Assembly (NCBI RefSeq): GCF_001577525.1
Contig: NZ_CP013015.1
Coordinates: forward strand, 2,003,751 to 2,067,750
Direction of reading: 5' to 3'
Source: Candidatus Desulfofervidus auxilii
Lineage (GTDB): Bacteria; Desulfobacterota; Desulfofervidia; Desulfofervidales; Desulfofervidaceae
DNA length: 64,000 nucleotides
Part shown: piece after piece, positions 1 through 64,000 of the stretch
How positions within the stretch are numbered: position 1 is the stretch's first letter
How the letters are laid out: each line of letters begins with the position of its first letter
Program-made: the position numbers and the translations under genes
Notes under the pieces: model-generated
Told to the model about the DNA's origin: nothing
The model's database searches: none
What the model saw: the letters and a program-made list of their open reading frames with translations, nothing else

Positions 1-574
1 AAGTACCCAAGAGATAAAGATAAATATAATCCATGCCTCTACAGGAGTAATTACTGAATCAGATATTTTACTTGCCTCTGCATCACATGCAGTTATAATT
101 GGTTTTAATATTAGGCCTAGTGCTAAAGTTATGGATTTAGCAGAGAAAGAAAAAGTAGATATTCGTTATTATGACGTCATTTACCAACTATTGGATGATA
201 TTCAAGCTTCAATAAAGGGCTTGCTTGGACCAGAATATAAAGAAAAAGTTATAGGAGAAGCTGAAATTAGGCAGCTTTTTAAAGTGCCCAAAGTGGGAGT
301 AGTGGCAGGTTGTTATGTGAGAAAGGGAGAGATAAAACGGTCTTGTAAAGTGAGAATCTTAAGAGATGGAGTGGTAGTATATAATGGACAGTTATCTTCT
401 TTAAAACGTTTTAAAGAAGATGTAAAAGAAGTAGGAACAGGCTATGAGTGTGGAATGAGCTTTGAAAACTTCCAGGACATTAAAGTAGGAGATATAATTG
501 AGGCCTATATAGTGGAAGAGGTAGAAAAAACCATTGATTTTAGAGCGAAAACTCAAAGAACGGATAATGGATAG
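1..574 (+). CDS. infB: Translation initiation factor IF-2, C-terminal part (5' truncated by window edge)
   Basis: IF-2 is the GTPase that delivers initiator fMet-tRNA to the 30S subunit. Only the C-terminal region is present: reading from base 2 gives an open frame with the IF-2 signature NIIHASTGVITESDILLASA followed by GFNIRP and EKEKVDIRYYDVIY, leading into the C2 domain that binds fMet-tRNA. The GTPase domain lies upstream of the window. The frame ends with TAG at 572-574. It heads a + strand translation/RNA cluster (DUF503, truB, rpsO, pnp). The identification is secure; only the N-terminus is missing, because of the window edge. Confidence 0.97.
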   Translation, partial: STQEIKINIIHASTGVITESDILLASASHAVIIGFNIRPSAKVMDLAEKEKVDIRYYDVIYQLLDDIQASIKGLLGPEYKEKVIGEAEIRQLFKVPKVGVVAGCYVRKGEIKRSCKVRILRDGVVVYNGQLSSLKRFKEDVKEVGTGYECGMSFENFQDIKVGDIIEAYIVEEVEKTIDFRAKTQRTDNG

Positions 575-695
575 GAGTTTGAAGACTGTTTAATTATGAA
601 TTACTCTTTGCAAATTACAAAATACCACCTCTCTGTTAAATATATGCTAACTATTTTATAAAGAATTTTGTTAGTAGTTTTGGAGTTATTTAACT

Positions 696-1025
696 ATGTT
701 TGTGGGTGTGAGCCAAATCTTAATGCGCTTACCTGAGAATCACTCCTTAAAAGGCAAAAGGCGAGTTATACACCAGATTGTGGACAGAGTAAAAAACAGA
801 TTTAATGTTTCTATAGCTGAGGTAGGAGCCCATGACCGATGGCAGACAATTCAACTTGGGCTATGTAAAGTAGGTTTAAATGAGAATAAGGTTCAAGCAG
901 AGATAAATAAAGTAGTTGATTTTATTAATGATATGAATCTCACAGAGATAATTGATGCAGAGATAGAAATTATTTCCTTTTCTACCAGAACGACTGTTTA
1001 TGAAAAATTATCTCCCTGCCTCTAA
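696..1025 (+). CDS. DUF503 (YlxP-like) family protein
   Basis: A small protein of 109 residues matching the DUF503 family, which has no firmly assigned biochemical role but usually sits in infB-rbfA-truB clusters. Visible family features are the N-terminal segment MFVGVSQILMRLPENHSLKG, the KGKRRVI patch, and the central VAEVG-like stretch (here SIAEVGAHDRWQ). The C-terminal strand is EIEIISF. It follows infB by about 120 bp. The frame overlaps an upstream in-frame ATG of truB, but the better truB start lies just after this stop. In many genomes rbfA sits between this gene and truB; here it is absent. Function remains unknown; a role in ribosome assembly is inferred from context only. Confidence 0.88.
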   Translation: MFVGVSQILMRLPENHSLKGKRRVIHQIVDRVKNRFNVSIAEVGAHDRWQTIQLGLCKVGLNENKVQAEINKVVDFINDMNLTEIIDAEIEIISFSTRTTVYEKLSPCL

Positions 1026-1047
1026 AGAGTTGAAACCAAAGATTAGG

Positions 1048-1944
1048 ATGAAAGAAATATCAGGCATATTTGTTATTGACAAACCAGGGGGTATTACTTC
1101 CTTTGAAATAGTGAGGCGGATTAAAACCTGGCTTAATCTGAAAAAAGTAGGCCACGGTGGCACTTTAGACCCATTAGCTACTGGAGTTTTACCCGTTTTT
1201 ATCAATAAAGCCACCAAAATTGCTCAGTTTTTTCTAAACATGGATAAGACTTATATGGCTACTATGCGTCTTGGTTTAGAGACAGAAACCATGGATATTG
1301 AAGGAGAAATAACACGTGTTTGCAAAAAAATAGATGTTTCCATAGAAGAATTGCAAATGGTAATGCGAGGTTTTCAGGGAAAGATTACTCAGATTCCCCC
1401 TTCTTATTCCAGTCTCAAGGTAGGTGGAGTTCCTCTTTATAAATGGGCAAGGAAGGGTATTAAGATACAACCTGCTCCGAGGGAAGTAGAAATTTATGAG
1501 TTAAAGCTTAAGAGCTTTAGACCCCCGGAAGTGGATTTTGAAGTCTCATGCTCTAAAGGCACATACATTAGAACATTATGTTCAGATATAGGGAAAAAAC
1601 TGGGTTGCGGTGCTTGTTTGGTCAGTTTAAGAAGATTGAAGACAGGTCCTTTTACTATTGAAATGGCTATTCCTCTTGAGGTTTTAAAGGAGGCTGTAAA
1701 AGCAGGAAAATGGCAGGATTATCTCTTGGACTTAAATAAAGCTCTAGCTAATTTTGAAGCGGTAGTGCTTAATAAAAAGCAAGAGGAACAGGTTAAACAT
1801 GGAAGATTTATTCGCTGGCCTTATAAACTGACAAGGCCATTAATTCGTGCCTTAAACAAAGAAAATCAATTGGTTGCCTTATTGCAAACCCAAGAGACTC
1901 AAAAAGGTATGCAATTACGACCAGTAAAGGTTTTTGATATTTAA
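1048..1944 (+). CDS. truB: tRNA pseudouridine(55) synthase TruB
   Basis: TruB isomerises U55 in the T-loop of tRNAs. The sequence shows the N-terminal GIFVIDKPGGITSFE motif, the catalytic motif GTLDPLATGVLPV (Asp about residue 41 from this start), the motif YSSLKVGGVPLYKWAR, and CSKGTYIRTLCSDIGKKLG. A C-terminal PUA-like tail follows. I chose ATG at 1048 because family members begin a few residues before the GI-IDKP motif. The longer in-frame ATG at 1000 would overlap DUF503 by 26 nt and adds 16 unconserved residues. It lies between DUF503 and rpsO, 15 bp before the latter, in a presumed operon. Confidence 0.95.
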   Translation: MKEISGIFVIDKPGGITSFEIVRRIKTWLNLKKVGHGGTLDPLATGVLPVFINKATKIAQFFLNMDKTYMATMRLGLETETMDIEGEITRVCKKIDVSIEELQMVMRGFQGKITQIPPSYSSLKVGGVPLYKWARKGIKIQPAPREVEIYELKLKSFRPPEVDFEVSCSKGTYIRTLCSDIGKKLGCGACLVSLRRLKTGPFTIEMAIPLEVLKEAVKAGKWQDYLLDLNKALANFEAVVLNKKQEEQVKHGRFIRWPYKLTRPLIRALNKENQLVALLQTQETQKGMQLRPVKVFDI

Positions 1945-1959
1945 GGAAGGAGGATAAAA

Positions 1960-2229
1960 ATGACATTAATGCCAGAACAAAAACAAGAAATTATCAGGAA
2001 GTTTCAAATTCATCCTGAAGATACAGGTTCACCTGAGGTGCAGATAGCCATTTTAACCAAACGTATTGAGTATTTGACTGAGCATTTTAAGGTTCACAAA
2101 AAAGATTTTCATTCAAGACGAGGTCTTCTAAAATTAGTAGGACGAAGGAGGCATTTACTTAATTATTTGAAAAGTAAAGATATTGATAGATACCGTAAGC
2201 TTATTCAGGAATTAGGTTTAAGAAAGTAA
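1960..2229 (+). CDS. rpsO: 30S ribosomal protein S15
   Basis: S15 binds the central domain of 16S rRNA early in 30S assembly. The 89-residue product is the usual length and contains the family motifs [40 protein letters not shown] and [11 protein letters not shown] strong Shine-Dalgarno (AAGGAAGGAGG) lies a few bases before the ATG. It is followed by pnp 20 bp downstream, the classic rpsO-pnp pairing. In E. coli S15 autoregulates through its own mRNA leader and the pair is processed by RNase III; I see no clear equivalent in the 15-bp leader here. Confidence 0.97.
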
Positions 2230-2249
2230 AAAAGGAGAGATAGGGGAAA

Positions 2250-4352
2250 ATGCAAATACAAACTGAATGGGAAGGACGTTCATTTTCTATTACTTATGGT
2301 GAAATGGCCACTCAGGCTAATGGAGCAGTTTTAGTCCGTTATGCTGATACGGTGGTACTTGCTACGGCTGTTATGTCACCAGAGGAAATACCAGGAATAG
2401 ACTTTATGCCCTTAACCGTTGAATATCGTGAAATGTCTTATGCTGTGGGAAAGATTCCAGGGGGTTTCTTTAAGAGAGAAATGGGAAGACCTAGTGATAA
2501 AGAGGTAGTAACTGCTCGACTAATAGATAGACCTCTTCGTCCTCTTTTTCCTAAAGGATTTTTAAGAGAAGTTCAAATCATCACTACCGTTTTGTCAGCA
2601 GACCAAGAAAACGACCCGGATGTCCTGGCTATAATTGGGGCTTCAGCGGCTCTTATAATTTCAGACATCCCTTTTTATGTTCCTATCGCCGCGGTGAGAA
2701 TAGGAAGGAAAAATGGAGAATGGATAATTAATCCTACACGTTCCCAATTAACAGAGAGTGAATTAAATTTAGTTGTGGCTGGAAATGAAGAGGGAGTAGT
2801 AATGGTAGAGGGAGATGCCCAATTTGTCCCTGAAGACACTATTTTAGAAGCCATTTTTGTAGGATATGAGGCGTTGAAACCCATTTTAAAGTTGCAAAAG
2901 GAATTGCAAAAAACAGCAGGTAAATCTAAGATAGAAATAATAATCCCTCAAAAACTAAATGATTTAGTGACCAAATTAGAGAGGTATCTTCCCTTAATTG
3001 AAGAATCACTTAGTATCCCTGAGAAGTTACCTCGGAATAGACGATTGAGCCAAATATTTGCTCAGGCAGTTCAAGAAATGTCTCTTAATGAAGAATTTTT
3101 ACCTCAAGCCAAGCTCATTTTTGAAGATTTTGAAAGAAAGCTTATCAGGGAAAAAATATTGAAGGGAAAACGTATTGATGGGCGTGGTTTAAAAGACATC
3201 AGACCCATTCAGTGTGAAGTAGGGATTTTACCCAGAACTCACGGCTCAGCCATATTTAAACGTGGTGAGACCCAGGTTTTAGCTGTGACTACTTTAGGAA
3301 CAACAGAAGATGAACAAAAGATAGACGCTCTTTATGGTGATAGTTTTAAGTCTTTTATGGTTCATTACAACTTTCTTCCTTATTGTGTGGGAGAGGTGAG
3401 ACCATTAAGGGGACCTAGCAGACGAGAAATAGGACATGGTTTCTTAGCCGAACGGGCCTTAAAACCCATTATTCCCAGAGAAGAGGAATTTCCTTATACT
3501 ATCAGGGTGGTCTCAGAAGTCTTAGAATCAAATGGTTCTTCTTCTATGGCTACTGTGTGTAGTGGTTGTCTTTCTCTGATGGATGCAGGCATTCCAGTTA
3601 AAAAACCCATAGCTGGTATTGCTATGGGTTTGGTAAAAGAGAATGATAATATAGCTATTCTTTCTGATATTTTAGGAGAAGAGGACCATTGTGGAGATAT
3701 GGATTTCAAATTAGCTGGTTCTAGAGAAGGTGTGACTGCAATTCAAATGGATATTAAGATTGAGGGCATCAGTAAGGATATTCTTCACCAAGCTTTAATA
3801 CAAGCTAGAGAGGGAAGGCTTTTTATTTTGGATAGAATGGAGGCTGTCTTACCAGCCCCTAAAACTTCTATCTCTCCTCATGCTCCTAAAGTATCTATTA
3901 TCGAAATACCTCCTGAAAAGATCGCCAACCTTATTGGTCCTGGAGGGAAAGTAATTAAAGATATTATGGCCAAAACAGGAGTGAATATAGATATTAAGGA
4001 AACTGGTAAAGTTCATATTGTCTCTCATAGTGAAGAACAACTTAAAAAGGCCATAGAGATGGTGAAACAAGTCACTCAGGAGGTAGAAGAGGGGCGGTTA
4101 TATATTGGAAAGGTGAAGAGAATAATGGATTTTGGGGCATTGGTAGAAATCCTTCCAGGGACAGTTGGTTTGGTGCATGTTTCTGAATTGGACTATAAAC
4201 GAGTGAATAAAGTAAGTGACATTCTTAAAGAAGGAGATGAAGTTTTAGTAAGGGTTTTAAAAATAGAAAAAGATGGAAAGATTAAGTTGAGTCGGAAGGC
4301 AGCTCTAAGTCCCTCCTTAAATCTTCGCAAGAAAGGAGAGTATCGTTATTAA
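2250..4352 (+). CDS. pnp: Polyribonucleotide nucleotidyltransferase (PNPase)
   Basis: PNPase is the phosphorolytic 3'-5' exoribonuclease of mRNA decay. At 700 residues it has the full family layout: two RNase PH-like domains (about 10-140 and 305-530) linked by an all-helical region, a KH domain with the GPGG loop near residue 562 (motif [12 protein letters not shown]), and a C-terminal S1 domain from about 615 ([19 protein letters not shown]). The second PH domain carries [14 protein letters not shown] and the catalytic-site motif [16 protein letters not shown]. It follows rpsO. The gene ends in an AAGGAGAG stretch that also serves as the ribosome-binding site of the overlapping dut gene. 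Confidence 0.97.
4334..4338 (+). promoter_or_regulatory. Ribosome-binding site that sets the non-AUG start of dut
   Basis: AGGAG inside the last codons of pnp, 9 bases before the ATT at 4348. No ATG, GTG or TTG lies in the dut frame between the in-frame stop at 4318-4320 and the internal ATG at 4408, so this Shine-Dalgarno is the main evidence for starting dut at 4348. Confidence 0.6.
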
Positions 4353-4788
4353 CAAAATTCAAGTTAAGGTCAAATATCTCCGTCAAGGTATAAATTTACC
4401 TACTTACATGACTCCTCAGGCAGCCGGAATGGACATATTTGCAGCCCTTGAGCACCCTATTAATTTGCCATCTGGAGAAATATTTTTAGTCCCTACCGGG
4501 ATTGCCATAGCCTTACCTCCGGGTTTTGAGGCCCAGATTCGTCCTAGAAGTGGTTTGGCTACTCAATATGGTGTGACTTTAATCAATTCCCCTGGAACCA
4601 TTGACGCCGACTACAGAGGAGAAATAAAAGTTCCCTTGATTAATTTAGGTAAAAAGACCTATACCGTTCATCCTGGGGAAAGGATTGCCCAATTAGTGAT
4701 AGCTCCAGTGGTAAAGGCTGAATGGAAGATTGTGTCTGAATTACCTTTTTCAGAACGAGGTAGGGGTGGCTTCGGGCACACTGGTTAA
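4348..4788 (+). CDS. dut: Deoxyuridine 5'-triphosphate nucleotidohydrolase, apparent ATT start
   Basis: dUTPase hydrolyses dUTP to dUMP and PPi, keeping uracil out of DNA and feeding thymidylate synthesis. All five motifs of the trimeric family are visible: [37 protein letters not shown] and the C-terminal [10 protein letters not shown]. The internal ATG at 4408 would remove the conserved first strand and the LP-Y segment ([15 protein letters not shown]). In-frame coding homology continues upstream to the end of pnp. With an ATT start at 4348 the product is 146 residues, normal for the family (E. coli about 151). The start overlaps the pnp stop (4350-4352), suggesting translational coupling. 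A sequencing indel or another AUH start nearby is the alternative. Confidence 0.85.
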
Positions 4789-4865
4789 GAAGATTCTTGA
4801 AAAGCACCTCATCAATTACCCTTGTTGTGGCAGGTAGAACAAATAGATGAATTGTAGCTTTGACC

Positions 4866-6107
4866 CTAAACTCGCTCAAATTTCTTAAATATTAAAGAGG
4901 CATTGGTTCCACCAAAACCAAAAGAATTAGACATGGCAATATTGATATTTGCCTTTCTGGCTTTGTTGGGAACATAGTCTAAATCACATTCAGGGTCAGG
5001 ATATTCATAATTAATGGTAGGAGGAATTATACCAGAATAAAGGGAGAGAACAGTAAATACTGCTTCAATGCCTCCAGCGCCTCCTAACAAGTGGCCGGTC
5101 ATGGATTTAGTAGAGCTTACTGGTAATTTATAAGCATGTTCTCCAAATGTGGCCTTTATGGCCTTAGTTTCAGAAATGTCATTTAAGGGAGTAGATGTCC
5201 CATGAGCATTGATATAATCTACTTCTTGTGGTTTAATACCTGCATCTTTTAAGGCGCTTTTCATACACAAAATAGCCCCTGCTCCATCTTTAGGGGGAGC
5301 GGTAATATGATAGGCATCACTACTTACCCCATATCCAATCATTTCTGCATAAATTGGCCCTCCCCTATTTAAGGCATGATGCATTTCTTCTAAGATCATA
5401 ATCCCTGCCCCCTCTGCTATGACGAAACCATCCCTCTCTTTATCAAAAGGCCGAGAAGCCTTTTGGGGCTCTTGATTGCGGGTAGAAAGGGCCTTCATGG
5501 CACAAAAACCAGCAATACCTAAAGAGGTAATGGTAGATTCTGCTCCACCCACTACCATCACATCTGCCAGACCATATTTAATATAATGATATCCTTCTCC
5601 AATAGCATGGGCACCAGAGGCACAAGCTGTGGTGGTGCAAATGTTTGCACCTTGGAGATTATACTCAATAGAGATATAACCCGCAGCCATATTGGTAATA
5701 ATCATAGGAACAAAAAAAGGAGAGACCTTGTTTGGGCCCTTTTCTAATAGGAGTTTATGATAATACTCAATATTGGGCAAACCCCCTAGACCCACCCCTA
5801 CAATACACCCTGCCCTTGGGGCAAGGTTAGGGTCTATTTTTAACTGTGCCATTTCCATGGCCATCCTAGTAGCAGCTAGTGCATATTGAACAAATAAATC
5901 GGTGCGTTTAATTTGTTTTTTGGACATGAATTCTTCAGGATGAAAGTCTTTGACTTCTCCAGCAATGCGGCTATCATGGGCTGAGGCATCAAAACGAGTA
6001 ACTTCTGTGATGCCTGATTTGCCCGCACAAATATTTTCCCAACTTTCTTTCACACCAATTCCTACTGGAGTCACCAGTCCTAAACCAGTAACCACTACTC
6101 GCCGCAA
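4866..6107 (-). CDS. fabF: 3-oxoacyl-[ACP] synthase II (KAS II)
   Basis: FabF condenses malonyl-ACP with a growing acyl-ACP in type II fatty acid synthesis. The 413-residue protein has the thiolase-fold catalytic triad Cys162 (TTTACASGAHAIG), His302 (NAHGTSTPLND) and His339 (STKSMTGHLLGGAGG), plus the C-terminal SNSFGFGGTNASL. It is the last gene of the - strand fatty acid operon, 9 bp after acpP. A second KAS II homologue lies at 36665-37912. The convergent gap to dut (4789-4865) shows no strong terminator. Confidence 0.96.
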   Translation of the reverse strand: MRRVVVTGLGLVTPVGIGVKESWENICAGKSGITEVTRFDASAHDSRIAGEVKDFHPEEFMSKKQIKRTDLFVQYALAATRMAMEMAQLKIDPNLAPRAGCIVGVGLGGLPNIEYYHKLLLEKGPNKVSPFFVPMIITNMAAGYISIEYNLQGANICTTTACASGAHAIGEGYHYIKYGLADVMVVGGAESTITSLGIAGFCAMKALSTRNQEPQKASRPFDKERDGFVIAEGAGIMILEEMHHALNRGGPIYAEMIGYGVSSDAYHITAPPKDGAGAILCMKSALKDAGIKPQEVDYINAHGTSTPLNDISETKAIKATFGEHAYKLPVSSTKSMTGHLLGGAGGIEAVFTVLSLYSGIIPPTINYEYPDPECDLDYVPNKARKANINIAMSNSFGFGGTNASLIFKKFERV

Positions 6108-6116
6108 TCTTTCCTC

Positions 6117-6356
6117 CTATCCTTGAATGTGTTTTTGGATATAGTCAATAGCATCCTGAACCTTACGAATTTTTTCTGCTTCTTCATCAGGCACTTCTAC
6201 ACCAAATTCCTCTTCTATAGCCATAATCAATTCTACCAAATCCAAAGAATCAGCCCCCAAATCCTCCACAAAAGAAGCCTCAGGCACAACTTCCTCTTGA
6301 TCTACACCAAGTTGATTAGCAATAATCTCCTTTACCCTTTTTTCAATATTTGCCAT
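6117..6356 (-). CDS. acpP: Acyl carrier protein
   Basis: ACP carries acyl chains on a 4'-phosphopantetheine arm. The 79-residue acidic protein has the attachment motif [10 protein letters not shown] with Ser37, preceded by a typical helix I ([14 protein letters not shown]) and followed by the recognition helix. It lies between fabG and fabF, the standard order, with a good Shine-Dalgarno (AGGAGG on the - strand). It would serve all condensing and reducing enzymes of the operon and could also supply substrates to the second KAS II at 36.7 kb. Confidence 0.97.
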
Positions 6357-6378
6357 TTTTCACCTCCTGGAAGATATT

Positions 6379-7116
6379 TTACATATACATTCCACCATTT
6401 ACATGAATCACTTGTCCTGTAATATAAGCCGCTTTATCTGAAACCAAAAAGGCTACTGCTTCTGCCACCTCTTCTGGTTTGCCAAATCTAGCAAGGGGAA
6501 TAGCTTTCAACATATTTTCTTTCACTTTCTCTGGGAGTGAAGCAGTCATATCTGTTTCTATAAATCCTGGAGCTACTGCATTAACTGTAATTCCCTTAGG
6601 GGCCAACTCTTTAGCTAAAGACTTAGTAAGACCTACTAAGCCTGCTTTAGAAGCCGCATAATTGACCTGGCCTATATTTCCCATAAAGGCAACCACTGAG
6701 GTAATATTTACAATTCTGCCAAACTTCTGTTTAAGCATAGACTTGACCACTGCCTTAATGCAATTAAAGGCCCCCTTCAAGTTTACATTTATCACCCTAT
6801 CCCAGTCTTGCTCTTTCATCCGCAGCAAAAAATTGTCCTTGACAAGACCTGCATTGTTGATGAGATAATCTATCTTATTAAATTTGGCAAGTATTTCCTC
6901 AAAATTTTTTTCAGTTTCCTCAAAATTGGCTACATCAAACTGATATGCCCAGGCCTTCCCCCCTTGAGATTCAATTTCTTTTATCACTTGTTCAGCAGCC
7001 TCTTTTCCTTTTAAATAAGTAATAATTAATTTTGTTCCATCTCTAGCCAATCTTAGTGCAATGGACCGTCCTATTCCTCTAGAACCTCCGGTAACCACAG
7101 CCACTCTTTCTTCCAT
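6379..7116 (-). CDS. fabG: 3-oxoacyl-[ACP] reductase
   Basis: FabG reduces 3-ketoacyl-ACP to 3-hydroxyacyl-ACP with NADPH. The 245-residue protein is a classical short-chain dehydrogenase: nucleotide motif TGGSRGIG (9-16), NNAG (87-90), catalytic Ser140, Tyr153 and Lys157 (YAASK), and the C-terminal VNGGMYM typical of FabG. It starts directly after etfA (stop at 7117, start at 7116) and is followed by acpP. In most bacteria fabD precedes fabG; here etfA does. Confidence 0.95.
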   Translation of the reverse strand: MEERVAVVTGGSRGIGRSIALRLARDGTKLIITYLKGKEAAEQVIKEIESQGGKAWAYQFDVANFEETEKNFEEILAKFNKIDYLINNAGLVKDNFLLRMKEQDWDRVINVNLKGAFNCIKAVVKSMLKQKFGRIVNITSVVAFMGNIGQVNYAASKAGLVGLTKSLAKELAPKGITVNAVAPGFIETDMTASLPEKVKENMLKAIPLARFGKPEEVAEAVAFLVSDKAAYITGQVIHVNGGMYM

Positions 7117-8319
7117 TTAACTTAATTCTCCTTTACCTTTTTTAATTTCTTCAATCAGTTTAGGAATGAATTCAAATAAATCAGCCACAATACCATAATT
7201 TGCTACATTAAATATAGGGGCATCTGGGTCTTTATTAATGGCCACAATGGTTTTAGCTGATTGGATACCTACTATGTGTTGAATGGCACCTGAAATACCA
7301 CAAGCAATATATATTTTAGGGCTCACCGTGACACCGGTCTGTCCAATCTGACACCTTGGGGGTAACCATCCTGCATCTACTACTGCCCGGGAACCACCAA
7401 TACTGGCATTTAATAAGTAAGCTAATTCCTCCATCATCTTTAAATTTTCTGGGCCTTTAATCCCTCGTCCCACTCCAATAATCACATCCGCTTCTGACAA
7501 ATCCGGCCCTTTGGTTTCTGTCTTGATAAAAGACTTTACTTTGACACTATTCTCAGGTAATTTGTTCTCTATTTCAAGCCTTATTATTTTACCTTTATGG
7601 TTTGGAATTGGTTGGGGTTTAGGGAAAATATGGGGTCTTACAGTAGCCATTTGAGGACGGTGGTCAGGACAGGTAATTAGGGCCATAATATTGCCTCCAA
7701 AGGCAGGACGTGTTTGGAGAAGAAGTCCTGATTTAGAATCTATATCTAACCCTGTGCAATCAGCCGTAAGACCCGTCTCCAAATCAGCTGCTATCTGGGG
7801 AATCAAAGAGCGTCCTCTGGTCGTGGCAGCAGACAAAAATATATTGGGACAATGTTTTTTTAATAAGGGAATTAATACGGCTCCATACTTATTTTCGTTA
7901 AAGGTAGCTAAATCAGGATGGTCCATTACATACACAATGTCTGCTCCATAATCTATCAATCTTGAGGCTGAGGTTTCTATCTGGTGGCCTATAAGAATTG
8001 CTACCAATTTTTGCCCCAGTTTATCAGCTAATTCTCTCCCCTTGCCTAATAGTTCAAAAGAAACCCTTGCTAATTTGCCATCCCTATGTTCAGCATAAAC
8101 CCATACATCCCTTGCTTTCTTAATAGGTCTCTTTTTCTTCTTTAATTCTTCTGGTAAAGAAATGGCCTCTTCGGGACAAGCATTTACACACAACCCACAT
8201 AATCTACATTCTTCAGTAGCTTCAGGATAACCTTCTTTCATGATTAAGGCCGAAAAGGGACAGGCGTCTATACAGGCTCCACAGCCGTTACATTTTTCTT
8301 TATTTAAAATAAGTTCCAT
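7117..8319 (-). CDS. etfA: Electron transfer flavoprotein alpha subunit with N-terminal 2x[4Fe-4S] ferredoxin domain
   Basis: ETF alpha, together with EtfB, passes electrons between acyl-CoA dehydrogenases and other redox partners through FAD. Residues 1-60 form a bacterial-type diferric-cluster ferredoxin domain (Cys10, 13, 16, 20 and Cys38, 41, 44, 48). The ETF domain follows, and the FAD-binding C-terminus carries SIGGSRAVVDAGW, IGQTGVTVSPKIYIACGISG and AINKDPDAPIFNVANYGIV. The ferredoxin extension is common in anaerobes and suggests electron exchange with ferredoxin or another Fe-S partner. It lies 2 bp after etfB and abuts fabG, so it is co-transcribed with the fatty acid genes. Whether the ETF is bifurcating cannot be decided by eye. 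Confidence 0.93.
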   Translation of the reverse strand: MELILNKEKCNGCGACIDACPFSALIMKEGYPEATEECRLCGLCVNACPEEAISLPEELKKKKRPIKKARDVWVYAEHRDGKLARVSFELLGKGRELADKLGQKLVAILIGHQIETSASRLIDYGADIVYVMDHPDLATFNENKYGAVLIPLLKKHCPNIFLSAATTRGRSLIPQIAADLETGLTADCTGLDIDSKSGLLLQTRPAFGGNIMALITCPDHRPQMATVRPHIFPKPQPIPNHKGKIIRLEIENKLPENSVKVKSFIKTETKGPDLSEADVIIGVGRGIKGPENLKMMEELAYLLNASIGGSRAVVDAGWLPPRCQIGQTGVTVSPKIYIACGISGAIQHIVGIQSAKTIVAINKDPDAPIFNVANYGIVADLFEFIPKLIEEIKKGKGELS

Positions 8320-8321
8320 CT

Positions 8322-9104
8322 TTATTTTCCCATAATAGTCATTAATTTATCTTTAAGTTCTCTTGCTTGTTGTTCCAAGCTTCCAGTAAGCATTTGCCTT
8401 TCTCCCCGACTAGGAGGACTAAAGATTTTAACTACTTGGGTAGCTGAACCCTTTAATCCAATTTTTTCTGAATCAGCCTTAATATCCTGTGTTGTCCAAA
8501 GAAGAATTTTTGCTTTTTTGGCTCTCATTTTGCCCCGAATAGAAGGTAGGGGTGGCTCACCAATTTCTTTAATAACTGTTAATAAGGCTGGTAAATTAAT
8601 CTGAACTACCTGGTAGCCATCATCTAGTAACCTTTCTACCAAAAGGGTATTATTTTTTAACTCGATTTTTCTTATATAGGTGATATAAGGGATATCTAAT
8701 CTCTGAGCCAATTCAGGACCTACTTGAGCAGTTTCTCCATCAATAGCCTGTTTACCACAAAAAATAACATCAAAATTGCCTATTTTCTTAATAGCTTGAG
8801 CTAAGGTATAACTAGTGGCTAAGGTATCTGCCCCAGCAAAGGCTTTATCACATAATAAAATGGCCTCATCAGCACCATAAGAAATGGCCTCTCGTAAGGC
8901 CTCTTCTACTTGAGGTGGTCCCATGCTTAAAACTATTATTTCTCCTCCATATTGTTTCTTCATCTGTAGGGCTGCTTCTAAGGCATAAAGGTCATAGGGA
9001 TTTATAATGCTTTTTACCCCTTCTCGTATTAATGTGCCTGTTTCAGGGTTAATCTTTACACCTTCTGTTTCAGGCACTTGTTTTAAACAAACAATATATT
9101 TCAT
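8322..9104 (-). CDS. etfB: Electron transfer flavoprotein beta subunit
   Basis: EtfB pairs with EtfA. The 260-residue protein shows the N-terminal [14 protein letters not shown], the nucleotide-binding region [20 protein letters not shown] and [20 protein letters not shown], and the beta-family signature [20 protein letters not shown] with KAKILLWT further on. In bifurcating ETFs the beta subunit binds a second FAD instead of AMP; the DGETAQVGP motif does not settle this. Start ATG overlaps the stop of acd in an ATGA arrangement (9101-9104), implying translational coupling with the dehydrogenase. Confidence 0.93.
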
Positions 9105-10276
9105 TTTATTTGGCCTTTCCCATACTCTTTATTTAAAACTTGGGCAATTATGTTTCTTTGAATCTGATTTGTGCCTTCATAAATTTGTAATATTTTGGCA
9201 TCCCGCATCATTTTTTCCACCGGATAATCTCTCATATAGCCATGTCCTCCTAATATCTGCACGGCATTGAGAGTAGCCTTCATAGCTATATCTGAACCAA
9301 AGAGTTTGGCCATGGCAGCATATTTAGAAAAATCTTTGGGATTGGTATCAATATATTTACAAACAGCATAAGTCAATGCTCTAGCAGCTTCGATTTCTGT
9401 GGCCATATCTGCCAGCATATGACTTATGGCCTGAAAGGAAATAATAGGTTGGCCAAACTGTTTTCTTTGTTTAGCAAATTTAACAGATTCATCTAAAGCA
9501 GCCTGCGCCAAACCTACTCCTAATATACCTACTCCTGGTCTAGCATAATCTAGGGTTCTCAAAGCAATGATAAATCCCATTCCTTCCTTTCCTAATAATC
9601 TTTCTTTGGGAATACGGCAGTCTTCAAAAATAAGGCTACCAGTAACAGAAGCACGAATCCCCATTTTTTTCTCTTTTTTCCCAAAGAAAAATCCCTCATC
9701 CCCTTTTTCCAAAATAAAAGCGCTGGCGCCTCTTACTCCTTTCTTTTTATCTGTAAGAGCGATAATAGTATAAATATCAGCTTCCCCTGCATTAGTGATC
9801 CACTGTTTAGCTCCATTTAAGACATAATAATCTCCATCCTTAATAGCTGTAGTCTGGATAGCAGAAGCATCACTACCTGCATTGGCTTCTGTCAATCCAA
9901 AGGCAGTTATTTTTTCACCACGAGCAATGAAAGGAAGATAAGTTTGTTTTTGTTCTTGATTCCCAAACAAAAGGATAGGATATGCTCCAAGACTGCTGGC
10001 AGCATAAGTTGTGGCCACCCCTGCACAACCCCAAGCAATTTGTTCTAAGGACAAACAAGTCTCAAAAGTGCCAAACCCCAATCCACCATAGGTTTCAGGA
10101 ATGAAGATGCCAAATAAATCTGCTTCAGCCATCTCTTTTAAAATTTCTCTAGGGAATATCTCGTTTTCATCTAGCTCTTTTCTTTTGGGAATGATTTTTT
10201 CTTTAGCTATGCGACGTGCCACTTCTTGAATCATTTCCTGCTCTTCGGTAAGGGAATAAATCATCTTTTCCTCCAT
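9101..10276 (-). CDS. Acyl-CoA dehydrogenase family protein inside a fatty acid synthesis operon
   Basis: Acyl-CoA dehydrogenases catalyse alpha,beta-oxidation of acyl thioesters, or the reverse enoyl reduction, using FAD and an ETF. The 391-residue protein has the complete family fold: [62 protein letters not shown], and the catalytic Glu367 in YEGTNQIQR. It is followed by etfB (4-nt overlap) and etfA. It lies between fabH and fabG, where fabD is usually found. From context it may act in fatty acid synthesis or remodelling (for example as an enoyl-thioester reductase fed by ETF) rather than ordinary beta-oxidation; this is inference. The 109-bp gap to fabH could hold its own promoter. Confidence 0.92.
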
Positions 10277-10385
10277 TTAAAACTAATTGGGATACAGATG
10301 CTCACTAACCCTAATTTAAAATCCACGACTCAGGCTAACTATTTTTACTCTTTTAGTCCAATTTTTCATTTTCCACTTTAACCCA

Positions 10386-11360
10386 TTACCATCTCAATAA
10401 CACAGCCCCATAGGTGAAACCACCACCAAAGGCATCTAATAAAACTAAATCTCCAGGTTTTATTGCTCCTTGACGCACTGCTTCGTCTAGGGCAATAGGG
10501 ATAGTAGCAGCCGAAGTGTTACCATATTTATCAATATTAATAAATACCTTTTCTTCAGGAATACCTAATTTTTTGGCTATCATTTTCATAATGCGAATAT
10601 TGGCCTGATGAGGAATAAGCCAGTCAATATCAGCAGGAGACATACCTGCTTTGTCTAAAACAATCCTGGCTGCCTCCTCCATATACCGCACAGAATATTT
10701 AAATACTTCATTACCTTTCATCCTTACATAATATTCTTCCTTTGGTACCCCATTTTGGAAAGGAGGATATAGGGAACCACCTCCTAGAACACAGAGCAAA
10801 TCCCACACTCTGGGGTCAGACTTGATATAAGTAGCTAATATGCCTCTATTTTCTGCACCGCTCACCAGGGCTGCACCCGCACCGTCACCAAAAAGCACAC
10901 AAGTAGTCCTATCCTCCCAATTGGTTACACTGCTTAGCACCTCAGCTCCTATTACTAGGGCTTTGATTTTAGGGTTATCTTTTATAAATTTTTCTGCAAT
11001 GACAAGACCATAAATAAAGCCTGTGCAGGCAGCAGCAATATCAAAGGCAGCTGCATTATAAGCCTTAAGATTATTTTGCACCAAAGTAGCTGCTGAAGGT
11101 AAGCGAAAATCTGCGGTAAAGGTAGCCACAATGATTAAATCTAACTCACTAGCATCTATCTTTGCCATTTCTAGAGCTTTTTTAGAGGCCTCAGTGCTTA
11201 GAAAAGATAAAGTTTCTTTTCCAGAAACGATATACCTTTCTTTTATCCCAGAACGGGTGGTAATCCACTCGTCCGAAGTATTGACCATCCTTTCTAAGTC
11301 TTTGTTAGTCAATTTTTTTTGAGGGAGTTGTAAACCCGTGCCCAAAATCGCAGCCTTCAT
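10386..11360 (-). CDS. fabH: 3-oxoacyl-[ACP] synthase III
   Basis: FabH starts fatty acid synthesis by condensing an acyl-CoA primer with malonyl-ACP. The 324-residue protein has the catalytic triad Cys112 (AACTGFIYGL), His251 (PHQANIRI) and Asn281 (KYGNTSAA), plus the C-terminal LLDAFGGGFTYGAVLLRW. It starts one base after plsX ends, the usual plsX-fabH pair. The 109 bases downstream (10277-10385) before acd contain no gene and no strong terminator. Confidence 0.96.
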   Translation of the reverse strand: MKAAILGTGLQLPQKKLTNKDLERMVNTSDEWITTRSGIKERYIVSGKETLSFLSTEASKKALEMAKIDASELDLIIVATFTADFRLPSAATLVQNNLKAYNAAAFDIAAACTGFIYGLVIAEKFIKDNPKIKALVIGAEVLSSVTNWEDRTTCVLFGDGAGAALVSGAENRGILATYIKSDPRVWDLLCVLGGGSLYPPFQNGVPKEEYYVRMKGNEVFKYSVRYMEEAARIVLDKAGMSPADIDWLIPHQANIRIMKMIAKKLGIPEEKVFINIDKYGNTSAATIPIALDEAVRQGAIKPGDLVLLDAFGGGFTYGAVLLRW

Positions 11361-12422
11361 TCAAGATACTACCTCTTTCAACCTCTCAGTAAGTTTTCTC
11401 CAGTATTTAGTGGGCATAAACGCTCTATGTTCCCTTAAACCTTTTTCTAAACGATTATTGATATCTTGTTTAACAAACGTTGCTGCCATTTTGATGCCGT
11501 TTTTAACGGCTTTAGCTCGAGAACGACCATGACCTATAATCACCGTGCCATTAATTCCCAATAAAGGGGCTCCTCCATGTTCAGAATAATCCAGCTTTTC
11601 AAATACTCGTCTTAAGGATTTTTTAATCAATATTAAGCCTATTTGAGCTAATGGATTTTTTTGAGCTTCTTTTTTTATGGAAGTGACCAAGTCTTCTACC
11701 ACTCCTTCTCCTAGTTTTAAAGCTATATTTCCCACAAAACCATCACATACTACTACATCTGCTTTATTATGTAAAATATCTTTACCTTCTATATTACCAA
11801 CGAACTTGAGAGGGCTTTTTTTTAAAAAGTTATAAGTTTCTTTTACTAAATCGTTTCCCTTTAAAGGTTCTTCCCCAATATTGAGCAGTGCCACCCTAGG
11901 TTCAGGAATATCCAAGATATATTTAGCAAACACATGTCCCATTACTGCAAACTGCACTAGATGGTAAGCATGGCAGTTTACCACCCCTCCCACATCTATC
12001 AACACTATCCGTCCTTCTAAAGTGGGGATAATACCAGCTAAGGCAGGCCTGTCTACTCCCTTCAATCGCCCCAAGATAAACATAGCTAAGGCCAGAGCTG
12101 CTCCAGAATTACCAACAGTAAATACTGCCTGAGCTTGGTTTTTTTTGACCAATTCTAAGGCCACCTGGAGAGAGGTGTCTTTTTTATGCCTGAGGACTTC
12201 AAATGGAGAATCGGTCATACCTATTGCTTGAGAAGCATGACAAATCCGAATGGGTAATAAGTCTTTATTTTCTTTTTCTAGAATTTTTTTAATTTCATTT
12301 TCATTTCCTGTTAAGATAATATTTAGCTGTGTTTCTTGAATGGTTCTTAATGCACCTCTTATTATTTCTTCAGGGGCATAATCGCCTCCCATAGCATCTA
12401 CTGCAACAGTTATTCCTTCCAT
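11361..12422 (-). CDS. plsX: Phosphate acyltransferase PlsX
   Basis: PlsX converts acyl-ACP to acyl-phosphate for PlsY, committing acyl chains to phospholipid. The 353-residue product begins with the signature VAVDAMGGDYAPEEIIRGA. It also shows VFTVGNSGAALALAMFILG, ALLNIGEEPLKGNDLVKE, CDGFVGNIALKLGEG and a C-terminal basic helix. It lies between rpmF (8 bp upstream) and fabH (0 bp downstream). This rpmF-plsX-fabH order is widely conserved and links ribosome and membrane synthesis. Confidence 0.96.
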   Translation of the reverse strand: MEGITVAVDAMGGDYAPEEIIRGALRTIQETQLNIILTGNENEIKKILEKENKDLLPIRICHASQAIGMTDSPFEVLRHKKDTSLQVALELVKKNQAQAVFTVGNSGAALALAMFILGRLKGVDRPALAGIIPTLEGRIVLIDVGGVVNCHAYHLVQFAVMGHVFAKYILDIPEPRVALLNIGEEPLKGNDLVKETYNFLKKSPLKFVGNIEGKDILHNKADVVVCDGFVGNIALKLGEGVVEDLVTSIKKEAQKNPLAQIGLILIKKSLRRVFEKLDYSEHGGAPLLGINGTVIIGHGRSRAKAVKNGIKMAATFVKQDINNRLEKGLREHRAFMPTKYWRKLTERLKEVVS

Positions 12423-12430
12423 TTTGACTC

Positions 12431-12613
12431 TTAAATTTCTTTAACCTCTACGATTTCTTCACCTTTATATTTTCCACAATTGGGACACACGCGATGAGCC
12501 AACTTGAGCTCATGGCAATGAGGACATTCTATCACATTAGGGGTATTCAATTTGAAATGGGTTCTTCTTTTATCTCGTCTTGATTTGGAGTGTTTCCTTT
12601 TTGGAACTGCCAT
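12431..12613 (-). CDS. rpmF: 50S ribosomal protein L32 (zinc-binding form)
   Basis: L32 is a small 50S protein. The 60-residue sequence starts [20 protein letters not shown] and carries a complete zinc ribbon, Cys30-x2-Cys33 and Cys43-x2-Cys46 (CPHC and CPNC). It is therefore the zinc-containing paralogue rather than a zinc-independent one. It sits between the DUF177 gene and plsX as in many Gram-negative genomes, 12 bp after the former, with a GGGAGG-type Shine-Dalgarno on the - strand. Confidence 0.97.
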
Positions 12614-12625
12614 TTTTCCCTCCCC

Positions 12626-13150
12626 TTATAACTTTAAATGCTTTAAGGCCTCATAAAACGGCCTGATTTTAGGTTTTTCACATTTACATTTTTCTTTATT
12701 CAGATTTACTCCACAATAAGGGCAAAGACCAGCACAATTTGGCTGACATAAGGGCTTCATAGGAATATTGAGAAAAATCTGCCCCATGACAATCTGTGCT
12801 AAGTCAATTTCTGCTCCGTTAAAAAATTCTACTTCCAGGTCTTCCTTTTTTAATCTTAAAGTCTCAGTTTTAGGAAGCTGATTAGAAGGAACGAGCGTGA
12901 AATCCATAGTAGTGTTTAAAGGAAAAACAAAGGTTTCTAAACACCGGGCACAAAATAATTTTAATTTGGTATGGATTTCTCCTATTATGTGAACCTTTTC
13001 TCCCATTAGTTTTAGCTTTAATTTAGCTACTACAGGACAGGCAAGCTCTACTGCCATATATGCCTCTTTTTTTGTGTCCCACCATTTTTTTTCTTCTCTA
13101 AATACTAATTCTAGTCCTTCAGATGGAATATCTTCTATTCTAACAATCAT
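12626..13150 (-). CDS. DUF177 (YceD-like) family protein
   Basis: A 174-residue member of the DUF177/YceD family, which is regularly encoded just upstream of rpmF. The family has been linked to 23S rRNA or 50S accumulation, but its biochemical role is not settled. Visible features are a central CARCLETFVFPL segment and a C-terminal cysteine cluster (CQPNCAGLCPYCG, then CKCEK) that may bind metal. It is the first gene of the long - strand fatty acid operon, with a recognisable promoter about 30 bp upstream. Confidence 0.88.
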   Translation of the reverse strand: MIVRIEDIPSEGLELVFREEKKWWDTKKEAYMAVELACPVVAKLKLKLMGEKVHIIGEIHTKLKLFCARCLETFVFPLNTTMDFTLVPSNQLPKTETLRLKKEDLEVEFFNGAEIDLAQIVMGQIFLNIPMKPLCQPNCAGLCPYCGVNLNKEKCKCEKPKIRPFYEALKHLKL

Positions 13151-13179
13151 TAGACCTTTCCTTTTTTAAAAACCCATGC

Positions 13180-13208
13180 TAAATATATAAAAAAAGGGGC
13201 TTTGTCAA
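13180..13208 (-). promoter_or_regulatory. Sigma-70-type promoter of the DUF177-rpmF-fatty acid operon
   Basis: On the - strand a perfect -35 box TTGACA (13203-13208) is followed after 17 bases by TATTTA (13180-13185); an alternative -10, TATATT, sits two bases closer. The start of DUF177 is about 30 bases downstream. The -35 box falls inside the loop and right arm region of a hairpin (13194-13221). Confidence 0.6.
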
Positions 13209-13221
13209 GGCAAAGCCCTTT
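13194..13221. other. 11-bp inverted repeat between the divergent DUF177 and holA genes
   Basis: Arms 13194-13204 and 13211-13221 (core GGGCTTTG / CAAAGCCC, one G-U pair) with a 6-base loop. On the - strand the right-to-left reading ends in a T-tract, so it has terminator geometry. It lies upstream of DUF177 and overlaps the predicted -35 box. It could be an operator, an antisense terminator protecting each divergent gene, or chance. Confidence 0.4.
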
Positions 13222-13254
13222 AAAAGAATATAGCATATTTAATAAGAAAGTAAA

Positions 13255-14313
13255 GTGCCAGCCTATCCTAAAGAAAGATTTTATACCTTAGTGAATCAAA
13301 TTCCAGAGAAGATAAAAGAGAAAATATTTTGTTTTTCTGGAGAACCCTATCTTTGTGAAGAAGCAGCTAAACAGATAATAAATAAAATTAAGAAAAAAAA
13401 TGGAATAGTAGAGTATATTTTGGGAGATGAAATAGATCAGGCCTCTTTTAGAGAAAAACTCCTTTCTGCTTCCCTGTTTGCAGAGGAAAAGGCTATTTGG
13501 ATTAAAGATTTAACAGAATTTTCTTTTTTAGACCCCAAAATTATCAATCACTTACAGCACTATTTGATTATTACTACTTTAGAGGCAAAAGTCATTCCTG
13601 ATTTTTTGAAGAACAGGGCCATTTTTGTGGATTTTTCAATAAAACTCAAAGAGCAACAAAAATGGCAAGAACAGCTTATCCAAACCCTGCTTAAAAAAGC
13701 AAAAAAACAGATTACTCTCACGGCAAAGGCCCGGCTTTTAAAATATACAGGGTTTAATTTATTTGCTATCAAGAATTATTTAGAGATGTTGATAAATTAT
13801 ATAGGAGAAAACGAGGTGATAAACGAAGAGCATATTATTAGTATGGTAATACCCATAAAAGAAGAAGCAGCCTTTGCTATAGGAGAAAGGCTTATTCAAG
13901 ATAACCCAGAAGTAACTCTTAATTTCTTAAAAAATCTTTTAGACCAGGGATTTCACCCCTTGGCCATTTTAAGTCTTTTAATAAAGGAATGGAGGTTTTT
14001 ATTAGAGGCAAAGATTCTATTGGAGGAAGAAAAAATTAATTTTAATGAATCTTATAGTTATCAACAATTTCTTAAAACCGTTTATCCGCAGATCAAAAGA
14101 AAAAATTTAACTATTTTGATAAACTTACATCCTTATGTAGTGTATATTATTTTGAAAAGAGCTAGTCGATATTCTTTGAAAGGACTTTATAGAATCCATG
14201 AGAAGTTATTGCTTACCGATAGCTTTATTAAAACTAGCACTAAAAATAGTTTGTATCATTTGGAAGTGCTCATTCTTTTTTGGTGTAAAATGCTTGGGGG
14301 TAAAAATGGTTAA
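13255..14313 (+). CDS. holA: DNA polymerase III subunit delta
   Basis: The delta subunit opens the beta sliding clamp within the clamp loader. The 352-residue protein has the HolA pattern: N-terminal FCFSGEPYLCEEAAKQII, an AAA+-like core without nucleotide-binding motifs, the SLFAEEKAIWIKDL segment, and the C-terminal collar region LLDQGFHPLAILSLLIKEWRFLLEAK. The only suitable start is GTG at 13255. It is divergent from the DUF177 operon and overlaps the downstream peptidase start by 8 nt. Delta proteins are poorly conserved, but the layout is convincing. Confidence 0.88.
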   Translation: MPAYPKERFYTLVNQIPEKIKEKIFCFSGEPYLCEEAAKQIINKIKKKNGIVEYILGDEIDQASFREKLLSASLFAEEKAIWIKDLTEFSFLDPKIINHLQHYLIITTLEAKVIPDFLKNRAIFVDFSIKLKEQQKWQEQLIQTLLKKAKKQITLTAKARLLKYTGFNLFAIKNYLEMLINYIGENEVINEEHIISMVIPIKEEAAFAIGERLIQDNPEVTLNFLKNLLDQGFHPLAILSLLIKEWRFLLEAKILLEEEKINFNESYSYQQFLKTVYPQIKRKNLTILINLHPYVVYIILKRASRYSLKGLYRIHEKLLLTDSFIKTSTKNSLYHLEVLILFWCKMLGGKNG

Positions 14314-15430
14314 TCTTTCCAGATTAAAACAGACTTTTTTAAACCTACTATACTTAAGTAGTCCTTCTCGACAAGAAGGATTAGTGGCTAGTTATATCAA
14401 AGAGCGACTTAATGCCTTGAGTATTCCATATTTAGAAGACAATGCAGGGGAGAAACTTGGTTCTACTGCTAATAATCTAATAGCTTGGGTAGAAGGTAAA
14501 AAAGAAAAACCAGTGCTTATGCTTAACGCCCATATGGACACAGTCCAGAGACCAGAAGAAAAAGTAGAGGTGATAGAAAAAAATGATGTTTTGAAAAGCA
14601 AAGGGAAAACTATTTTGGGGGCTGATGATAAATCAGGGATAGCTATTATTATAGAATTATTGGAAATATTGAAAGAAAATAATTTTTCTCACTGGCCCTT
14701 ACAACCAGTGTTTACTATTTGTGAAGAGATTGGCTTGTTAGGGGCCAAAAATTTAGATTATTCTTTATTAGAGGCCAAGTGGGGACTGGTATTAGATGGG
14801 GGAGAGCCGGCAGAAATTATCCATCGTGCTCCTACGGCCAATCGTTTTCGGATTGAAGTAATTGGTAAAGAAGCCCATGCCGGGGTAGAACCAGAGAAGG
14901 GGATAAATGCCATATGGGTAGCCAGTAAGGCCATTTCTCAGCTAAGTTGGGGAAGGATTGATGAGGAAACTACTTGCAATGTGGGGCTTATTAAAGGAGG
15001 CATAGCTACTAATATTGTTCCTCCTAAGGTAATTCTAGAAGGTGAAGTAAGAAGTCATAAACCAGAAAAGTTAGAAGCACAAACAGAAAAAATCTCAACT
15101 GCATTTCAAAATATCATAGCTGATATATCTCCTCAATCTGGTTTAGCCCGGTTAAATATAGACATTAAAGAAGATTACCCCCTTATGTATGTAAGTGAAG
15201 CGCATCCTTTAATCAAATTACTCCAAAAAGCAGGTAAGCAGATAGGCATGGAAATGCATCTGAAAATAAGTGGAGGAGGAAGTGATGCCAACATTTTCAA
15301 TTCTATAAATATTCCCAGTGTAATCATTGGAACGGGAATGAAGAACGTTCATACTTGCCAAGAATATATTTCATTGTATGATATGGTAAAGACTGTGAAT
15401 ATATTATTACAAATGATAATGATGGAATAA
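14306..15430 (+). CDS. M20 family metallopeptidase (peptidase T-like / YqjE-like)
   Basis: A cytoplasmic dinuclear-zinc aminopeptidase or deacylase of the M20 clan. Metal and catalytic residues visible are NAHMDTV (His and the catalytic Asp), GADDKSG (bridging Asp), CEEIGLLGA (catalytic Glu pair), VLDGGEP, and the late GMKNVHTCQE (His). The dimerisation domain holds GKEAHAGVEPEKGINA. I chose ATG at 14306 (374 residues) over the upstream in-frame ATG at 14198: family members start near NLSRLKQTFLNLL, and the first 36 residues of the longer form lie inside holA. It overlaps holA by 8 nt and is followed 1 bp later by the PadR gene. The substrate is not predictable; tripeptides are the usual peptidase T substrate. 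Confidence 0.9.
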   Translation: MVNLSRLKQTFLNLLYLSSPSRQEGLVASYIKERLNALSIPYLEDNAGEKLGSTANNLIAWVEGKKEKPVLMLNAHMDTVQRPEEKVEVIEKNDVLKSKGKTILGADDKSGIAIIIELLEILKENNFSHWPLQPVFTICEEIGLLGAKNLDYSLLEAKWGLVLDGGEPAEIIHRAPTANRFRIEVIGKEAHAGVEPEKGINAIWVASKAISQLSWGRIDEETTCNVGLIKGGIATNIVPPKVILEGEVRSHKPEKLEAQTEKISTAFQNIIADISPQSGLARLNIDIKEDYPLMYVSEAHPLIKLLQKAGKQIGMEMHLKISGGGSDANIFNSINIPSVIIGTGMKNVHTCQEYISLYDMVKTVNILLQMIMME

Positions 15431-15431
15431 C

Positions 15432-15959
15432 ATGAAATTAGAGGTAATTCTTTTAGGACTTTTAAAAGAATCTCCCAAACATGGCTATGAATTAAAAAAA
15501 ATCATTGAAGAAGAAATTAAACCCTTAACCAATGTAACGCTTACTTCTCTTTATTATACTTTAGATAAATTAACCAAAAAGGGATATCTGAATTGTGAGA
15601 TAGAAAGAGAAGGAAATCGGCCTGAAAGGCGGGTTTATACCCTTACACCAAAGGGTGAAATATTTCTAAATAAATTACTTATTCGCAATTTTTTGTATTT
15701 AGAAAGGCCTTTTTTTAATCTGGATTTAGTCCTTTATTTTTTAGATAGATTACCTTCTCAAAAACAGATAAAAAAACTTATAAAAAAAAGGATTGAGCGT
15801 TTGAAGGAAATTGCTGTATGGGCAGAAGAGACAAAACAAAGACTTTTGATAAATAAACAATCTGAGCAGAAGGTTCTCATCCCAGAACACTTAAAGGAAT
15901 TAATAGAAGTAGAAATCCGATTTACCAAAAAATTACAAGAACACTTTATTTCTAAGTAA
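15432..15959 (+). CDS. PadR family transcriptional regulator
   Basis: PadR proteins are winged-helix repressors. The N-terminal 100 residues match well: LEVILLGLLKESPKHGYELKK, the recognition region TSLYYTLDKLTKKGYL, and the wing RPERRVYTLTPKGE. A C-terminal helical dimerisation region follows (about 100-175). It lies 1 bp after the M20 peptidase and is probably co-transcribed with it and holA. The target is unknown; autoregulation is common in the family. A palindromic hairpin plus T-run downstream (16005-16043) is a plausible terminator. Confidence 0.9.
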   Translation: MKLEVILLGLLKESPKHGYELKKIIEEEIKPLTNVTLTSLYYTLDKLTKKGYLNCEIEREGNRPERRVYTLTPKGEIFLNKLLIRNFLYLERPFFNLDLVLYFLDRLPSQKQIKKLIKKRIERLKEIAVWAEETKQRLLINKQSEQKVLIPEHLKELIEVEIRFTKKLQEHFISK

Positions 15960-16004
15960 CAAAATCCGCAATTGATTTTTAGAGAAAATTGCAACCTGCC
16001 CGAC

Positions 16005-16043
16005 GCCTGCCTGTCGGCAGACAGGGCAGGCAGGCCCATTTTT
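16005..16043 (+). terminator. Probable terminator of the holA-peptidase-padR unit
   Basis: An 11-bp GC-rich hairpin (16005-16015 with 16020-16031, one bulged G) is followed 7 bases later by ATTTTTTATT. It starts 46 bases after the padR stop. The hairpin is built from the dispersed 20-mer palindrome, so the terminator role may be secondary. Confidence 0.5.
16006..16025 (-). repeat. Dispersed palindromic 20-mer, copy 1 (inverted orientation)
   Basis: CCTGCCTGTCGGCAGACAGG, the exact reverse complement of the copies at 34651-34670 and 48685-48704. It forms a 6-bp stem (CCTGTC/GACAGG) that is extended here by further GC pairs. All three copies are intergenic. Confidence 0.8.
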
Positions 16044-16089
16044 TATTCTATTTTAATCAAGGTTAACTTCACTAACCTATTTATAGCTT

Positions 16090-16170
16090 AGCAGATTGCT
16101 CCGTTAAGCCATCAAGACCAAGCCCTTCAGGGTGGCTTTCGCCAGTCTTGATGGCACTCCGCAATCTGCT
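16090..16170. other. 81-bp branched inverted repeat (structured element of unknown type)
   Basis: The outer arms AGCAGATTGC (16090-16099) and GCAATCTGCT (16161-16170) pair perfectly. The second arms GCCATCAAGAC (16108-16118) and GTCTTGATGGC (16145-16155) also pair perfectly. Two small hairpins lie inside (CCC-TTCA-GGG and GGC-TTTC-GCC). TTTTT follows on the + strand. It could be a structured RNA, a miniature mobile element or a terminator. Confidence 0.55.
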
Positions 16171-16275
16171 TTTTAAAAAAGTAGAGTTAGTTGAAAGGAA
16201 AAAAGTTTTTTTCTTTCTTGCCAACCTTAATTTTTCAGGAGCACGCTGCGGAATGCAGGTGTAGCCCTGGCAGGT

Positions 16276-16307
16276 GGGTTTTCTTTTAAAGTTATTACGG
16301 ATTTTGG
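16276..16307 (+). repeat. 32-bp direct repeat, left copy, flanking the cassette
   Basis: GGGTTTTCTTT, 11 variable bases, CGGATTTTGG. It matches 17214-17245 at 26 of 32 positions in the same orientation, and its first part (16279-16298) matches 35015-35034 perfectly over 20 bases. Confidence 0.6.
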
Positions 16308-16528
16308 GTAAAGAAAATTATTTACAAATCTTAATGATCATGATAATTGTTTAAATAATGAGGTAATGAGGTTACAAAGAAGTGAATTTCCTACTTTATG
16401 TACAGAAAGTTAAATTCTTCCAGAGCAAGGGATAAACGAAATAGGTTCGGATTATCTCCCATTTTGGGGGGATAAACGAACCCATTCGATTATTTTAAGT
16501 TAGATGACATTACTGGAGTAGATGAAAC

Positions 16529-17102
16529 ATGATAGTTAATGCCGTAAAATTGTGTTTAGAAAACATGAACAAGAAATTTGTAGATTTGTCGAGATTAAAG
16601 TTTGATGAGCTCAATAATAGGTTAAAAGAGACACTTCAGGAACAAAAGATTCAAGAGCGCCCTTTTGCCTATGAATTCTACCATCAATTTAGAAAATTGT
16701 GGGATAGTGGGTCTATTCTGGGAATTGTTTCTGAAGATGTAGTCAGCCAAGCTGAAGTTAATAAAACTTATCAAGAAATACCCGATCTAAAAAAGATACC
16801 TGATTTTTTTATTACACAAGCCCAATGCTAATGAAAATTTTGCAGTTATAGAATTTAAATTGGCTTCTAATATTGGTGAGATAGAAAAGGATTTCAAGAA
16901 ACTCATAGCCTTTAAGTGTAGACTTAGGTACATATATCTTATTGAGATTATAATAGGAGATGAAAATTCATTAAGAACTGCCAAAGAACGGATACGTTCT
17001 CTGAATAATTCAGATGGTGAAGAGATTATCTTAATAGAATTTAACACAGATTCGTGGAAAGCAAATGACTATAAAATCAAATACAGGAGCAACGTCGCCT
17101 AA
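16529..17102 (+). pseudogene. Frameshifted PD-(D/E)XK nuclease-like hypothetical protein
   Basis: Two adjacent frames read as one protein. The first (16529-16831) ends LKKIPDFFITQAQC. The second, joined in the +1 frame near the T7 run at 16804-16810, continues HKPNANENFAVIEFKLASN and then IGEIEKDFKKLIAFKCRLRY to the stop at 17100-17102. Joined, they give IPDF...VIEFK, the spacing of a PD-(D/E)XK catalytic core (Asp in PD, then Glu-x-Lys), so a nuclease fold is plausible. I do not recognise the family. The shift may be a real mutation or a homopolymer sequencing error (one extra T or A). It is the only ORF of an attC-ended cassette. Confidence 0.6.
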
Positions 17103-17172
17103 CAGCGGGTATGCGGTTCGTTATCACTCACCCAAACCCTTACGGGTTTCGCATACCCACCAGCCGTTATCC
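17097..17172 (+). repeat. attC-like recombination site
   Basis: 76 bases bounded by GCCTAAC and GTTATCC. The arms GGGTATGCG (17107-17115) and CGCATACCC (17150-17158) pair perfectly over 9 bp. An inner AAACCC-TTAC-GGGTTT hairpin (17134-17149) and an 18-base unpaired stretch (17116-17133) complete the fold. Length and architecture fit known attC sites; the right core site deviates from GTTRRRY at two positions. Confidence 0.6.
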
Positions 17173-17213
17173 CTCAAGTGTGTTTTCTCACCTTTCAGGT
17201 AAGTGGATGTTAA

Positions 17214-17245
17214 GGGTTTTCTTTCAGAGCAATCGCGGATTTTGG
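17214..17245 (+). repeat. 32-bp direct repeat, right copy, flanking the cassette
   Basis: GGGTTTTCTTT, 11 variable bases, CGGATTTTGG, the same orientation as 16276-16307 (26/32 identical). The two copies bracket the cassette region of about 900 bp. Confidence 0.6.
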
Positions 17246-17275
17246 AAGGTAACAAATATTGTCACTATTAGTCAA

Positions 17276-17932
17276 TTATTGTTTATAAGTCCAGTTAGCT
17301 GTAGGGATACCTCCTCCAGGTGCATTTTGAAAATCATTTTTGTTGGTACACGAAGGTATTTGTAATCCTGCAGGGAATGCACCAGGGACTACTGCGGCAA
17401 CTCCTTGTCCAACCCAAGCAGGGTTTCTTACCCAATAGTTAACACCTACTGTGTCAGAATCATTGCCATAAACGGTATCACCGTTTAAATGTTTAACTAC
17501 TATTAAACATGAAGAATTATTACCTCCATCTGTGTCTGCCCTAAGGATAATCCCACTCCCTACAGTAATGGGTACCGCACTGATTATATTCTGAGAATTT
17601 TGGCCAGTAATCATAGCTCCTGATGTTTTGGCAGTAGCACTAGTTAGAGGACCTCCTAGGATAGTGCCTATACCACTCCCTCCAGGAGGATTGGATAAAG
17701 TGGCTCCAAAGGCACTCACCCCATAACATTGAATTTCCTCAACCAGGACCGCTTGGGCATTTTTGACCATATTTAACTGAGCAAGTGCAGAAGCATTTCT
17801 GGCTATTATTACATAAGCTTTATAGGAGGCAACAGCTAAAGCAGCAATAATGCTCATAATAGCTATTACTACTATTAGCTCAATTAAAGTAAATCCATTC
17901 TTAGGCAGATATGGCATCATTACTGTTTTCAA
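17276..17932 (-). CDS. Type IV pilin-like protein (prepilin)
   Basis: A 218-residue prepilin with a short leader ending KNG, cleaved before Phe14, then the hydrophobic helix FTLIELIVVIAIMSIIAALA with the conserved Glu at mature position 5. The globular part is rich in Gly, Asn and Ser and has paired cysteines (for example CYGV, SSCL, PSCT) that may form a disulfide loop. It would be processed by PilD and assembled into a type IV pilus or a pseudopilus. Upstream on the same strand are a TPR-like protein and an ABC exporter (17962-20277), an arrangement like Myxococcus pilA-pilG-pilH-pilI. No PilB, PilC, PilT or PilQ gene is in the window. The exact pilin class is uncertain. Confidence 0.88.
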   Translation of the reverse strand: MKTVMMPYLPKNGFTLIELIVVIAIMSIIAALAVASYKAYVIIARNASALAQLNMVKNAQAVLVEEIQCYGVSAFGATLSNPPGGSGIGTILGGPLTSATAKTSGAMITGQNSQNIISAVPITVGSGIILRADTDGGNNSSCLIVVKHLNGDTVYGNDSDTVGVNYWVRNPAWVGQGVAAVVPGAFPAGLQIPSCTNKNDFQNAPGGGIPTANWTYKQ

Positions 17933-17961
17933 GCAAAAACTGTTCCAAAATAAGTAAATTA

Positions 17962-18762
17962 TTAAAACAGGACTTTCCCGTCTTTAAGATAATAGGGAGT
18001 GTGATAGGGATTTTGAGGTATTTCCTTGATAATTCCCTTATCTATTAATTCTGACAAAGTGTGAGGAAGGTGTCCAAACATCATTTTATATCTTTCTACT
18101 GCTTTCTCCAAAATTAACACCCCTTGCAAGGCATCAAGCCTTTTTTTGATACTCTTCTTTGCCTCTTCACTAACCACCTTTGAATACATATCAGAGAGAA
18201 AGGCAATCGCTGTTTCTGTTTTTCCACCTTTGTAAGCAATTTGAGCGGCTAAAGTAGCGATAAATGGATCATCAGATATTTTAGCGGCCTCAAACAAGTA
18301 CTTGGAGGCCTGAGCATAGTCTTTCAAGAAAAAGAAATAATTGAATCCAATGTAATAAGGCAAGGTCCAATCCCATGTCCGATAAGAAAGCCCTTTTTTT
18401 AAAAAGGCAATAGCCTTCTCAGGAGATTCAGCCTCCCAAGGGAAAAATGCCTGCACCAGCCAATAAGGGTCTTTAAAATAGGGGTCAAGCACCCTGGATG
18501 CCTCTAAAACAGAATAAACATAATTCCATTCTTGTTCAGAAAATTTGCTTATAGCTTCTGCTTCTTGATATACTAAAGACTTTATAAATAGAAAATCAGC
18601 CCCTAAGTTTTTAAATTCCCCCCAAGTCAGTTTTAACACAGCAGGTGGTATGACTTTAGGAGGAGAGTTTTCTTTTGTTAAAACCAAGGGTTTTGTTCCT
18701 GCCAAATTTTTAATGATTATAAAATAACCTAAAATAAGAAAGACAAGAACAAATTTTTTCAT
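17962..18762 (-). CDS. Membrane-anchored TPR-like protein of the pilin/ABC cluster
   Basis: A 266-residue protein starting MKKFVLVFLILGYFIIIKN, an N-terminal membrane anchor or signal. It is followed by helical repeats resembling TPRs (SRVLDPYFKDPYWLVQAFFPW, YYIGFNYFFFLKDYAQASK, AAKISDDPFIATLAAQIA). The track frame extends 21 residues further upstream, but ATG at 18762 overlaps the permease stop as ATGA, a typical coupled start. The C-terminus (YKMMFGHLPHTLSELIDKGI) resembles a small domain found in pilus-associated proteins. By position it corresponds to Myxococcus PilG or the Geobacter TPR gene next to pilA; similarity is by context, not by clear motif. Confidence 0.7.
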   Translation of the reverse strand: MKKFVLVFLILGYFIIIKNLAGTKPLVLTKENSPPKVIPPAVLKLTWGEFKNLGADFLFIKSLVYQEAEAISKFSEQEWNYVYSVLEASRVLDPYFKDPYWLVQAFFPWEAESPEKAIAFLKKGLSYRTWDWTLPYYIGFNYFFFLKDYAQASKYLFEAAKISDDPFIATLAAQIAYKGGKTETAIAFLSDMYSKVVSEEAKKSIKKRLDALQGVLILEKAVERYKMMFGHLPHTLSELIDKGIIKEIPQNPYHTPYYLKDGKVLF

Positions 18763-19553
18763 CCCAAATCTTTTTTTTGAAAAATAATTATAGTCAAGGT
18801 TAATAATATAGCTATATAAAACCATGCATAAATAGAGACTTTTAATATATAACCCAAATGGATGTGCAAGCCATGAGCCGCCACTTTTTTTAAGTCAAAG
18901 TAAGAAAGATTGGGAAACACCCAGGAGGCAAAATTCACTATATGTTTGATCACACCTGGGTGAGAAGAAACCATTTCCTTCACCACGGCAGTACTTTCCC
19001 CAATAATATAGGTCATAAGACTGAAGGTAGAAACAATAAACCCTTTAGAAGAAATACTCCAGAAAAAAAAGATTACAGACAAAAGGACTAAGAAAGAAAG
19101 GAAACTGAAAACCAGTGCCAAAAAAATCTTTGCCCAGGAGAAATTCAAAGGGATATAGGCTTTATAAAGGGTCATAAATAATTTTATCAATAAACAAGAA
19201 AGTATTCCTAATATTACCATACAGGCAAGTAATATGAAAAATAGACCAAAGAATTTTCCTAAAATATATTGCGCGCGGGATACGGGAGAAGAAATAGGAA
19301 AATAAACAGTTCTTTTATCTAAGTCTCTATTTAACATGGGAATACATAAGAAAAATAAAATTAATAATCCAGTTAAAGAAGTACCAGAAAGGGCAAAATC
19401 AATTCCTACCTTCACTACATCTATGGCAAAGAAGTCAGCAAATAATAAACTAACTGCTGCCACAAATATAAAAAACGAGATAATGCCATATAGAATACGG
19501 TGTTTGATGCCTTCTTTAAAAGCCAACCAGGAAATCCAATAAACTTTACCCAT
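18759..19553 (-). CDS. ABC transporter permease (ABC-2 type), PilI-like by context
   Basis: A 264-residue integral membrane protein with about six hydrophobic helices (for example IISFFIFVAAVSLLFADFFA, FFGLFFILLACMVILGILSC, FLALVFSFLSFLVLLSVIFF) and the ABC-2 permease feature LNRDLDKRTVYFPISSPVSRAQYI in the first cytoplasmic loop. It overlaps the ATPase gene by 8 nt and the TPR gene by 4 nt, so the three form one translational unit. In Myxococcus the PilH/PilI exporter is needed for pilus assembly; the substrate is unknown. A generic ABC-2 exporter unrelated to pili is the alternative. Confidence 0.82.
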   Translation of the reverse strand: MGKVYWISWLAFKEGIKHRILYGIISFFIFVAAVSLLFADFFAIDVVKVGIDFALSGTSLTGLLILFFLCIPMLNRDLDKRTVYFPISSPVSRAQYILGKFFGLFFILLACMVILGILSCLLIKLFMTLYKAYIPLNFSWAKIFLALVFSFLSFLVLLSVIFFFWSISSKGFIVSTFSLMTYIIGESTAVVKEMVSSHPGVIKHIVNFASWVFPNLSYFDLKKVAAHGLHIHLGYILKVSIYAWFYIAILLTLTIIIFQKKDLG

Positions 19554-20277
19554 GGTCTTTAGTAACAGTTAAAAACGCTTTTTCTAAACTACCATATTTA
19601 TTTAAAATGTTTTCGGTATTATCTACAGACACCAATTCACCCTGATTTAAAATGCCTATTCTGTCACACACCCTCTCAATGTCATTTAAGATATGTGAAC
19701 TAAAAAAGATGGTTTTTCCTTGCTGTTTCAGACTTAATAGGAGTTCTAAAGCCTCATACCGCATAAGGGGGTCAAGTCCACTAAAGGGTTCATCTAAGAT
19801 AAGGATTTCAGGGTCATTAATTAGGGCCAGGGCAAATCCTGCTCTTTGGACCATACCTTTAGAAAATGTCCTTAAGGGCCTTTTTTTTACCTGGAATAAA
19901 TTCACCCTAGAGAGTATCTCATCCATGCGTTTTTTTATTTGCTGTGCGGTTAATCCACAAACCCTGCCTTTAAATAATAATAATTCTTGAGGACTGAGAT
20001 TATCATATAAATAGGGATTTTCCGGTAGATACCCCAGATATTTGCGCACCTGAGGATTGCTTACCGGCTGGCCATTTATCCTCACTTCACCCTTGTCCGG
20101 AAAGATAAAATTAAGTAAGATCTTTATAGTGGTGCTCTTGCCGGCTCCATTTGGACCTAAAAAACCAAAGACTTCACCTTTTTTAATCTCCAAAGAAAGC
20201 CCCTTTAGCACCTGTTTCTTTCTCCTCAAACCTTCCTGATATGACTTAGTGATTTGTTTAAAAACAATAAGGCTCAT
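19546..20277 (-). CDS. ABC transporter ATP-binding protein, PilH-like by context
   Basis: A 243-residue ABC ATPase with Walker A GPNGAGKSTT (near 40), the Q-loop region LGYLPENPYLYDNLSPQE, signature TFSKGMVQRAGFALAL, Walker B ILILDEPFSGLDP and the switch His in FFSSHIL. It heads the exporter-TPR-pilin cluster. The LPENPYLYDNL signature is common in ABC-2 exporters. Nothing in the ATPase itself shows the substrate; association with type IV pilus biogenesis is inferred from the linked permease, TPR and pilin genes. Confidence 0.88.
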   Translation of the reverse strand: MSLIVFKQITKSYQEGLRRKKQVLKGLSLEIKKGEVFGFLGPNGAGKSTTIKILLNFIFPDKGEVRINGQPVSNPQVRKYLGYLPENPYLYDNLSPQELLLFKGRVCGLTAQQIKKRMDEILSRVNLFQVKKRPLRTFSKGMVQRAGFALALINDPEILILDEPFSGLDPLMRYEALELLLSLKQQGKTIFFSSHILNDIERVCDRIGILNQGELVSVDNTENILNKYGSLEKAFLTVTKDHG

Positions 20278-20375
20278 TGCTGTCTTAATTTCTTTCTAAA
20301 AGACCAATAACCCATTTACCATTTAAATGATAGAAAAGCAAAGATCATGCCAATTTTGAGCCAAGAAAGATCTTT

Positions 20376-20570
20376 TTAACTGGATTCACTTTTTTCAATC
20401 TTTATGGCTTCCTCTATCAACATAATAGGAATTTCTTCTTTAATGGGATAAAATAATTTGCACTTATCACATATTAGGCCTTCCCCATGAGGAGTGTTCT
20501 TTTCATATCTCAAGTCTCCTTTACACTTAGGGCAGGCTAAGATTTTAAGTAATTCGGGACTAATAGGCAT
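20376..20570 (-). CDS. Trm112 family protein (UPF0434/YcaR-like)
   Basis: A 64-residue zinc-ribbon protein starting with the family signature ISPELLKILACPKCKGDLRY. The second knuckle is CDKCKLFYPIKEEIPIMLIEEA. Four cysteines in two CxxC pairs should bind zinc. In eukaryotes and archaea Trm112 activates methyltransferases; the bacterial role is unclear. It lies 4 bp after the epimerase gene in a cell-envelope sugar operon, where such genes often occur. Confidence 0.9.
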   Translation of the reverse strand: MPISPELLKILACPKCKGDLRYEKNTPHGEGLICDKCKLFYPIKEEIPIMLIEEAIKIEKSESS

Positions 20571-20574
20571 GTTA

Positions 20575-21528
20575 TTACCCCCTTAATTTTTTATATATAG
20601 TTTGGATCCATTCCCACTCTGCTTCCAGTCCTTCAGGTAATTTTATTTTGGGTTTATAACCCAAAATATTTTGTGCCTTGGTGATGTCAGCGGCAGTATG
20701 ACGCACATCGCCTTTTTGCACAGGCTTATAAATAATCTTTATCTCCTTGCCTGTAATTTTGGAGATAAGATCAACTACCGTGTTAAGATGAGTTTGAGTG
20801 CCTCCGCCAATATTAAATACCTCACCTGGATGAAGATGATCCATGACTGCTAGATGGATATCAATAATGTCTGAAATATAAGTGAAATCTCTTGTTTGCT
20901 TTCCGTCTCCATAAATTTCTATTGGTTCTCCTAAAAGAGCTGCTTTTAAAAAACGATGAAAGGCCATATCTGGCCTTTGACGTGGTCCATAGACAGTAAA
21001 ATATCTTAAAGCTACTGTAGGAACATCAAAGTTTTTATGATAAAGATAGCACAAATGCTCTCCAGCCAGTTTAGTGAGTCCATAAGGGGAAACAGGTTGC
21101 AAATAGACCTCTTCTGGAGTGGGTAAAGTATTGGTATCTCCATAAACAGAGGAAGAGGAGGCATAAACAAATCCCTTAAGTTTCACATTCTTACTAGCTT
21201 CTAATAATTTCTGAGTAGCCAAGATATTATTTTGAATATAAATTTCAAAATTTTTACCCCAACTAGCCCTCACTCCTGCCTGGGCTGAAAGATGAAATAC
21301 CCAGTCTATCTTTTTTAAGATGGATTTCAAATCTAAATGAAGTAAGTCTGCTTCTACAAAATTGAAATTTCTATTTTGCCTTAAATTGGCCAGATTTGCT
21401 TTTTTTAATTCTTTAGAGTAATACTCAGTAAAACAGTCTATACCAGTTATTTGGTAACCTGCTTTCAATAATGCCTCTGCTAGGTGTGAGCCAATAAAGC
21501 CAGCTACCCCGGTAACCAAACATCTCAT
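20575..21528 (-). CDS. NAD-dependent sugar epimerase (UDP-glucuronate/UDP-glucose 4-epimerase-like)
   Basis: An extended SDR of 317 residues. It has the NAD motif TGVAGFIGSHLAEAL near the N-terminus, the catalytic SSSSVYGD and YGLTKLAGEH (Tyr-x3-Lys), and sugar-nucleotide signatures RYFTVYGPRQRPDMA and GDGKQTRDFTYISDI. These fit UDP-hexose or UDP-uronate 4-epimerases; an ADP-heptose 6-epimerase is less likely from these motifs. It overlaps the heptosyltransferase by 4 nt and lies with gmhB, so it probably supplies a sugar for LPS core or capsule. The exact substrate cannot be read from sequence. Confidence 0.88.
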   Translation of the reverse strand: MRCLVTGVAGFIGSHLAEALLKAGYQITGIDCFTEYYSKELKKANLANLRQNRNFNFVEADLLHLDLKSILKKIDWVFHLSAQAGVRASWGKNFEIYIQNNILATQKLLEASKNVKLKGFVYASSSSVYGDTNTLPTPEEVYLQPVSPYGLTKLAGEHLCYLYHKNFDVPTVALRYFTVYGPRQRPDMAFHRFLKAALLGEPIEIYGDGKQTRDFTYISDIIDIHLAVMDHLHPGEVFNIGGGTQTHLNTVVDLISKITGKEIKIIYKPVQKGDVRHTAADITKAQNILGYKPKIKLPEGLEAEWEWIQTIYKKLRG

Positions 21529-22514
21529 TGATATTTCCTCACTGCCTCTATTACTTCTTCCACCTCAATTCTTTCCAAGCAGTCTTTAGTAACACAGTAT
21601 TTCTTGAAACAAGGTTGACAGGGAAGTGCCTTATAAATCACCGTGTGACATTTACCAAATGGTCCTGTTCGCCAAGGAGCAGTAGGGCCAAATAAGGCAA
21701 TGACTGGCGTCCTAGTAGCTGCTGCCAGGTGCATAGTGCCTGTATCTATAGAAATGACTAGTTTAGCCTTTTTGTATAGAGAAATCAAGGTATTTAAAGA
21801 AGTTTTCCCTGCTAAATTGATGCATTTACTAAGCCCATGGCAAATATTATGAATATAATTTCTATCTTTTTTTGTGCCGGTAAATACTATTTTATATCCT
21901 AAGACAGAAAGTCTTTGGGCCAAGTTGCGCCATTTTTTCTGAAACCACATCTTACTTTCCCAGCGGGCGATGGGGTTAATAACAATATAAGGAGATGGAA
22001 TCCCAAGATTAGAATTTATTTGGAAAGGAAGAGGAAAAACAATATGCTCTAAGTCTACAGGCACATTGGCCAATTTTAGCAATTTTAAATACCTAATGAC
22101 TGCATGTTGGTTATAATCAACCTTAAATTTTTTGGTTAATACTATATGACTACCTTCATGACCATTGGCAAATCCTATTTTTTCCTTTCCTTTAGCTAGA
22201 AAAGTGATAATGGCACTCTTTAACAAACCTTGAAAGTCAAAAATCATATGGTATTCACCAAGCTGGTGTTTAAAAGCTTTAAACTCCTTAATTGCCCTAA
22301 TCCACTTTCCCTTCTTTAACTTCTCTGGCCAGCCATATCGCTGATAGACAATAATTCTGTTAAGATAAGGATGTCCCCAAAGTAATTCCCTTCCTACTTC
22401 TTCAGTAACCCAATCAATTTGGGCTTGAGGATAAGCCATTTTCAGATTATGAAGAGCAGGTAAGGTATGGATAATATCTCCTAAAGAGCTTAATTTAACG
22501 ATCAGAATACGCAT
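21525..22514 (-). CDS. Glycosyltransferase family 9, LPS heptosyltransferase I-like
   Basis: A 329-residue GT9 enzyme that transfers a heptose from ADP-heptose to the LPS inner core at the inner membrane. The N-terminal ILIVKLSSLGDIIHTLPALH is the family signature. The acceptor helix region is IDWVTEEVGRELL, and the C-terminal nucleotide-sugar site reads SIDTGTMHLAAATRTPVIAL and FGPTAPWRTGPFG. A cysteine-rich stretch (CQPCFKKYC) follows. It overlaps gmhB by 20 nt and the epimerase by 4 nt. Confidence 0.9.
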   Translation of the reverse strand: MRILIVKLSSLGDIIHTLPALHNLKMAYPQAQIDWVTEEVGRELLWGHPYLNRIIVYQRYGWPEKLKKGKWIRAIKEFKAFKHQLGEYHMIFDFQGLLKSAIITFLAKGKEKIGFANGHEGSHIVLTKKFKVDYNQHAVIRYLKLLKLANVPVDLEHIVFPLPFQINSNLGIPSPYIVINPIARWESKMWFQKKWRNLAQRLSVLGYKIVFTGTKKDRNYIHNICHGLSKCINLAGKTSLNTLISLYKKAKLVISIDTGTMHLAAATRTPVIALFGPTAPWRTGPFGKCHTVIYKALPCQPCFKKYCVTKDCLERIEVEEVIEAVRKYQ

Positions 22515-23079
22515 CCTTTATAATCCATTGGGCGGCCTGGTATAAATTCTGGGCTATGAAATGGGGTTTCAGGGGATGATTTGGGGCAATGTATCTTAAT
22601 TCTCCTTTCCCATAACCGGTTAATATCAGTATTCCTTTAGCCCCTACATTATGAGCAAGTTCTATATCTTTAAATCTATCCCCAACCACATAGGATTTAT
22701 TTACTGCCAAATTAAAGTCTTTTTGGGCTTTATAAATCAAGCCTGGTTTAGGTTTTCGGCATGAGCAATCTTTTTTATATAAAGATACACTGCCTTGGGG
22801 ATGATGTGGACAATAATAGATAGCGTCCAAAGTAGCATCCTCTTTGCGTAATCTTTCTTGAAGAATCTGATGGATTTCCTCAATTAACTCTATAGGAAAA
22901 TATCCTTTAGCTACACCAGCTTGATTACTAACCAAAATCACTTTAAAATTATTTTTTTTAAGTAATCGAATGGCCTCTGGCACCTGAGGTAAGATGATAA
23001 ATCTGTCGGGATGGTTAATATAACCCATTTCTTCATTAACAGTGCCGTCCCTATCTAAAAACACTGCCTGATTGGACAT
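22495..23079 (-). CDS. gmhB: D-glycero-D-manno-heptose 1,7-bisphosphate 7-phosphatase
   Basis: GmhB is a HAD-family phosphatase of ADP-heptose synthesis. The 194-residue protein shows the nucleophile motif FLDRDGTVNEE (Asp9, Asp11), LVSNQAGVAKGYF, and the zinc loop with Cys and His ligands (CPHHP, CSCRKPKPG). It also has the late acidic motif SYVVGDRFKDIELA. It is the first gene of the envelope operon (gmhB, GT9, epimerase, Trm112), in keeping with heptose-containing LPS. The other heptose genes (gmhA, hldE, hldD) are not in the window. Confidence 0.93.
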   Translation of the reverse strand: MSNQAVFLDRDGTVNEEMGYINHPDRFIILPQVPEAIRLLKKNNFKVILVSNQAGVAKGYFPIELIEEIHQILQERLRKEDATLDAIYYCPHHPQGSVSLYKKDCSCRKPKPGLIYKAQKDFNLAVNKSYVVGDRFKDIELAHNVGAKGILILTGYGKGELRYIAPNHPLKPHFIAQNLYQAAQWIIKDAYSDR

Positions 23080-23150
23080 AGTTGAGGTTTAAAAGAAAAA
23101 TCAGTATCTGTCAATATAGAGTATATTCTGCTAATAAGGCGCTGGGGAGA

Positions 23151-23179
23151 TTGACTTTATGTCCAAACTTTGTTACTTT
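23151..23179 (+). promoter_or_regulatory. Probable promoter of the DUF3568 lipoprotein gene
   Basis: TTGACT (23151-23156), 17-base spacer, TACTTT (23174-23179), 27 bases before the ATG. A GGAGG Shine-Dalgarno precedes the start. The -35 box is good, the -10 box moderate. Confidence 0.45.
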
Positions 23180-23206
23180 CATATTAAATAAAGCTAGGAG
23201 GTAAAA

Positions 23207-23611
23207 ATGCGTTTTTTAAAATACACGATGGTGTCTTTCTTATTCTTTATATGTGGGTGTGGGTTTTTGATAGGAGCAGGCGTAGGTGGAGGAGCAGGAC
23301 TGGCTGGATATAAGTTTCTTGAAGGTAAATTAGAAATAGAATACATTGCACCTTATGAAAGAGTCTGGCAGGCTACCAAGTTAGCCCTTAAAGATACGGG
23401 AATTCGTATAGAAAGAATGGAAAAAGATGCCATTAATGCTGAAATTAAGGCGAGAAAAGCAGACGGTAAAGTAGTTACTATTAAGATTAAAAATAAAGCT
23501 AGCGGTATGACTATAGTCTCTATCAGGGTGGGAATCTTTGGTGATGAGAATGCATCTTTAATCATCAAAAAAGCCATAGATAAAAGGCTTGGAATACGTA
23601 GTAAAAACTAG
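23207..23611 (+). CDS. DUF3568-like lipoprotein
   Basis: A 134-residue protein with a hydrophobic signal and a probable lipobox Ile-Cys-Gly-Cys (Cys18), then a glycine-rich linker and a DUF3568-like domain (YERVWQATKLALKDTGIRIE, KADGKVVTIKIKN, VSIRVGIFGDENASLIIKKA). Members are found as periplasmic lipoproteins of unknown function in Desulfobacterota and Geobacter relatives. It stands alone on the + strand between two - strand operons with its own promoter and a strong GGAGG. Function unknown. Confidence 0.82.
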   Translation: MRFLKYTMVSFLFFICGCGFLIGAGVGGGAGLAGYKFLEGKLEIEYIAPYERVWQATKLALKDTGIRIERMEKDAINAEIKARKADGKVVTIKIKNKASGMTIVSIRVGIFGDENASLIIKKAIDKRLGIRSKN

Positions 23612-23741
23612 TTTTAAGCAGATAACATTCCTTTCCTTAGAATCAATTCAAAGGCAGAAACTGGCTGTTCTGTGTGCAGGATTCTCCTTTTTAAACCTTT
23701 CCTCAAACTTTGTAGCCGTATAAGAAACAGCAGTATATTTC

Positions 23742-24122
23742 TTAAAAAACCTCTATATCAAGCCTCTTTCGAAAATATGCCTTTAATTTTTCTCTAACCC
23801 TTCTTCTAGTAGGAGGGAAAATGAATAAAAACCCCAAACTATCTGTAATAAAACCCGGAGTTAGCAGTAATACCCCACCGATTAGAATAAGAAGACCCTC
23901 TATTAAGGTATCACTTGGAAGCTGACCCATACTCAGTTCAGTTTGAAGGCGGATTAATATTTGCCATCCTTGTGTTTGGGCAAAATAGGCTCCAAAAACT
24001 GCAGTAAATAAAATGAGCAAAATAGTAAACATTACACCTAAACGAGACCCTACTTCTATAATAACTGCCAATTCAAGAATACTGACCAAGGTAAAAAGGA
24101 GAAAAAGTTTAAGAAATGTCAT
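23742..24122 (-). CDS. FxsA family membrane protein
   Basis: A 126-residue membrane protein with the FxsA pattern: LFLLFTLVSILELAVIIEVG, then GVMFTILLILFTAVFGAYFA, then a third hydrophobic segment ending in LLLTPGFITDSLGFLFIFPP with basic residues after it. E. coli FxsA overproduction relieves phage T7 exclusion by the F plasmid; the normal role is unknown. It overlaps mazG by 14 nt at the end of the cvpA-mazG unit. Confidence 0.88.
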   Translation of the reverse strand: MTFLKLFLLFTLVSILELAVIIEVGSRLGVMFTILLILFTAVFGAYFAQTQGWQILIRLQTELSMGQLPSDTLIEGLLILIGGVLLLTPGFITDSLGFLFIFPPTRRRVREKLKAYFRKRLDIEVF

Positions 24123-24885
24123 CTTGTTTTTTTATTTGCTCCCAGAATGCATCCATTTCTTCCAAAGAGGCATTTTGAATGGATTTTCCTTGTCTTTTGA
24201 ATTCATTTTCCATAAGTTTAAAACGCCTCTTAAATTTTTTAATAGTTTGGCGAAGGGCATCTTCAGGCTGGATCTTCAATAATCTGGCTACATTTACCCA
24301 AGAGAAAAGAATATCACCCAATTCTTCCTTTATTTTTTCAATATTGTTGGTATTTAACGCCCTTTTAAACTCCTGCGTTTCCTCGGCTACCTTTTCTAAT
24401 ACACCTTCTAACCTCTCCCAGTCAAATCCTACCTTGGCTGCTTTTTCCCCAATTTTATACGCAAGAGTCAAAGCAGGAAGTGCTTTAGAAATACCATCCA
24501 AAACCGAATTGCGTTCTGGTTTTTCACTGTCTTTTATTTCCTCCCAACGGGCACGGATTTCTGCTATGTCGTTGGTTCTTATATCCCCAAATACATGAGG
24601 ATGACGCCGTATCATCTTTTCGCTTACCAAATCAATTACTTTTTCTAAATCAAAACACCCCTGTTCTTTGTAAATATGGGCCAAAAAAACTAAAATAAAA
24701 AGCACATCCCCCAGCTCCTCTTTTACCTCTTCGGTCTTTTCCTCTTCAATGGCCTCAATGAGTTCATAAACTTCTTCTAAAAGATATTTCTTCAGGGTCT
24801 GAGATGTCTGTTTTTTATCCCAAGGACAACCGTGCTTACCCCTTAATGAGGCCACAATTTGCTCAAGTTTAGATATTTCTGCCAC
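24109..24885 (-). CDS. mazG: Nucleoside triphosphate pyrophosphohydrolase MazG
   Basis: MazG hydrolyses NTPs and dNTPs to monophosphates and PPi and may remove non-canonical nucleotides. The 258-residue protein contains two MazG repeats: the first with CPWDKKQTSQTLKKYLLEE and EEVKEELGDVLFILVFLAH, the second with IGEKAAKVGFDW and EKIKEELGDILFSWVNVARL. The EExxE and ExxD metal-binding motifs are present in both halves. It overlaps cvpA by 17 nt and fxsA by 14 nt, so translation of the three is likely coupled. Confidence 0.94.
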   Translation of the reverse strand: MAEISKLEQIVASLRGKHGCPWDKKQTSQTLKKYLLEEVYELIEAIEEEKTEEVKEELGDVLFILVFLAHIYKEQGCFDLEKVIDLVSEKMIRRHPHVFGDIRTNDIAEIRARWEEIKDSEKPERNSVLDGISKALPALTLAYKIGEKAAKVGFDWERLEGVLEKVAEETQEFKRALNTNNIEKIKEELGDILFSWVNVARLLKIQPEDALRQTIKKFKRRFKLMENEFKRQGKSIQNASLEEMDAFWEQIKKQDDIS

Positions 24886-25372
24886 CTATTTTCTCCAAAG
24901 ATAAGTGTAGTCTTTTAGAAACCTTTGCCACCATCCACTGGTTTAGTTTGGTAATATAAGGATAAGTGTAAGATTTATGTTTCCATTTAGATGGGAGTGG
25001 ATAAAATATATTCAGTATCATAAGGATAATAGTAGCCATTACAAACCCCTTAATAATGCCTATCAACACCCCTAATAAGTGGTCTAATGGTTTAAATACT
25101 CTAGTTTGAAAAATAAAACCTAGGAGAAAACCTAACAAATAAGAAAGGATAACAGCAATTAACAAAATTATTACTACACTCCCTATATAGGCCACCAGGG
25201 GGGGTAACCAGTGTTTTAAATAACTAGCTCCTTGTAGAGTATAATGTCCGGCCAGCCAGAAACCTATAATAAGAAATAGAAAAAAATAGATACTTTTAAT
25301 AAAACCTCTTATCCCGTCTATGATTACAAAAATAGCTATTAAGCCAAAAACCAAAATATCTATAAAATTCAC
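24869..25372 (-). CDS. CvpA family membrane protein
   Basis: A 167-residue protein with four predicted helices. The first contains the family start FIDILVFGLIAIFVIIDGIR followed by GFIKSIYFFLF, and later segments are VVIILLIAVILSYLLGFLLG and LDHLLGVLIGIIKGFVMATI. CvpA was named for colicin V production in E. coli and is a general envelope protein. It heads the cvpA-mazG-fxsA unit and is divergent from the zinc peptidase gene. Confidence 0.86.
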   Translation of the reverse strand: MNFIDILVFGLIAIFVIIDGIRGFIKSIYFFLFLIIGFWLAGHYTLQGASYLKHWLPPLVAYIGSVVIILLIAVILSYLLGFLLGFIFQTRVFKPLDHLLGVLIGIIKGFVMATIILMILNIFYPLPSKWKHKSYTYPYITKLNQWMVAKVSKRLHLSLEKIGGRNI

Positions 25373-25427
25373 GAGTTAAACATAATGAAACTAGAAGAAA
25401 AAAGCAAGGGGAGCAAGTTGCCTTCTC

Positions 25428-25456
25428 TTGACTTTATCCATGACCTTGATTACAAT
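25428..25456 (+). promoter_or_regulatory. Sigma-70-type promoter of the zinc metallopeptidase gene
   Basis: TTGACT (25428-25433), 17-base spacer, TACAAT (25451-25456), 26 bases before the ATG, with AGGAGGAGGG between. Both boxes are close to consensus. Confidence 0.65.
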
Positions 25457-25482
25457 TTTTATTAAAAAGGAGGAGGGTATAG

Positions 25483-26178
25483 ATGTTCTTTTTTGACCCT
25501 TTATATTTTATAATTTTAGCACCAGCCTTTATTTTATCAATGATAGCCCAGATATGGGTAAAAAGTGCCTATACTAAATATTCACAAGTTTTTAATTCAC
25601 GGCGGATATCAGGGGCAGCGGCGGCTGATTATATGTTGAAGACAAAGGGGATTACTGATGTAAAAATAGAACTAGCTTCTGGTTTCTTGGGTGACCACTA
25701 TGACCCCAGGAATAAAACCTTAAGATTGTCAGCGGATAATTATAACGGTCAGAGCATTGCTGCGGTAGGAGTTGCCTGTCATGAAGCAGGCCATGCCATT
25801 CAACATGCCTATGGTTATGCACCATTGAAGTTACGCACAGCCTTAGTGCCTATAACTATGCTGGGGTCAAATCTAGCTTGGCCTTTACTGATAGTAGGTT
25901 TCCTCTTTCATGCGCTTTCTTTAATTAAATTGGGTATTTTATTTTTCTCTGGAGCAGTTCTCTTTCAGTTAGTAACTTTACCTGTAGAGTTTGATGCTAG
26001 CCATCGGGCCTTAGTGGCTATTAGAGAGACGGGATTATTGCGTGGAGAAGAAGTAACAGGGGCAAAAAGGGTATTACAGGCAGCTGCTATGACCTATGTG
26101 GCTGCTGCTGCAGCGGCCATCTTACAGTTAATTTATTTCTTGTTGAGGGCCGGATTATTAGGGAATCGTGAAGATTAA
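25483..26178 (+). CDS. Membrane zinc metallopeptidase (YugP-like)
   Basis: A 231-residue integral membrane protease of the neutral zinc peptidase family. The catalytic motif is HEAGH (His100, Glu101, His104) within VACHEAGHAIQHAYGYAPLK. Hydrophobic helices lie at the N-terminus and after residue 120, and the third ligand region contains EFDASHRALVAIRETG. The function in other bacteria is not well defined. It is monocistronic, with a good promoter and a strong Shine-Dalgarno, and precedes the potassium uptake operon. Confidence 0.92.
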   Translation: MFFFDPLYFIILAPAFILSMIAQIWVKSAYTKYSQVFNSRRISGAAAADYMLKTKGITDVKIELASGFLGDHYDPRNKTLRLSADNYNGQSIAAVGVACHEAGHAIQHAYGYAPLKLRTALVPITMLGSNLAWPLLIVGFLFHALSLIKLGILFFSGAVLFQLVTLPVEFDASHRALVAIRETGLLRGEEVTGAKRVLQAAAMTYVAAAAAAILQLIYFLLRAGLLGNRED

Positions 26179-26234
26179 TAGGAATCTTTAAAACTTCCAT
26201 CTTCTCCAAAAATCAGTTTTAAAGAGCGGGGGTC

Positions 26235-26263
26235 TTGACGGTTACCATCAAGGTTTATATCAA
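26235..26263 (+). promoter_or_regulatory. Probable promoter of the trkA-trkH-ktrB-ktrA operon
   Basis: TTGACG (26235-26240), 17-base spacer, TATCAA (26258-26263), 20 bases before the trkA ATG, with AAGGGG as the ribosome-binding site. Confidence 0.5.
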
Positions 26264-26282
26264 ATAGCTTTCAAGGGGAAAA

Positions 26283-27617
26283 ATGAATATTATTATTGTA
26301 GGAGCTGGAGAAGTAGGTTTTCATATTGCTCATAAGTTATCCAGAGAAAATGACATAGTTATAGTGGAAAAAAAACCGGAAAAAATTAAATATATTTCTG
26401 AACATCTGGATGTAGGCGCTGTTCTAGGTTCGGGAAGCAATCCTGCTGTCTTGGAAGAAGCTGGGATAAAATCAGCAGACATGTTAATCGCGGTAACCGA
26501 CAGTGATGAGACTAATATATTAGCCTGTCTGGTAGCCAATTTTATATCTCCTCATATTTCCAAGGCATCGAGGATAAGAAATCCAGAATTTATCAGATAC
26601 GAAAACCTTTTGGGCCGAAGTTTTTTGAATATAGACTTAATTATTAATCCCGAATTAGAAGCAGTTAAATCCATCTTAAAACTCCTAGAGGTGCCTGGGG
26701 CTTCAGATGTTGTGGATTTTGCAGGAGAATTAGTCAGAATTATAGGTATTAAAGTAGACTGGGAGCAACTGGTGGGAATAAAATTGAAAGACTTAGAGAA
26801 GAAAGTCTCCCACAAGTTACTTATTGTAGCTATAGTGCGTAATGGTCAATTGATTATTCCTACAGGGGAGGATAAAATATTACTTAATGACTTAATTTAT
26901 GTGATAAGTAAAGGAGAGAAAACCTGCCATATATTAGAAGCGTTTGGGAAAGAAACTAAGCCGATAACAAAAGTCCTAATTGTTGGAGGTGGAATTGTAG
27001 GTGTAACTTTGGCCTTTGAATTAGAAAAAAGAGGCATCCAAACTAAAATTATTGAAAAAAACCCTGAACACTGTGCCTATTTAGTAGAAAAATTGGAAAA
27101 AACTACGGTTTTAGAAGGTAATGGCACTGACCTAACACTCCTTAGAGAAGAAAATATCCAAGAGCTTGATTATGTGATCACAGTGACCGGAGAGGAAGAA
27201 CAAAATGTAATGATTTCTTTGTTGGCAAAAGCCTTAGGGGCAAAAAGAACATTAACTCGTATAAATAAAACCAGTTACTTGCCTATAATCTCGGCCATAG
27301 GTTTAGATAATATTGTAAGTCCTGCCTTATCTGCAGTGAGTGCTTTACTCAAACATATGTTTCAAAAAAAAGTGCTCTCAGTTATGCCTCTAGGAGAAGA
27401 CTTACAAGCTATTGAAGTAATGACTACCACGGTTTCTAATATAATTGAAAAACCTCTAAAAAAATTAAAATTTCCTAAAGGAACTATTGTAGGAGCCATT
27501 GTAAGAAACAAAAATGTTATTATTCCATCAGGAGAAACTGTAATTCTGCCAGAAGATAGAGTGGTTATTTTTTCTACCACAGAGGCTATACCTAAAGTAG
27601 AAAAATTTTGGCGTTAA
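26283..27617 (+). CDS. trkA: Trk potassium uptake regulator TrkA (double RCK)
   Basis: TrkA is the cytoplasmic NAD(H)/nucleotide-binding gating subunit of the Trk channel. The 444-residue protein has two RCK units: N1 at about 1-130 (NIIIVGAGEVGFHIAHKL), C1 to about 220, N2 from about 228 (KVLIVGGGIVGVTLAFELEK), and C2 ending near 440. Both Rossmann glycine motifs are intact. It is the first gene of a four-gene K+ uptake operon and overlaps the possible TTG start of trkH. Confidence 0.95.
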   Translation: MNIIIVGAGEVGFHIAHKLSRENDIVIVEKKPEKIKYISEHLDVGAVLGSGSNPAVLEEAGIKSADMLIAVTDSDETNILACLVANFISPHISKASRIRNPEFIRYENLLGRSFLNIDLIINPELEAVKSILKLLEVPGASDVVDFAGELVRIIGIKVDWEQLVGIKLKDLEKKVSHKLLIVAIVRNGQLIIPTGEDKILLNDLIYVISKGEKTCHILEAFGKETKPITKVLIVGGGIVGVTLAFELEKRGIQTKIIEKNPEHCAYLVEKLEKTTVLEGNGTDLTLLREENIQELDYVITVTGEEEQNVMISLLAKALGAKRTLTRINKTSYLPIISAIGLDNIVSPALSAVSALLKHMFQKKVLSVMPLGEDLQAIEVMTTTVSNIIEKPLKKLKFPKGTIVGAIVRNKNVIIPSGETVILPEDRVVIFSTTEAIPKVEKFWR

Positions 27618-27622
27618 AGAAA

Positions 27623-29068
27623 ATGCGACTCCTTTATGTCTTCCACTTAATATCTATTTTAGCCTTTTTTCTTGGAATTGCTATGCTAGCTCCCTTATTG
27701 GTTTCTATCATTTATAAGGATGGAAGCCATTGGGCATTTATCAAAGCTATCCTATTAACTACATTTACTGGTTCAATGGGCTATTTCTTCTTAAAACGCC
27801 ATAGAAACGCCGAGCTTTCCCATCGGGAAGGCATAGCTATTGTGGCTATAGGATGGCTAGCTGCTGGGATTTTTGGTGCCTTACCCTATATATTCGCCAA
27901 TGTATTTGATAGCTTTGTCAACGCCTTTTTTGAATCTGTCTCAGGTTTTACTACTACAGGTGCTAGTGTCTTAAATGAGATAGAATCTTTATCCCATAGT
28001 ATCTTATTTTGGAGGAGTCTAACCCAATGGTTAGGCGGGATGGGTATTATTGTCCTTTCTATAGCCATTTTGCCCTTTCTGGGTGTGGGAGGTATGCAGC
28101 TATATAAGGCAGAAGCACCCACGCTGATGGTAGACAAGTTAAGACCAAGAATTTCGGAAACAGCCAAATCTTTATGGAAAGTCTATGTATTCATCTCACT
28201 TTGTGAGATTTTCTTATTATCAACCGGCGGTATGGATTTCTTTGATGCATTATGTCATACCTTCACTACGATGCCTACCGGAGGATTTTCCACTAAAAAT
28301 GCCAGTATTGCTCATTATAAAAGTGCTTATTTTGATGGTATTATAATTTTCTTTATGCTCTTGGCAGGCATAAATTTTTCTCTACATTATCGAGTGTTAA
28401 AGGGTGAGGTAAGAAGTTTTTTTAGAGACACAGAGCTTAGATTTTTTTTATTTATAATCAGTGTATTTATCATCCTGGTTAGTTTTAATATATATAACCA
28501 TTACCATAACATTTTAAAAACCATTCGTTATGCAAGTTTCCAGGTTTGTTCCATAATTACTACCACTGGATATACCACTGCTGATTTTGATACCTGGCCT
28601 ACTCTATCTAAAATCATTTTATTAACTTGCATGTTTTTAGGAGCTTGCGCAGGCTCTACCGGCGGAGGAATAAAATGTGTACGTCTTTTGTTATTATTGA
28701 AATGTGGTTATAAAGAAATATTTAAACTCATTCATCCCCATGCAGTAACCCAAATTAAACTGGGTAAAAAGGCTATACCTTCAGATGTAATAAGTGGGGT
28801 AATCGGCCTTTTTGTCCTCTATATATCATTGTTTATTGTTTTTTCTATGTCCCTTGCCGCCATGGGTATGGATTTTATCAGTTCTATAGCAGCGGTAGCG
28901 GCTACCATGGGGAATATAGGTCCTGGTTTGGCTATGGTAGGACCGGTAAAAAATTATGATTTAGTGCCTTATTTTGGGAAATGGGTGCTTATTTTATGTA
29001 TGCTCTTGGGTAGACTGGAGATTTATACTATTATAGTGTTATTCACACCTGAATTTTGGAGAAAGTAG
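27623..29068 (+). CDS. trkH: Trk-type potassium uptake channel subunit TrkH
   Basis: The membrane channel gated by TrkA, about 481 residues from this ATG. The four P-loop selectivity regions are recognisable: TTGASVLNE, MPTGGFSTK, TTGYTTADFDTWP and MGNIGPGL, each carrying the conserved glycine, and the gate segment GACAGSTGGGIKC is present. A TTG 15 bases upstream (27608) is an alternative start overlapping trkA. I prefer the ATG. It is followed 1 bp later by ktrB, so two channel genes sit side by side. Confidence 0.94.
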   Translation: MRLLYVFHLISILAFFLGIAMLAPLLVSIIYKDGSHWAFIKAILLTTFTGSMGYFFLKRHRNAELSHREGIAIVAIGWLAAGIFGALPYIFANVFDSFVNAFFESVSGFTTTGASVLNEIESLSHSILFWRSLTQWLGGMGIIVLSIAILPFLGVGGMQLYKAEAPTLMVDKLRPRISETAKSLWKVYVFISLCEIFLLSTGGMDFFDALCHTFTTMPTGGFSTKNASIAHYKSAYFDGIIIFFMLLAGINFSLHYRVLKGEVRSFFRDTELRFFLFIISVFIILVSFNIYNHYHNILKTIRYASFQVCSIITTTGYTTADFDTWPTLSKIILLTCMFLGACAGSTGGGIKCVRLLLLLKCGYKEIFKLIHPHAVTQIKLGKKAIPSDVISGVIGLFVLYISLFIVFSMSLAAMGMDFISSIAAVAATMGNIGPGLAMVGPVKNYDLVPYFGKWVLILCMLLGRLEIYTIIVLFTPEFWRK

Positions 29069-29069
29069 A

Positions 29070-30431
29070 TTGTTCCAAAAGATTTTAGAAATACCCAAAA
29101 ACCTATCTCCGCCAGCCATCCTTGCCCTTTCTTTTATTATTTTAATCTTGATGGGCTCGGTATTACTCTATTTACCTTTTGCTCATGTAGGAAAACTTTC
29201 TTACATTAATTCTTTATTCACGGCCACTTCTGCTGTATGTGTGACAGGATTGACAGTAGTGGATACCGGGACAAAATTTACTTTCTGGGGACAGTTAATC
29301 GTTCTTTTTCTTATCCAATTAGGAGGATTGGGATTAATGACCGTTTCTACTGTGGTTTTATTCCTTCTAGGTAAATCTCCATCTATTAAAGACCGTCTAG
29401 TGCTGCAAAATAGCTTCACTTACTCTCCTACTAAAGATATTCTCTCTCTGGTAAAAGCGATTTTAATATTCACCTTTGCTGCTGAATTAATTGGAGCCTT
29501 TATTTTAGGAACCTATTGGCAGCATTTCTATCCCTTATCTAAAGCCATTTTTTACGGCATTTTTCATGCCATCTCTGCCTTTTGTAACGCTGGCTTTTCA
29601 TTATTCACTACCAACTTAGAGGAATTTAGTGCAAACTACACAGTAGTATTGACCATTGCTTCTTTATTTATTCTAGGAGGCTTGGGATTTCTTGTTATTT
29701 ATGAAATTTTCCTGTGCCTTTATGCCAAAAAAACTCTCCTTTCCCTCCATGCTAAACTCACTCTTATTACCAATCTCTATCTCATCCTAGGAGGAACAGT
29801 CTTATTCTTTTTCTTTGAGAAGTCAAATGTCCTCAATGGGTTTTCTCTCACCTATAAGATTATCAATTCCTTTTTTCAGGCGGTAACTCCAAGGACTGCC
29901 GGTTTCAATACCTTACCTATTGCCCATTTAACAGATGCCACCTTATTTTTACTAATAATTCTAATGTTTATTGGAGCCTCACCCGGTTCATGTGGTGGAG
30001 GAATAAAGACCACTACCTTTGCGCTATTTTTAAGTTTTATTAAAAACAAACTTCAGGGTCGTGAAAAGGTGCATATTTTATTTCGCACCTTACCTAATGA
30101 AACTGTGCAAAGGGCCATCACGGTGGTCAGTGTCTCTGGTATTTTAGTAGTGGTTTGCACTATCCTCTTACTTTTAACCCAAAGGTATGGGATCCCTCAT
30201 GGGGCAGGCAATGGCGGCTTTTTAGAATACCTCTTTGAAGTTGCTTCTGCCTTTGGCACAGTGGGTCTGTCAACGGGGAAAACACCTACTTTGAATAGTT
30301 GGGGAAAGATTACCCTCAGCCTACTTATGTTTATTGGCAGAGTGGGTCCCTTGACAGTGGCCCATTTGGTTAAAATAGAAAAAGTAACCCCACCCTATCA
30401 ATATTCCGAAGAAAATGTTATGGTGGGCTAG
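29070..30431 (+). CDS. ktrB: Ktr-type potassium uptake channel subunit KtrB
   Basis: A second TrkH/KtrB superfamily channel, 453 residues. Its shorter length and the P-loops VTGLTVVDTG, SAFCNAGFSLF, TPRTAGFNTL and GTVGLSTGKTP, with GASPGSCGGGIKTTT at the gate, fit KtrB, which is usually Na+-dependent. The start is TTG at 29070, preceded by GGAGAAAG; no nearer ATG fits. It is paired with ktrA 8 bp downstream. The selectivity-loop glycines are all present. Confidence 0.93.
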   Translation: MFQKILEIPKNLSPPAILALSFIILILMGSVLLYLPFAHVGKLSYINSLFTATSAVCVTGLTVVDTGTKFTFWGQLIVLFLIQLGGLGLMTVSTVVLFLLGKSPSIKDRLVLQNSFTYSPTKDILSLVKAILIFTFAAELIGAFILGTYWQHFYPLSKAIFYGIFHAISAFCNAGFSLFTTNLEEFSANYTVVLTIASLFILGGLGFLVIYEIFLCLYAKKTLLSLHAKLTLITNLYLILGGTVLFFFFEKSNVLNGFSLTYKIINSFFQAVTPRTAGFNTLPIAHLTDATLFLLIILMFIGASPGSCGGGIKTTTFALFLSFIKNKLQGREKVHILFRTLPNETVQRAITVVSVSGILVVVCTILLLLTQRYGIPHGAGNGGFLEYLFEVASAFGTVGLSTGKTPTLNSWGKITLSLLMFIGRVGPLTVAHLVKIEKVTPPYQYSEENVMVG

Positions 30432-30439
30432 GAGGTAAA

Positions 30440-31099
30440 ATGAGAGTAGCTATATTCGGTCTGGGTATCTTTGGAAGTAATGTAGCCAAATCACTTTTTG
30501 AAAAAAAACATGAGGTCATTGCCATCGATAGAAGAAAAGACTTGGTGCAAAAGGCACAGGAATACACTACTCAAGCCATTGTTGCCGATTGCACTGAGCG
30601 AGAACTGTTGAAAAATTTGGGTTTGGATAAAGTAGATTTAGCAATAGTAAGTTTAGGTAGCAATCTCAGTGCCAGTATCTTATTAGTGCTTTATTTAAAA
30701 GAACTAGGGGTGGAACAAATTATTGTCAAGGCCATAAACGAAGACCATCAGAAGATATTACAATTAGTAGGGGCAAATAAGGTAGTTTTCCCAGAACGGG
30801 ATGCCGCCATAAAGTTAGCAGCTAGTGTAGATACTCCAAATCTAGTAGACTACCTTCCTCTTTCAGAAGACTATCAAGTAATGGAGATAGTTGCTCCTCA
30901 GGCATTTAAGGACAAAACCTTAGGTGAGTTAGACCTTCGCCGTCGCTACGGCATTCAAGTAATTGCTGTGAGAGAAGCAGGATCAGAACAGGTTAATCTC
31001 CTGACCTCGGCTGAATTTAAAATCAAAGAAGGAGACATGCTGATTATCTTAGGACGTACTGAAGATATAGAAAAATTCAAAAAAATGGCAGGTGGTTAA
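30440..31099 (+). CDS. ktrA: Ktr potassium uptake regulatory subunit KtrA
   Basis: A single-RCK regulator of 219 residues (N-domain MRVAIFGLGIFGSNVAKSLF, acidic strand HEVIAIDRRKDLV, and a C-terminal RCK-C domain from about 140). KtrA forms an octameric ring that binds ATP/ADP and gates KtrB. Its length is half that of TrkA, as expected. It ends the K+ operon and overlaps the convergent trpS by 4 nt. AGGAGG lies ahead of the ATG. Confidence 0.94.
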   Translation: MRVAIFGLGIFGSNVAKSLFEKKHEVIAIDRRKDLVQKAQEYTTQAIVADCTERELLKNLGLDKVDLAIVSLGSNLSASILLVLYLKELGVEQIIVKAINEDHQKILQLVGANKVVFPERDAAIKLAASVDTPNLVDYLPLSEDYQVMEIVAPQAFKDKTLGELDLRRRYGIQVIAVREAGSEQVNLLTSAEFKIKEGDMLIILGRTEDIEKFKKMAGG

Positions 31100-32076
31100 A
31101 TTCCTATAGCTTCTTTGGCCTCTCCTAAAGTAGTAGTAGCGACTGAACGCGCCTTTTTTATACCTGCATCAATAATATTCTTTAATTCCTCTAAATGCCC
31201 CTGATAATATTGCCGTTTTTCCTGTAGAGGGGCCAAACCATTAATCAGATTTTCAGCCAACAATTTCTTACACTCCACACAACCTATACGGGCTTTTTTG
31301 CAATCTTCCTCTATCTGACTTACTTTTTCAGGTGATGTATAAAGTTTATGGAAAGAAAAGACATTACAGATATCAGGGTGACCAGGGTCTGTTTTTCTTA
31401 AACGCGTTTTATCTGTAAACATCTGGAGTGTTTTCTCTCTTATCACTTTTGGAGGGTCAGATAGATAAATGGCATTATGATAACTCTTGCTCATCTTACG
31501 ACCATCAATGCCTAATATCTTAGGCATTTCTGTTAGGATAGGTTCTGGAATAGGAAAGACTTCTTTATATAAATAATTGAACCTACGGGCAATCTCACGG
31601 GTTATTTCCACATGGGGCAATTGGTCCACACCTACAGGCACAAAGTTGGCCTTATATATTAGAATATCTGCAGCCTGAAGAACTGGATAGCCAAGGAAGC
31701 CATAGGTATTTAAGTCCTTTTCCACCAATTCTTTTATTTGTTCCTTATAGGTAGGATTCCTTTCCAACCAGGGGATAGGAGTAATCATAGAAAAAATTAA
31801 ATGTAGTTCTGCATGTTCAGGTAATTTAGACTGAATAAAAAGAGTAGATTTATTGGGATCAAGGCCCACACTTAACCAATCTATCAACATTTCCCAAATG
31901 AACTCTTTGATAAAATTTGTTTCTTGATATTCACTGGTTAAGGCATGCCAATCAGCAACAAAAAAGAAACATTCATACTCCTCTTGTAATCGTTTCCAAT
32001 TGGTCAATGCCCCATGAAGGTTACCTAAATGAAGCTTACCTGTAGGGCGCATACCGCTTAAAACTCTTTTTTCCAA
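31096..32076 (-). CDS. trpS: Tryptophan-tRNA ligase
   Basis: A class I aminoacyl-tRNA synthetase of 326 residues. It shows the HIGH-type motif GKLHLGNLHGAL and the KMSKS motif DGRKMSKSYHNAI, with GVDQLPHVEITREIARRFN between. The tail carries two extra cysteine pairs (IGCVECKKLLAE region), seen in some bacterial TrpRS. It is separated by 27 bp from the upstream DUF429 fusion gene on the same strand and may be co-transcribed with it. Confidence 0.95.
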   Translation of the reverse strand: MEKRVLSGMRPTGKLHLGNLHGALTNWKRLQEEYECFFFVADWHALTSEYQETNFIKEFIWEMLIDWLSVGLDPNKSTLFIQSKLPEHAELHLIFSMITPIPWLERNPTYKEQIKELVEKDLNTYGFLGYPVLQAADILIYKANFVPVGVDQLPHVEITREIARRFNYLYKEVFPIPEPILTEMPKILGIDGRKMSKSYHNAIYLSDPPKVIREKTLQMFTDKTRLRKTDPGHPDICNVFSFHKLYTSPEKVSQIEEDCKKARIGCVECKKLLAENLINGLAPLQEKRQYYQGHLEELKNIIDAGIKKARSVATTTLGEAKEAIGI

Positions 32077-32103
32077 AACAACCTCCCCTTGAAAACCTGT
32101 GGT

Positions 32104-33501
32104 TTAAAAGCACAAATGTTTTAAGGTGTCAAGTGTGGAGATTGAGAGACCTTCTTGAGGGAAAAATAGGACAGAAAAAAAGTAACCGCATTCCTGAACA
32201 CAAATAGGAGAAATTAGTTCCTTTATAAGATATTTCGCTTTGGTCTCTTTTAAAAATTGCAATAAATCCATATATTTTCTTTCATTTGGTTTATAAGGAA
32301 TAAAAAGAAAAATAGAAGAATCTCTCTGTTTGTTAATAATATTTGGCATCACCCCTTCCCAAATTTCCCAGAAATCATCATATGGGTCTAAAAAAATAAG
32401 GTCATAGGCATTGGGTTGAGTTAATATTTCATATCCATCTTTCAGGAATAAAGAGGGTTTTTGAAAAAATACTTCATATGCCTTAAGGGCCTGGGGATTT
32501 TTATCGTAAAAATCTATAGTATATGATTTCTTTTTCTTTGTGCACAGAAGCTTTATTAAATGAGCACTACCTGCATATTGGCCATTTTGTAAATAAGGCC
32601 TTTGAAGTCTATAAAGAAAGGAGGTTTTTAATCTTTCCTCAAAATACAAAACAACCTTGGGTGAAGTTTGGTAAATAGGAAATCCACAAAATGTATCAGC
32701 ATATCGGAAATGGTGGGTTTTCTTTAATAACTCATCAGTAATAGTCAATAACCAACTATGTTTTAAAATATCTCCCAGGTTACCAGGAATATATTTCAAT
32801 TTTGAGATTTTTTTCTTGGAATGTGGCGCAAATATATAAAAAGGGGCAAAACCATGAACCTCTTCTTCCAAGGAGAGTTTATAAAGTAGGTGATATCTTT
32901 TTATATAAAGAAAGGCCATGAGAGCACAGATAAGAGCATCCAAGGCACCGTCTGTTTTTATCTCTTTTGGTGAAATAACAAAATCTATGTTTAATAACCG
33001 CGGAATATAATCAAAAACTTTATTGGTCAATTGGCGAAGATATTTAAAAGAAGTCTTGTACTTTTTCAAAGATTCGCTTTTTTCCTTCAACATAAAAAAA
33101 AGAGAACTCCTGGGATGAGTTTCAATGAGGGCACCTACATAAGGGAGTATCAAAGAAGCTAGTTGTTGAGCCCTTAAAGGAACAGCCTGCATGGAATTTG
33201 GTGATTGAACCCAGTTTTTGATATCTTTATCTAAAAGACATCTCAATTCTATGTCACATAATCTCCATTTTTTTGTCTGGGGAGTAAAGCTTAAAGGGGC
33301 GTCTATGGCACAACATATGAAATCTTTATTTTTAACCAAATTTACTATTTCTGAAAGGGCCTCTATTTTATATGGTGGTCTTGACCAAAAAATTCTTTTT
33401 TTATCTTCTTCCCAGACCAATTCACAAACCCATGAATTTTCTGCCCCAGCAATGTCTATTCCTAAAAATCTTAATGAATTCATAATTAAACTTAAACACA
33501 A
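32104..33501 (-). CDS. DUF429 (RNase H-like) - RlmJ-like methyltransferase fusion protein
   Basis: A 465-residue protein made of two domains not normally joined. Residues about 10-205 match DUF429, a predicted RNase H-fold nuclease: FLGIDIAG (Asp16), CCAIDAPLSF (Asp67), ALIETHPRSSL, and DGALDALICALMAF (Asp184, Asp188). Residues about 230-455 match RlmJ, the 23S rRNA A2030 N6-methyltransferase: GNLGDILKH (240-248), FRYADT, QYAGSAHLIKLL, DGYEIL and LIFLDPYDDF (372-377) in place of the usual DPPYE. The catalytic DPPY is altered to DPYD, so activity is uncertain. A start at Met7 (33483) is equally possible. It lies upstream of trpS on the same strand. The biological role is unknown; coupling nucleic acid cleavage or binding to base methylation is my inference. 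Confidence 0.75.
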   Translation of the reverse strand: MCLSLIMNSLRFLGIDIAGAENSWVCELVWEEDKKRIFWSRPPYKIEALSEIVNLVKNKDFICCAIDAPLSFTPQTKKWRLCDIELRCLLDKDIKNWVQSPNSMQAVPLRAQQLASLILPYVGALIETHPRSSLFFMLKEKSESLKKYKTSFKYLRQLTNKVFDYIPRLLNIDFVISPKEIKTDGALDALICALMAFLYIKRYHLLYKLSLEEEVHGFAPFYIFAPHSKKKISKLKYIPGNLGDILKHSWLLTITDELLKKTHHFRYADTFCGFPIYQTSPKVVLYFEERLKTSFLYRLQRPYLQNGQYAGSAHLIKLLCTKKKKSYTIDFYDKNPQALKAYEVFFQKPSLFLKDGYEILTQPNAYDLIFLDPYDDFWEIWEGVMPNIINKQRDSSIFLFIPYKPNERKYMDLLQFLKETKAKYLIKELISPICVQECGYFFSVLFFPQEGLSISTLDTLKHLCF

Positions 33502-33520
33502 TTAAGATTTAATGACAAGT

Positions 33521-34537
33521 TTAGATTACCACAGGAATATACTGGCCACAAAAGGGGCATGTGTTTTGGGTGAGATAGTTTTCAACCACTTGCCATCCGT
33601 GTCTTTTTATAAGTAAGCTATAACAATGTGGGCAGTAAGTATTCTCTCCATGATGACCAGGAATATTTCCTATATAAGGAAAAAGCACCCCTTTTTTCTG
33701 AGCTAGAGTATATGCTTGCTCTAATATAGAAATAGCAGTAGGGGGTTTATGATAATTATAGGCAGGAAAATAACGGGTAAAATGAAGTGGGGTCTGTGGA
33801 CCTAAATATTTCAGATGTTTTTCTACAATTTTTTTAATCTTTTTTAATTCATCATTTAAACCACTGACTATTAAATGCACCATTTCTACATGCATTCCCA
33901 TTTCTTTAGCCGCCTTAGCATTTCGCCAGATAACTTCCTCTCTGGCCCCTAAATATTCTTTATAGACCTGTTTATCACCTTTTATATCTATATTTATGGC
34001 ATCCATTCCTGCCTCTTTAAGTAATTTTAAGGCCTCAAGGGTCATATAACCATTGGAAACAAAGGTATTATAAAGCCCCTTTTTCTTAGCCAATTTGAAC
34101 ACATCTAAGGCATATTCAAAAAGCACAGTAGGTTCCTGAAAACTAATACACAATCCATCTGTTTTTTCTTGTTGGGCTATCTCCACCATAAGCTCTGGTT
34201 CTATAAAACAGGCAGAACCTGGGTTAGGGGCATTTTTTGAAAGATGCCAGTTTTGACACCAAGGACAGTCAAAATTACATGACCAGGTGGAAAATGTTAG
34301 TGCCTTTGAACCAGGATAAAAATGAAAAAAAGGCTTTATTTCAATAGGTCTAGCCTCAAGGGCACTGATGTCTCCATAAACTAAGGTATAAAGACAGCCA
34401 TTTATGTTTTTTCTTGTTTTGCAAACCCCCGTTTTTCCCTCTTTAATCACACATCTCCTTTCACATAAAACACAGCAGGCTTGTCCTTCTTTTATTTCTT
34501 CCTGAAGGATTGCCTTTTTTACTGTAGGATAATTCAT
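33521..34537 (-). CDS. amrS: AmmeMemoRadiSam-type radical SAM enzyme (AmrS family)
   Basis: A radical SAM enzyme of the AmrS/COG1180 family, about 338 residues from this ATG. The [4Fe-4S]-SAM motif is CNFDCPWC (CxxxCxxC). An N-terminal cysteine segment (CCVLCERRCVI, TGVCKTR) and a C-terminal zinc-ribbon-like pair (YCPHC, CPFCG) complete the family layout. The longer frame to 34636 adds 33 unconserved residues. In some genomes AmrS travels with MEMO and AMMECR1 genes; neither is in the window, so the enzyme is solitary here. The substrate is unknown. Confidence 0.85.
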   Translation of the reverse strand: MNYPTVKKAILQEEIKEGQACCVLCERRCVIKEGKTGVCKTRKNINGCLYTLVYGDISALEARPIEIKPFFHFYPGSKALTFSTWSCNFDCPWCQNWHLSKNAPNPGSACFIEPELMVEIAQQEKTDGLCISFQEPTVLFEYALDVFKLAKKKGLYNTFVSNGYMTLEALKLLKEAGMDAINIDIKGDKQVYKEYLGAREEVIWRNAKAAKEMGMHVEMVHLIVSGLNDELKKIKKIVEKHLKYLGPQTPLHFTRYFPAYNYHKPPTAISILEQAYTLAQKKGVLFPYIGNIPGHHGENTYCPHCYSLLIKRHGWQVVENYLTQNTCPFCGQYIPVVI

Positions 34538-34650
34538 AAACATTAATTTAACATAAAATGACACATTGCAAAAATGGCTTCCAATTTTAGTTTTAAAGAT
34601 AATAAAATTGGACATTCCCCAAAATTTAGGCGTCAATCTTTAAAAACATT

Positions 34651-34670
34651 CCTGTCTGCCGACAGGCAGG
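34651..34670 (+). repeat. Dispersed palindromic 20-mer, copy 2
   Basis: CCTGTCTGCCGACAGGCAGG, identical to 48685-48704 and the reverse complement of 16006-16025. It pairs CCTGTC with GACAGG around a TGCC loop. Confidence 0.8.
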
Positions 34671-34710
34671 GATGAATTAAGGATTTTTGGCGTTCAATAA
34701 GCAGGGCTAC

Positions 34711-34806
34711 GTCAAAGTCAGGCCATAGGTAATTTAAAAAAATCCAAATTTCAAAATCCAAATGCCAAATGAAATCCAAATGTCTTAATGCCAAAACATT
34801 AAATCA
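34711..34806 (+). repeat. Dispersed intergenic repeat, copy A
   Basis: About 96 bases from GTCAAAGTCAGGCCATAGG to CATTAAATC. They match the reverse complement of 48915-49042 almost base for base, apart from a block of about 28 bases present only in the other copy. The inner part is built from AATCCAAATGCCAAATG-type words. Confidence 0.75.
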
Positions 34807-35164
34807 GGGAGTTTTGTCATTGGGATTTTGGGCTTGATTTGACATTTGAGCTTTGTCATTTGTCATTTTAAGATTTAATAAAATTAGGGGTTTGGTCTCC
34901 ACATTTGACATTAAACTGGTCTGTCTGATTCATATGCGTAAAGCGTGAGGCGTAAAGCGTGAGGTGTAAGGAGTTTTTTAACACTTTACTTTTAACGCTT
35001 TACTCTTTACGGCTTTTTCTTTTAAAGTTATTACTGTTTTGAGGAACTTACCTTACCTTTTTAGAAAGCTTTTAAAAATTCTGGGAAAGTTCTGTAATAA
35101 AATACTTGACAAATTTTTTAAAAATGGTTTAGTACCTATTATACCTTTGACTGGGATTATAAAG

Positions 35165-35377
35165 ATGGCAAATTATTCTACAAAGGAATTTTTGAGAAAA
35201 ATTGGAGTCTCTGAATCTACTTTGAGAAGATGGCTCTCAGAGAATAGAATTCCTCAATTGAACAATGTAAAAAGGGATTGGAAAGGCTGGAGAATCTGGC
35301 AAGATGAACATGTTGAGGCAGTCTTGGAATATAAAAATAGGAAGTGGTTGTCATTTAAAAAGAAGGGGGAAAAATGA
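35165..35377 (+). CDS. Small MerR/excisionase-type HTH DNA-binding protein
   Basis: A protein of about 70 residues with a single MerR-like helix-turn-helix: YSTKEFLRKIGVSESTLRRW, then the wing segment SENRIPQLNNVKRDWKGW. No ligand domain is present. I chose ATG at 35165; the open frame extends to a TTG at 35039, but those codons are unconserved and rich in Lys and Phe. Its stop overlaps the FadL start as ATGA, which ties it to the seven downstream genes and makes it a candidate regulator of them. Similar proteins act as recombination directionality factors, but no integrase is nearby. Confidence 0.72.
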   Translation: MANYSTKEFLRKIGVSESTLRRWLSENRIPQLNNVKRDWKGWRIWQDEHVEAVLEYKNRKWLSFKKKGEK

Positions 35378-36633
35378 AAACCTTAATAGCAGTATTGGTG
35401 CTTATTCTTATGGTATTTTTTAACATTTCTGTAGTTTTTGCAGGAGGTTTTCTAATATACACTCAGGATGCTGCGGCTACTGGAATGGCCTGTGCCTATA
35501 CGGCCCAGGTAGATAGGCCTTCAGCAGTATTTTATAACCCTGCTGGCATGAATCAATTAGAAGGGAATAGTATGTCTACAGGTGGTTCAATCATTGTTCC
35601 AAGGACTACTTATAATAGTTTTGATACAGGTCACGAAACGGAAATGAATCACCACACCTATTTTGCCCCTAATTTTTTTATTACCCATAAAATAAGTGAT
35701 AAATTAGCTGCTGGGTTTGGATTCTTTTGCCTTTTTGGACTTACTACTGATTGGCCTGAGGACTGGGAGGGGCGGTTTATTGCTACATATACTAAACTTA
35801 AAACTTATTTCTTAAATCCTGCTATCTCCTGGCAAGTTCACCCTAGGCTTTCTCTGGCAGTGGGATTTGATTATGTCTTTTCCAATGTAGAGATGAAAAG
35901 GGCAATCAATCTTTCTGAAGAGATAGGTATTCCAGGCCTACCTGAGGGAAGAAGTAGAGTAAAAGGTGATGGAGAAGGTCAGGGATTTAATCTGGGTTTA
36001 TTGTATCATATTACAGATAATATAGATTTGGGGATTTCATATCGAAGCAGGATAGATATAAACTATGATGGGGATGCGCAGTTCAATATACCTGCTACTG
36101 GCATAGGTGCTATTGACCCTTTACTAGCAAATACATTTCAAAATGGCGATGTTTTTATTGATAATATTGATTTGCCTTCTATTTTAGCTGTTGGACTTTC
36201 AACCACTATGATTAAAAATTGGACATTTGAATTTGATTTTTATTGGGTCAACTGGTCAACTTTTAACAAAATATCTGCTGATTTTAAAAATCCAAATACT
36301 CCAGATGTAATCATTCCAAGGGATTGGCATGACTCGCTTTTTTATAGCTTGGGTGCTAAATATCAATTGAATAAATCAATAGTATTAAGGGGAGGTTATA
36401 TGTTCCGCAACACCCCAATTCCCAGTAAAACCTTTGATCCCATCCTGCCAGATGCAGACAATCATATAGTTACCATAGGGGCTGGCTATACCAGAGGTGG
36501 TTTAAGTATTGACCTTTCCTATATGGCTTTAATCTATAAAGATAGGGCTATACACACAAATATACCCGGGCAGAATGGAAAGTATGAAACGTTTTGTAGT
36601 CTTATTGCTGTTACTTTACAATATGTATTATAG
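35374..36633 (+). CDS. Outer membrane transport protein of the OmpP1/FadL/TodX family
   Basis: FadL-type porins carry long-chain fatty acids and other hydrophobic compounds across the outer membrane. The 419-residue protein has a signal peptide (MKTLIAVLVLILMVFFNISV, cleaved after VFA), a mature N-terminus starting GGF with the family hatch features (DAAATGMACAYTAQVDRPSA, FYNPAGMNQL). Repeated beta strands follow, ending FCSLIAVTLQYVL. It overlaps the HTH gene by 4 nt and precedes a KAS II gene by 31 bp, so it probably imports a substrate for, or exports a product of, the following lipid enzymes. Confidence 0.9.
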   Translation: MKTLIAVLVLILMVFFNISVVFAGGFLIYTQDAAATGMACAYTAQVDRPSAVFYNPAGMNQLEGNSMSTGGSIIVPRTTYNSFDTGHETEMNHHTYFAPNFFITHKISDKLAAGFGFFCLFGLTTDWPEDWEGRFIATYTKLKTYFLNPAISWQVHPRLSLAVGFDYVFSNVEMKRAINLSEEIGIPGLPEGRSRVKGDGEGQGFNLGLLYHITDNIDLGISYRSRIDINYDGDAQFNIPATGIGAIDPLLANTFQNGDVFIDNIDLPSILAVGLSTTMIKNWTFEFDFYWVNWSTFNKISADFKNPNTPDVIIPRDWHDSLFYSLGAKYQLNKSIVLRGGYMFRNTPIPSKTFDPILPDADNHIVTIGAGYTRGGLSIDLSYMALIYKDRAIHTNIPGQNGKYETFCSLIAVTLQYVL

Positions 36634-36664
36634 TGTAAGGCATGGCTAAATTAAAGACAAAAAT

Positions 36665-37912
36665 ATGAGGAAAAGAAGGGTAGTAATCACCGGCCTGGGT
36701 GTAATAGCACCCAATGGGATTGGGAAGGATGCCTTCTGGAAAGCACTGAAAGAAGGCAAATCAGGGATTACAAAGATAACCAGGTTTGACGTTTCTTCTT
36801 ATTCATCACAAATCGCTGGAGAAATTAATGATTTTGACCCTACAGACTTTATGAGTCCTAAAAGTGCCAGGAGAATGGATAGATTCGCTCAATTGGCGGT
36901 GGCTGCTTCAAAGATGGCATTAGAAGATTCAGGATTAATCATCAATGGAAGAAATAATAAAAAAATAGGAATTATAATGGGCACAGCCTTGGCTGGAATG
37001 CCTTATGCCGAGTTTCAACATTCTATTTTTATGGAGAAAGGCCTAAATAGAATAGACCCCTTGCTAGCTACAAGACTCTTTGGAGGAGAAGCTTCTTCTC
37101 AAACTTCTATTGAGTTGGGAATCAAAGGACCGTGTGCCACTCTATCCACAACTTGTGCCGCGGGGACAGATGCTATTGGATATGCTTTGATGCTAATTAG
37201 AAACAGTATAGCAGATGTAGTGATAGCAGGTGGTGCTGAAGCTCCTTTAGCACCAATGACTTTTGGTGCTTTTTGCAGACTAGGTGTAATGTCTCAAATG
37301 AATAATAATCCTCAAAAGGCAAGCCGGCCCTTTGACAAAAATCGTGATGGCTTTGTAATGAGCGAGGGAGCAGGGGCGGTTATATTAGAGGAACTTGAGC
37401 ATGCATTGAAGAGAAATGCTCATATTTATGCCGAGTTAGTAGGATATGGTGCAACCTCCGATGCATTTCATATGACCAGAGCTTCTGATGATGCAGAAGG
37501 AATCGTGAGGGCAATAAGAATGGCTTTAAAAGATGCAAGAGTAGATACTGAGAAAATTGATTATATAAATGCCCATGGCACTTCAACCACACTCGGTGAT
37601 AAAATAGAAACACTTGCCTTTAAGAAAATATTTGGCCCTTATGCCTATAAAATACCTATTAGTTCAACTAAATCAATGATTGGACACCCACTGGGGGGAG
37701 GAGGGGCTATAGAAGCAGTAGCGTCGGTTTTAACTATAGAACATGAGTTTATTCATCCAACCATCAACTATGAAATTCCAGACCCTGATTGTGACTTAAA
37801 TTATGTTCCAAACAAAGGTATAAAAGCTAAGGTAAAATTTGTATTGTCAAATTCTTTGGGCTTTGGTTCAAGAAATGCAGCCATAATAATCAAAAAATAC
37901 TCAGGAGCATAA
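36665..37912 (+). CDS. Second beta-ketoacyl synthase (KAS II/FabF-like)
   Basis: A 415-residue condensing enzyme with an intact triad: Cys164 (STTCAAGTDAIG), His304 (NAHGTSTTLGD) and His341 (STKSMIGHPLGGGGA). The C-terminal segment reads LSNSLGFGSRNAAIIIKK. The housekeeping FabF has GGTN where this one has GSRN, so the acyl pocket or gate may differ. It should extend or condense acyl-ACP chains. It sits between the FadL porin and an SDR, 1 bp before the latter, outside any standard fatty acid operon, which suggests a specialised lipid pathway. Confidence 0.9.
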   Translation: MRKRRVVITGLGVIAPNGIGKDAFWKALKEGKSGITKITRFDVSSYSSQIAGEINDFDPTDFMSPKSARRMDRFAQLAVAASKMALEDSGLIINGRNNKKIGIIMGTALAGMPYAEFQHSIFMEKGLNRIDPLLATRLFGGEASSQTSIELGIKGPCATLSTTCAAGTDAIGYALMLIRNSIADVVIAGGAEAPLAPMTFGAFCRLGVMSQMNNNPQKASRPFDKNRDGFVMSEGAGAVILEELEHALKRNAHIYAELVGYGATSDAFHMTRASDDAEGIVRAIRMALKDARVDTEKIDYINAHGTSTTLGDKIETLAFKKIFGPYAYKIPISSTKSMIGHPLGGGGAIEAVASVLTIEHEFIHPTINYEIPDPDCDLNYVPNKGIKAKVKFVLSNSLGFGSRNAAIIIKKYSGA

Positions 37913-37913
37913 A

Positions 37914-38903
37914 TTGAAAACACTAGTAACTGGTGCTACAGGATTCATTGGAACTCATTTAGTAAAGGCCCTAGTTGAGAAAGGAAGAGATGTAAGGTGT
38001 CTAGTTAGAAAGACTAGCAATACAACATACTTGAAAAAGCTAGGAGTAGAACTTGTTTATGGTGATTTGCTTGATAGAGATTCGCTTAAAGGCATTGTTA
38101 AAGGTGTTAATATTGTATATCACCTGGCCGGTGAGGTTTACTCCCCAAAAAGCAGTGGTTATTACAAGGTTAATGTGAATGGGACTAAAAACCTTCTAGA
38201 AATGTGCCTTGGTGAGAAGATTGAAAAGTTTGTTTACTTTAGTAGTATTGCCGCTGTAGGACCCAATCCAAAGCAAGGTATTTTATTGAATGAAAAAAGT
38301 CCTTGTAAACCCATAACCCCTTATGGTAAAAGTAAATACCTGGTGGAAAAACTTATATCGATGTTTTCAAAAAAGTATACATTACCCGCAACAATCATAA
38401 GATTGCCAACAGTATATGGGCCTGGTGTAAGCACTAGCTCCCGCGTGTTCACTATGTTAGAGCTAATCAAAAGAGGACTATTTAGAATCATTGGAAATGG
38501 CAATAATGTGATAAGCCTGTGCTATATTGATAACCTCATTAATGGGATTTTGTTGATAGATAGAAAGACACAAAACACAAATTATACAATATATTTTTTA
38601 GCCGATCAAAAACCTCGCACAATCAGAGAAATAGCCGAGAAAATAGCGATGGAGTTGGATACAAAGGTATCTCGGTTTTATATACCTGTTTGGGTAGCAA
38701 GTATAGCTACATTAGTTTTTCCAGCTTTTAAAAAGTGGGGAAACAAATTTCCTACTTCCCTTAGGGATATGATAAGAGAAATACCCAATAGCTGGGCATG
38801 CGACATCTCTAAAGCCAGACAGGAATTGAAATATGACCCCATGGTAGATTTTGATGAAGGAATAAGAAGGACTGTTATATGGTATAAAGAAAAATATGGC
38901 TGA
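37914..38903 (+). CDS. NAD(P)-dependent epimerase/dehydratase (extended SDR)
   Basis: A 329-residue extended SDR: NAD(P) motif TGATGFIGTHLVKAL, the acidic/basic patch CLVRKTSN, DVVYHLAG-like NIVYHLAGEVY, catalytic FSSIAAVGP and YGKSKYLVEK (Tyr-x3-Lys), RLPTVYGPG. It resembles 3-beta-hydroxysteroid dehydrogenase/2-alkyl-3-oxoalkanoate reductase-type SDRs as much as sugar epimerases. In this setting, reduction of a beta-keto lipid made by the preceding KAS is plausible (inference). The start is TTG at 37914 with GGAG seven bases upstream. It overlaps the next gene by 8 nt. Confidence 0.88.
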   Translation: MKTLVTGATGFIGTHLVKALVEKGRDVRCLVRKTSNTTYLKKLGVELVYGDLLDRDSLKGIVKGVNIVYHLAGEVYSPKSSGYYKVNVNGTKNLLEMCLGEKIEKFVYFSSIAAVGPNPKQGILLNEKSPCKPITPYGKSKYLVEKLISMFSKKYTLPATIIRLPTVYGPGVSTSSRVFTMLELIKRGLFRIIGNGNNVISLCYIDNLINGILLIDRKTQNTNYTIYFLADQKPRTIREIAEKIAMELDTKVSRFYIPVWVASIATLVFPAFKKWGNKFPTSLRDMIREIPNSWACDISKARQELKYDPMVDFDEGIRRTVIWYKEKYG

Positions 38904-39480
38904 GTCACATGCATTAAACATCCCATTTACTATATTATTCGTGTTATTTATGGTGATAATGGCTATCCACCGGATACATAGCACCTTTTTTGAACAAAGA
39001 GAAAAAGGTGGTAAAATTGAGAAAAAATGGACCTTATATGCTTTGACTACAGCCCACTTTATAGTCGGGATAGGAACAACAATAGAATATTTTTGGGTTA
39101 GGCGAGAAATAAACTACATAGTTTCTGGTATAGGGTTAGGCATGTTTTCTGTAGCACTAGCTGGCAGAAATTGGGCTACTCGGACATTAGGGAAACTTCA
39201 TAGTCCACATATTGAAATTAAAAAAAAACATCAGCTCATAAAAAAAGGACCCTATAAATATTTAAGGCACCCATACTATTCAAGTGTTATATTTGAAATT
39301 TTGGGTGTCCCACTTATTCCTAATTCATACTATGCCTTTTGTTTAGCTTTGCTGGTCTATATTCCCTTGTTATTCCTTAGAGTATGGTTTGAAGAAAAAG
39401 TCATGGCACAAACATTTGGAGAAGAATATCAACAATATAAAAAAGAAGTCCCCGCATTCTTACCTATTAGAAAAAGGTAA
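38896..39480 (+). CDS. Isoprenylcysteine carboxyl methyltransferase (ICMT)-like membrane methyltransferase
   Basis: A 194-residue membrane protein with about five helices and the ICMT/PEMT signature GPYKYLRHPYYSS, followed by FEEKVMAQTFGEEYQQYKKE, which forms the SAM site in this superfamily. Bacterial members methylate small lipophilic acceptors, for example resorcinolic lipids and phospholipids. It overlaps the SDR by 8 nt and precedes the kinase by 3 bp. The likely job is methylation of the lipid made by the two preceding enzymes; the substrate is not known. Confidence 0.85.
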   Translation: MAESHALNIPFTILFVLFMVIMAIHRIHSTFFEQREKGGKIEKKWTLYALTTAHFIVGIGTTIEYFWVRREINYIVSGIGLGMFSVALAGRNWATRTLGKLHSPHIEIKKKHQLIKKGPYKYLRHPYYSSVIFEILGVPLIPNSYYAFCLALLVYIPLLFLRVWFEEKVMAQTFGEEYQQYKKEVPAFLPIRKR

Positions 39481-39483
39481 AAT

Positions 39484-42339
39484 ATGAGTGTCTTTGCAAT
39501 ATCAGCTTTAATGACGGCGTTTGTTAGCTTAGGTTTAGGAATTTATGTCTATATTGGCGGTAGGGGAAAACACTTAAGTAAAATATGGTTTTTTTTGAGT
39601 TTATCCATAAGTATTTGGAGTTTTGGGGTGGGCATGATGGTATTGAGCCAGGAGTATGAGACAGCTCTGTTATGGTCTCGTTTTCTGTATATTGGAGCGA
39701 TTTTTATACCTATCTTATATCTTCATTTTGTTCTAACCTTCTTACAAGATACTACTAAAAGAAAAATAATTTGGGGAGGTTACATTTTAGGTATCATTTT
39801 CTTACTACTAGATTCTACAAACTTATTCGTGAAAGATATAAGGCCCATTCTTTCTTTCAAATATTACCCGGTACCTGGCAAGATATATCCTTATTTTGTA
39901 TTAACGTTTTTTGGATATGTTGGCTATGCACTAAGTCGACTAATAAAGGCGCAAAGAACATCTACCGGCTTAAAACAACAACAGCTAAGCTATATTTTGT
40001 TAGCATCGGCTATCGGATTCTTTGGAGGTTCAACGACTTTCCTACCAGTTTTTCATATAGAAATTTACCCTTACGGGAATTTCCTTGTCATCTTTTATGC
40101 TATCATAATCACATATGCTATTACTAGAGTCCATTTGATGGATTTAGAAATTATAATAAAAAAAGGTGTTTACATCTTCTTTCTAAGTTTCATTTTTGTT
40201 TCTTCCATTTATTTAATTCTTACGTCAAGATTGTTCCAAAAGCAATTTATAGAAATGACCCCTTTTTTGTTTATATCTTTAGTGACAAGTTTTCTTGCTT
40301 TATTTCTAGGAGTTTTTGTTTTTTTAAAAAACCCTAAAAAAGAAGTTAATGTGACATGGGTTTTGTTATCTCTAAGCATAGCTTTGTGGGCCTTCTCTTT
40401 GGGCGTAATGTCTGTGATTTCCGATAATACATCAGCCCTATATTGGTCTCGTATGGCCAATTATGGTGCGGTATTAATTCCTGTGTTTTATTTACATTTT
40501 ATTCTTGCTTTCTTAAATAATATTACAAAAACCAAAAAAAAACTTCTTTATTTTGCCTATTTTCTAGGAGGAATATTTCTGTTAGCAAATTTTAAAGAAT
40601 TTCTCGTAATAGATGTTAAACCTAACTTTTTCTCAAAAAATTATACAGTTCCTGGTAGGATATATCCTTACTTTCTCCTAATGTTTGCTGGCTCAGTTGG
40701 CTTGGCATGGTATGAATTGCTTAGAAAGTATCAACAATCTTCAGGATTAGCCAAAAATCAGATTAAGTACGTTTTAATTGCCTCAATGATCGCATTTCCG
40801 GGTGGCTCATCTACGTTCTTACCTGCTTATGGCATTAATGTATACCCTTACGGTTATTATGTCACTTTTTTATATGTAATCCTCGTAACCTACGCCATTG
40901 TCAAATACCAACTCATGGACATAAACATTGTAATCAAAAAAGGGACGGTTTATACCTATCTGTCATTCTTAATATTGGTCCCTTGCATGGTTTTTATTAT
41001 TTTTGCCCAGAGGTTTTTCTTTGGTAAAATAAATTATGTTTTTTCTTCTTTAGTTTTTGTAGTGCTTTTTTTATCTGCCATTGTTTTCAGTAAAACCAAG
41101 TTTAAGGCGGAGAGATTTATAGAAAGAACTCTATTTAAAAGAAAATATGAATACAAAAAAACCTTAACTAAATTGAGCAAAATAGTAATTTCCTTTTTAG
41201 ATGAAAAGGAGTTGTTTAAAAAAACAAGCAACATTTTCATTCAGGATTTAGAGATAGAAAGTATTTCTTTTTTTCTCCTAGATAGAAGGAAAGGAGCTTA
41301 CATTCTTCGGGCATTTAGAGAACTAAGTCCTAAAATAAAAAAACTTCCCAAAGATGACATATTTTTTAAGTGGCTAAAAGAAGATGGGCAAATTATTGTA
41401 AAGGAAGAATTAGAAAGGTTTATAGATGACCCCAAAAATAAGCTTATAGTAGAAAGATTGAACTCTATGGAATCAGAGGTATGCATCCCATTAATTACCA
41501 GAGGTGAATTAATTGGCCTTATAAATTTAGGTAAAAAAAGAAGCGGAGATATGTACTCCCATGAAGACTTAGAACTACTTGCTAATTTTGCCAATCAGGC
41601 AGCTGTTGCCTTGGAAAATGCCAGATTATATGAAGATATGAAGAAGACTCAATTACTTATGCGTCGAACTGATCGGCTGGCTGCCCTTGGTTCCTTAACC
41701 GCAGGCCTGGCTCATGAAATTAGAAATCCATTGGTGGCAGTTAATACATTTCTCCAACTCTTGCCTGAAAGGTTTGAAGATAAAGAATTTCGTGAAGAGT
41801 TTCTAAAATTGACCACTTCTGAAGTAGAAAGGGTCACCAATTTGGTCAACAACCTTTTAGATTTTGCAAGACCTTCAGAACCCAAGTTAAATAAGACAGA
41901 TGTGAATGAAATTATTGAAAAGGTAATTGCTCTTATTAGGGTGGCAGCCAAGAAAAAAAGGGTTATCATTAATACCAAACTAGAAAAAATTCCCCAAGTG
42001 ATGTTAGATGAAGAGCAAATTAAACAGGTATTTTTAAATATTCTTTTGAATGCTATAGAGGCTATACCCAACGAAGGAACTATATGGGTAGGGAGCAGAA
42101 GCATGCAAAAAAATGGACTGGAGTATGTGCAAGTGGAAATAGAAGATACAGGAAAGGGCATTCCTAAGAGAATATTAGACCATATCTTTGACCCATTTTT
42201 TACTACTAAGGAGAAGGGTAGTGGTTTGGGATTGTCTATTTCTCACCAAATCGTCCAAGAACACAATGGATTTATAGAAGTTAAAAGTATATTAGGAAAA
42301 GGCACCACTTTTTTTGTAAATCTGCCATGTAGAAAATAA
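39484..42339 (+). CDS. Sensor histidine kinase with tandemly duplicated membrane sensor and GAF-like domain
   Basis: A 951-residue kinase. Residues about 1-235 and 262-495 are two copies of a multi-helix 7TM-type sensor at a constant offset of 259 residues in the second half: PGKIYPYF at 131 and PGRIYPYF at 390, GGSTTFLP at 181 and GGSSTFLP at 440, LMDLEIIIKKG and LMDINIVIKKG. A GAF-like domain follows (about 555-705), then HisKA with phosphoacceptor His744 (LAHEIRNPLVAVNTF) and an HATPase with ALNAIEAIPN-type N box, DTGKGIPK, FTTKEKGSGLGLSIS. All catalytic motifs look intact. It lies 3 bp after the ICMT-like gene and upstream of an NtrC-type regulator, its probable partner. Confidence 0.92.
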   Translation: MSVFAISALMTAFVSLGLGIYVYIGGRGKHLSKIWFFLSLSISIWSFGVGMMVLSQEYETALLWSRFLYIGAIFIPILYLHFVLTFLQDTTKRKIIWGGYILGIIFLLLDSTNLFVKDIRPILSFKYYPVPGKIYPYFVLTFFGYVGYALSRLIKAQRTSTGLKQQQLSYILLASAIGFFGGSTTFLPVFHIEIYPYGNFLVIFYAIIITYAITRVHLMDLEIIIKKGVYIFFLSFIFVSSIYLILTSRLFQKQFIEMTPFLFISLVTSFLALFLGVFVFLKNPKKEVNVTWVLLSLSIALWAFSLGVMSVISDNTSALYWSRMANYGAVLIPVFYLHFILAFLNNITKTKKKLLYFAYFLGGIFLLANFKEFLVIDVKPNFFSKNYTVPGRIYPYFLLMFAGSVGLAWYELLRKYQQSSGLAKNQIKYVLIASMIAFPGGSSTFLPAYGINVYPYGYYVTFLYVILVTYAIVKYQLMDINIVIKKGTVYTYLSFLILVPCMVFIIFAQRFFFGKINYVFSSLVFVVLFLSAIVFSKTKFKAERFIERTLFKRKYEYKKTLTKLSKIVISFLDEKELFKKTSNIFIQDLEIESISFFLLDRRKGAYILRAFRELSPKIKKLPKDDIFFKWLKEDGQIIVKEELERFIDDPKNKLIVERLNSMESEVCIPLITRGELIGLINLGKKRSGDMYSHEDLELLANFANQAAVALENARLYEDMKKTQLLMRRTDRLAALGSLTAGLAHEIRNPLVAVNTFLQLLPERFEDKEFREEFLKLTTSEVERVTNLVNNLLDFARPSEPKLNKTDVNEIIEKVIALIRVAAKKKRVIINTKLEKIPQVMLDEEQIKQVFLNILLNAIEAIPNEGTIWVGSRSMQKNGLEYVQVEIEDTGKGIPKRILDHIFDPFFTTKEKGSGLGLSISHQIVQEHNGFIEVKSILGKGTTFFVNLPCRK

Positions 42340-42373
42340 ATTATAGCAAAATGGATATGCGCTGGACCGCCAG

Positions 42374-44122
42374 ATGAAACAGAGAATTTTAGTAATTGAT
42401 GAATCAGTTAGTGTGAGGAATTTTTTTAAAACTATCCTCAGTGATAAGTATCATGTAATTGTCTCTGATTTTAAAGAAGAAACATTTATTTTAGTAAAAA
42501 GTGAGGATATCAGTCTGGTTATCTTGGGAATAATTCAACCCATTTATAAAAAAATGACCTTTTTGAGGAGGTTGCTTTTAATCAACAAAACTTTAGCCAT
42601 TCTTTTGGTAGGAGATGAGCATATAAAGGATGAAATATCCAAAATTATGGATTATGAACTCATGGATTTTCTTACCAAACCCGGAAGTGCATATGAGCTA
42701 ACTAAAAAGGTAGAACGTTTACTCCTCCGTCGAGATATTCTGCGGTCAGGAATTTCTAAAGAAAAAGAGTCCAAAGAGCTCATTAAGTATTTGAAGATTT
42801 ATGAATCTCCTATACTTGGAGACCCTATAAAGCAACAGATTAGAGTGGCCTTGGATAACAACCTACCGGTTTTAATCACTGGAGAAAAAGGGGTAGGCAA
42901 AGAAATTACAGCCAAGATCATCCACTGGAATGGACCTCACAAAGGGGGAAAATGGATTAAAATTAATTGTTCTAATATTAACTCTCTACCAGAGATTTTC
43001 ACAGAAAAAACCAAGGTTGAATATGGCACTGTATATCTTGAGCAAATAGAAAGGCTAGACACAAAATGGCAGATAGTGCTTAGAGAATTTATTGAGGAAG
43101 GTTTGAATAACAATATTAGAGTAATTGCGGCTACCTCTGTCAATCTTCAAGAAAAAAAGGAAAAGGAAGAATTTGATAGTCACCTATTTTATCAATTGAG
43201 TATTATACCTATCCATCTCCTCCCTTTAAGAGAGAGAAAGGAAGACATTCCTGCCATTGCAGACTATTTTTTAAAGGAGGTAAGACAGAAGGCAAATATA
43301 AGAGCAAAGGAGTTCTCCCTTGATGCCTTAGAAGTCTTACAGAATTACTGGTGGCCTGGAAACCTAACAGAACTGAAAAGTGTGGTTGTTCGCAGTGCTA
43401 TTTTTTCAAAAGAAGAAGAAATTTCAGGTTCACAACTACTTTTTAGTCCAAAGGTTTTCCCTTCTCATAAAAAACCATGGGAAAGTGAGGATATATTATC
43501 TGTTGAAACTCTAGCGGTAAAACTGGCTCATAAAATCAAAAATCCCTTAGTGGCTATAAAAACCTTTGCTCAGCTCCTTCCTGAAATGTATGAAGATAAT
43601 GGTTTTCGCAACCAATTCTATCAAGTAGTGAATGAAAGTGCAGATAGGATTAACTACCTCGTAGAAAGAATTCTCAAATATGGAGAAATGACCTCTCCCA
43701 ATGCTACTATTACCGAACTTCAACCCATTTTACATAGACTTTTAGGAGAATTAGAAGATGTTGAGGTTCAAAAGGAATTTGCTCATTTATCAGATAGGGT
43801 ATGGATTGACCAAGAACATTTTTCTTTTATCTTTGATGGAATTATAAAAAGCATCACATCTTCTTTGCCTAAAAATAGCCCATTGATTATCAGAACACAT
43901 GATTTTGAGCCTGACGAAGAAGAGAAAAAAACCTTTGCTGATTTAGGTTTTCCTTCTAAAAAAGGAATACGCCTTGAAATATCCTATCCTAGAGTTACAA
44001 ATGAAATTGATTTAGAGTTAATTATAGCCAAGAGGGCTATGGCGCGGTTAGGAAGTATGAAAATTAAAAAAAGCGAACAAGAAAATACCATTGTGATAAA
44101 ATTACCTGGGATTCAAACATGA
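42374..44122 (+). CDS. Degenerate receiver - AAA+ - histidine kinase chimera
   Basis: A 582-residue protein with a domain order I do not recognise from known families. Residues 1-115 are a receiver whose phosphoacceptor Asp is replaced (Gly52 in LVILGIIQP); the acid pair Asp9/Glu10 and Lys102 remain. Residues about 145-350 form a sigma54-activator-like AAA+ domain with Walker A GEKGVGKE (170-177). The GAFTGA loop is deleted and Walker B is weakened to GTVYLEQ. Residues about 378-580 form a HisKA-like domain with His386 (LAHKIKNPLVAIKTF) and a decayed ATPase lacking the Asn box and DxGxG. The DHp region resembles that of the preceding kinase (LPE-YEDNGFR versus LPERFEDKEFR). It overlaps the NtrC-type gene by 4 nt. 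It is probably a scaffold or phosphotransfer modulator. Confidence 0.85.
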   Translation: MKQRILVIDESVSVRNFFKTILSDKYHVIVSDFKEETFILVKSEDISLVILGIIQPIYKKMTFLRRLLLINKTLAILLVGDEHIKDEISKIMDYELMDFLTKPGSAYELTKKVERLLLRRDILRSGISKEKESKELIKYLKIYESPILGDPIKQQIRVALDNNLPVLITGEKGVGKEITAKIIHWNGPHKGGKWIKINCSNINSLPEIFTEKTKVEYGTVYLEQIERLDTKWQIVLREFIEEGLNNNIRVIAATSVNLQEKKEKEEFDSHLFYQLSIIPIHLLPLRERKEDIPAIADYFLKEVRQKANIRAKEFSLDALEVLQNYWWPGNLTELKSVVVRSAIFSKEEEISGSQLLFSPKVFPSHKKPWESEDILSVETLAVKLAHKIKNPLVAIKTFAQLLPEMYEDNGFRNQFYQVVNESADRINYLVERILKYGEMTSPNATITELQPILHRLLGELEDVEVQKEFAHLSDRVWIDQEHFSFIFDGIIKSITSSLPKNSPLIIRTHDFEPDEEEKKTFADLGFPSKKGIRLEISYPRVTNEIDLELIIAKRAMARLGSMKIKKSEQENTIVIKLPGIQT

Positions 44123-45483
44123 GAATGCCCAAAATATTAGTAGTAGATGACGAACTTTCGGCTAGAGAGTCATTAAGAATGATTTTAAGTAAGGATTATA
44201 AACTTCTTCTGGCTTCTTCAGGCCAAGAGGCATTTCAAATTATGCAAAAAGAAGAATGTGATATTGTCCTCTTGGACATTCTCATGCCTGGTATGGACGG
44301 TTTTGAAATTCTCAAAGAAATGCGAAAAACCTATCCACACCTAACCATTATCATGATTACCGCAGTGGATACTGCCAAGGCAGCGTTAGAGGCCATAAAT
44401 TTAGGTGCGTATCATTATATCACCAAACCATTTGATGTCCATGAAATTAAATCCATTGTAAAAAAGGCCCTTTCTGAAAAATTGGTTTCCTATACTACCC
44501 CTCAAATCATAGGAAAGAGCAGGGAGATAAAGGAAGTCTTAGATATAGTAAAAAGGATTTCCCAAAGTAAGGCTCCGGTATTAATTCTTGGGGAAAGCGG
44601 AACAGGAAAGGAACTAATAGCCCGTGCTATTCACTTCCAAAGTCCGCGTAAACATAAACCATTTATAGTGATGAATTGTGCTGCCATTCCGGATAATTTG
44701 ATTGAAAGTGAGCTTTTCGGCTATGAAAAAGGAGCATTTACAGATGCTAAAGAAAGAAGGCTAGGTAGATTTGAATTAGCTGATGGCGGAACATTATTCA
44801 TGGATGAGATAGCTGACCTGAGCCCAAGCACTCAAGCCAAAGTGCTCAGATTCCTGCAATTTCAGGAATTTATGAGAGTTGGAGGGAGTAAAACCATAAA
44901 AATAAATGTAAGGTTTATTGCAGCTACTAATAAGGACCTGAAGAAGGCAGTGCAAGATGGAAAATTCAGGGAAGACCTTTATTACCGCATTAAAGTAATT
45001 CCTATTTACATACCACCTTTGAGAGAAAGAAAGGAAGACATTCCTCTGTTAGTCAACCACTTCATCAAAAAAATTAGTCAAAAGGAGAAAAAGGAAATTA
45101 AAGGTATTTCTAAAGAGGCCTTAGATTATTTTATTAGATATGATTGGCCTGGAAATGTCAGAGAGTTAGAAAATATGGTTGAACGTATAATAGCCTTTTC
45201 AACCAGCGACTTTATCACAGAAGAGGATTTACCAGAGGAATTGAAACTGGCGAAACCGTCGAAGCTCATTCCCTCAAGGTTAAAAGATAATAAAATGAGT
45301 CTACTTCAAGCTGAGAAAGAATTGGAAAGGGCTTTAATCATGAATGCTTTAAAAAAAGCTAATTTTGTGCAGACCAAGGCTGCTCAAATATTGGGAATAT
45401 CCAGAAGAATCTTAAAATATAAAATGGACAAGCTAAATATCAAATTTCCCAATGATATTAAAAATCTTCCAAATGAATATTAA
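44119..45483 (+). CDS. Sigma54-dependent response regulator (NtrC family)
   Basis: A 454-residue activator: receiver with Asp10, Asp11, phosphoacceptor Asp53 (LLDILMPGMDG) and Lys103; AAA+ domain with Walker A GESGTGKE (158-165), loop GAFTDA (205-210, Gly to Asp variant of GAFTGA), Walker B GTLFMDEIADL, and arginine finger region; Fis-type HTH at the C-terminus (TKAAQILGISRRILKYKMDK). It should activate sigma54 promoters when phosphorylated, most likely by the 951-residue kinase. It ends the cluster. The regulated promoter is not evident in the window. Confidence 0.93.
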   Translation: MRMPKILVVDDELSARESLRMILSKDYKLLLASSGQEAFQIMQKEECDIVLLDILMPGMDGFEILKEMRKTYPHLTIIMITAVDTAKAALEAINLGAYHYITKPFDVHEIKSIVKKALSEKLVSYTTPQIIGKSREIKEVLDIVKRISQSKAPVLILGESGTGKELIARAIHFQSPRKHKPFIVMNCAAIPDNLIESELFGYEKGAFTDAKERRLGRFELADGGTLFMDEIADLSPSTQAKVLRFLQFQEFMRVGGSKTIKINVRFIAATNKDLKKAVQDGKFREDLYYRIKVIPIYIPPLRERKEDIPLLVNHFIKKISQKEKKEIKGISKEALDYFIRYDWPGNVRELENMVERIIAFSTSDFITEEDLPEELKLAKPSKLIPSRLKDNKMSLLQAEKELERALIMNALKKANFVQTKAAQILGISRRILKYKMDKLNIKFPNDIKNLPNEY

Positions 45484-45538
45484 TAACGTAGCGACCCCCC
45501 TTAGGATGGACAAACCCGTTCTGTATCAAAAAAGATTT

Positions 45539-46432
45539 TTACTTTAGAGGTAGTTTTATAGTAAAAGTGCTTCCCTTTCCTAACTCACTTTTTACATCAA
45601 TAATGCCACCATGTTTCTCAATGATTCCATAACTAACAAAAAGACCCAAACCCGTGCCTTTTCCTGCTTCTTTAGTTGTATAAAAAGGTGCAAAAATGTG
45701 GTCTAAATCTTCAGAGGCTATACCGCGTCCATTATCTTTAAAAGAAATTTCAAGGTAATCTTTCTCAGGCAAATATTGCACAGTTATTTCTAAAATTCCC
45801 TCCACATCCATAGCTTCTATGGCATTTATGGTCAAATTAGTGAAAACTTGCTCTAATTGATCTGTGTCTCCATATATTTCGGGTAGTTCTGGTGGGAATG
45901 TCATTTGTATTTTAATAGCCTTCTTTTTGATTTTATATTCTAAAAAATTTAATACATTGAGGACTGACTTTTTGACATTTACCTTTTCCTTTTTTTCGGT
46001 CTCTCTCCTTGAAAAATCAAGAAGATGCCTGAGCATTGAAGAAACTTTATCTAATGATTCCTTAACACGCATAATCCTCTCTGCCAGCTTGGGTTCTAAT
46101 GCTTCTTGTTGTAACAATATTAAATCTATGTTCCCAATGGCCGGAGTAATCACATTATTGATTTCGTGAGCCATACTAGCTGCCAATTGACCTGTTAAAG
46201 CCATCCTAGCAGACCTCACCAGTTGTTCTTTAGTTAAGTCTAATTGAACGGCTTTCTCTCTTTCCTTCTTAAAAATCTTGGCCAGGTCTTGGGCATACCT
46301 CAAAGTTTGTTTTTCCATTATTTCCAATTCTTTTTTCAGTTTTTCTACTGATTCTTCAGATCTTGCATACATATTTAAAAACATACCATAATAATTCTCA
46401 AAATACAACAAAAAATTTGCAGAATGAGACAA
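45539..46432 (-). CDS. Soluble sensor histidine kinase
   Basis: A 297-residue kinase without a membrane segment. An N-terminal coiled coil (about 25-75) leads to HisKA with His89 (LAASMAHEINNVITPAIGN) and an HATPase domain containing NLTINAIEAM, DNGRGIASEDL, FYTTKEAGKGTGLGLFVSYG. All key motifs are present. The start may instead be Met18 or Met21. It is convergent with the NtrC-type regulator and has no adjacent response regulator on its own strand. It could therefore feed into the neighbouring pathway, but this is not shown by sequence. Confidence 0.88.
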   Translation of the reverse strand: MSHSANFLLYFENYYGMFLNMYARSEESVEKLKKELEIMEKQTLRYAQDLAKIFKKEREKAVQLDLTKEQLVRSARMALTGQLAASMAHEINNVITPAIGNIDLILLQQEALEPKLAERIMRVKESLDKVSSMLRHLLDFSRRETEKKEKVNVKKSVLNVLNFLEYKIKKKAIKIQMTFPPELPEIYGDTDQLEQVFTNLTINAIEAMDVEGILEITVQYLPEKDYLEISFKDNGRGIASEDLDHIFAPFYTTKEAGKGTGLGLFVSYGIIEKHGGIIDVKSELGKGSTFTIKLPLK

Positions 46433-46485
46433 AGATGCCCCAAAAATTTATGTCTTGCTTGGTGATTCTGGATTGAAAACTATTT

Positions 46486-47481
46486 TTATAAGGAAATAGC
46501 CATTTTAGCGGCTAATTTTATGGCTTCTACCAAGCTATGTTCATCAGCAATGCCCTTTCCCGCAATATCATAAGCCGTGCCGTGGTCAACTGAGGTGCGG
46601 ATAATGGGCAAGCCCATGGTTACATTTACTCCGTCCTTAAAATGCAAAAGTTTAAAAGGGATTAATCCCTGGTCATGATACATGGAGATTACTACATTAT
46701 AATGTCCTTCTTTGGCCCAATAAAAGAGGGTATCTGGGGGAAATGGTCCTTCTACATTAAATCCTTTTGCTTTAGCTTTTTTAACCGCCGGTATGATCAT
46801 TTTTATCTCTTCCTGACCCATTAAACCTGCTTCTCCAGCATGGGGATTGAGACCAGCTACGGCCATAAGGGGTTTTTTTATTTTTAATCTGTTTTCAAAA
46901 AAATGATGGGTAAGCTCTATCAAATCAAGGAGTTTTTCCTGATTAATTAATTGGGGCACATCTTTTAAAGGCACATGAATAGTAGCAAGCACTACCCTCA
47001 ATTTCTCTCCTACAAATAGCATGGCATAGCGTTTAGTATCAGTTAACTCTGCTAATAATTCAGTATGTCCCGAAAAAGGGATACCTGAGGCATTAATTAG
47101 GGCCTTATTGACAGGACAGGTTACTATACCATCTACCTTTTTTTCTAAGGCCAGAGAAACGGCTGTTTTAATATAATGAACCGCTGCTTTACCTACTGCT
47201 GGTGAAGGCTGTCCATAAATCAAGTCCCTTTCATCTAAATGAGAGACAGGAAATAGAAAAATGGTGCCTGGAGCGGAGGCAGCTTTTTCCTCCCAAGGTG
47301 GAGGCACTAATTTTATTTGTTTTTTACATATATAAGCTGCCTTTTCTAATGCCCCTTTATCCCCAATGACTACTAATTGGCAAGATTGATAAATATCTCT
47401 GTGATATGAAGCCTTGATTACAATCTCAGGCCCAATTCCACATACATCTCCCAGCGTAATGGCCAAACAAATTGGTTTCAT
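46486..47481 (-). CDS. pdxA: 4-hydroxythreonine-4-phosphate dehydrogenase
   Basis: PdxA oxidises 4-hydroxythreonine 4-phosphate in deoxyxylulose-independent pyridoxal phosphate synthesis. The 331-residue protein begins AITLGDVCGIGPEIVIKA and contains the metal-binding FSGHTELLAE with His, LNPHAGEAGLMGQEE, and FPPDTLFYWAKE, MYHDQGLIPFK, VDHGTAYDIAGKG. The pattern is complete. It lies 3 bp after the MscS gene on the - strand. A bacterial PdxA2-type role in other catabolism is an alternative, but PLP synthesis is the default. Confidence 0.94.
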   Translation of the reverse strand: MKPICLAITLGDVCGIGPEIVIKASYHRDIYQSCQLVVIGDKGALEKAAYICKKQIKLVPPPWEEKAASAPGTIFLFPVSHLDERDLIYGQPSPAVGKAAVHYIKTAVSLALEKKVDGIVTCPVNKALINASGIPFSGHTELLAELTDTKRYAMLFVGEKLRVVLATIHVPLKDVPQLINQEKLLDLIELTHHFFENRLKIKKPLMAVAGLNPHAGEAGLMGQEEIKMIIPAVKKAKAKGFNVEGPFPPDTLFYWAKEGHYNVVISMYHDQGLIPFKLLHFKDGVNVTMGLPIIRTSVDHGTAYDIAGKGIADEHSLVEAIKLAAKMAISL

Positions 47482-47484
47482 AGT

Positions 47485-48582
47485 CTATTTTGGTTTAAAA
47501 GACTCCTTTAATTTTTTCTGAATTTGGTCAGAAAGGCTGCGAATGTGAATATCTCTTTGGGGAAATGGAATTTCAATCCCTGCCTCAGAAAGTTTTTGAT
47601 ATAAATTAAAGTAGTAATCACTTATGAGTTCCTTAGTAGATTTTCTTAATCTGTGCATACGACACCATACAATTAGACTGAAATCAAGAGAACTATCTCC
47701 AAAGCCAGTAAATAACACCTTGGTTTTATGTTGTTTGTCTTCTGAGGTAAGAGGGGTTTCTTGAGCCACTTCATAGGCCACTTTAGCCACCTGTTGAGGG
47801 TCACTGCCATAAGCTACCCCAAAGGGAATATGCAATCTCCGCCAGTCATCATCATAGGTCCAAGTAGTCACCCGATTAGAGATAAACTCAGCATTAGGGA
47901 CAATTACATCTAAGCCATCATATGTCCTGATTACCGTAGAACGCATGTTAATCCTTTTGATTTCTCCTGTAAGGTTTCCTCCCACTTCCACAATATCACC
48001 CACTTTTATGGCTCGTTCGGAGAGGAGAATAATGCCACTTATAAAATTATTGGCAATGGTCTGTAAGCCAAATCCTATTCCCACACCCAATGCTCCAAGG
48101 ATAATGGTGATTTGACTGATATCAACTCCTATTACAGAAAGGGCAATAATGAACACAATAAATATCCCTAAATAATAACCCAGCGTGATAAGAGAGATAA
48201 AACGGGAATAAAGTTCAGGGCTTCTATTTGAAAGTATTTGCTCAAACCGCCGTTTCACCCATTTTAAAACATAAAGGCCAATCACTAAGGTAATCAGAAA
48301 TTTTATTAAAGTGGCCAAAGAAAATGGAGTTTTGCCTATGGTGATAATAGGAGAATAAATGATGTTCTTTATTTTACTCCCTGTTGTAATACCTTGGTCT
48401 CGAAACCAAACATAGATTTTTTCTTGCAAATTAGATTTTATCTTTATTAAATCAGGTAGAATACTTATTTCAAATATAGCTATATGGTTATTTTCTTGAT
48501 TAGTTAAATTGGCCAAAGTGGGAGAAAAGGGAGATAATATTACTAAAATAGCAAAACATATAACCAATATAGCTTTTTTCAC
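47485..48582 (-). CDS. MscS family mechanosensitive ion channel
   Basis: A 365-residue small-conductance mechanosensitive channel homologue. A signal-like N-terminus and three to four hydrophobic segments lead to the pore helix TM3 (TIILGALGVGIGFGLQTIAN) and the MscS beta domain (GDIVEVGGNLTGEIKRINMR, TVIRTYDGLDVIVPNAEFIS). A C-terminal domain ends FPQRDIHIRSL. The channel would release solutes on hypo-osmotic shock. It is transcribed with pdxA. Confidence 0.92.
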   Translation of the reverse strand: MKKAILVICFAILVILSPFSPTLANLTNQENNHIAIFEISILPDLIKIKSNLQEKIYVWFRDQGITTGSKIKNIIYSPIITIGKTPFSLATLIKFLITLVIGLYVLKWVKRRFEQILSNRSPELYSRFISLITLGYYLGIFIVFIIALSVIGVDISQITIILGALGVGIGFGLQTIANNFISGIILLSERAIKVGDIVEVGGNLTGEIKRINMRSTVIRTYDGLDVIVPNAEFISNRVTTWTYDDDWRRLHIPFGVAYGSDPQQVAKVAYEVAQETPLTSEDKQHKTKVLFTGFGDSSLDFSLIVWCRMHRLRKSTKELISDYYFNLYQKLSEAGIEIPFPQRDIHIRSLSDQIQKKLKESFKPK

Positions 48583-48684
48583 ATTTGAGATTATAGATAA
48601 TTTAAGAAAAAAAACAATATTATCTATATAAACAGTTAGAACTTCGTCAAAGTAATTTTAACGGAGATCCAAATGATAAGCACA

Positions 48685-48704
48685 CCTGTCTGCCGACAGG
48701 CAGG
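48685..48704 (+). repeat. Dispersed palindromic 20-mer, copy 3
   Basis: CCTGTCTGCCGACAGGCAGG, identical to 34651-34670 and inverted relative to 16006-16025. It is again intergenic. Confidence 0.8.
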
Positions 48705-48914
48705 ATGGCTCAATGCAGAATGCAAATTGAAAAATGCAAAATCGCCTTCTGTCAAATTGGAACGTTAGCACGTTTGCACGTTAGAATTGGGAATTAGGAA
48801 CTGGGAATTGGGAATTTCTATTTTCTGTTTTCTATTTTCTTAACTGTATCTTGTAGGTTTGACCTCAATTCCACTACATTTGGCTATTTCATTCCCTCAC
48901 TATTTCACTACTCA

Positions 48915-49042
48915 CTGATTTAATGTTTTGGCATTTAGACATTTGGATTTCATTTGGCATTTGGATTTTGAAATTTGGATTTTTTAGACCATATTTAAAC
49001 GTTTGTCCTTTTTGTTAAATTACTTATGGCCTGACTTTAACA
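48915..49042 (-). repeat. Dispersed intergenic repeat, copy B (inverted)
   Basis: The reverse complement of this stretch matches 34711-34806. The central block of about 28 bases (near 48987-49014) is absent from copy A. Both copies lie 55-325 bases from a copy of the palindromic 20-mer. Confidence 0.75.
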
Positions 49043-49138
49043 TAGTCCTATATAAACAGTTTGATGCTGCTTATTAAGATGGAAGCTTAAGCAGAATCCT
49101 GTCTCTAAGAAAAAATGCGAAGCCAGGAAAGAATAGGT

Positions 49139-49483
49139 TTAGTAAGTTAGATGAAAAGCTCCTAAAACAGCCTTTCCAGCATAGTATTCTTGGTTAAAAA
49201 TTTTTACCGCTTCTTTAGTGGGTAAAGTTATTATCTTAATACCCCTTTCCTTTAATTTCTCTTGTAAAACTGGGGTAGGCTTCAATAAGCCACACGTCCC
49301 GGTTCCAATAATTAGTATTTCTACATCTTTCTTTAAAAAGCACGATAAATCTCTCCAGTCTATTTTATACCTTTCTTTTCGCCACCAGAAAGGACAAACT
49401 TTATTTTTGGCTATGACTACATCTTGGGAATAAGTTTTCCCATTGATCACTATATGGCCAAAACGAAATTCTTTAATCACCAC
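49139..49483 (-). CDS. Mth938-like (DUF498) domain protein
   Basis: A small protein of about 114 residues matching the Mth938/NDUFAF3 domain: FRFGHIVINGKTYSQDVVI, ILIIGTGTCGLLKPTPVLQE, and GIKIITLPTKEAVKIFN. Bacterial function is unknown; mitochondrial homologues help complex I assembly. The open frame reaches an ATG at 49522, but GTG at 49483 lies 11 bases after AAGGAG and fits the family N-terminus better. It overlaps rnhB by 11 nt, so it is the last gene of the trmD-rplS-rnhB operon. Confidence 0.85.
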   Translation of the reverse strand: MVIKEFRFGHIVINGKTYSQDVVIAKNKVCPFWWRKERYKIDWRDLSCFLKKDVEILIIGTGTCGLLKPTPVLQEKLKERGIKIITLPTKEAVKIFNQEYYAGKAVLGAFHLTY

Positions 49484-50072
49484 AAGGCCTGAAACTCCTT
49501 CTATGAAGATAACAAAGCCCATAGTTTTTTATGGCCTGTTTATGTTCCGCTGTAGGATAACCCTTATTTTTCTTTAAATTATATTGGGGGAATAGGTCAT
49601 GATAGGCAATCATAACCTGATCCCGATACACTTTGGCCACAATGGAGGCAGCAGCAATAGAGATACTTTGGCTATCTCCATGTTTTAGACAAATTTGGGG
49701 CAAAGAGACATTAACTTTATATAAACCATCAATAAGTAAATAATCAGGACGGGTTTTTAAACTAAGAATAGCACGCCGCATGGCCTCTAAAGATGCTTGA
49801 AGGATATTAAGACTATCTATCTCTTCAGGCATGCAAATTCCAATACTGATAGCCACTGCCTTTTTAAAAATTTCTATTAAGCATTTTTCTCTAGCTTGAG
49901 GGGATAACTTTTTGGAATCATTTACACCATTCAATTTCACTCGAGGTGGTAAAATGACAGTTGCTGCCACTACTGGACCGGCGAGACAACCTCGTCCTGC
50001 CTCATCTACCCCTGCCAAATAATTATAACCATTTTGCCACAAAATCTCTTCATGTTCTAAGGTAGGAAACAT
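49473..50072 (-). CDS. rnhB: Ribonuclease HII
   Basis: RNase HII nicks at ribonucleotides in DNA. The sequence has the active-site motif AGVDEAGRGCLAGPVVAAT, the second Asp in LLIDGLYKV, and SIAAASIVAKVYRDQVM with HRRSF later. It is about 199 residues. ATG at 50072 overlaps the rplS stop as TGATG; a GTG one codon upstream is also open. It is located after rplS, the common rplS-rnhB order. Confidence 0.95.
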   Translation of the reverse strand: MFPTLEHEEILWQNGYNYLAGVDEAGRGCLAGPVVAATVILPPRVKLNGVNDSKKLSPQAREKCLIEIFKKAVAISIGICMPEEIDSLNILQASLEAMRRAILSLKTRPDYLLIDGLYKVNVSLPQICLKHGDSQSISIAAASIVAKVYRDQVMIAYHDLFPQYNLKKNKGYPTAEHKQAIKNYGLCYLHRRSFRPCGD

Positions 50073-50416
50073 CACAGTCCTTTCTCCTCCAAACGAGTTG
50101 CTTTTCCCTTTAATTCACGCAAATAATAAAGTTTGGCCCTTCTTACTTTTCCCCGAAAGGTAACTTCTATTTTTTCTATAGTGGGAGAAAACAGGGGGAA
50201 GGTTTTCTCTACGCCTACTCCATAGGAAACCTTTCTTACCGTAAAGGTGGTGCCTGTGCCAGAACCCCTTTTTCTAATTACTACTCCTTTAAATACCTGA
50301 ATACGTTGTTTCCCTTCTTCTGTAATACGTTGATAAACCTTAACTGTATTTCCTGGTTCAATAGGTGGCAAATCAAGACGCATGTGCTCTTTTTCAATCA
50401 TCTGGATGACATCCAT
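50072..50416 (-). CDS. rplS: 50S ribosomal protein L19
   Basis: L19 lies at the 30S-50S interface. The 114-residue product has the family core [60 protein letters not shown] and the basic [17 protein letters not shown] tail. It overlaps the upstream RNA methyltransferase gene by 23 nt and is preceded by an AGGAGG-type site within that gene. It belongs to the trmD-SPOUT-rplS-rnhB unit. Confidence 0.97.
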
Positions 50417-50981
50417 TTTCTCCTCCTAAAAGCCTGTCTAAAATAATAGCCGCGGCAGTTCTCACCGAAAGATGATTATAGCTGCCCATGCCATAGATGG
50501 GTTTTAAAACATAATTTGATTGAGAAATCAAGTCCTCAGTCAATCCCCAGGCTGTGCCAAAGAGGATAAGAAATGGAGATTTTTTTTCTCTAAGAAGTAG
50601 CCTAGCTTGAGCATAGTCTAAATTATAATTATCATAACAGGCAGAAGTAGCTATTGTTTGGGGTGTTTTGTTCCATTTATCTCTTATAAAGGAAATTGCA
50701 TCTTCTAGGCCATATACACAATGAATAAGATATAAAGGTGGTTTTCGCCTAGGGTTGTATTTTCCTCCATACCCCTTTAACCAATGGGCCAAAAATCTCT
50801 GGACAAGGGCATGTTGGTCTTCTAAAGGGTTAATAATGAAATAACCTCCCAATTCATAAGTCTTAGCCAACCTGGCAATATCATGAAGATTTATTGTGGC
50901 TACCGCGGAAATGACTACTTCTTTATGTTTGTTGTAAACAGGATAATGAACTAAGCCAATATATATGTGATAGTTATTCAT
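50394..50981 (-). CDS. Predicted SAM-dependent RNA methyltransferase (SPOUT, RNA_Me_trans family)
   Basis: A protein of about 195 residues beginning [20 protein letters not shown] and containing [20 protein letters not shown]. Later it has [20 protein letters not shown] and [20 protein letters not shown], the knotted SAM site typical of SPOUT enzymes. It matches the family often found between trmD and rplS in Desulfobacterota, Aquificae and Thermotogae. Its RNA target is not established. ATG at 50981 overlaps the trmD stop by 8 nt; a GTG at 50996 is an alternative. Confidence 0.85.
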
Positions 50982-51711
50982 GAAATATTTGCTCACAAAC
51001 TCTTTTTAAAAATTCTTTGTCTTCCTCAGTCAAATGGGCTTTAGGTAGCAAATCGGGCCGCAAAAGCAAGGTGCGAAGGAGCATTTGTCGTCTCCGCCAC
51101 TCCGTAATGTTTTTATGATGTCCTGAAAGCAAAATTTCAGGCACTTTATGTCCTGCGTATTCTGCAGGTCTGGTATATTGGGGATATTCTAAAAGACCTT
51201 CCCTAAAAGACTCTTCTTCTAGTGATTGTGGCTTCCCTATTACCCCAGGTAGTAGTCTAGCCACAGCATCTATAATACATAGGGCTGCTGGTTCACCACC
51301 AGTAAGAATAAAGTCTCCTAAAGAGATCTCATCATCAATAAAATATCTCACTCGCTGATCTACATCCTCATAATGACCACAAATAAGCACCAGATGTGTC
51401 TTTTGGCTAAGTTCACCAGCTAAAATCTGATTAAACAACCTACCTTGGGGAGAAAGGAGAGTGACCCAAGCCTCTGAGTTATCTTCTTTTATACTTTTAA
51501 TGGCCCTTATAATAGGTTCTGGCTTCATTACCATGCCCCTTCCACCTCCATAAGGAGTATCATCAGTCATCTTGTGTTTTCCTGTAGCAAAATTTCTAAT
51601 GTTAATTACCTCTACTTTGATTCTCTGATGCTTAATAGCCTTTCCTAAAATGCTTGTCTTTAAAGGAGAGGAAAAGAAATCAGGGAATAAAGTAAGCACT
51701 GTAAAACGCAT
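50974..51711 (-). CDS. trmD: tRNA (guanine(37)-N(1))-methyltransferase
   Basis: TrmD methylates G37 next to the anticodon and prevents +1 frameshifting. The 245-residue protein shows RFTVLTLFPDFFSSPLKTSI, MTDDTPYGGGRGMVMKPEPI, HLVLICGHYEDVDQRVRYFI, EISLGDFILTGGEPAALCII and the linker plus C-terminal domain up to RRRQMLLRTLLLRPDLL. rimM and rpsP, which usually precede trmD, are absent; an MlaF-like ATPase gene lies 5 bp upstream instead. Confidence 0.96.
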   Translation of the reverse strand: MRFTVLTLFPDFFSSPLKTSILGKAIKHQRIKVEVINIRNFATGKHKMTDDTPYGGGRGMVMKPEPIIRAIKSIKEDNSEAWVTLLSPQGRLFNQILAGELSQKTHLVLICGHYEDVDQRVRYFIDDEISLGDFILTGGEPAALCIIDAVARLLPGVIGKPQSLEEESFREGLLEYPQYTRPAEYAGHKVPEILLSGHHKNITEWRRRQMLLRTLLLRPDLLPKAHLTEEDKEFLKRVCEQIFHE

Positions 51712-51716
51712 AGAAA

Positions 51717-52478
51717 TTACTGAAATAAACTAGCAGTTTTAGATTGGAATTTTTTCATCTGAACCGTAATAAACTCTTGAAGTTCTGGTAATTCCATCTT
51801 CACAATATTTTCTGGGGTGTCACAGGCAATAATTTTCCCTGAGCTAAGAACAGCTATTTTATCAGCTATGGCAAAAATATTAGGCACATCATGAGTAACA
51901 ATAATACTGGTAACACCAAGTCTTTTTTCCATATTTAAGATTAACTCATAGATAGAGGCAGTAGTAATAGGGTCAAGACCGGTAGTAGGTTCATCATAGA
52001 CCAAGATTTCAGGCTCTAAGGCAATGGCCCTAGCTAGACCCACGCGTTTTTTCATACCACCAGAAAGCTCATTGGGCATTTTGTTTCCAAATTCAGATAA
52101 CCCCACTAATTCTAGTTTTTGTCTGACGATTTCTCTTAGCTTTTTTTCAGACAACTTTAAGTGTTCTCTTAAAGGAAAGGCTACATTTTCTTCTACGGTT
52201 AAAGAATCAAAAAGAGCTGATTCTTGAAAAAGAAAACCAAATTTACGACGGATTTTTTTGAGTAGTTTTTCATCTACCTTAGTAATATCTATCCCATCGA
52301 TAAAAATGTGGCCTTTATCAGGCTTAAGCAAACCTACCACATGTTTTATCAAAACCGTTTTCCCACTGCCGCTTTTACCAATAATGGCGGTAATCTCTCC
52401 TTTATTAATAGTGAGATTGACACCTCTTAATACTTCTAATTTGCCAAATTTCTTATATAAATTCTCAATTTTTATCAT
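51717..52478 (-). CDS. ABC transporter ATP-binding protein, MlaF-like
   Basis: A 253-residue ATPase resembling MlaF/Ttg2A of the retrograde phospholipid transport system. It has Walker A GKSGSGKTVLIKH, Q-loop FLFQESALFDSLTVEENVAF (characteristic of MlaF), signature NELSGGMKKRVGLARA, Walker B ILVYDEPTTGLDP and switch SIIVTHD. No MlaE permease or MlaD substrate-binding gene lies nearby, so it is an orphan or works with a distant permease. ATG at 52478 gives the family start MIKIENLYK; a TTG three codons upstream is open too. It is the first gene of the trmD unit. Confidence 0.88.
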   Translation of the reverse strand: MIKIENLYKKFGKLEVLRGVNLTINKGEITAIIGKSGSGKTVLIKHVVGLLKPDKGHIFIDGIDITKVDEKLLKKIRRKFGFLFQESALFDSLTVEENVAFPLREHLKLSEKKLREIVRQKLELVGLSEFGNKMPNELSGGMKKRVGLARAIALEPEILVYDEPTTGLDPITTASIYELILNMEKRLGVTSIIVTHDVPNIFAIADKIAVLSSGKIIACDTPENIVKMELPELQEFITVQMKKFQSKTASLFQ

Positions 52479-52508
52479 TAATATCAAAAATACTAGATTT
52501 TGACCCCT

Positions 52509-52537
52509 TTGACAAGATAATTTTTAATTTTTATCTC
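52509..52537 (+). promoter_or_regulatory. Possible promoter of the DUF1614-YdbH-YdbL unit
   Basis: TTGACA (52509-52514), 17-base spacer, TATCTC (52532-52537), about 90 bases before the start at 52627. A second candidate, TTGCCA-17-TAGATT (52592-52620), ends only 6 bases before the ATG and would give an almost leaderless mRNA. The ATG has no clear Shine-Dalgarno. Confidence 0.4.
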
Positions 52538-52626
52538 TCCAATGAGATATCATCCAAAAAGCAAACGCGGATTTTGGGTACCAATTTAACCTTGCCAAAA
52601 GGTTTATTTTAAAGTAGATTTTAACT

Positions 52627-53292
52627 ATGTTTTTTCCGCCCCTGTTACTTTTATTTATCTTTCTTTTCTTCTTTATCTGGGTTTTTCTGTTTGGCTTTCT
52701 TCATTTAGGTTTAATAGGCTATGCCTTCAGTAAAATTGGCATTTCGGCTGATTACATGATGTCGCTTTTACTCTTATCTCTATTAGGGAGTTTTATTAAT
52801 ATTCCTGTAAAAAAAATACCTAACAATCAACTAGTCATAAAAGAAGTAATAACATATTGGGGATTTAGAGTAAAAATACCTTGCTATCAACCAAATTATA
52901 CTATTATTGCTATCAATGTAGGTGGGGCAATTATTCCTGTGTTAATCTCTCTATATCTCATAGGCCAGTTTGGTCATATTTTTCAAACTATCATAGCAGT
53001 AACTGTTGTCAGTATGGTAACCCATCGTTTTGCTCAGCCTGTTCCTGGGCTAGGAATAACCTTGCCTTTATTTATCCCTCCAATCATTTCTGCCTTAATC
53101 GCCATTATCCTTGCCCCAAACCATGCGCCTGCTTTGGCTTATATTGCCGGCACCTTAGGTACCCTTATTGGAGCTGACTTAATGAATTTAAAAAAGATTG
53201 AGGCCTTAGGGGCACCAGTAGCTTCTATTGGAGGAGCAGGAACATTTGACGGCATTTTTTTTACTGGTATCTTAGCTGTATTATTGGCTTAA
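52627..53292 (+). CDS. DUF1614 family membrane protein
   Basis: A 221-residue polytopic membrane protein matching DUF1614: FGFLHLGLIGYAFSKIGIS, LLLLSLLGSFINIPVKKI, VGGAIIPVLISLYLIGQFG and the C-terminal LGAPVASIGGAGTFDGIFFT. About six hydrophobic segments are visible. The conserved GGAGTFDGIF motif near the end suggests a functional site. Function is unknown. It is 1 bp upstream of the YdbH-like gene, so the two are linked. Confidence 0.88.
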   Translation: MFFPPLLLLFIFLFFFIWVFLFGFLHLGLIGYAFSKIGISADYMMSLLLLSLLGSFINIPVKKIPNNQLVIKEVITYWGFRVKIPCYQPNYTIIAINVGGAIIPVLISLYLIGQFGHIFQTIIAVTVVSMVTHRFAQPVPGLGITLPLFIPPIISALIAIILAPNHAPALAYIAGTLGTLIGADLMNLKKIEALGAPVASIGGAGTFDGIFFTGILAVLLA

Positions 53293-53293
53293 T

Positions 53294-54796
53294 ATGCATC
53301 ACAAATCATATTTTCTAGGAATAGTTTTTCCTTTTATTATTTTTCAATTTTTGCAGACACCATTTTATAAAACCCTATCAGAATTACATCTAACCCAAAA
53401 ATTTAATGGTATTTCCTATTTTAGCCCTGATGGAAACTGGGGAGGGGAAAAATTAGGAGGCCAATTTAATCTTGAATTAAAAAAAAGAAAAAATTTAAAC
53501 ATAAATCTCCAGTTATCCGTTCAAACAGGACAATTTTTATTTGATAAATGGTTTTTTGATTGGCAAAAAACACCCATTAGCTTTCAAATACAGGGAACAC
53601 TGACCAATAATACCTTTATTTTAAAAAACGGATATATAGATTTTGCCTCGTATCTCAATCTCCTTATTCAAGGAAAAACAAATTTAGAGCCACCATCAGT
53701 TCATTTTAAAAAAATAATTTTAGACATTAAAGATGCAGCTCAAGCCTTTTCTATATTTATAAAACAACCATTAAATACCATTTATCCTGTAATTGATAAA
53801 ATAGATGTAGAAGGAAAGATGCACCTAGAGGCAGATGACTTTTGTTTTTCACCTTTAGGTGGTCAAATTCAAAGTTGTTTTACAGGAAATATTACCTTAC
53901 CCCATTTAAAGTTAAAAGACACCATTGTTTCTCTTCCTTTATTTTATAATGTCTCAGGGGAAAAACAGGGATTTTTGAAAATAAACAAGATTTTATTTCT
54001 CCAACAAGAAGTGGAAAATGTTAATTTACCTCTATTAGCCAAAAAAAATCTGCTTATTTTAATGCAACCTGTCCATATTAGCCTGAGTAAAGGTCATATC
54101 TTTATCCACGCCTTAAAAGTTAACTTCTTGCCATTTTTGTTAAAAGGGAACCTTTCCCTAGAAGGTTTAAATTTTAAAAATTCCTCTTTTTCTTTCCATA
54201 TACACGCTGATAAATTCAACTTTACATTAACACCCAATATTTTTAAAGCCGAAGGTGAAATAGCTATTTATATATGGGATGGTAAGGTAATCATAAAAAA
54301 TTTGGAGATTTATAATCTTTCTTCTCCTTTTCCCAAAATCAAAGCTGATATCCTTTTTGAGGACATTGATTTAGCTCAAGTATCTGAGTATTCCGCCTTT
54401 GGGGAAATGAGCGGTGTAGTCAAGGGGTATATTAAAAACCTGGTAATAGTTAATGGGCAGCCAGAGGCCTTTGATTTACTGATAGAAAGTGTGAAAAAGA
54501 AAAATAAAAAACAAATGATCACCTTGACTGCTATCAATAATATTTCTATTCTAGCGCAGGGGGCTCCTATCAGTGTAAGCTGGTTTTTACCCAAAAAATT
54601 TCCTTATAGAAAGATTGGTATAAAGTGCACCTTAAAAAATGACCAGTTTGCCATTCATGGATTGATGAAGCAAAATGGTATAGAGTATCTTGTTAAAAGA
54701 GGGTTATTTGGTATAAATGTAGTCAATCGTTCCCCTGGGCAAGTGGTAGCTTTTAAGGATATGTTAGAAAGGTTCAAAAAAATTAGCAGGAGGTAA
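53294..54796 (+). CDS. YdbH/AsmA-like intermembrane protein
   Basis: A 500-residue protein with an N-terminal signal anchor (YFLGIVFPFIIFQFLQTPFY) and long amphipathic beta-rich repeats of the AsmA/TamB type, for example NGYIDFASYLNLLIQGKTNL, KGHIFIHALKVNFLPFLLKG and NLSSPFPKIKADILFEDIDL. The C-terminus resembles the YdbH end, with RGLFGINVVNRSPGQVVAF. In E. coli, YdbH bridges the periplasm for phospholipid transport with partners YnbE and YdbL. The next gene is YdbL-like, 3 bp downstream, which supports the identity. The assignment rests on fold pattern and context; sequence identity is low. Confidence 0.7.
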   Translation: MHHKSYFLGIVFPFIIFQFLQTPFYKTLSELHLTQKFNGISYFSPDGNWGGEKLGGQFNLELKKRKNLNINLQLSVQTGQFLFDKWFFDWQKTPISFQIQGTLTNNTFILKNGYIDFASYLNLLIQGKTNLEPPSVHFKKIILDIKDAAQAFSIFIKQPLNTIYPVIDKIDVEGKMHLEADDFCFSPLGGQIQSCFTGNITLPHLKLKDTIVSLPLFYNVSGEKQGFLKINKILFLQQEVENVNLPLLAKKNLLILMQPVHISLSKGHIFIHALKVNFLPFLLKGNLSLEGLNFKNSSFSFHIHADKFNFTLTPNIFKAEGEIAIYIWDGKVIIKNLEIYNLSSPFPKIKADILFEDIDLAQVSEYSAFGEMSGVVKGYIKNLVIVNGQPEAFDLLIESVKKKNKKQMITLTAINNISILAQGAPISVSWFLPKKFPYRKIGIKCTLKNDQFAIHGLMKQNGIEYLVKRGLFGINVVNRSPGQVVAFKDMLERFKKISRR

Positions 54797-54799
54797 AAA

Positions 54800-55384
54800 A
54801 TGAAAGTGAAGTTTGGGAGTATTTTATTTTTTACAATTTTTTTTATGGCTTGTGTAACGGTAAATATCTATTTCCCTGCCGCCAAAGTTGAGAAAGCAGC
54901 AGAAGAAATTGTAAAGGAAGTACGCCAACAAAGCCCTAAAAAGGAACAAAAGCTTAAAAAAGAAGAAAAGTCTCCTCCTGAATCTGAGTTACATAAATGG
55001 CAATTTGTAAATTGTGCTTATGCTCAAGAAGGTGTACTGGAAGTCTCTACTGCCTCTATTCGAGCCTTAAAAACAGCTATCAAAAAGCGATTTCCCAAAC
55101 TCATTCCTTATTTTCAAAAAGGGATTATAGGAGAAAACAATAGGGGTCTTTTAGAAATAAAATCCTGGCAAGGGGTGTCATTAGCAAAAAGGGCCAAAGT
55201 GAAACAGCTGGTAGAAGCGGAAAACAAAGACAGAACCAATCTTTATCAAGAAGTAGCCAAAAATATGGGTATTGACCCTAGTCAACTAGGAAAGGTCCAG
55301 AAGATTTTTGCTAAACAGTGGCAAAAAACTGCTCCTTCTGGCACCTGGATACAGACAGAAGATGGAAAGTGGGTAAGAAAATAA
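54800..55384 (+). CDS. YdbL-like (DUF1318) lipoprotein with N-terminal YnbE-like segment
   Basis: A 194-residue protein with a lipobox (Phe-Met-Ala-Cys18) directly followed by VTVNIYFPAAKVEKAAEEIV, a charged low-complexity linker (about 45-70), and a C-terminal DUF1318/YdbL domain: NRGLLEIKSWQGVSLAKRAK, VKQLVEAENKDRTNLYQEVA, and the end PSGTWIQTEDGKWVRK. In E. coli the partner of YdbH is a short lipoprotein (YnbE) and YdbL is a separate periplasmic protein; here both features occur in one chain. It should tether the system to the outer membrane. A strong bidirectional terminator follows. Confidence 0.78.
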   Translation: MKVKFGSILFFTIFFMACVTVNIYFPAAKVEKAAEEIVKEVRQQSPKKEQKLKKEEKSPPESELHKWQFVNCAYAQEGVLEVSTASIRALKTAIKKRFPKLIPYFQKGIIGENNRGLLEIKSWQGVSLAKRAKVKQLVEAENKDRTNLYQEVAKNMGIDPSQLGKVQKIFAKQWQKTAPSGTWIQTEDGKWVRK

Positions 55385-55410
55385 AAAAGCCCCGCTTATG
55401 CGGGGCTTTT
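55385..55410. terminator. Bidirectional rho-independent terminator
   Basis: AAAAGCCCCGC (55385-55395), loop TTAT, GCGGGGCTTTT (55400-55410): an 11-bp stem with A-tracts and T-tracts on each side. It separates the convergent YdbL-like and groEL genes and should stop both. Confidence 0.92.
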
Positions 55411-55417
55411 AACCTTA

Positions 55418-57055
55418 TTAATATTCAGGCATACCACCAGGAGGCATACCTGGAGCAGCCTCTTTCTTTTCTTCTGGTTTTTCCGCTACCATGGCTTCGG
55501 TGGTAAGCAACAATCCGGCAATGCTAGCAGCATTCTGTAAAGCAGTTCTAGTCACCTTTGTAGGGTCAATAATACCACTTGACATCAAGTTCTCAAATTG
55601 TCCCGTGGCAGCATTAAAGCCATAATCATCCTTCCCTGCTTTTACTTTTTCTACAATAACCGAACCTTCATAACCTGCATTATTGGCAATTTGGCGCAGC
55701 GGTTCTTCAATAGCCCGCATCACAATTTTTATGCCTGCTTTTTCATCTAAATCTTTAGTTTCATCCTCCAGTTTCTGCAATACAGGTAAAGTCCGGATCA
55801 GCGTTACTCCACCACCAGGAACAATCCCTTCTTCTACTGCTGCTTTAGTAGCATTAAGGGCATCTTCTACCCTGGCTTTTTTCTCTTTCATTTCTACTTC
55901 AGTAGCTGCTCCCACTCTAATTACAGCCACACCTCCAACCAGTTTGGCTAATCTTTCCTGAAGTTTTTCTCTGTCATAATCAGAAGTAGTTTCTTCTATT
56001 TGAACTCTAATCTGCTTGATTCGGGCCTCAATGTCTTCTTTCCTGCCCGCACCATCAATGATAGTAGTATTATCTTTATCAATGACTACTTTTCTGGCTC
56101 TACCCAAATCATTCAAAGTAACGCTTTCCAGCTTAATCCCTAACTCCTCAGAAACCATTTGACCACCAGTTAGGATAGCAATATCTTGAAGCATGGCCTT
56201 TCTTCTCTCTCCAAAGCCAGGAGCCTTGACCGCTGCACAATGGAGGGTCCCTCTTAATTTATTAATAACCAAGGTGGCCAATGCTTCCCCTTCTACATCC
56301 TCAGCAATAATTAACAAAGGTTTGCCAGACCTAGCCACTGATTCCAATAATGGCACCAAATCTTTCATATTACTGATTTTCTTTTCATGAATCAGGATGT
56401 AAGGGTCCTCAAGATGCGTCTCCATTTTCTCTGCATCAGTCACGAAATAAGGAGAAATATAACCACGGTCAAATTGCATACCCTCTACTACCTCTAAAGT
56501 AGTCTCAATACCTTTGGCCTCTTCTACTGTGATTACACCCTCTTTACCTACTTTTTCCATGGCCTCAGCAATAATATCTCCTACACTGCTATCGTTATTA
56601 GCAGAAATAGTGCCTACTTGGGCAATTTCTTTCTTTTCATGACAAGGCTTACTCATTTTTTTCATTTCTTCCACTACCGTTTCTACTGCCTTATCAATAC
56701 CTCTTTTCAATATCATAGGGTTGCTTCCCGCAGCTACCATCTTGGCTCCTTCTTTAAATATTGCTTGAGCGATAATGGTAGCTGTAGTGGTGCCATCGCC
56801 TGCAACATCACTGGTCTTACTGGCTACTTCCTTTACCATCTGGGCACCCATGTTTTCAAACTTGTCTTTTAACTCAATTTCTTTAGCCACTGTAACTCCA
56901 TCTTTAGTGATTTGAGGTGCACCGAAGGTCTTCTCCAAAATGACATTCCTTCCTTTAGGTCCTAAAGTTACCTTTACAGCATTAGTTAGGGTATCAACAC
57001 CCTTAATAATGGCCTCTCTCGCATGAACGCTGTATTTAATTTCTTTAGCTGCCAT
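55418..57055 (-). CDS. groL: 60 kDa chaperonin GroEL
   Basis: GroEL assists protein folding with GroES. The 545-residue protein is full length: [20 protein letters not shown] at the N-terminus, [20 protein letters not shown], the ATP-site [10 protein letters not shown] region, [20 protein letters not shown], and the Gly-Met-rich tail ending [10 protein letters not shown]. It follows groES by 24 bp under the CIRCE operator. The tail GGM repeats are short but typical. Confidence 0.98.
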
Positions 57056-57079
57056 AGCTCCCTCCTTTATATATTTTTA

Positions 57080-57370
57080 TTATTCTTCAATCACGCCTAA
57101 AATATCATCTTCTCTCATAATGAGATGTTCTACATCTCCAATCTTTATTTCTGTCCCTGCATACTTACTAAAAATTATTTTATCTCCAGCTTTCACAGAC
57201 ATAGGAACCTTTTGTCCATTATCCAAGACCCTGCCTTCTCCTACAGCAATCACTTCACCCTTAATAGGTTTTTCTTTGGCGGTATCAGGAATAATAATTC
57301 CGCCTTTGGTTTTAGCTTCTTCTTCAATCCTTTTGACAAGAACACGATCATGCAATGGTCTAATCTTCAT
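57080..57370 (-). CDS. groS: 10 kDa chaperonin GroES
   Basis: The lid of the GroEL chamber, 96 residues: [20 protein letters not shown], the mobile-loop segment [20 protein letters not shown], and the C-terminal [21 protein letters not shown] at 57370 lies 8 bases from AGGAGG; a GTG one codon upstream is less likely. It is the first gene of the groES-groEL operon. Confidence 0.97.
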
Positions 57371-57392
57371 CACTCCAACCTCCTTTCAGTTA

Positions 57393-57419
57393 TTAGCACT
57401 CAACAAAGATGAGTGCTAG
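57393..57419 (-). promoter_or_regulatory. CIRCE operator of groES-groEL (HrcA site)
   Basis: TTAGCACTC (57393-57401), 9-base spacer, GAGTGCTAG (57411-57419): the CIRCE consensus with one mismatch in the last position. It lies in the leader between the promoter and groES, where the heat-shock repressor HrcA binds. hrcA itself is not in the window. Confidence 0.93.
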
Positions 57420-57422
57420 TTA

Positions 57423-57450
57423 TATATAAACATTTTTTAAAAAAATGCAA
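57423..57450 (-). promoter_or_regulatory. Sigma-70-type promoter of groES-groEL
   Basis: On the - strand TTGCAT (57445-57450), 16-base spacer, TATATA (57423-57428), just upstream of the CIRCE element. Transcription would start within or next to CIRCE, as usual for HrcA regulation. Confidence 0.6.
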
Positions 57451-57500
57451 GGGGAAATCCAAGTGACTAAAATTTTGGGCATTCTGATTGTATTCTTCAA

Positions 57501-57938
57501 TTAGCTAAGCCGCTTTTCATAGCAATTAAATCTTTCTTTGATTTCCTTTTCGTTTAACATAAAAAATGGCAAAGTTACTAAAGGAAGTGCACCCTTCCAA
57601 TTAGGATTAAATAGGAGGAATAATCTAGAGTCAATAAAAATCTGCATTATACCAGATGAAACAACTTTTAGAGAATCTATGGGATAAATGATAGAAGTTT
57701 TTGGTTGATAGTAACATGGAGGTTCTGCTATCTCCTTTACCAAAGAAAGAACTTTTGTTAATGAATCAGATTTAGTATAAGGAAGGATAAGATATCTTTT
57801 TCTGGTTTCCATAAACCTTATTTTAGAAACTGCTTCCCTCCGTTTCAAAGAAAAGAACCAATTTTCATAACCATATAATGCCCATCCTTTTTCTTTCATA
57901 ATTTCTGGAAATTTATATGAAAAATCAAACCATATCAT
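57501..57938 (-). CDS. Hypothetical protein
   Basis: A 145-residue protein I do not recognise. It has no signal peptide or membrane segment; the sequence is rich in aromatic and basic residues (WALYGYENWFFSLKRREA) with a beta-like middle (IMQIFIDSRLFLLFNPNWKG). It lies alone on the - strand between groES and the + strand trxA gene. The composition resembles real coding sequence of this window, and the frame is not a shadow of another gene. A start lacking a clear Shine-Dalgarno lowers confidence. Confidence 0.55.
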   Translation of the reverse strand: MIWFDFSYKFPEIMKEKGWALYGYENWFFSLKRREAVSKIRFMETRKRYLILPYTKSDSLTKVLSLVKEIAEPPCYYQPKTSIIYPIDSLKVVSSGIMQIFIDSRLFLLFNPNWKGALPLVTLPFFMLNEKEIKERFNCYEKRLS

Positions 57939-58014
57939 TTTTTATTTATTATATAAAATTCAGGTTAAAGTCACAATGGGTTTATCCCTTATTATCTTAA
58001 AAGTAAATCCCAAG

Positions 58015-58043
58015 TTGACAAAAAACAAAAGCCGTGTTTAAAA
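58015..58043 (+). promoter_or_regulatory. Probable promoter of trxA
   Basis: TTGACA (58015-58020), 17-base spacer, TTAAAA (58038-58043; or TAAAAC with an 18-base spacer), 29 bases before the trxA ATG. Confidence 0.5.
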
Positions 58044-58072
58044 CAAGCAAATTTATTAAGTGGGGGTGAGCA

Positions 58073-58393
58073 ATGGCGGCAGTAGAGTTAACAGATAGTG
58101 ATTTTGAGAAAAAAGTTTTAAGTGAATCATTGCCTGTGGTGGTGGATTTTTGGGCACCATGGTGTGGTCCTTGTCGAGCCATAGAACCTATTATTGAAGA
58201 ATTAGCTGAAAAATATGAAGGAAAGGTTAAAATATACAGGTTTAATGTAGATGAAAGTCCTGTTATTCCTGGTCGTCTTGGTATTAGGGCTATTCCCACT
58301 TTATTCTTCTTTAAAGAAGGAAAAGTATATGAACAAATTACAGGAGTAGTGCCTAAAACCACTATTGAAGAAGTGATTAAACAAATACTTTAA
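58073..58393 (+). CDS. trxA: Thioredoxin
   Basis: A general protein disulfide reductase of 106 residues. The active site is WCGPC (Cys31, Cys34) in VDFWAPWCGPCRAIEPII, with the buried Asp region LPVVVDFW, the cis-Pro motif IRAIPTLFFFKEGKVY and GVVPKTTIEEVI. The ATG follows GGGGGTGAG by a few bases. It is transcribed alone or together with bamD 60 bp downstream. Confidence 0.95.
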   Translation: MAAVELTDSDFEKKVLSESLPVVVDFWAPWCGPCRAIEPIIEELAEKYEGKVKIYRFNVDESPVIPGRLGIRAIPTLFFFKEGKVYEQITGVVPKTTIEEVIKQIL

Positions 58394-58453
58394 AATTAGA
58401 AAATTTGCATAAAACTAGAAGATTTATACAATTTACTAAAAAAGTGAGATTGC

Positions 58454-59146
58454 ATGAATAGTTTAAAAAAACAAATACTTTTTTTGGCACTTCTTTTAAT
58501 TTTGAATGGATGTGGTATTTTTTCTTCTCCTCCAACAGTGCCTTTAGAAAAAAAGTCCTTAAACTCTCTTATGCAAGAGGGGATGGAATCTTTTAAAAAT
58601 ACCAATTTTGACAAAGCAATAGAGATATTTCAGTATGTTAAAGATACCTATCCTTTCAGCCCTGAAGCTTTAGTAGCTCAATTAAAATTGGCAGATGCGT
58701 TCTATTACAAACATGACTACGAGAATGCCTTCCTCTCCTACCAACAGTTTATTAAGCTTCATCCCAAACACGAACAAGCACCTTATGCCCTTTATCAAGC
58801 AGGTATGTGTTATTTTCATCAAATTCCTTCTATTGACCGAGACCAAACTCCTACCAAAAACGCTTTAGAAATGTTTAAACGGTTGATAAAAGAACATCCC
58901 ACATCTAGATATGCAAAAAGGGCCTTAACCAAAATCAAGATATGCCGAGAGAAACTAGCTGCCCATGAATTTTATGTAGGGCGTTTTTATTATAGAACAG
59001 GAAGATATAAATCTGCCCTTTTACGTTTCCGGAATTTGATAGAAAATTATTGTGAACTTCCTATTTCTCGTAAAGCTCAAGCATATTTGGAGCGGTGTAA
59101 ATCTAAATTAAAGAAAAAAGAATACCTGGCTCAACCCTCTTTTTGA
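58454..59146 (+). CDS. bamD: Outer membrane protein assembly factor BamD
   Basis: BamD is the essential lipoprotein partner of BamA in beta-barrel insertion. The 230-residue protein has a lipobox Leu-Asn-Gly-Cys20 and TPR repeats: FKNTNFDKAIEIFQYVKDTY (PFSPEA), KHDYENAFLSYQQFIKLHPK, and GRYKSALLRFRNLIENY. The family motif AGMCYF-Q is present (YQAGMCYFHQIPSIDRDQT). It is 3 bp upstream of yihY in a compact operon with ruvX and mltG. Confidence 0.93.
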   Translation: MNSLKKQILFLALLLILNGCGIFSSPPTVPLEKKSLNSLMQEGMESFKNTNFDKAIEIFQYVKDTYPFSPEALVAQLKLADAFYYKHDYENAFLSYQQFIKLHPKHEQAPYALYQAGMCYFHQIPSIDRDQTPTKNALEMFKRLIKEHPTSRYAKRALTKIKICREKLAAHEFYVGRFYYRTGRYKSALLRFRNLIENYCELPISRKAQAYLERCKSKLKKKEYLAQPSF

Positions 59147-59149
59147 GCA

Positions 59150-60304
59150 ATGGATAGAATTTTACCCTTCACTTTTAAAAATGTTCATAAAATCCTGTTA
59201 AAGTTTTGGGCAGACCATTGTCTGGCTTATGCAGCCGCTTTAACTTATGCTACTATTCTTTCTTTAGTGCCAGTAGCTACTATTTCCTTTTCTATTCTGG
59301 GACGTTTTGAGCTTTCTGAAACTGACATCCGGACCTTTTTGCTGAAGTATTTCTTACCTGAATCTAGTTTGGTTCCTATTATTGAAAGTAATATAGAAAA
59401 ATTTATTAAAAATACTGCCACCTTAAGTATCATTAGTATTATTGCCTTACTTATCATTTCTTTAGCCCTTTTAGGTATGGTTGAAGCCATTTTTAACCAC
59501 ATTTGGCAAAGTCAGAAAAGACGTAGTTTTTTTAATAAGTTTGTTACTTTCTGGGCTATACTTACCCTCACTCCTCTACTATTTGGTATATCTTTAGGAT
59601 TTATTGCTAAAATTGAGTATCTTTCTTTTTCTCCTATCCTTGTTTCTTTTCTGTTAAGTAGTTTTGGTTTGTTTTTTCTTTACCGGCTTTTTCCTTATGC
59701 CAAAGTGAGTTTTAGGGCTGCTCTTGTTGGAAGTGTTATGGGTAGTATCTTTTTTGAAACCTGTAAATGGGGCTTTAAATATTACATTACTTATTACGCC
59801 AGTTTTGATAAAATATATGGAACATTAGCGGCAATTCCTATATCTCTTGTCTGGATATACTGGAGCTGGGTAATTGTTCTCCTTGGAGCTGAAATTACCT
59901 TTATCTGTGATTATCCCAAAGTGCCTTTAAAGAAGGATATAGCTGAATATAATCCTCTATGGCCTGTTTTGCTCTTATTAGAAGTTTTAAGAAACTTTCA
60001 AAGAAATACAAACCGTTTAACAACAGAGGATTTAGCTTATACCCTGGGTCTACCTTTAGAAACAATAAATCTCTTCATGCGGGTATTTAGAGAAAGAGAG
60101 TGGCTTACTCTAACTGAGGAAGGAACTTGGGTTCCCAATACCCCTCTGGAAAAACTTCCCCTTTTGATGGTGCTAAATGTTAACCAGCAATTTGCTAAAC
60201 TTGATGATACACTTATGAAAACCATGGAAGAACTCTGGGCACCCTTAGAAAGATGCCTTGATAAAACATGGGGTGAAATTACTTTAGGAGATTTGGTAAA
60301 ATAA
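59150..60304 (+). CDS. YihY/BrkB family membrane protein
   Basis: A 384-residue membrane protein of the YihY family, once called RNase BN but without a proven enzymatic role. Six helices are visible; typical motifs are AYAAALTYATILSLVPVATI, the GMVEAIFNHIW segment, and IYGTLAAIPISLVWIYWSWV. The C-terminal 100 residues contain a winged-helix-like region (TTEDLAYTLGLPLETINLFM), as in longer members. Its stop (60302-60304) overlaps the proposed ruvX start. Confidence 0.9.
   Translation: MDRILPFTFKNVHKILLKFWADHCLAYAAALTYATILSLVPVATISFSILGRFELSETDIRTFLLKYFLPESSLVPIIESNIEKFIKNTATLSIISIIALLIISLALLGMVEAIFNHIWQSQKRRSFFNKFVTFWAILTLTPLLFGISLGFIAKIEYLSFSPILVSFLLSSFGLFFLYRLFPYAKVSFRAALVGSVMGSIFFETCKWGFKYYITYYASFDKIYGTLAAIPISLVWIYWSWVIVLLGAEITFICDYPKVPLKKDIAEYNPLWPVLLLLEVLRNFQRNTNRLTTEDLAYTLGLPLETINLFMRVFREREWLTLTEEGTWVPNTPLEKLPLLMVLNVNQQFAKLDDTLMKTMEELWAPLERCLDKTWGEITLGDLVK
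60286..60290 (+). promoter_or_regulatory. Ribosome-binding site that sets the non-AUG start of ruvX
   Basis: AGGAG, 10 bases before the ATA codon at 60301. In the ruvX frame no ATG, GTG or TTG occurs between the TGA at 60274-60276 and an internal GTG near 60469. Confidence 0.6.
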
Positions 60305-60720
60305 AAAGGATTTTAGCATTAGATATAGGCACTGAAAGAATTGGCTTAGCCATAACAGATGAATTAGGTTTAATTGCTCAACCCCTTACTGTTATTAAAA
60401 GAAAAAACGATGCCCAAGCATTACAAGAAATAAAAAAAATTATTAAACAGCAAAAAGTAAAAAAAATCGTTGTGGGAATGCCTTATGATGCCCAAGGGAA
60501 GATAGGAACAATGGGCAAAAAAGTGATGGCTTTTGCAGAAAAGTTAAAAGCAATTATAGATGTTCCCCTAATTTTTTGGGATGAGAGCTTTACTACCACT
60601 GAGGCTGAAACTGTGCTACTCAAGGCGGATTTAAGTCGGAGACACCGAAAAAAAGTGGTAGATAAGTTAGCAGCTGCCTTAATTCTAGAAAGCTTTCTAA
60701 AGGCAATACATGAGAAATAA
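60301..60720 (+). CDS. ruvX: Putative pre-16S rRNA nuclease / Holliday junction resolvase YqgF, apparent ATA start
   Basis: YqgF/RuvX has an RNase H-like fold and processes the 5' end of 16S rRNA in E. coli. From 60301 the frame reads like the family N-terminus KRILALDIGTERIGLAITD (catalytic Asp8 if ATA is Met1). It continues with VVGMPYDAQGKIGTMGKK, FWDESFTTTEAETVLL and VDKLAAALILESFL (last acidic residue). The product is 139 residues, matching E. coli (138). The internal GTG or ATG near 60469-60472 would delete half the fold. The ATA overlaps the yihY stop (ATAA), like an ATGA coupled start. It overlaps mltG by 11 nt. Confidence 0.85.
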   Translation: MKRILALDIGTERIGLAITDELGLIAQPLTVIKRKNDAQALQEIKKIIKQQKVKKIVVGMPYDAQGKIGTMGKKVMAFAEKLKAIIDVPLIFWDESFTTTEAETVLLKADLSRRHRKKVVDKLAAALILESFLKAIHEK

Positions 60721-61699
60721 ATATTTTTTGATTTTGCTTTTTTTCCTTTTAATCAGTTGCAATTTTCTCTTTGTTTGTTGGGCTTACCTTACTACTCCTT
60801 TAAATACCAGTCAAATAATCTTTGTTCAACCAGGATGGAGTTTTAAAAGGCTCATTATAGAACTTGAGAAAGAAAAGATTGTTACTTTACCTCTCCTTTT
60901 GCAAATTTGGGGAAGGATTTATGGTTTAGCTGGGAAAATAAAGCCTGGAGAGTACCTCATTACTCCCGACCTCACCCCCATTGGACTATTTAAAAAATTT
61001 TCTACAGGAAAGGGCATTATTCGTTACAAAGTAATCATTCCAGAGGGAGCGACTGTTAAAGAAATTGCCAAAATTCTTGCCCAATATGACCTTATAAATG
61101 AAACTAAATTTCTTAGATTAGCTTATAACCAGCATTTTACTCATTCTTTAGGTATTGATGCCCCTAGTTTAGAAGGCTATTTATTTCCTGCCACATATTT
61201 TTTGCCAAAAGGACTAGCCGAAGAAATTATTATTAAAATAATGTTCACTAAGTTTAACCACATCTACCAAAAATATTCTGATAAAGCAAAAAAAATGGGA
61301 TTTTCTCGACATGAAATTGTTACCTTGGCTTCTATTATAGAAAAGGAGACCGCAGTTAGAACAGAAAAGCCATTAATTGCCTCTGTTTTTTTAAATAGAT
61401 TAAGACGAAAAATGCCTCTTCAGGCAGACCCCACTGTTATTTATGCCTTACCCCATTTTAATGGTAATTTAACTAAGAAAGACTTGAAGTATGTTTCTCC
61501 TTACAATACTTATGTAATCAAAGGCCTTCCACCTACTCCTATATGTAGTCCTGGTGAGGAAAGCATTAAGGCTGTGGTAGAAGCCCCTAATACCCCTTAT
61601 TTATATTTCGTTTCCCGTGGTAATGGCACTCACTATTTCTCAAAAAATTTAAAGGAACACATTAGAGCAGTATTAAAATATCAAAGAAAAAGGCATTAA
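60710..61699 (+). CDS. mltG: Endolytic murein transglycosylase MltG
   Basis: MltG cleaves nascent peptidoglycan strands at the inner membrane. The 329-residue protein has an N-terminal helix (FLILLFFLLISCNFLFVCWA), a LysM-like region (KPGEYLITPDLTP), and the catalytic YceG domain. The active Glu is in LASIIEKETAV (211-214), with PLQADPTVIYAL, SPYNTYVIKGLPPTPICSPG and FVSRGNGTHYFSKNL conserved after it. It follows ruvX, with which it overlaps by 11 nt, and is convergent with the DksA-like gene (4-nt overlap). Confidence 0.93.
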   Translation: MRNKYFLILLFFLLISCNFLFVCWAYLTTPLNTSQIIFVQPGWSFKRLIIELEKEKIVTLPLLLQIWGRIYGLAGKIKPGEYLITPDLTPIGLFKKFSTGKGIIRYKVIIPEGATVKEIAKILAQYDLINETKFLRLAYNQHFTHSLGIDAPSLEGYLFPATYFLPKGLAEEIIIKIMFTKFNHIYQKYSDKAKKMGFSRHEIVTLASIIEKETAVRTEKPLIASVFLNRLRRKMPLQADPTVIYALPHFNGNLTKKDLKYVSPYNTYVIKGLPPTPICSPGEESIKAVVEAPNTPYLYFVSRGNGTHYFSKNLKEHIRAVLKYQRKRH

Positions 61700-62061
61700 C
61701 GCCTCTGCAATTTTTCCATAGTTTCTAATTTTCTCTTGCACTTGATACAAAAAGAAGCAACTGGTCGGGCCTTTAAACGTTCCTCTTCGATTTCCTGACC
61801 ACATTGCTCACAAATCCCATAAGTGCCATTTTCTATCTTTTTCAGTGTTTGGTCTATTTTGGCAATGAGTTTTCTTTCTCTATCTCTAATCCTTAAAAGA
61901 AATTCTCTATTTGTTTCTAAGCTGGCCCTATCAGCTAAATCTGCCGGAATTTCAGCACCCTCTTGAGTTAAGCTACTCAAAGTTTGGCGCGCCTGCTTTA
62001 ATAGCTCTTCTTTTTGTTTAATTAAGAGCTTTCTGAAAAACTCTATCTTTTTAGGATCCAT
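61696..62061 (-). CDS. DksA/TraR family zinc-finger transcription factor
   Basis: DksA-type proteins enter the RNA polymerase secondary channel and modulate initiation with ppGpp. The 121-residue protein has a coiled-coil N-terminal half with the tip motif Asp41-x-x-Asp44-x-Ala46 (DLADRA), and a four-cysteine zinc finger (Cys84, 87, 105, 108; GICEQCGQEI, SFCIKC). The tip residues match E. coli DksA, so it may be functional in ppGpp regulation. It lies 59 bp after ileS on the - strand and may be co-transcribed with it. Confidence 0.9.
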   Translation of the reverse strand: MDPKKIEFFRKLLIKQKEELLKQARQTLSSLTQEGAEIPADLADRASLETNREFLLRIRDRERKLIAKIDQTLKKIENGTYGICEQCGQEIEEERLKARPVASFCIKCKRKLETMEKLQRR

Positions 62062-62120
62062 ATCTTTATTTCCCCATATAAAGTGTTTGGATGTGCCTTT
62101 ACACTGTTTTGATTATTTTG

Positions 62121-64000
62121 TCAATTGGTTAAGGACTGCATTACTTTTACACAACGGTCACATATGGTAGGATAAATTTCATCTTTTCCCACACTGGGTT
62201 GTCTTCGCCAACATCGTTCACATTTGGAATAATTATAGGCCTTTACCATTATTTTTAAGCCTGGAATAGTTTCGCTTTCAAAATTGATTTCAGAGAGTTT
62301 TTCTGCCAGTTCTACATGAGAAACGATGAATATTTCAGGCAAATCTTTTAAATAGCTTTCTAACACCGGTGTTAAAGCAGGGGGGGCTAAAATCTTTACT
62401 TCGGCATCCAAAGAATGGCCAATTTCCCTCTCCCTTCTAGCACGTTCTAAAGCCTTTGTTACTTCTTTGCGGACACTCAATAATTTCCCCCAGCGTTCTG
62501 CTAATTTTTCGTCTTGATATTCTGCCCTAACTTTTGGAAAGGTAGTGAGAAATACACTTTCTTTATGCCCCTTTGTTTGAGGTATAAATTTCCACACTTC
62601 CTCAGCAGTAAAACTCAGGACCGGAGCCATCAAGCGGGTTATTACCTGTAATATTTCCCAAAGGGTGCTTTGAGCAGAGCGCCTTTCTAAACTATCAGAC
62701 AAAGAGGTATAAAGTCTGTCTTTAAGAACATCTAAATAGAAGGCACTTAAATCATTTACACAAAAATTATGAAGTCCATGATAAATCAGGTGAAATTGGT
62801 AATTTTCATAGGCCTGTCTGAGGCGATTGATCAACTGTTGTAACTGATGTAACACCCATTTGTCTAATTCCAGACGTTTTTGGTAAGGTAAAAAGTCTGT
62901 CTGTGGGTGGAAATCGTAAAGATTACCTAAGAGAAAGCGGATGGTATTTCTAATGCGCCGATAGGCCTCGGTCAATTGTTTCAAAATATCCTGCGAAAGG
63001 CAAATGTCATCTTGATAATCAGAGGCAGCTACCCACATGCGCAATATCTCAGCCCCATATTGAGCAATGATTTCCTGGGGATAGATTACATTTCCTAAAG
63101 ATTTGGACATCTTTCTCCCTTCAGCATCTACTACAAATCCATGAGTTAAAACGGCCTTATAAGGAGGATTATCTCTAGTCCCTATGGCAGTTAATAATGA
63201 TGACTGAAACCAACCCCGGTGTTGGTCACTTCCTTCTAAATATAAATCAGCAGGCCAACGCATTTCTGGCCAATAATGGTGTTCTTCTAATACGGCTACA
63301 TGACTTACTCCTGAGTCAAACCACACATCTAAAATGTCCATTTCTTTTCTAAAAATATTGTGGCCACAATTAGAACACTTTATACCAGCAGGAAGGATTT
63401 GGGAAACTTCGTATTTAAACCAAATATCTGCTCCTTCTTTTTCCATCATCTGGGCTACATGCTCAATTACAGACCTATCTTTTAAAATTCCTCCACATTT
63501 TTCACAGTAAAATACGGCAATAGGAACACCCCACACTCTTTGTCGCGAGATACACCAATCAGGTCTTACTTCTATCATCCCTCGGATACGGTTTTTACCC
63601 CAAGCTGGGATCCACTTTATACTATCAATAGCCTCCAATGCCTTTTGGCGGATATTGTTTTTATCCACTGAAATAAACCATTGCTCTGTGGCTCTAAAAA
63701 TCACTTGTTTTTTGCATCGCCAGCAGTGTGGGTAACTATGTGAAAAGGTAGAATGATAGACTAACGCCCCTACTTCCGTTAATTTTCCAATAACTGCCTG
63801 ATCCGCATCCAGCACAAATTGCCCTGAAAAAAAGGGGACATTTTTAGTAAAACATCCCTCCTTGTCCACTGGGGCATATATTTCAAGGCCATATTTTAAA
63901 CCACTCTCATAATCTTCCTGCCCATGACCAGGAGCAATATGCACACAGCCTGTGCCTGTATCTAAAGTAACATAATCTGCAAGAATAATAAGGGATTTAC
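62121..64000 (-). CDS. ileS: Isoleucine-tRNA ligase, C-terminal two-thirds (truncated by window edge)
   Basis: A class Ia synthetase that charges tRNA-Ile. The visible part contains the end of the CP1 editing domain (DTGTG-VHIAPGHGQEDYESG, reading from the window edge), the KMSKS motif EGRKMSKSLGNVIYPQEIIA, the anticodon-binding domain (RRIRNTIRFLLGNLYDF) and the C-terminal zinc finger (CERCWRRQPSVGK, CDRCVKVM). The HIGH motif lies upstream of the window. It ends 59 bp before the DksA-like gene. lspA, often downstream of ileS, is absent here. Confidence 0.95.
   Translation of the reverse strand, partial: KSLIILADYVTLDTGTGCVHIAPGHGQEDYESGLKYGLEIYAPVDKEGCFTKNVPFFSGQFVLDADQAVIGKLTEVGALVYHSTFSHSYPHCWRCKKQVIFRATEQWFISVDKNNIRQKALEAIDSIKWIPAWGKNRIRGMIEVRPDWCISRQRVWGVPIAVFYCEKCGGILKDRSVIEHVAQMMEKEGADIWFKYEVSQILPAGIKCSNCGHNIFRKEMDILDVWFDSGVSHVAVLEEHHYWPEMRWPADLYLEGSDQHRGWFQSSLLTAIGTRDNPPYKAVLTHGFVVDAEGRKMSKSLGNVIYPQEIIAQYGAEILRMWVAASDYQDDICLSQDILKQLTEAYRRIRNTIRFLLGNLYDFHPQTDFLPYQKRLELDKWVLHQLQQLINRLRQAYENYQFHLIYHGLHNFCVNDLSAFYLDVLKDRLYTSLSDSLERRSAQSTLWEILQVITRLMAPVLSFTAEEVWKFIPQTKGHKESVFLTTFPKVRAEYQDEKLAERWGKLLSVRKEVTKALERARREREIGHSLDAEVKILAPPALTPVLESYLKDLPEIFIVSHVELAEKLSEINFESETIPGLKIMVKAYNYSKCERCWRRQPSVGKDEIYPTICDRCVKVMQSLTN

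Follow-up and report, generated by a model that had tools for sequence, protein, structure and literature searches.

A gene cassette beside an attI-like site in Candidatus Desulfofervidus auxilii: a probable relic of an integron-like capture system independent of IntI

Introduction

How did a single gene cassette, ending in an attC-like palindrome, come to lie in a chromosome with no integrase gene next to it? The question is raised by a locus in Candidatus Desulfofervidus auxilii, whose genome is one contig (NZ_CP013015.1) of 2,540,211 bases. The stretch analysed here, referred to as the window, comprises 64,000 nucleotides (positions 2,003,751 to 2,067,750 of the forward strand), and coordinates given without a locus or genome refer to it. 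An earlier note had described an orphan integron-type cassette that might be a stray insertion or a cluster of attC sites lacking an integrase (CALIN).

Integrons are defined by IntI together with its added domain, which is held to be necessary for integron recombination (PMC9668308). Extrahelical bases are described as common to all known attC substrates and as determining strand choice (PMC2727003), and the I2 helix reads these bases (PMC7790495). PMC7790495 also states that direct proof is lacking for a link of I2 to single-strand recombination, and that there is no ancestor sequence to draw on. According to PMC8138268, a subgroup of integron-like tyrosine recombinases includes members without the insertion, and the insertion is called essential for integron function. 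Searches of an open-access library turned up no recognisable account of cassette systems driven by such insertion-less members.

Results

The cassette and its copy in a second genome

The inserted cassette spans 667 bp on the plus strand (16500-17166), with the G/TT crossover placed by the positions of the boxes. Its 5' core box, GTTAGAT (16499-16505, plus strand), is composite, with the G coming from an attI-like site and TTAGAT from the cassette. Read from the sequence, the start codon ATG lies at 16529, and GCCTAAC (17097-17103) encloses the TAA stop. The positions that the earlier note had given for the box, the ORF start and the palindrome were confirmed, with GTTAGAT, the ATG, GCCTAAC with its stop, the 9-bp stem, the hairpin and GTTATCC all present. 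Its single ORF was not, since the cassette gene is broken and requires two frames on the plus strand. The first frame encodes 100 aa, including IPDFF (16529-16831), and the second, including VIEFK (16797-17102), continues after a one-base frameshift near a T run and ends with the stop within GCCTAAC. No family matched the gene at the cut-offs of Pfam and NCBIfam, and Rfam at gathering thresholds gave no match in the window. The PD..ExK pattern of the gene may point to a likeness to PD-(D/E)xK nucleases.

Besides the own genome, one of 297 genomes, G159 from another family, carries a homologue of the cassette gene, with a second frame that is 80% identical. The DNA homology to G159 (85%) starts at 16506, the base after the box, and extends into the attC. 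The upstream flanks of the two copies are unrelated, and the attC of the G159 copy is degenerate. The same unit is therefore found in another context, one mark of an integron-like cassette. Although they belong to different families, both genomes have the one-base frameshift near the T run (16797-16831; L227), which rules out a sequencing error in just one of them. Compared with G159, the first frame shows an excess of third-position substitutions (11/6/19, p 0.008), which is absent from the second frame (14/10/14, p 0.36). At the level of sequence, this codon-position pattern on either side of the frameshift suits a truncated or dying gene. Programmed slippage may be an alternative explanation for the shared frameshift; the downstream part is without coding bias.

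A second class of attC-like sites

The attC-like site occupies 17097-17172 on the plus strand. It consists of R'' (17097-17103), a perfect 9-bp stem (17107-17115 with 17150-17158), CCCAAA (17131-17136), an apical hairpin and the right box R', GTTATCC (17166-17172). The bottom strand of the site folds with -16.5 kcal/mol, compared with -8.3 (sd 1.9) for shuffles (z -4.4).

Two covariance models were used. R1 was built from 14 attC-like sites of other genomes only, located downstream of HARP-type recombinases or related to the window site, in an alignment (A1) made without structure. R2 was built from ten attC sites of the IntI array of the own genome (alignment A2). In the window, the site at 17097-17172 is the sole R1 match and well outside chance expectation (60.8 bits, E 3e-12), whereas R2 gave no match, even at E<=10. 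The earlier note had named rejection of 17097-17172 by a covariance model as evidence against its reading; the canonical model indeed rejects the site, but R1 accepts it. The earlier note was correct in reading the locus as an integron-type cassette that has an attC-like site but no adjoining integrase gene. The own genome as a whole contains 23 R1 sites at E<=0.012, among which the window site ranks best, and 35 canonical attC sites found by R2 at E<=0.006, and the two lists have no place in common. The absence of an integrase gene and of further cassettes, as first reported, thus holds for the window but not for the genome, which has an IntI gene and these 35 canonical and 23 R1-class sites.

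R1-class sites have AAC-GTT boxes and a stem of ~9-11 pairs without a bulged base, with CCAAA or a close variant before the apical hairpin and then CTTC or a close variant. The only unpaired left-arm column in the model holds a base in 1 of 44 R1-aligned rows. The canonical attC sites of the own genome have a stem with a bulged base. Compensatory changes are frequent in A1, with 9 of 11 L-stem pairs altered on both sides. When the outer box stem is included, 96.7% of cells are paired, compared with 25-44% in slid and 75.3% in shuffled alignments.

Two variants were seen among related sites. In the own-genome R1 sites (L157-L179), GTC replaces GTT in the R' box in 11 of 23 (GTT in 8 of 23), while R'' mostly retains AAC; the GTC variant is absent from 42 sites of other genomes and may mark inactivated crossover points. 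In the Bacteroidota loci L089, L099 and L132, near-identical palindromic repeat arrays (GTATAACCGCAATTACGGCGG...) lie downstream of the recombinase and resemble the repeated attC of large chromosomal integrons.

An attI-like site and a decayed recombinase platform

The cassette directly follows an attI-like site (16430-16499, plus strand), which is conserved in other families and lies 3' of recombinase genes in relatives. The site comprises a distal palindrome (~16432-16455), a spacer with CCCATTTTGGGG and a proximal palindrome (~16472-16493), and terminates in AAG beside the crossover point 16499|16500. The segment 16429-16511 is 76-87% conserved in genomes from other families within the phylum. 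In L031 and L029, the site stands immediately 3' of a tyrosine recombinase gene or gene end, and several own-genome copies come after decayed versions of this gene (L048, L049, L050, L052, L225). A GTT box follows the own-genome sites of the window, L048, L049, L050, L051 and L225; the L052 site has no GTT box and runs into an attC remnant.

Two relics of such a platform precede the site in the window, both on the plus strand. Positions 16309-16361 correspond to the leader preceding the recombinase start codon, with 96-98% identity to the sequence immediately before the start in L048, L049 and L052. Positions 16360-16424 correspond to the stretch between the recombinase stop and the attI-like site and are 97% identical to L050 1661-1725, which comes after a C-terminal recombinase remnant. 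Since the leader match abuts the post-stop match, the entire recombinase reading frame has been lost between them. A stray insertion, as the earlier note had suggested, is unsupported, because the site directly follows a tyrosine recombinase gene in relatives and the cassette lies at this site with a decayed platform (leader and 3' region) upstream. Likewise, the 5' box GTTAGAT is present but not free-standing, as it abuts the conserved recombinase-associated site at 16430-16499. We also dropped the idea that the GTTATCC right box proves the entry of a circular cassette into a naked secondary (attG-like) site. This argument fails because boxes of the GTTATCC type are found in the own genome's canonical arrays as well, and the conserved upstream attI-like site took its place.

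An empty site was sought in relatives and none was readable; the upstream homology of G001 (74%) stops before the platform. Further upstream, 16057-16250 is a palindromic repeat of ~194 bp, MITE-like, for which four other own-genome copies are listed (94-95% identity). The repeat also occurs in L050, where it precedes the platform relic, and in L054.

Our collection of relatives comprises 80 loci, of which 26 were inspected and counted. GTT directly follows the palindromic site 3' of the recombinase in 23 of these 26 loci, read by eye, the exceptions being L068, L086 and L087. Many of 53 further loci, mostly Bacteroidota, are similar in look with a single palindrome and were left uncounted. 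Across 16 loci, the paired attI palindromes resemble each other more within a locus (12.3) than between loci (9.05, sd 0.58; 0/20000 shuffles). In sequence terms, this is as expected of binding sites that track their own recombinase. The cargo at L044 842-1454 and L031 1656-2206 presumably includes DUF433/DUF5615-like and HicB/HicA-like toxin-antitoxin pairs.

Recombinases without the IntI insertion

The intact recombinase of L031 (374 aa) scores 245.6 bits against the XerA-like model NF040815, above the cut-off of 220, and 231 bits against the IntI model TIGR02249, below the cut-off of 265. Its N terminus gives a weak HARP match (E 1e-4, below cut-off). In an alignment with seven IntI proteins as comparison, two runs of columns filled in IntI (31 and 10 columns) are empty in 27 aligned recombinases and mostly empty in the Xer rows; the rows of L147 and L151 are empty. 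In a tree of 37 proteins, from which L147 and L151 (empty rows) and L012 (length) were left out, IntI forms one clade (100/100). The HARP recombinases do not form one clade and are placed around the IntI clade. L008 was rejected as an Xer row, as it groups with the HARP set and is a family copy with its C-terminal end lost.

By sequence, the nearest solved structures are IntI4 (2a3v) and then Xer proteins. A structure model of the recombinase (pLDDT 77, pTM 0.51) likewise has its best structural match in IntI4 2a3v, followed by Xer structures. The matches of the structure model place the recombinase fold and are not decisive for function. All own-genome recombinase copies that we looked at are broken or without the catalytic end. 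One of them, L225 9886-10932, is a 348-aa copy that is 61% identical to L031; its C-terminal catalytic end is lost and it is fused to the attI-like region.

Box complementarity

Entry of a circular cassette between G and TT requires the first box of the cassette to complement the R'' of its own attC. We examined 38 box pairs, 15 from attI to the first attC, with the attI boxes read by eye beforehand, and 23 within arrays; two of 44 R1 matches were dropped, L057 (same DNA as L067) and L117 (weak). Exact reverse complementarity between the 5' box and the R'' of the same cassette was seen for 27 of the 38 (shuffled mean 3.6, max 13), and 134 of 152 variable box positions agree, compared with 80.9 (sd 5.5) after shuffling (0/20000). 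From attI to first attC, the match is exact in 13 of 15, the misses being L063 and L068. Consecutive boxes in Clostridium sp. OS1-26 (L082) read GTTAGAT/ATCTAAC and GTTATAT/ATATAAC. For the window itself (GTTAGAT and GTTAGGC), 2 of 4 variable positions agree, and in the canonical array of the own genome 3 of 8 pairs are exact, with 23 of 32 variable positions agreeing. For the Bacteroidota, 40 loci were listed and 5 omitted because a box was missing or the DNA was too short; under a strict stem test, the signal is weak, with the rule shown in only 7 of 35 loci (shuffled mean 1.0, max 5; 300 shuffles).

These results bear on two other explanations. The recombinase could be the ordinary integrase of a small mobile element, with the attI likeness of its end accidental and the cassettes chance neighbours or CALIN hitchhikers. 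The platform copies of the own genome are indeed dispersed and decayed, in the fashion of mobile elements, but GTT follows the site directly in the 23 of 26 loci read by eye. In addition, the boxes are exact complements in 13 of 15 cases, in several phyla, and the sequences after the site are therefore cassettes. We regard this explanation as very unlikely. Alternatively, the palindrome could be a transcription terminator or REP-like repeat with coincidental boxes, given that stem-loops are common after stop codons and that the palindrome sequence has near relatives in the own genome. This explanation, close to the widespread terminator considered in the earlier note, is contradicted by the box complementarity (27/38) and by the G159 cassette homology, which starts exactly at the box. 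The R1 score of the window palindrome (E 3e-12) and the position of R1 sites after recombinases on one strand also argue against it, and it can be given hardly any credence.

Distribution of recombinases, R1 sites and IntI

Over 90 loci (824,798 bases), some of which are also R1 training sources, R1 gave 44 matches at E<=0.1 and R2 gave none. Loci with a recombinase or attI-like site contain 37 of the 44 R1 matches, all 37 downstream and on the same strand; the other seven lie in L059, L060 and L062, stretches without a platform. In IntI loci of other genomes, R2 finds seven held-out sites and R1 finds one. The latter (L220 1199-1290) is separated by ~5 kb from the canonical attC sites of an IntI array, and mixed R1/canonical arrays may exist.

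Among 297 genomes of the phylum, R1 sites (E<=1e-4) occur in 38 and the recombinase (E<=1e-60) in 14, with both in 9. R1 sites are thus present in 9 of 14 recombinase genomes, compared with ~1.8 expected (Fisher p 4.6e-6). Five of the 14 have no R1 site, and 29 of the 38 R1-positive genomes have no recombinase at E<=1e-60. These 29 genomes count against a strict one-to-one link between recombinase and R1 sites, and in some of them the platform may have decayed, as it has in the own genome.

The own genome also encodes a full IntI (genome positions 2238312-2239256; TIGR02249 498 bits, cut-off 265), 218 kb away from the window cassette. Its cassette array lies on the upstream side of the IntI gene, on the other strand. 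Other clusters of R2 attC sites lie away from the IntI gene, at genome positions 2249353-2255382, 554051-557091, 296729-297397 and 1291485-1292330.

Acting in trans, this IntI could have placed the cassette at a site other than attI (attG-like, CALIN formation), the recombinase site being only a favoured target. CALIN formation through off-target insertion is proposed in PMC8618304, attG sites are in print, IntI with an array exists in the own genome, and one R1 site lies near an IntI array (L220). Several observations speak against it. The R1 and R2 site lists of the own genome are disjoint, and R1-class stems are without the extrahelical bases that are read by the I2 helix of IntI (PMC2727003, PMC7790495). 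No TIGR02249 match at E<=1e-60 was found in 12 of 16 platform genomes, two of which are complete chromosomes by title. These IntI-negative genomes include Clostridium sp. OS1-26 (L082) and also L075 and L083, which have R1 matches together with exact boxes. Insertion by IntI appears unlikely to us, although the IntI of the own genome may have acted in trans on this one cassette.

Discussion

Taken at the level of sequence, we consider it likely that the window preserves what is left of a single unit of a cassette-capture system that resembles an integron but is independent of IntI. Upstream, in the same orientation, would have stood a XerA-like tyrosine recombinase that lacked the I2 insertion and bore a HARP-like domain at its N terminus. 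It would have bound the two short palindromes of the attI-like site, immediately 3' of the recombinase gene, and synapsed this site with the attC-like hairpin of the cassette. The circular cassette would then have joined the chromosome between G16499 and T16500 (AAG|TT), giving 16500-17166. The attC-like site, with its long paired stem without extrahelical bases, CCAAA bulge and apical hairpin, would presumably have been read as a folded strand. On this reading, the capture would have been the work of the HARP-type recombinase rather than of IntI, with recombination of a single strand. Chemistry, strand choice and any dependence on replication would follow by analogy with IntI. Later, the recombinase gene would have been deleted and the cassette gene frameshifted, so that the unit would now be inert or usable only in trans.

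The pairing of sites without extrahelical bases with recombinases without I2 is a correlation in the sequences and, at the same time, a prediction. With reasonable probability, we see here a second integron class, defined by I2-less tyrosine recombinases with a HARP domain, a dedicated attI on the 3' side of the gene and a separate class of attC sites that lack extrahelical bases. Such a class would occur in at least Thermodesulfobacteriota, Nitrospirota, Nitrospinota, Bacillota and Atribacterota, and probably Bacteroidota, and the window would be a fossil of it beside a canonical integron. Because the HARP recombinases surround the IntI clade in the tree, they may represent integrons before the acquisition of the I2 helix. 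If this is true, a widespread system of I2-less recombinases and attC-like sites lacking the bases read by I2 would open the origin of integrons to testing, and would add reservoirs of cassettes that may escape tools based on IntI and on canonical attC models.

Judged from its sequences, the system would work like an integron, yet it matches neither the IntI nor the canonical attC description. As in canonical integrons, insertion would fall between G and TT of GTTRRRY, the 5' box is complementary to R'' in relatives and partly so in the window, most cassettes carry one gene with its stop within R'', and arrays lie on one strand. Unlike there, the recombinase has no IntI-specific insertion, scores below the IntI cut-off (231 vs 265 bits) and bears a HARP-like domain at the N terminus; its gene is directed at the cassettes and has attI at the 3' end. 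The attC stem is without extrahelical bases and carries a CCAAA bulge. An I2-bearing integrase is a defining feature of the canonical integron; the window has no recombinase, and the 27 aligned relatives have no IntI-only columns. Similarly, the R and L stems of a canonical attC are present in the window site, but the bulged base is absent and R2 gives no match.

Integrons with an inverted intI, of the Treponema type, also have the integrase gene aimed at the cassettes and attI 3' of the gene. Those integrases are IntI proteins, whereas the recombinases described here are without the IntI insertion. 'Inverted IntIs' are named as a sub-clade in PMC8352920. CALIN and attG insertions share with the window a cassette without an adjoining integrase gene, but here a platform relic and an attI-like site are present. 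The CALIN label of the earlier note comes near the present state of the locus, yet CALINs have at least two clustered attC sites and no integrase, and the window has one site, of the non-canonical R1 class, and none of R2. Finally, simple tyrosine recombinases of the XerA/XerC/XerD type (NF040815) have the same catalytic domain, whereas the recombinases here are accompanied by an attI-like site and cassettes and bear an extra N-terminal domain.

Follow-up and report, generated by a model that had tools for sequence, protein, structure and literature searches.

Architecture and distribution of the fusion

The window analysed here, a stretch of 64,000 nucleotides from the genome of Candidatus Desulfofervidus auxilii, carries a gene that almost certainly encodes a two-domain protein in which a DUF429 domain is joined to an RlmJ-like methyltransferase domain. 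This architecture, proposed in an earlier note on the same DNA, was borne out: the gene is one intact open reading frame and the fusion recurs in a second genus. The source organism is a heat-loving sulfate reducer whose genome is represented by a single contig of 2.54 Mb. The gene, its domains and its direct neighbors are as follows (window coordinates).

32107..33483, minus strand: fusion gene of 459 aa with its ATG start at 33483 and its stop codon at 32104-32106
32842..33483, minus strand: DUF429 domain, residues about 1-214, predicted RuvC-type RNase H-like fold, with D10, D61, E121, D178 and D182
32107..32808, minus strand: RlmJ-like methyltransferase domain, residues about 226-459, with GNLGDILKH (234-242), YADTFCGF, YAGS and the motif IV loop DPYD
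32377..32388, minus strand: codons of the motif IV loop D366-P367-Y368-D369, the counterpart of DPPY in RlmJ
33521..34636, minus strand: AmmeMemoRadiSam-system radical SAM enzyme (TIGR04337), co-directional upstream neighbor, with 37 bp between its end and the ATG of the fusion
31096..32076, minus strand: trpS-like class I aminoacyl-tRNA synthetase (PF00579), co-directional downstream neighbor, 27 bp past the stop codon of the fusion

An alternative TTG start at 33501 would yield 465 aa, the frame used in the earlier note. The ATG at 33483 was preferred because it better fits the start of the orthologue described below. Residues are numbered from this ATG, so that D16, D67, D184 and D188 of the earlier numbering correspond to D10, D61, D178 and D182.

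A full-length orthologue is found elsewhere in the family Candidatus Desulfofervidaceae, in a second genus (G001, L003:1489-2847, minus strand). It is likewise encoded in a single frame and shares 58% identity with the window protein, with 63% for the DUF429 half and 54% for the methyltransferase half. Differences between the two genes amount to 0.35/0.21/0.54 at codon positions 1/2/3, which by sequence comparison is a purifying pattern, in keeping with selection acting on the protein. Nothing was found in favor of the concern that an assembly frameshift or other artefact had joined two genes. It can be dismissed, because the G001 fusion is likewise a single open frame at this level of identity and shows the purifying codon pattern. 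Further relatives are found in a third genus (G002), where the last 72 residues of the C-terminal half are present at a contig end, and in a fourth (G004, same family), which encodes a DUF429 protein of 236 aa alone (47% identity) that ends at the domain border. Free-standing relatives of the methyltransferase half start just before this same border. Because each half exists separately and with matching borders, the fusion is a clean join of two units. Beyond the fusions in the window and in G001, no others were seen among the 384-395 genomes sampled from the phylum. One wider contig scan with narrow DUF429 patterns returned 1 Desulfofervidaceae genome, and the fusion survey thus applies at the level of the phylum. 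No relatives were matched in plasmids, phages (tblastn) or viral contigs.

The gene neighborhood differs between the genera. In G002, the C-terminal fragment adjoins a gene for Memo (AmmeMemoRadiSam protein B) and in the window the radical SAM enzyme of the same system lies directly upstream, while in G001 neither of these two genes is adjacent to the fusion. Vicinity to AmmeMemoRadiSam genes in two genera (L005:542-1638 in G002; 33521-34636 in the window) is suggestive only and may reflect either a functional link or chance. Our literature search returned nothing useful on the function of AmmeMemoRadiSam. The source genome encodes the AmmeMemoRadiSam-type radical SAM protein three times, namely next to the fusion (G000:C1:2037274) and at 1934750 and 173670. 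Two other features of the surroundings may be recorded. A small HTH-like protein is encoded at 35039-35377 (plus strand), directly before an outer-membrane-transporter-like gene, and shows a weak PADLOC match to mads_1 (1.5e-8). Judged only by the look of their sequences, the genes at 27608-31099 (plus strand) encode two TrkH-like subunits of potassium transporters and, after them, a TrkA-like regulatory protein.

The DUF429 half

The N-terminal half scores 36.5 bits for PF04250 (DUF429), where the cut-off is 23, and the G001 orthologue scores 38.0. In an alignment of 21 diverse DUF429 proteins, all seven invariant columns (G8, D10, D61, P63, E121, P124 and D182) are kept in the fusion. The acidic residues and the ETHPR motif pointed out in the earlier note are all present. 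For this purpose the DUF429 half was aligned apart from the methyltransferase half, as the C-terminal helix of DUF429 was wrongly placed across the linker when both families were aligned jointly with MAFFT. A predicted model of residues 1-223 (pLDDT 88.6, pTM 0.89) had its best alignment with RuvC (VIA-align, Z 12.0, rmsd 3.0, 145 residues), and other Holliday-junction resolvases came next. Foldseek with the DUF429 model alone gave no match past E 0.001; the RuvC assignment is based on VIA-align, a structure search with the whole model and the literature. The DUF429 half is thus predicted to have an RNase H-like fold of the RuvC clade, which agrees with the published grouping of DUF429 with RuvC inside the RNase H-like superfamily (PMC3985635). 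By analogy, the DUF429 half of the fusion may be a nuclease: for the DUF429 domain of MSMEG_5849 (RelZ), RNase HII activity and the removal of R-loops are reported, the isolated domains being inactive (PMC4429107, PMC7591505).

The RlmJ-like half

The motifs of the RlmJ pattern named in the earlier note (GNLGDILKH, YADT, YAGSAHLIKLL and DPYD) are present in the C-terminal half. In Pfam the half falls below the PF04378 cut-off and matches no model, as does a free-standing relative (L019), and searches of Pfam, NCBIfam and PHROGs with the C-terminal half or the whole protein returned no significant methyltransferase family. A profile search of the PDB returned six RlmJ-family chains at E 5e-4 to 3e-3 as the only significant matches (E below 0.01), with the next row at E 0.34; the query profile was built from both fusion proteins plus a single free-standing relative and included no RlmJ. 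An hhalign comparison with a separate RlmJ alignment gave 97.2%. In the full-length model (pLDDT 84.9, pTM 0.65), which was predicted from an alignment that contained RlmJ relatives, residues 226-459 aligned with RlmJ at Z 20.1 (range 19-20) over 219 residues with an rmsd of 3.0, the next family reaching 12.9. Given the modest pTM, the arrangement of the two domains towards each other seems uncertain. Profile and predicted structure both give the RlmJ family when the half is checked for an unrelated fold, and on these two lines the C-terminal half is an RlmJ-family methyltransferase fold.

The canonical form of motif IV is (N/D)PP(Y/F/W). The earlier note had described a catalytic loop changed from DPPY to DPYD; the loop is there, but it is a trait of a whole clade and not a local change. 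Free-standing DPYD-type proteins were found in seven genomes of one other family of the phylum (f94), with a fragment in an eighth, after a neighboring class was searched. The loop reads DPYD in the window protein, DPYA in G001 and DPYDD or DPYGD in the free-standing proteins. In a phylogenetic tree, the two fusions and the free-standing proteins form one clade (support 100/99) separated by a long branch from E. coli RlmJ. At L055 (13-1398 and 2218-3225) and L056-L060, free-standing DPYD-type genes adjoin genes for FAD-dependent oxidoreductases, and several also a geranylgeranyl-reductase-like gene.

E. coli RlmJ requires Y4, H6, K18 and D164 (PMC3814359). Our alignment comprised 18 sequences, nine of them from the DPYD clade (two fusions and seven free-standing proteins). 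The equivalents of K18 and D164 are conserved in all 18. The clade further keeps those of G11, N12, D15 and S100, while E118 is changed to D. Replacements affect Y4, H6, P166, Y167, H42 and W195, the last by Phe, and for all of these except H42 they were scored in 9/9 clade members. Other RlmJ-like groups of the phylum retain Y4, H6 and W195 and carry DPPY, DPPF, DAPF, DPPG, DPAF or DPPW as motif IV. One such group (L061:1474-2277, L062:1477-2301) combines the motif IV form DPPG with retained Y4, H6 and W195.

With Y4 and H6 missing and DPPY changed, the domain may have no methyltransferase activity or may act on a different substrate. An inactive domain would bind RNA, or SAM as a signal, and thereby aim or regulate the DUF429 nuclease. 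The replacement of Y4, H6, P166, Y167 and W195 in every clade member and the departure of the loop from the canonical form speak for such a loss of catalysis. However, one would expect K18 and D164 to be lost from a dead domain, and these equivalents, together with those of N12, D15 and S100, are strictly kept whether the domain is fused or free. We therefore regard this explanation as rather unlikely. A remodelled target pocket in a putatively active enzyme fits the residue pattern better than decay.

Proposed function and alternatives

We propose that the fusion is a two-domain enzyme with coupled nuclease and methyltransferase activities on RNA or an RNA:DNA hybrid, a reading to which we give an even chance. 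The DUF429 domain would act as a metal-dependent nuclease of the RuvC/RNase H type, its acidic residues being intact, and the DPYD-type domain, in view of its retained K18/D164 pair, as a SAM-binding methyltransferase that binds structured nucleic acid. The RlmJ-like domain would recognise and probably methylate a nucleotide, and the DUF429 domain would cut the same or the paired strand. Both domains presumably act on the same molecule because they reside in one chain. Use of SAM, an RNA substrate and the coupling of cutting and methylation are all expected under this proposal. Against it, the two activities are not obligately coupled, since free-standing DPYD members occur in genomes where DUF429 has no match over the cut-off. 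More tentatively, the DPYD clade as a whole may represent undescribed nucleic-acid methyltransferases with a target atom or substrate other than that of RlmJ, the fusion of Desulfofervidaceae marking and cutting the same RNA or RNA:DNA structure.

Besides loss of catalysis, three other explanations were weighed against the proposed coupled enzyme. Action on nucleotides or another small molecule, with no polymer involved, would agree with the known partners of DUF429, which are enzymes of nucleotide metabolism (PMC3153485, PMC3985635). We consider it improbable, as the predicted fold is nearest to Holliday-junction resolvases, the RlmJ family methylates RNA and the DUF429 domain of RelZ cuts RNA:DNA hybrids.

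The fusion could also be the 23S rRNA A2030 methylase of this genome, that is a true RlmJ, with DUF429 as a passenger. The clear RlmJ fold and the absence of a PF04378 match from the source genome would be in line with this. However, the essential Y4 and H6 (PMC3814359) are missing, DPPY is changed and a long, well-supported branch separates the protein from E. coli RlmJ. Further, PF04378 is matched above the cut-off in only 2 of 99 related genomes, so that RlmJ is often missing from this phylum. With Y4, H6 and DPPY lacking in each of the nine clade members, the classical RlmJ site is an unlikely target for methylation, and the explanation as a whole is very hard to sustain.

No more credible is a role in defence, raised in the earlier note, in which the nuclease of the fusion would spare nucleic acid marked by the methyltransferase. 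The DUF429 half shows a weak PADLOC match to the candidate family PDC-S44 (1.8e-6, 25 bits). Against this reading, phages, plasmids and PHROGs gave no matches, the gene is conserved across genera and the neighbors include no clear system, with only weak general radical-SAM (pVip) matches for AmrS and the small mads_1-like match. The description of the locus in the same note, next to trpS and with no obvious defence genes around, agrees with what we found.

The fusion is of interest for both of its halves. Little hints at the role of the widespread DUF429 family, and a stable partner points to a nucleic-acid substrate in common with a family of RNA methyltransferases. The DPYD clade offers a natural variant of a textbook motif in which the catalytic Asp and Lys are kept, and so lends itself to asking which motif positions determine the target atom. 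Our literature search found no description of DUF429 joined to an RlmJ-like or any other methyltransferase domain. The statement in the earlier note that no described protein joins the two thus stands for this pair, but DUF429 fusions as such are known, the partners on record being RelA/SpoT, Nudix and phosphomethylpyrimidine (thiamine) kinase domains (PMC3985635, PMC3153485).

Comparison with known systems

RlmJ, the 23S rRNA m6A2030 methyltransferase (PF04378; PDB 4blu, 4blv, 7p9i), shares with the C-terminal half its fold (Z about 20), the motif X core GNxxDxxKH, YxGS and the catalytic Asp. The fusion differs in that it lacks Y4 and H6, carries DPYD in place of DPPY and Phe in place of both H42 and W195, lies below Pfam detection and has an N-terminal DUF429 domain. 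Closer relatives are the free-standing DPYD-type proteins of family f94 (L019, L055-L060), which have about 32% identity to the fusion, YADTF, YDLIFLDPYDD and the loss of Y4, H6 and DPPY in common with it, but are without a DUF429 domain.

In case of the N-terminal half, RuvC, MOC1 and the poxvirus Holliday-junction resolvases share the predicted fold (Z 9-12) and have a similar acidic active-site pattern, whereas sequence identity is only about 8-16%; for the fusion the likeness is one of fold and acidic pattern. Single-domain DUF429 proteins (PF04250; COG2410/COG4328/COG4923) have all invariant residues and the RuvC-like fold in common with the fusion. In published analyses the DUF429 family is mostly single-domain, with few Nudix, RelA/SpoT and thiamine-kinase fusions. 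RelZ (MS_RHII-RSD) of Mycobacterium smegmatis likewise combines an N-terminal DUF429 domain with a second enzymatic domain, and its activity is published. Its partner is a RelA/SpoT (p)ppGpp synthetase, whereas the fusion has no RelA/SpoT domain and instead carries an RlmJ-like methyltransferase.
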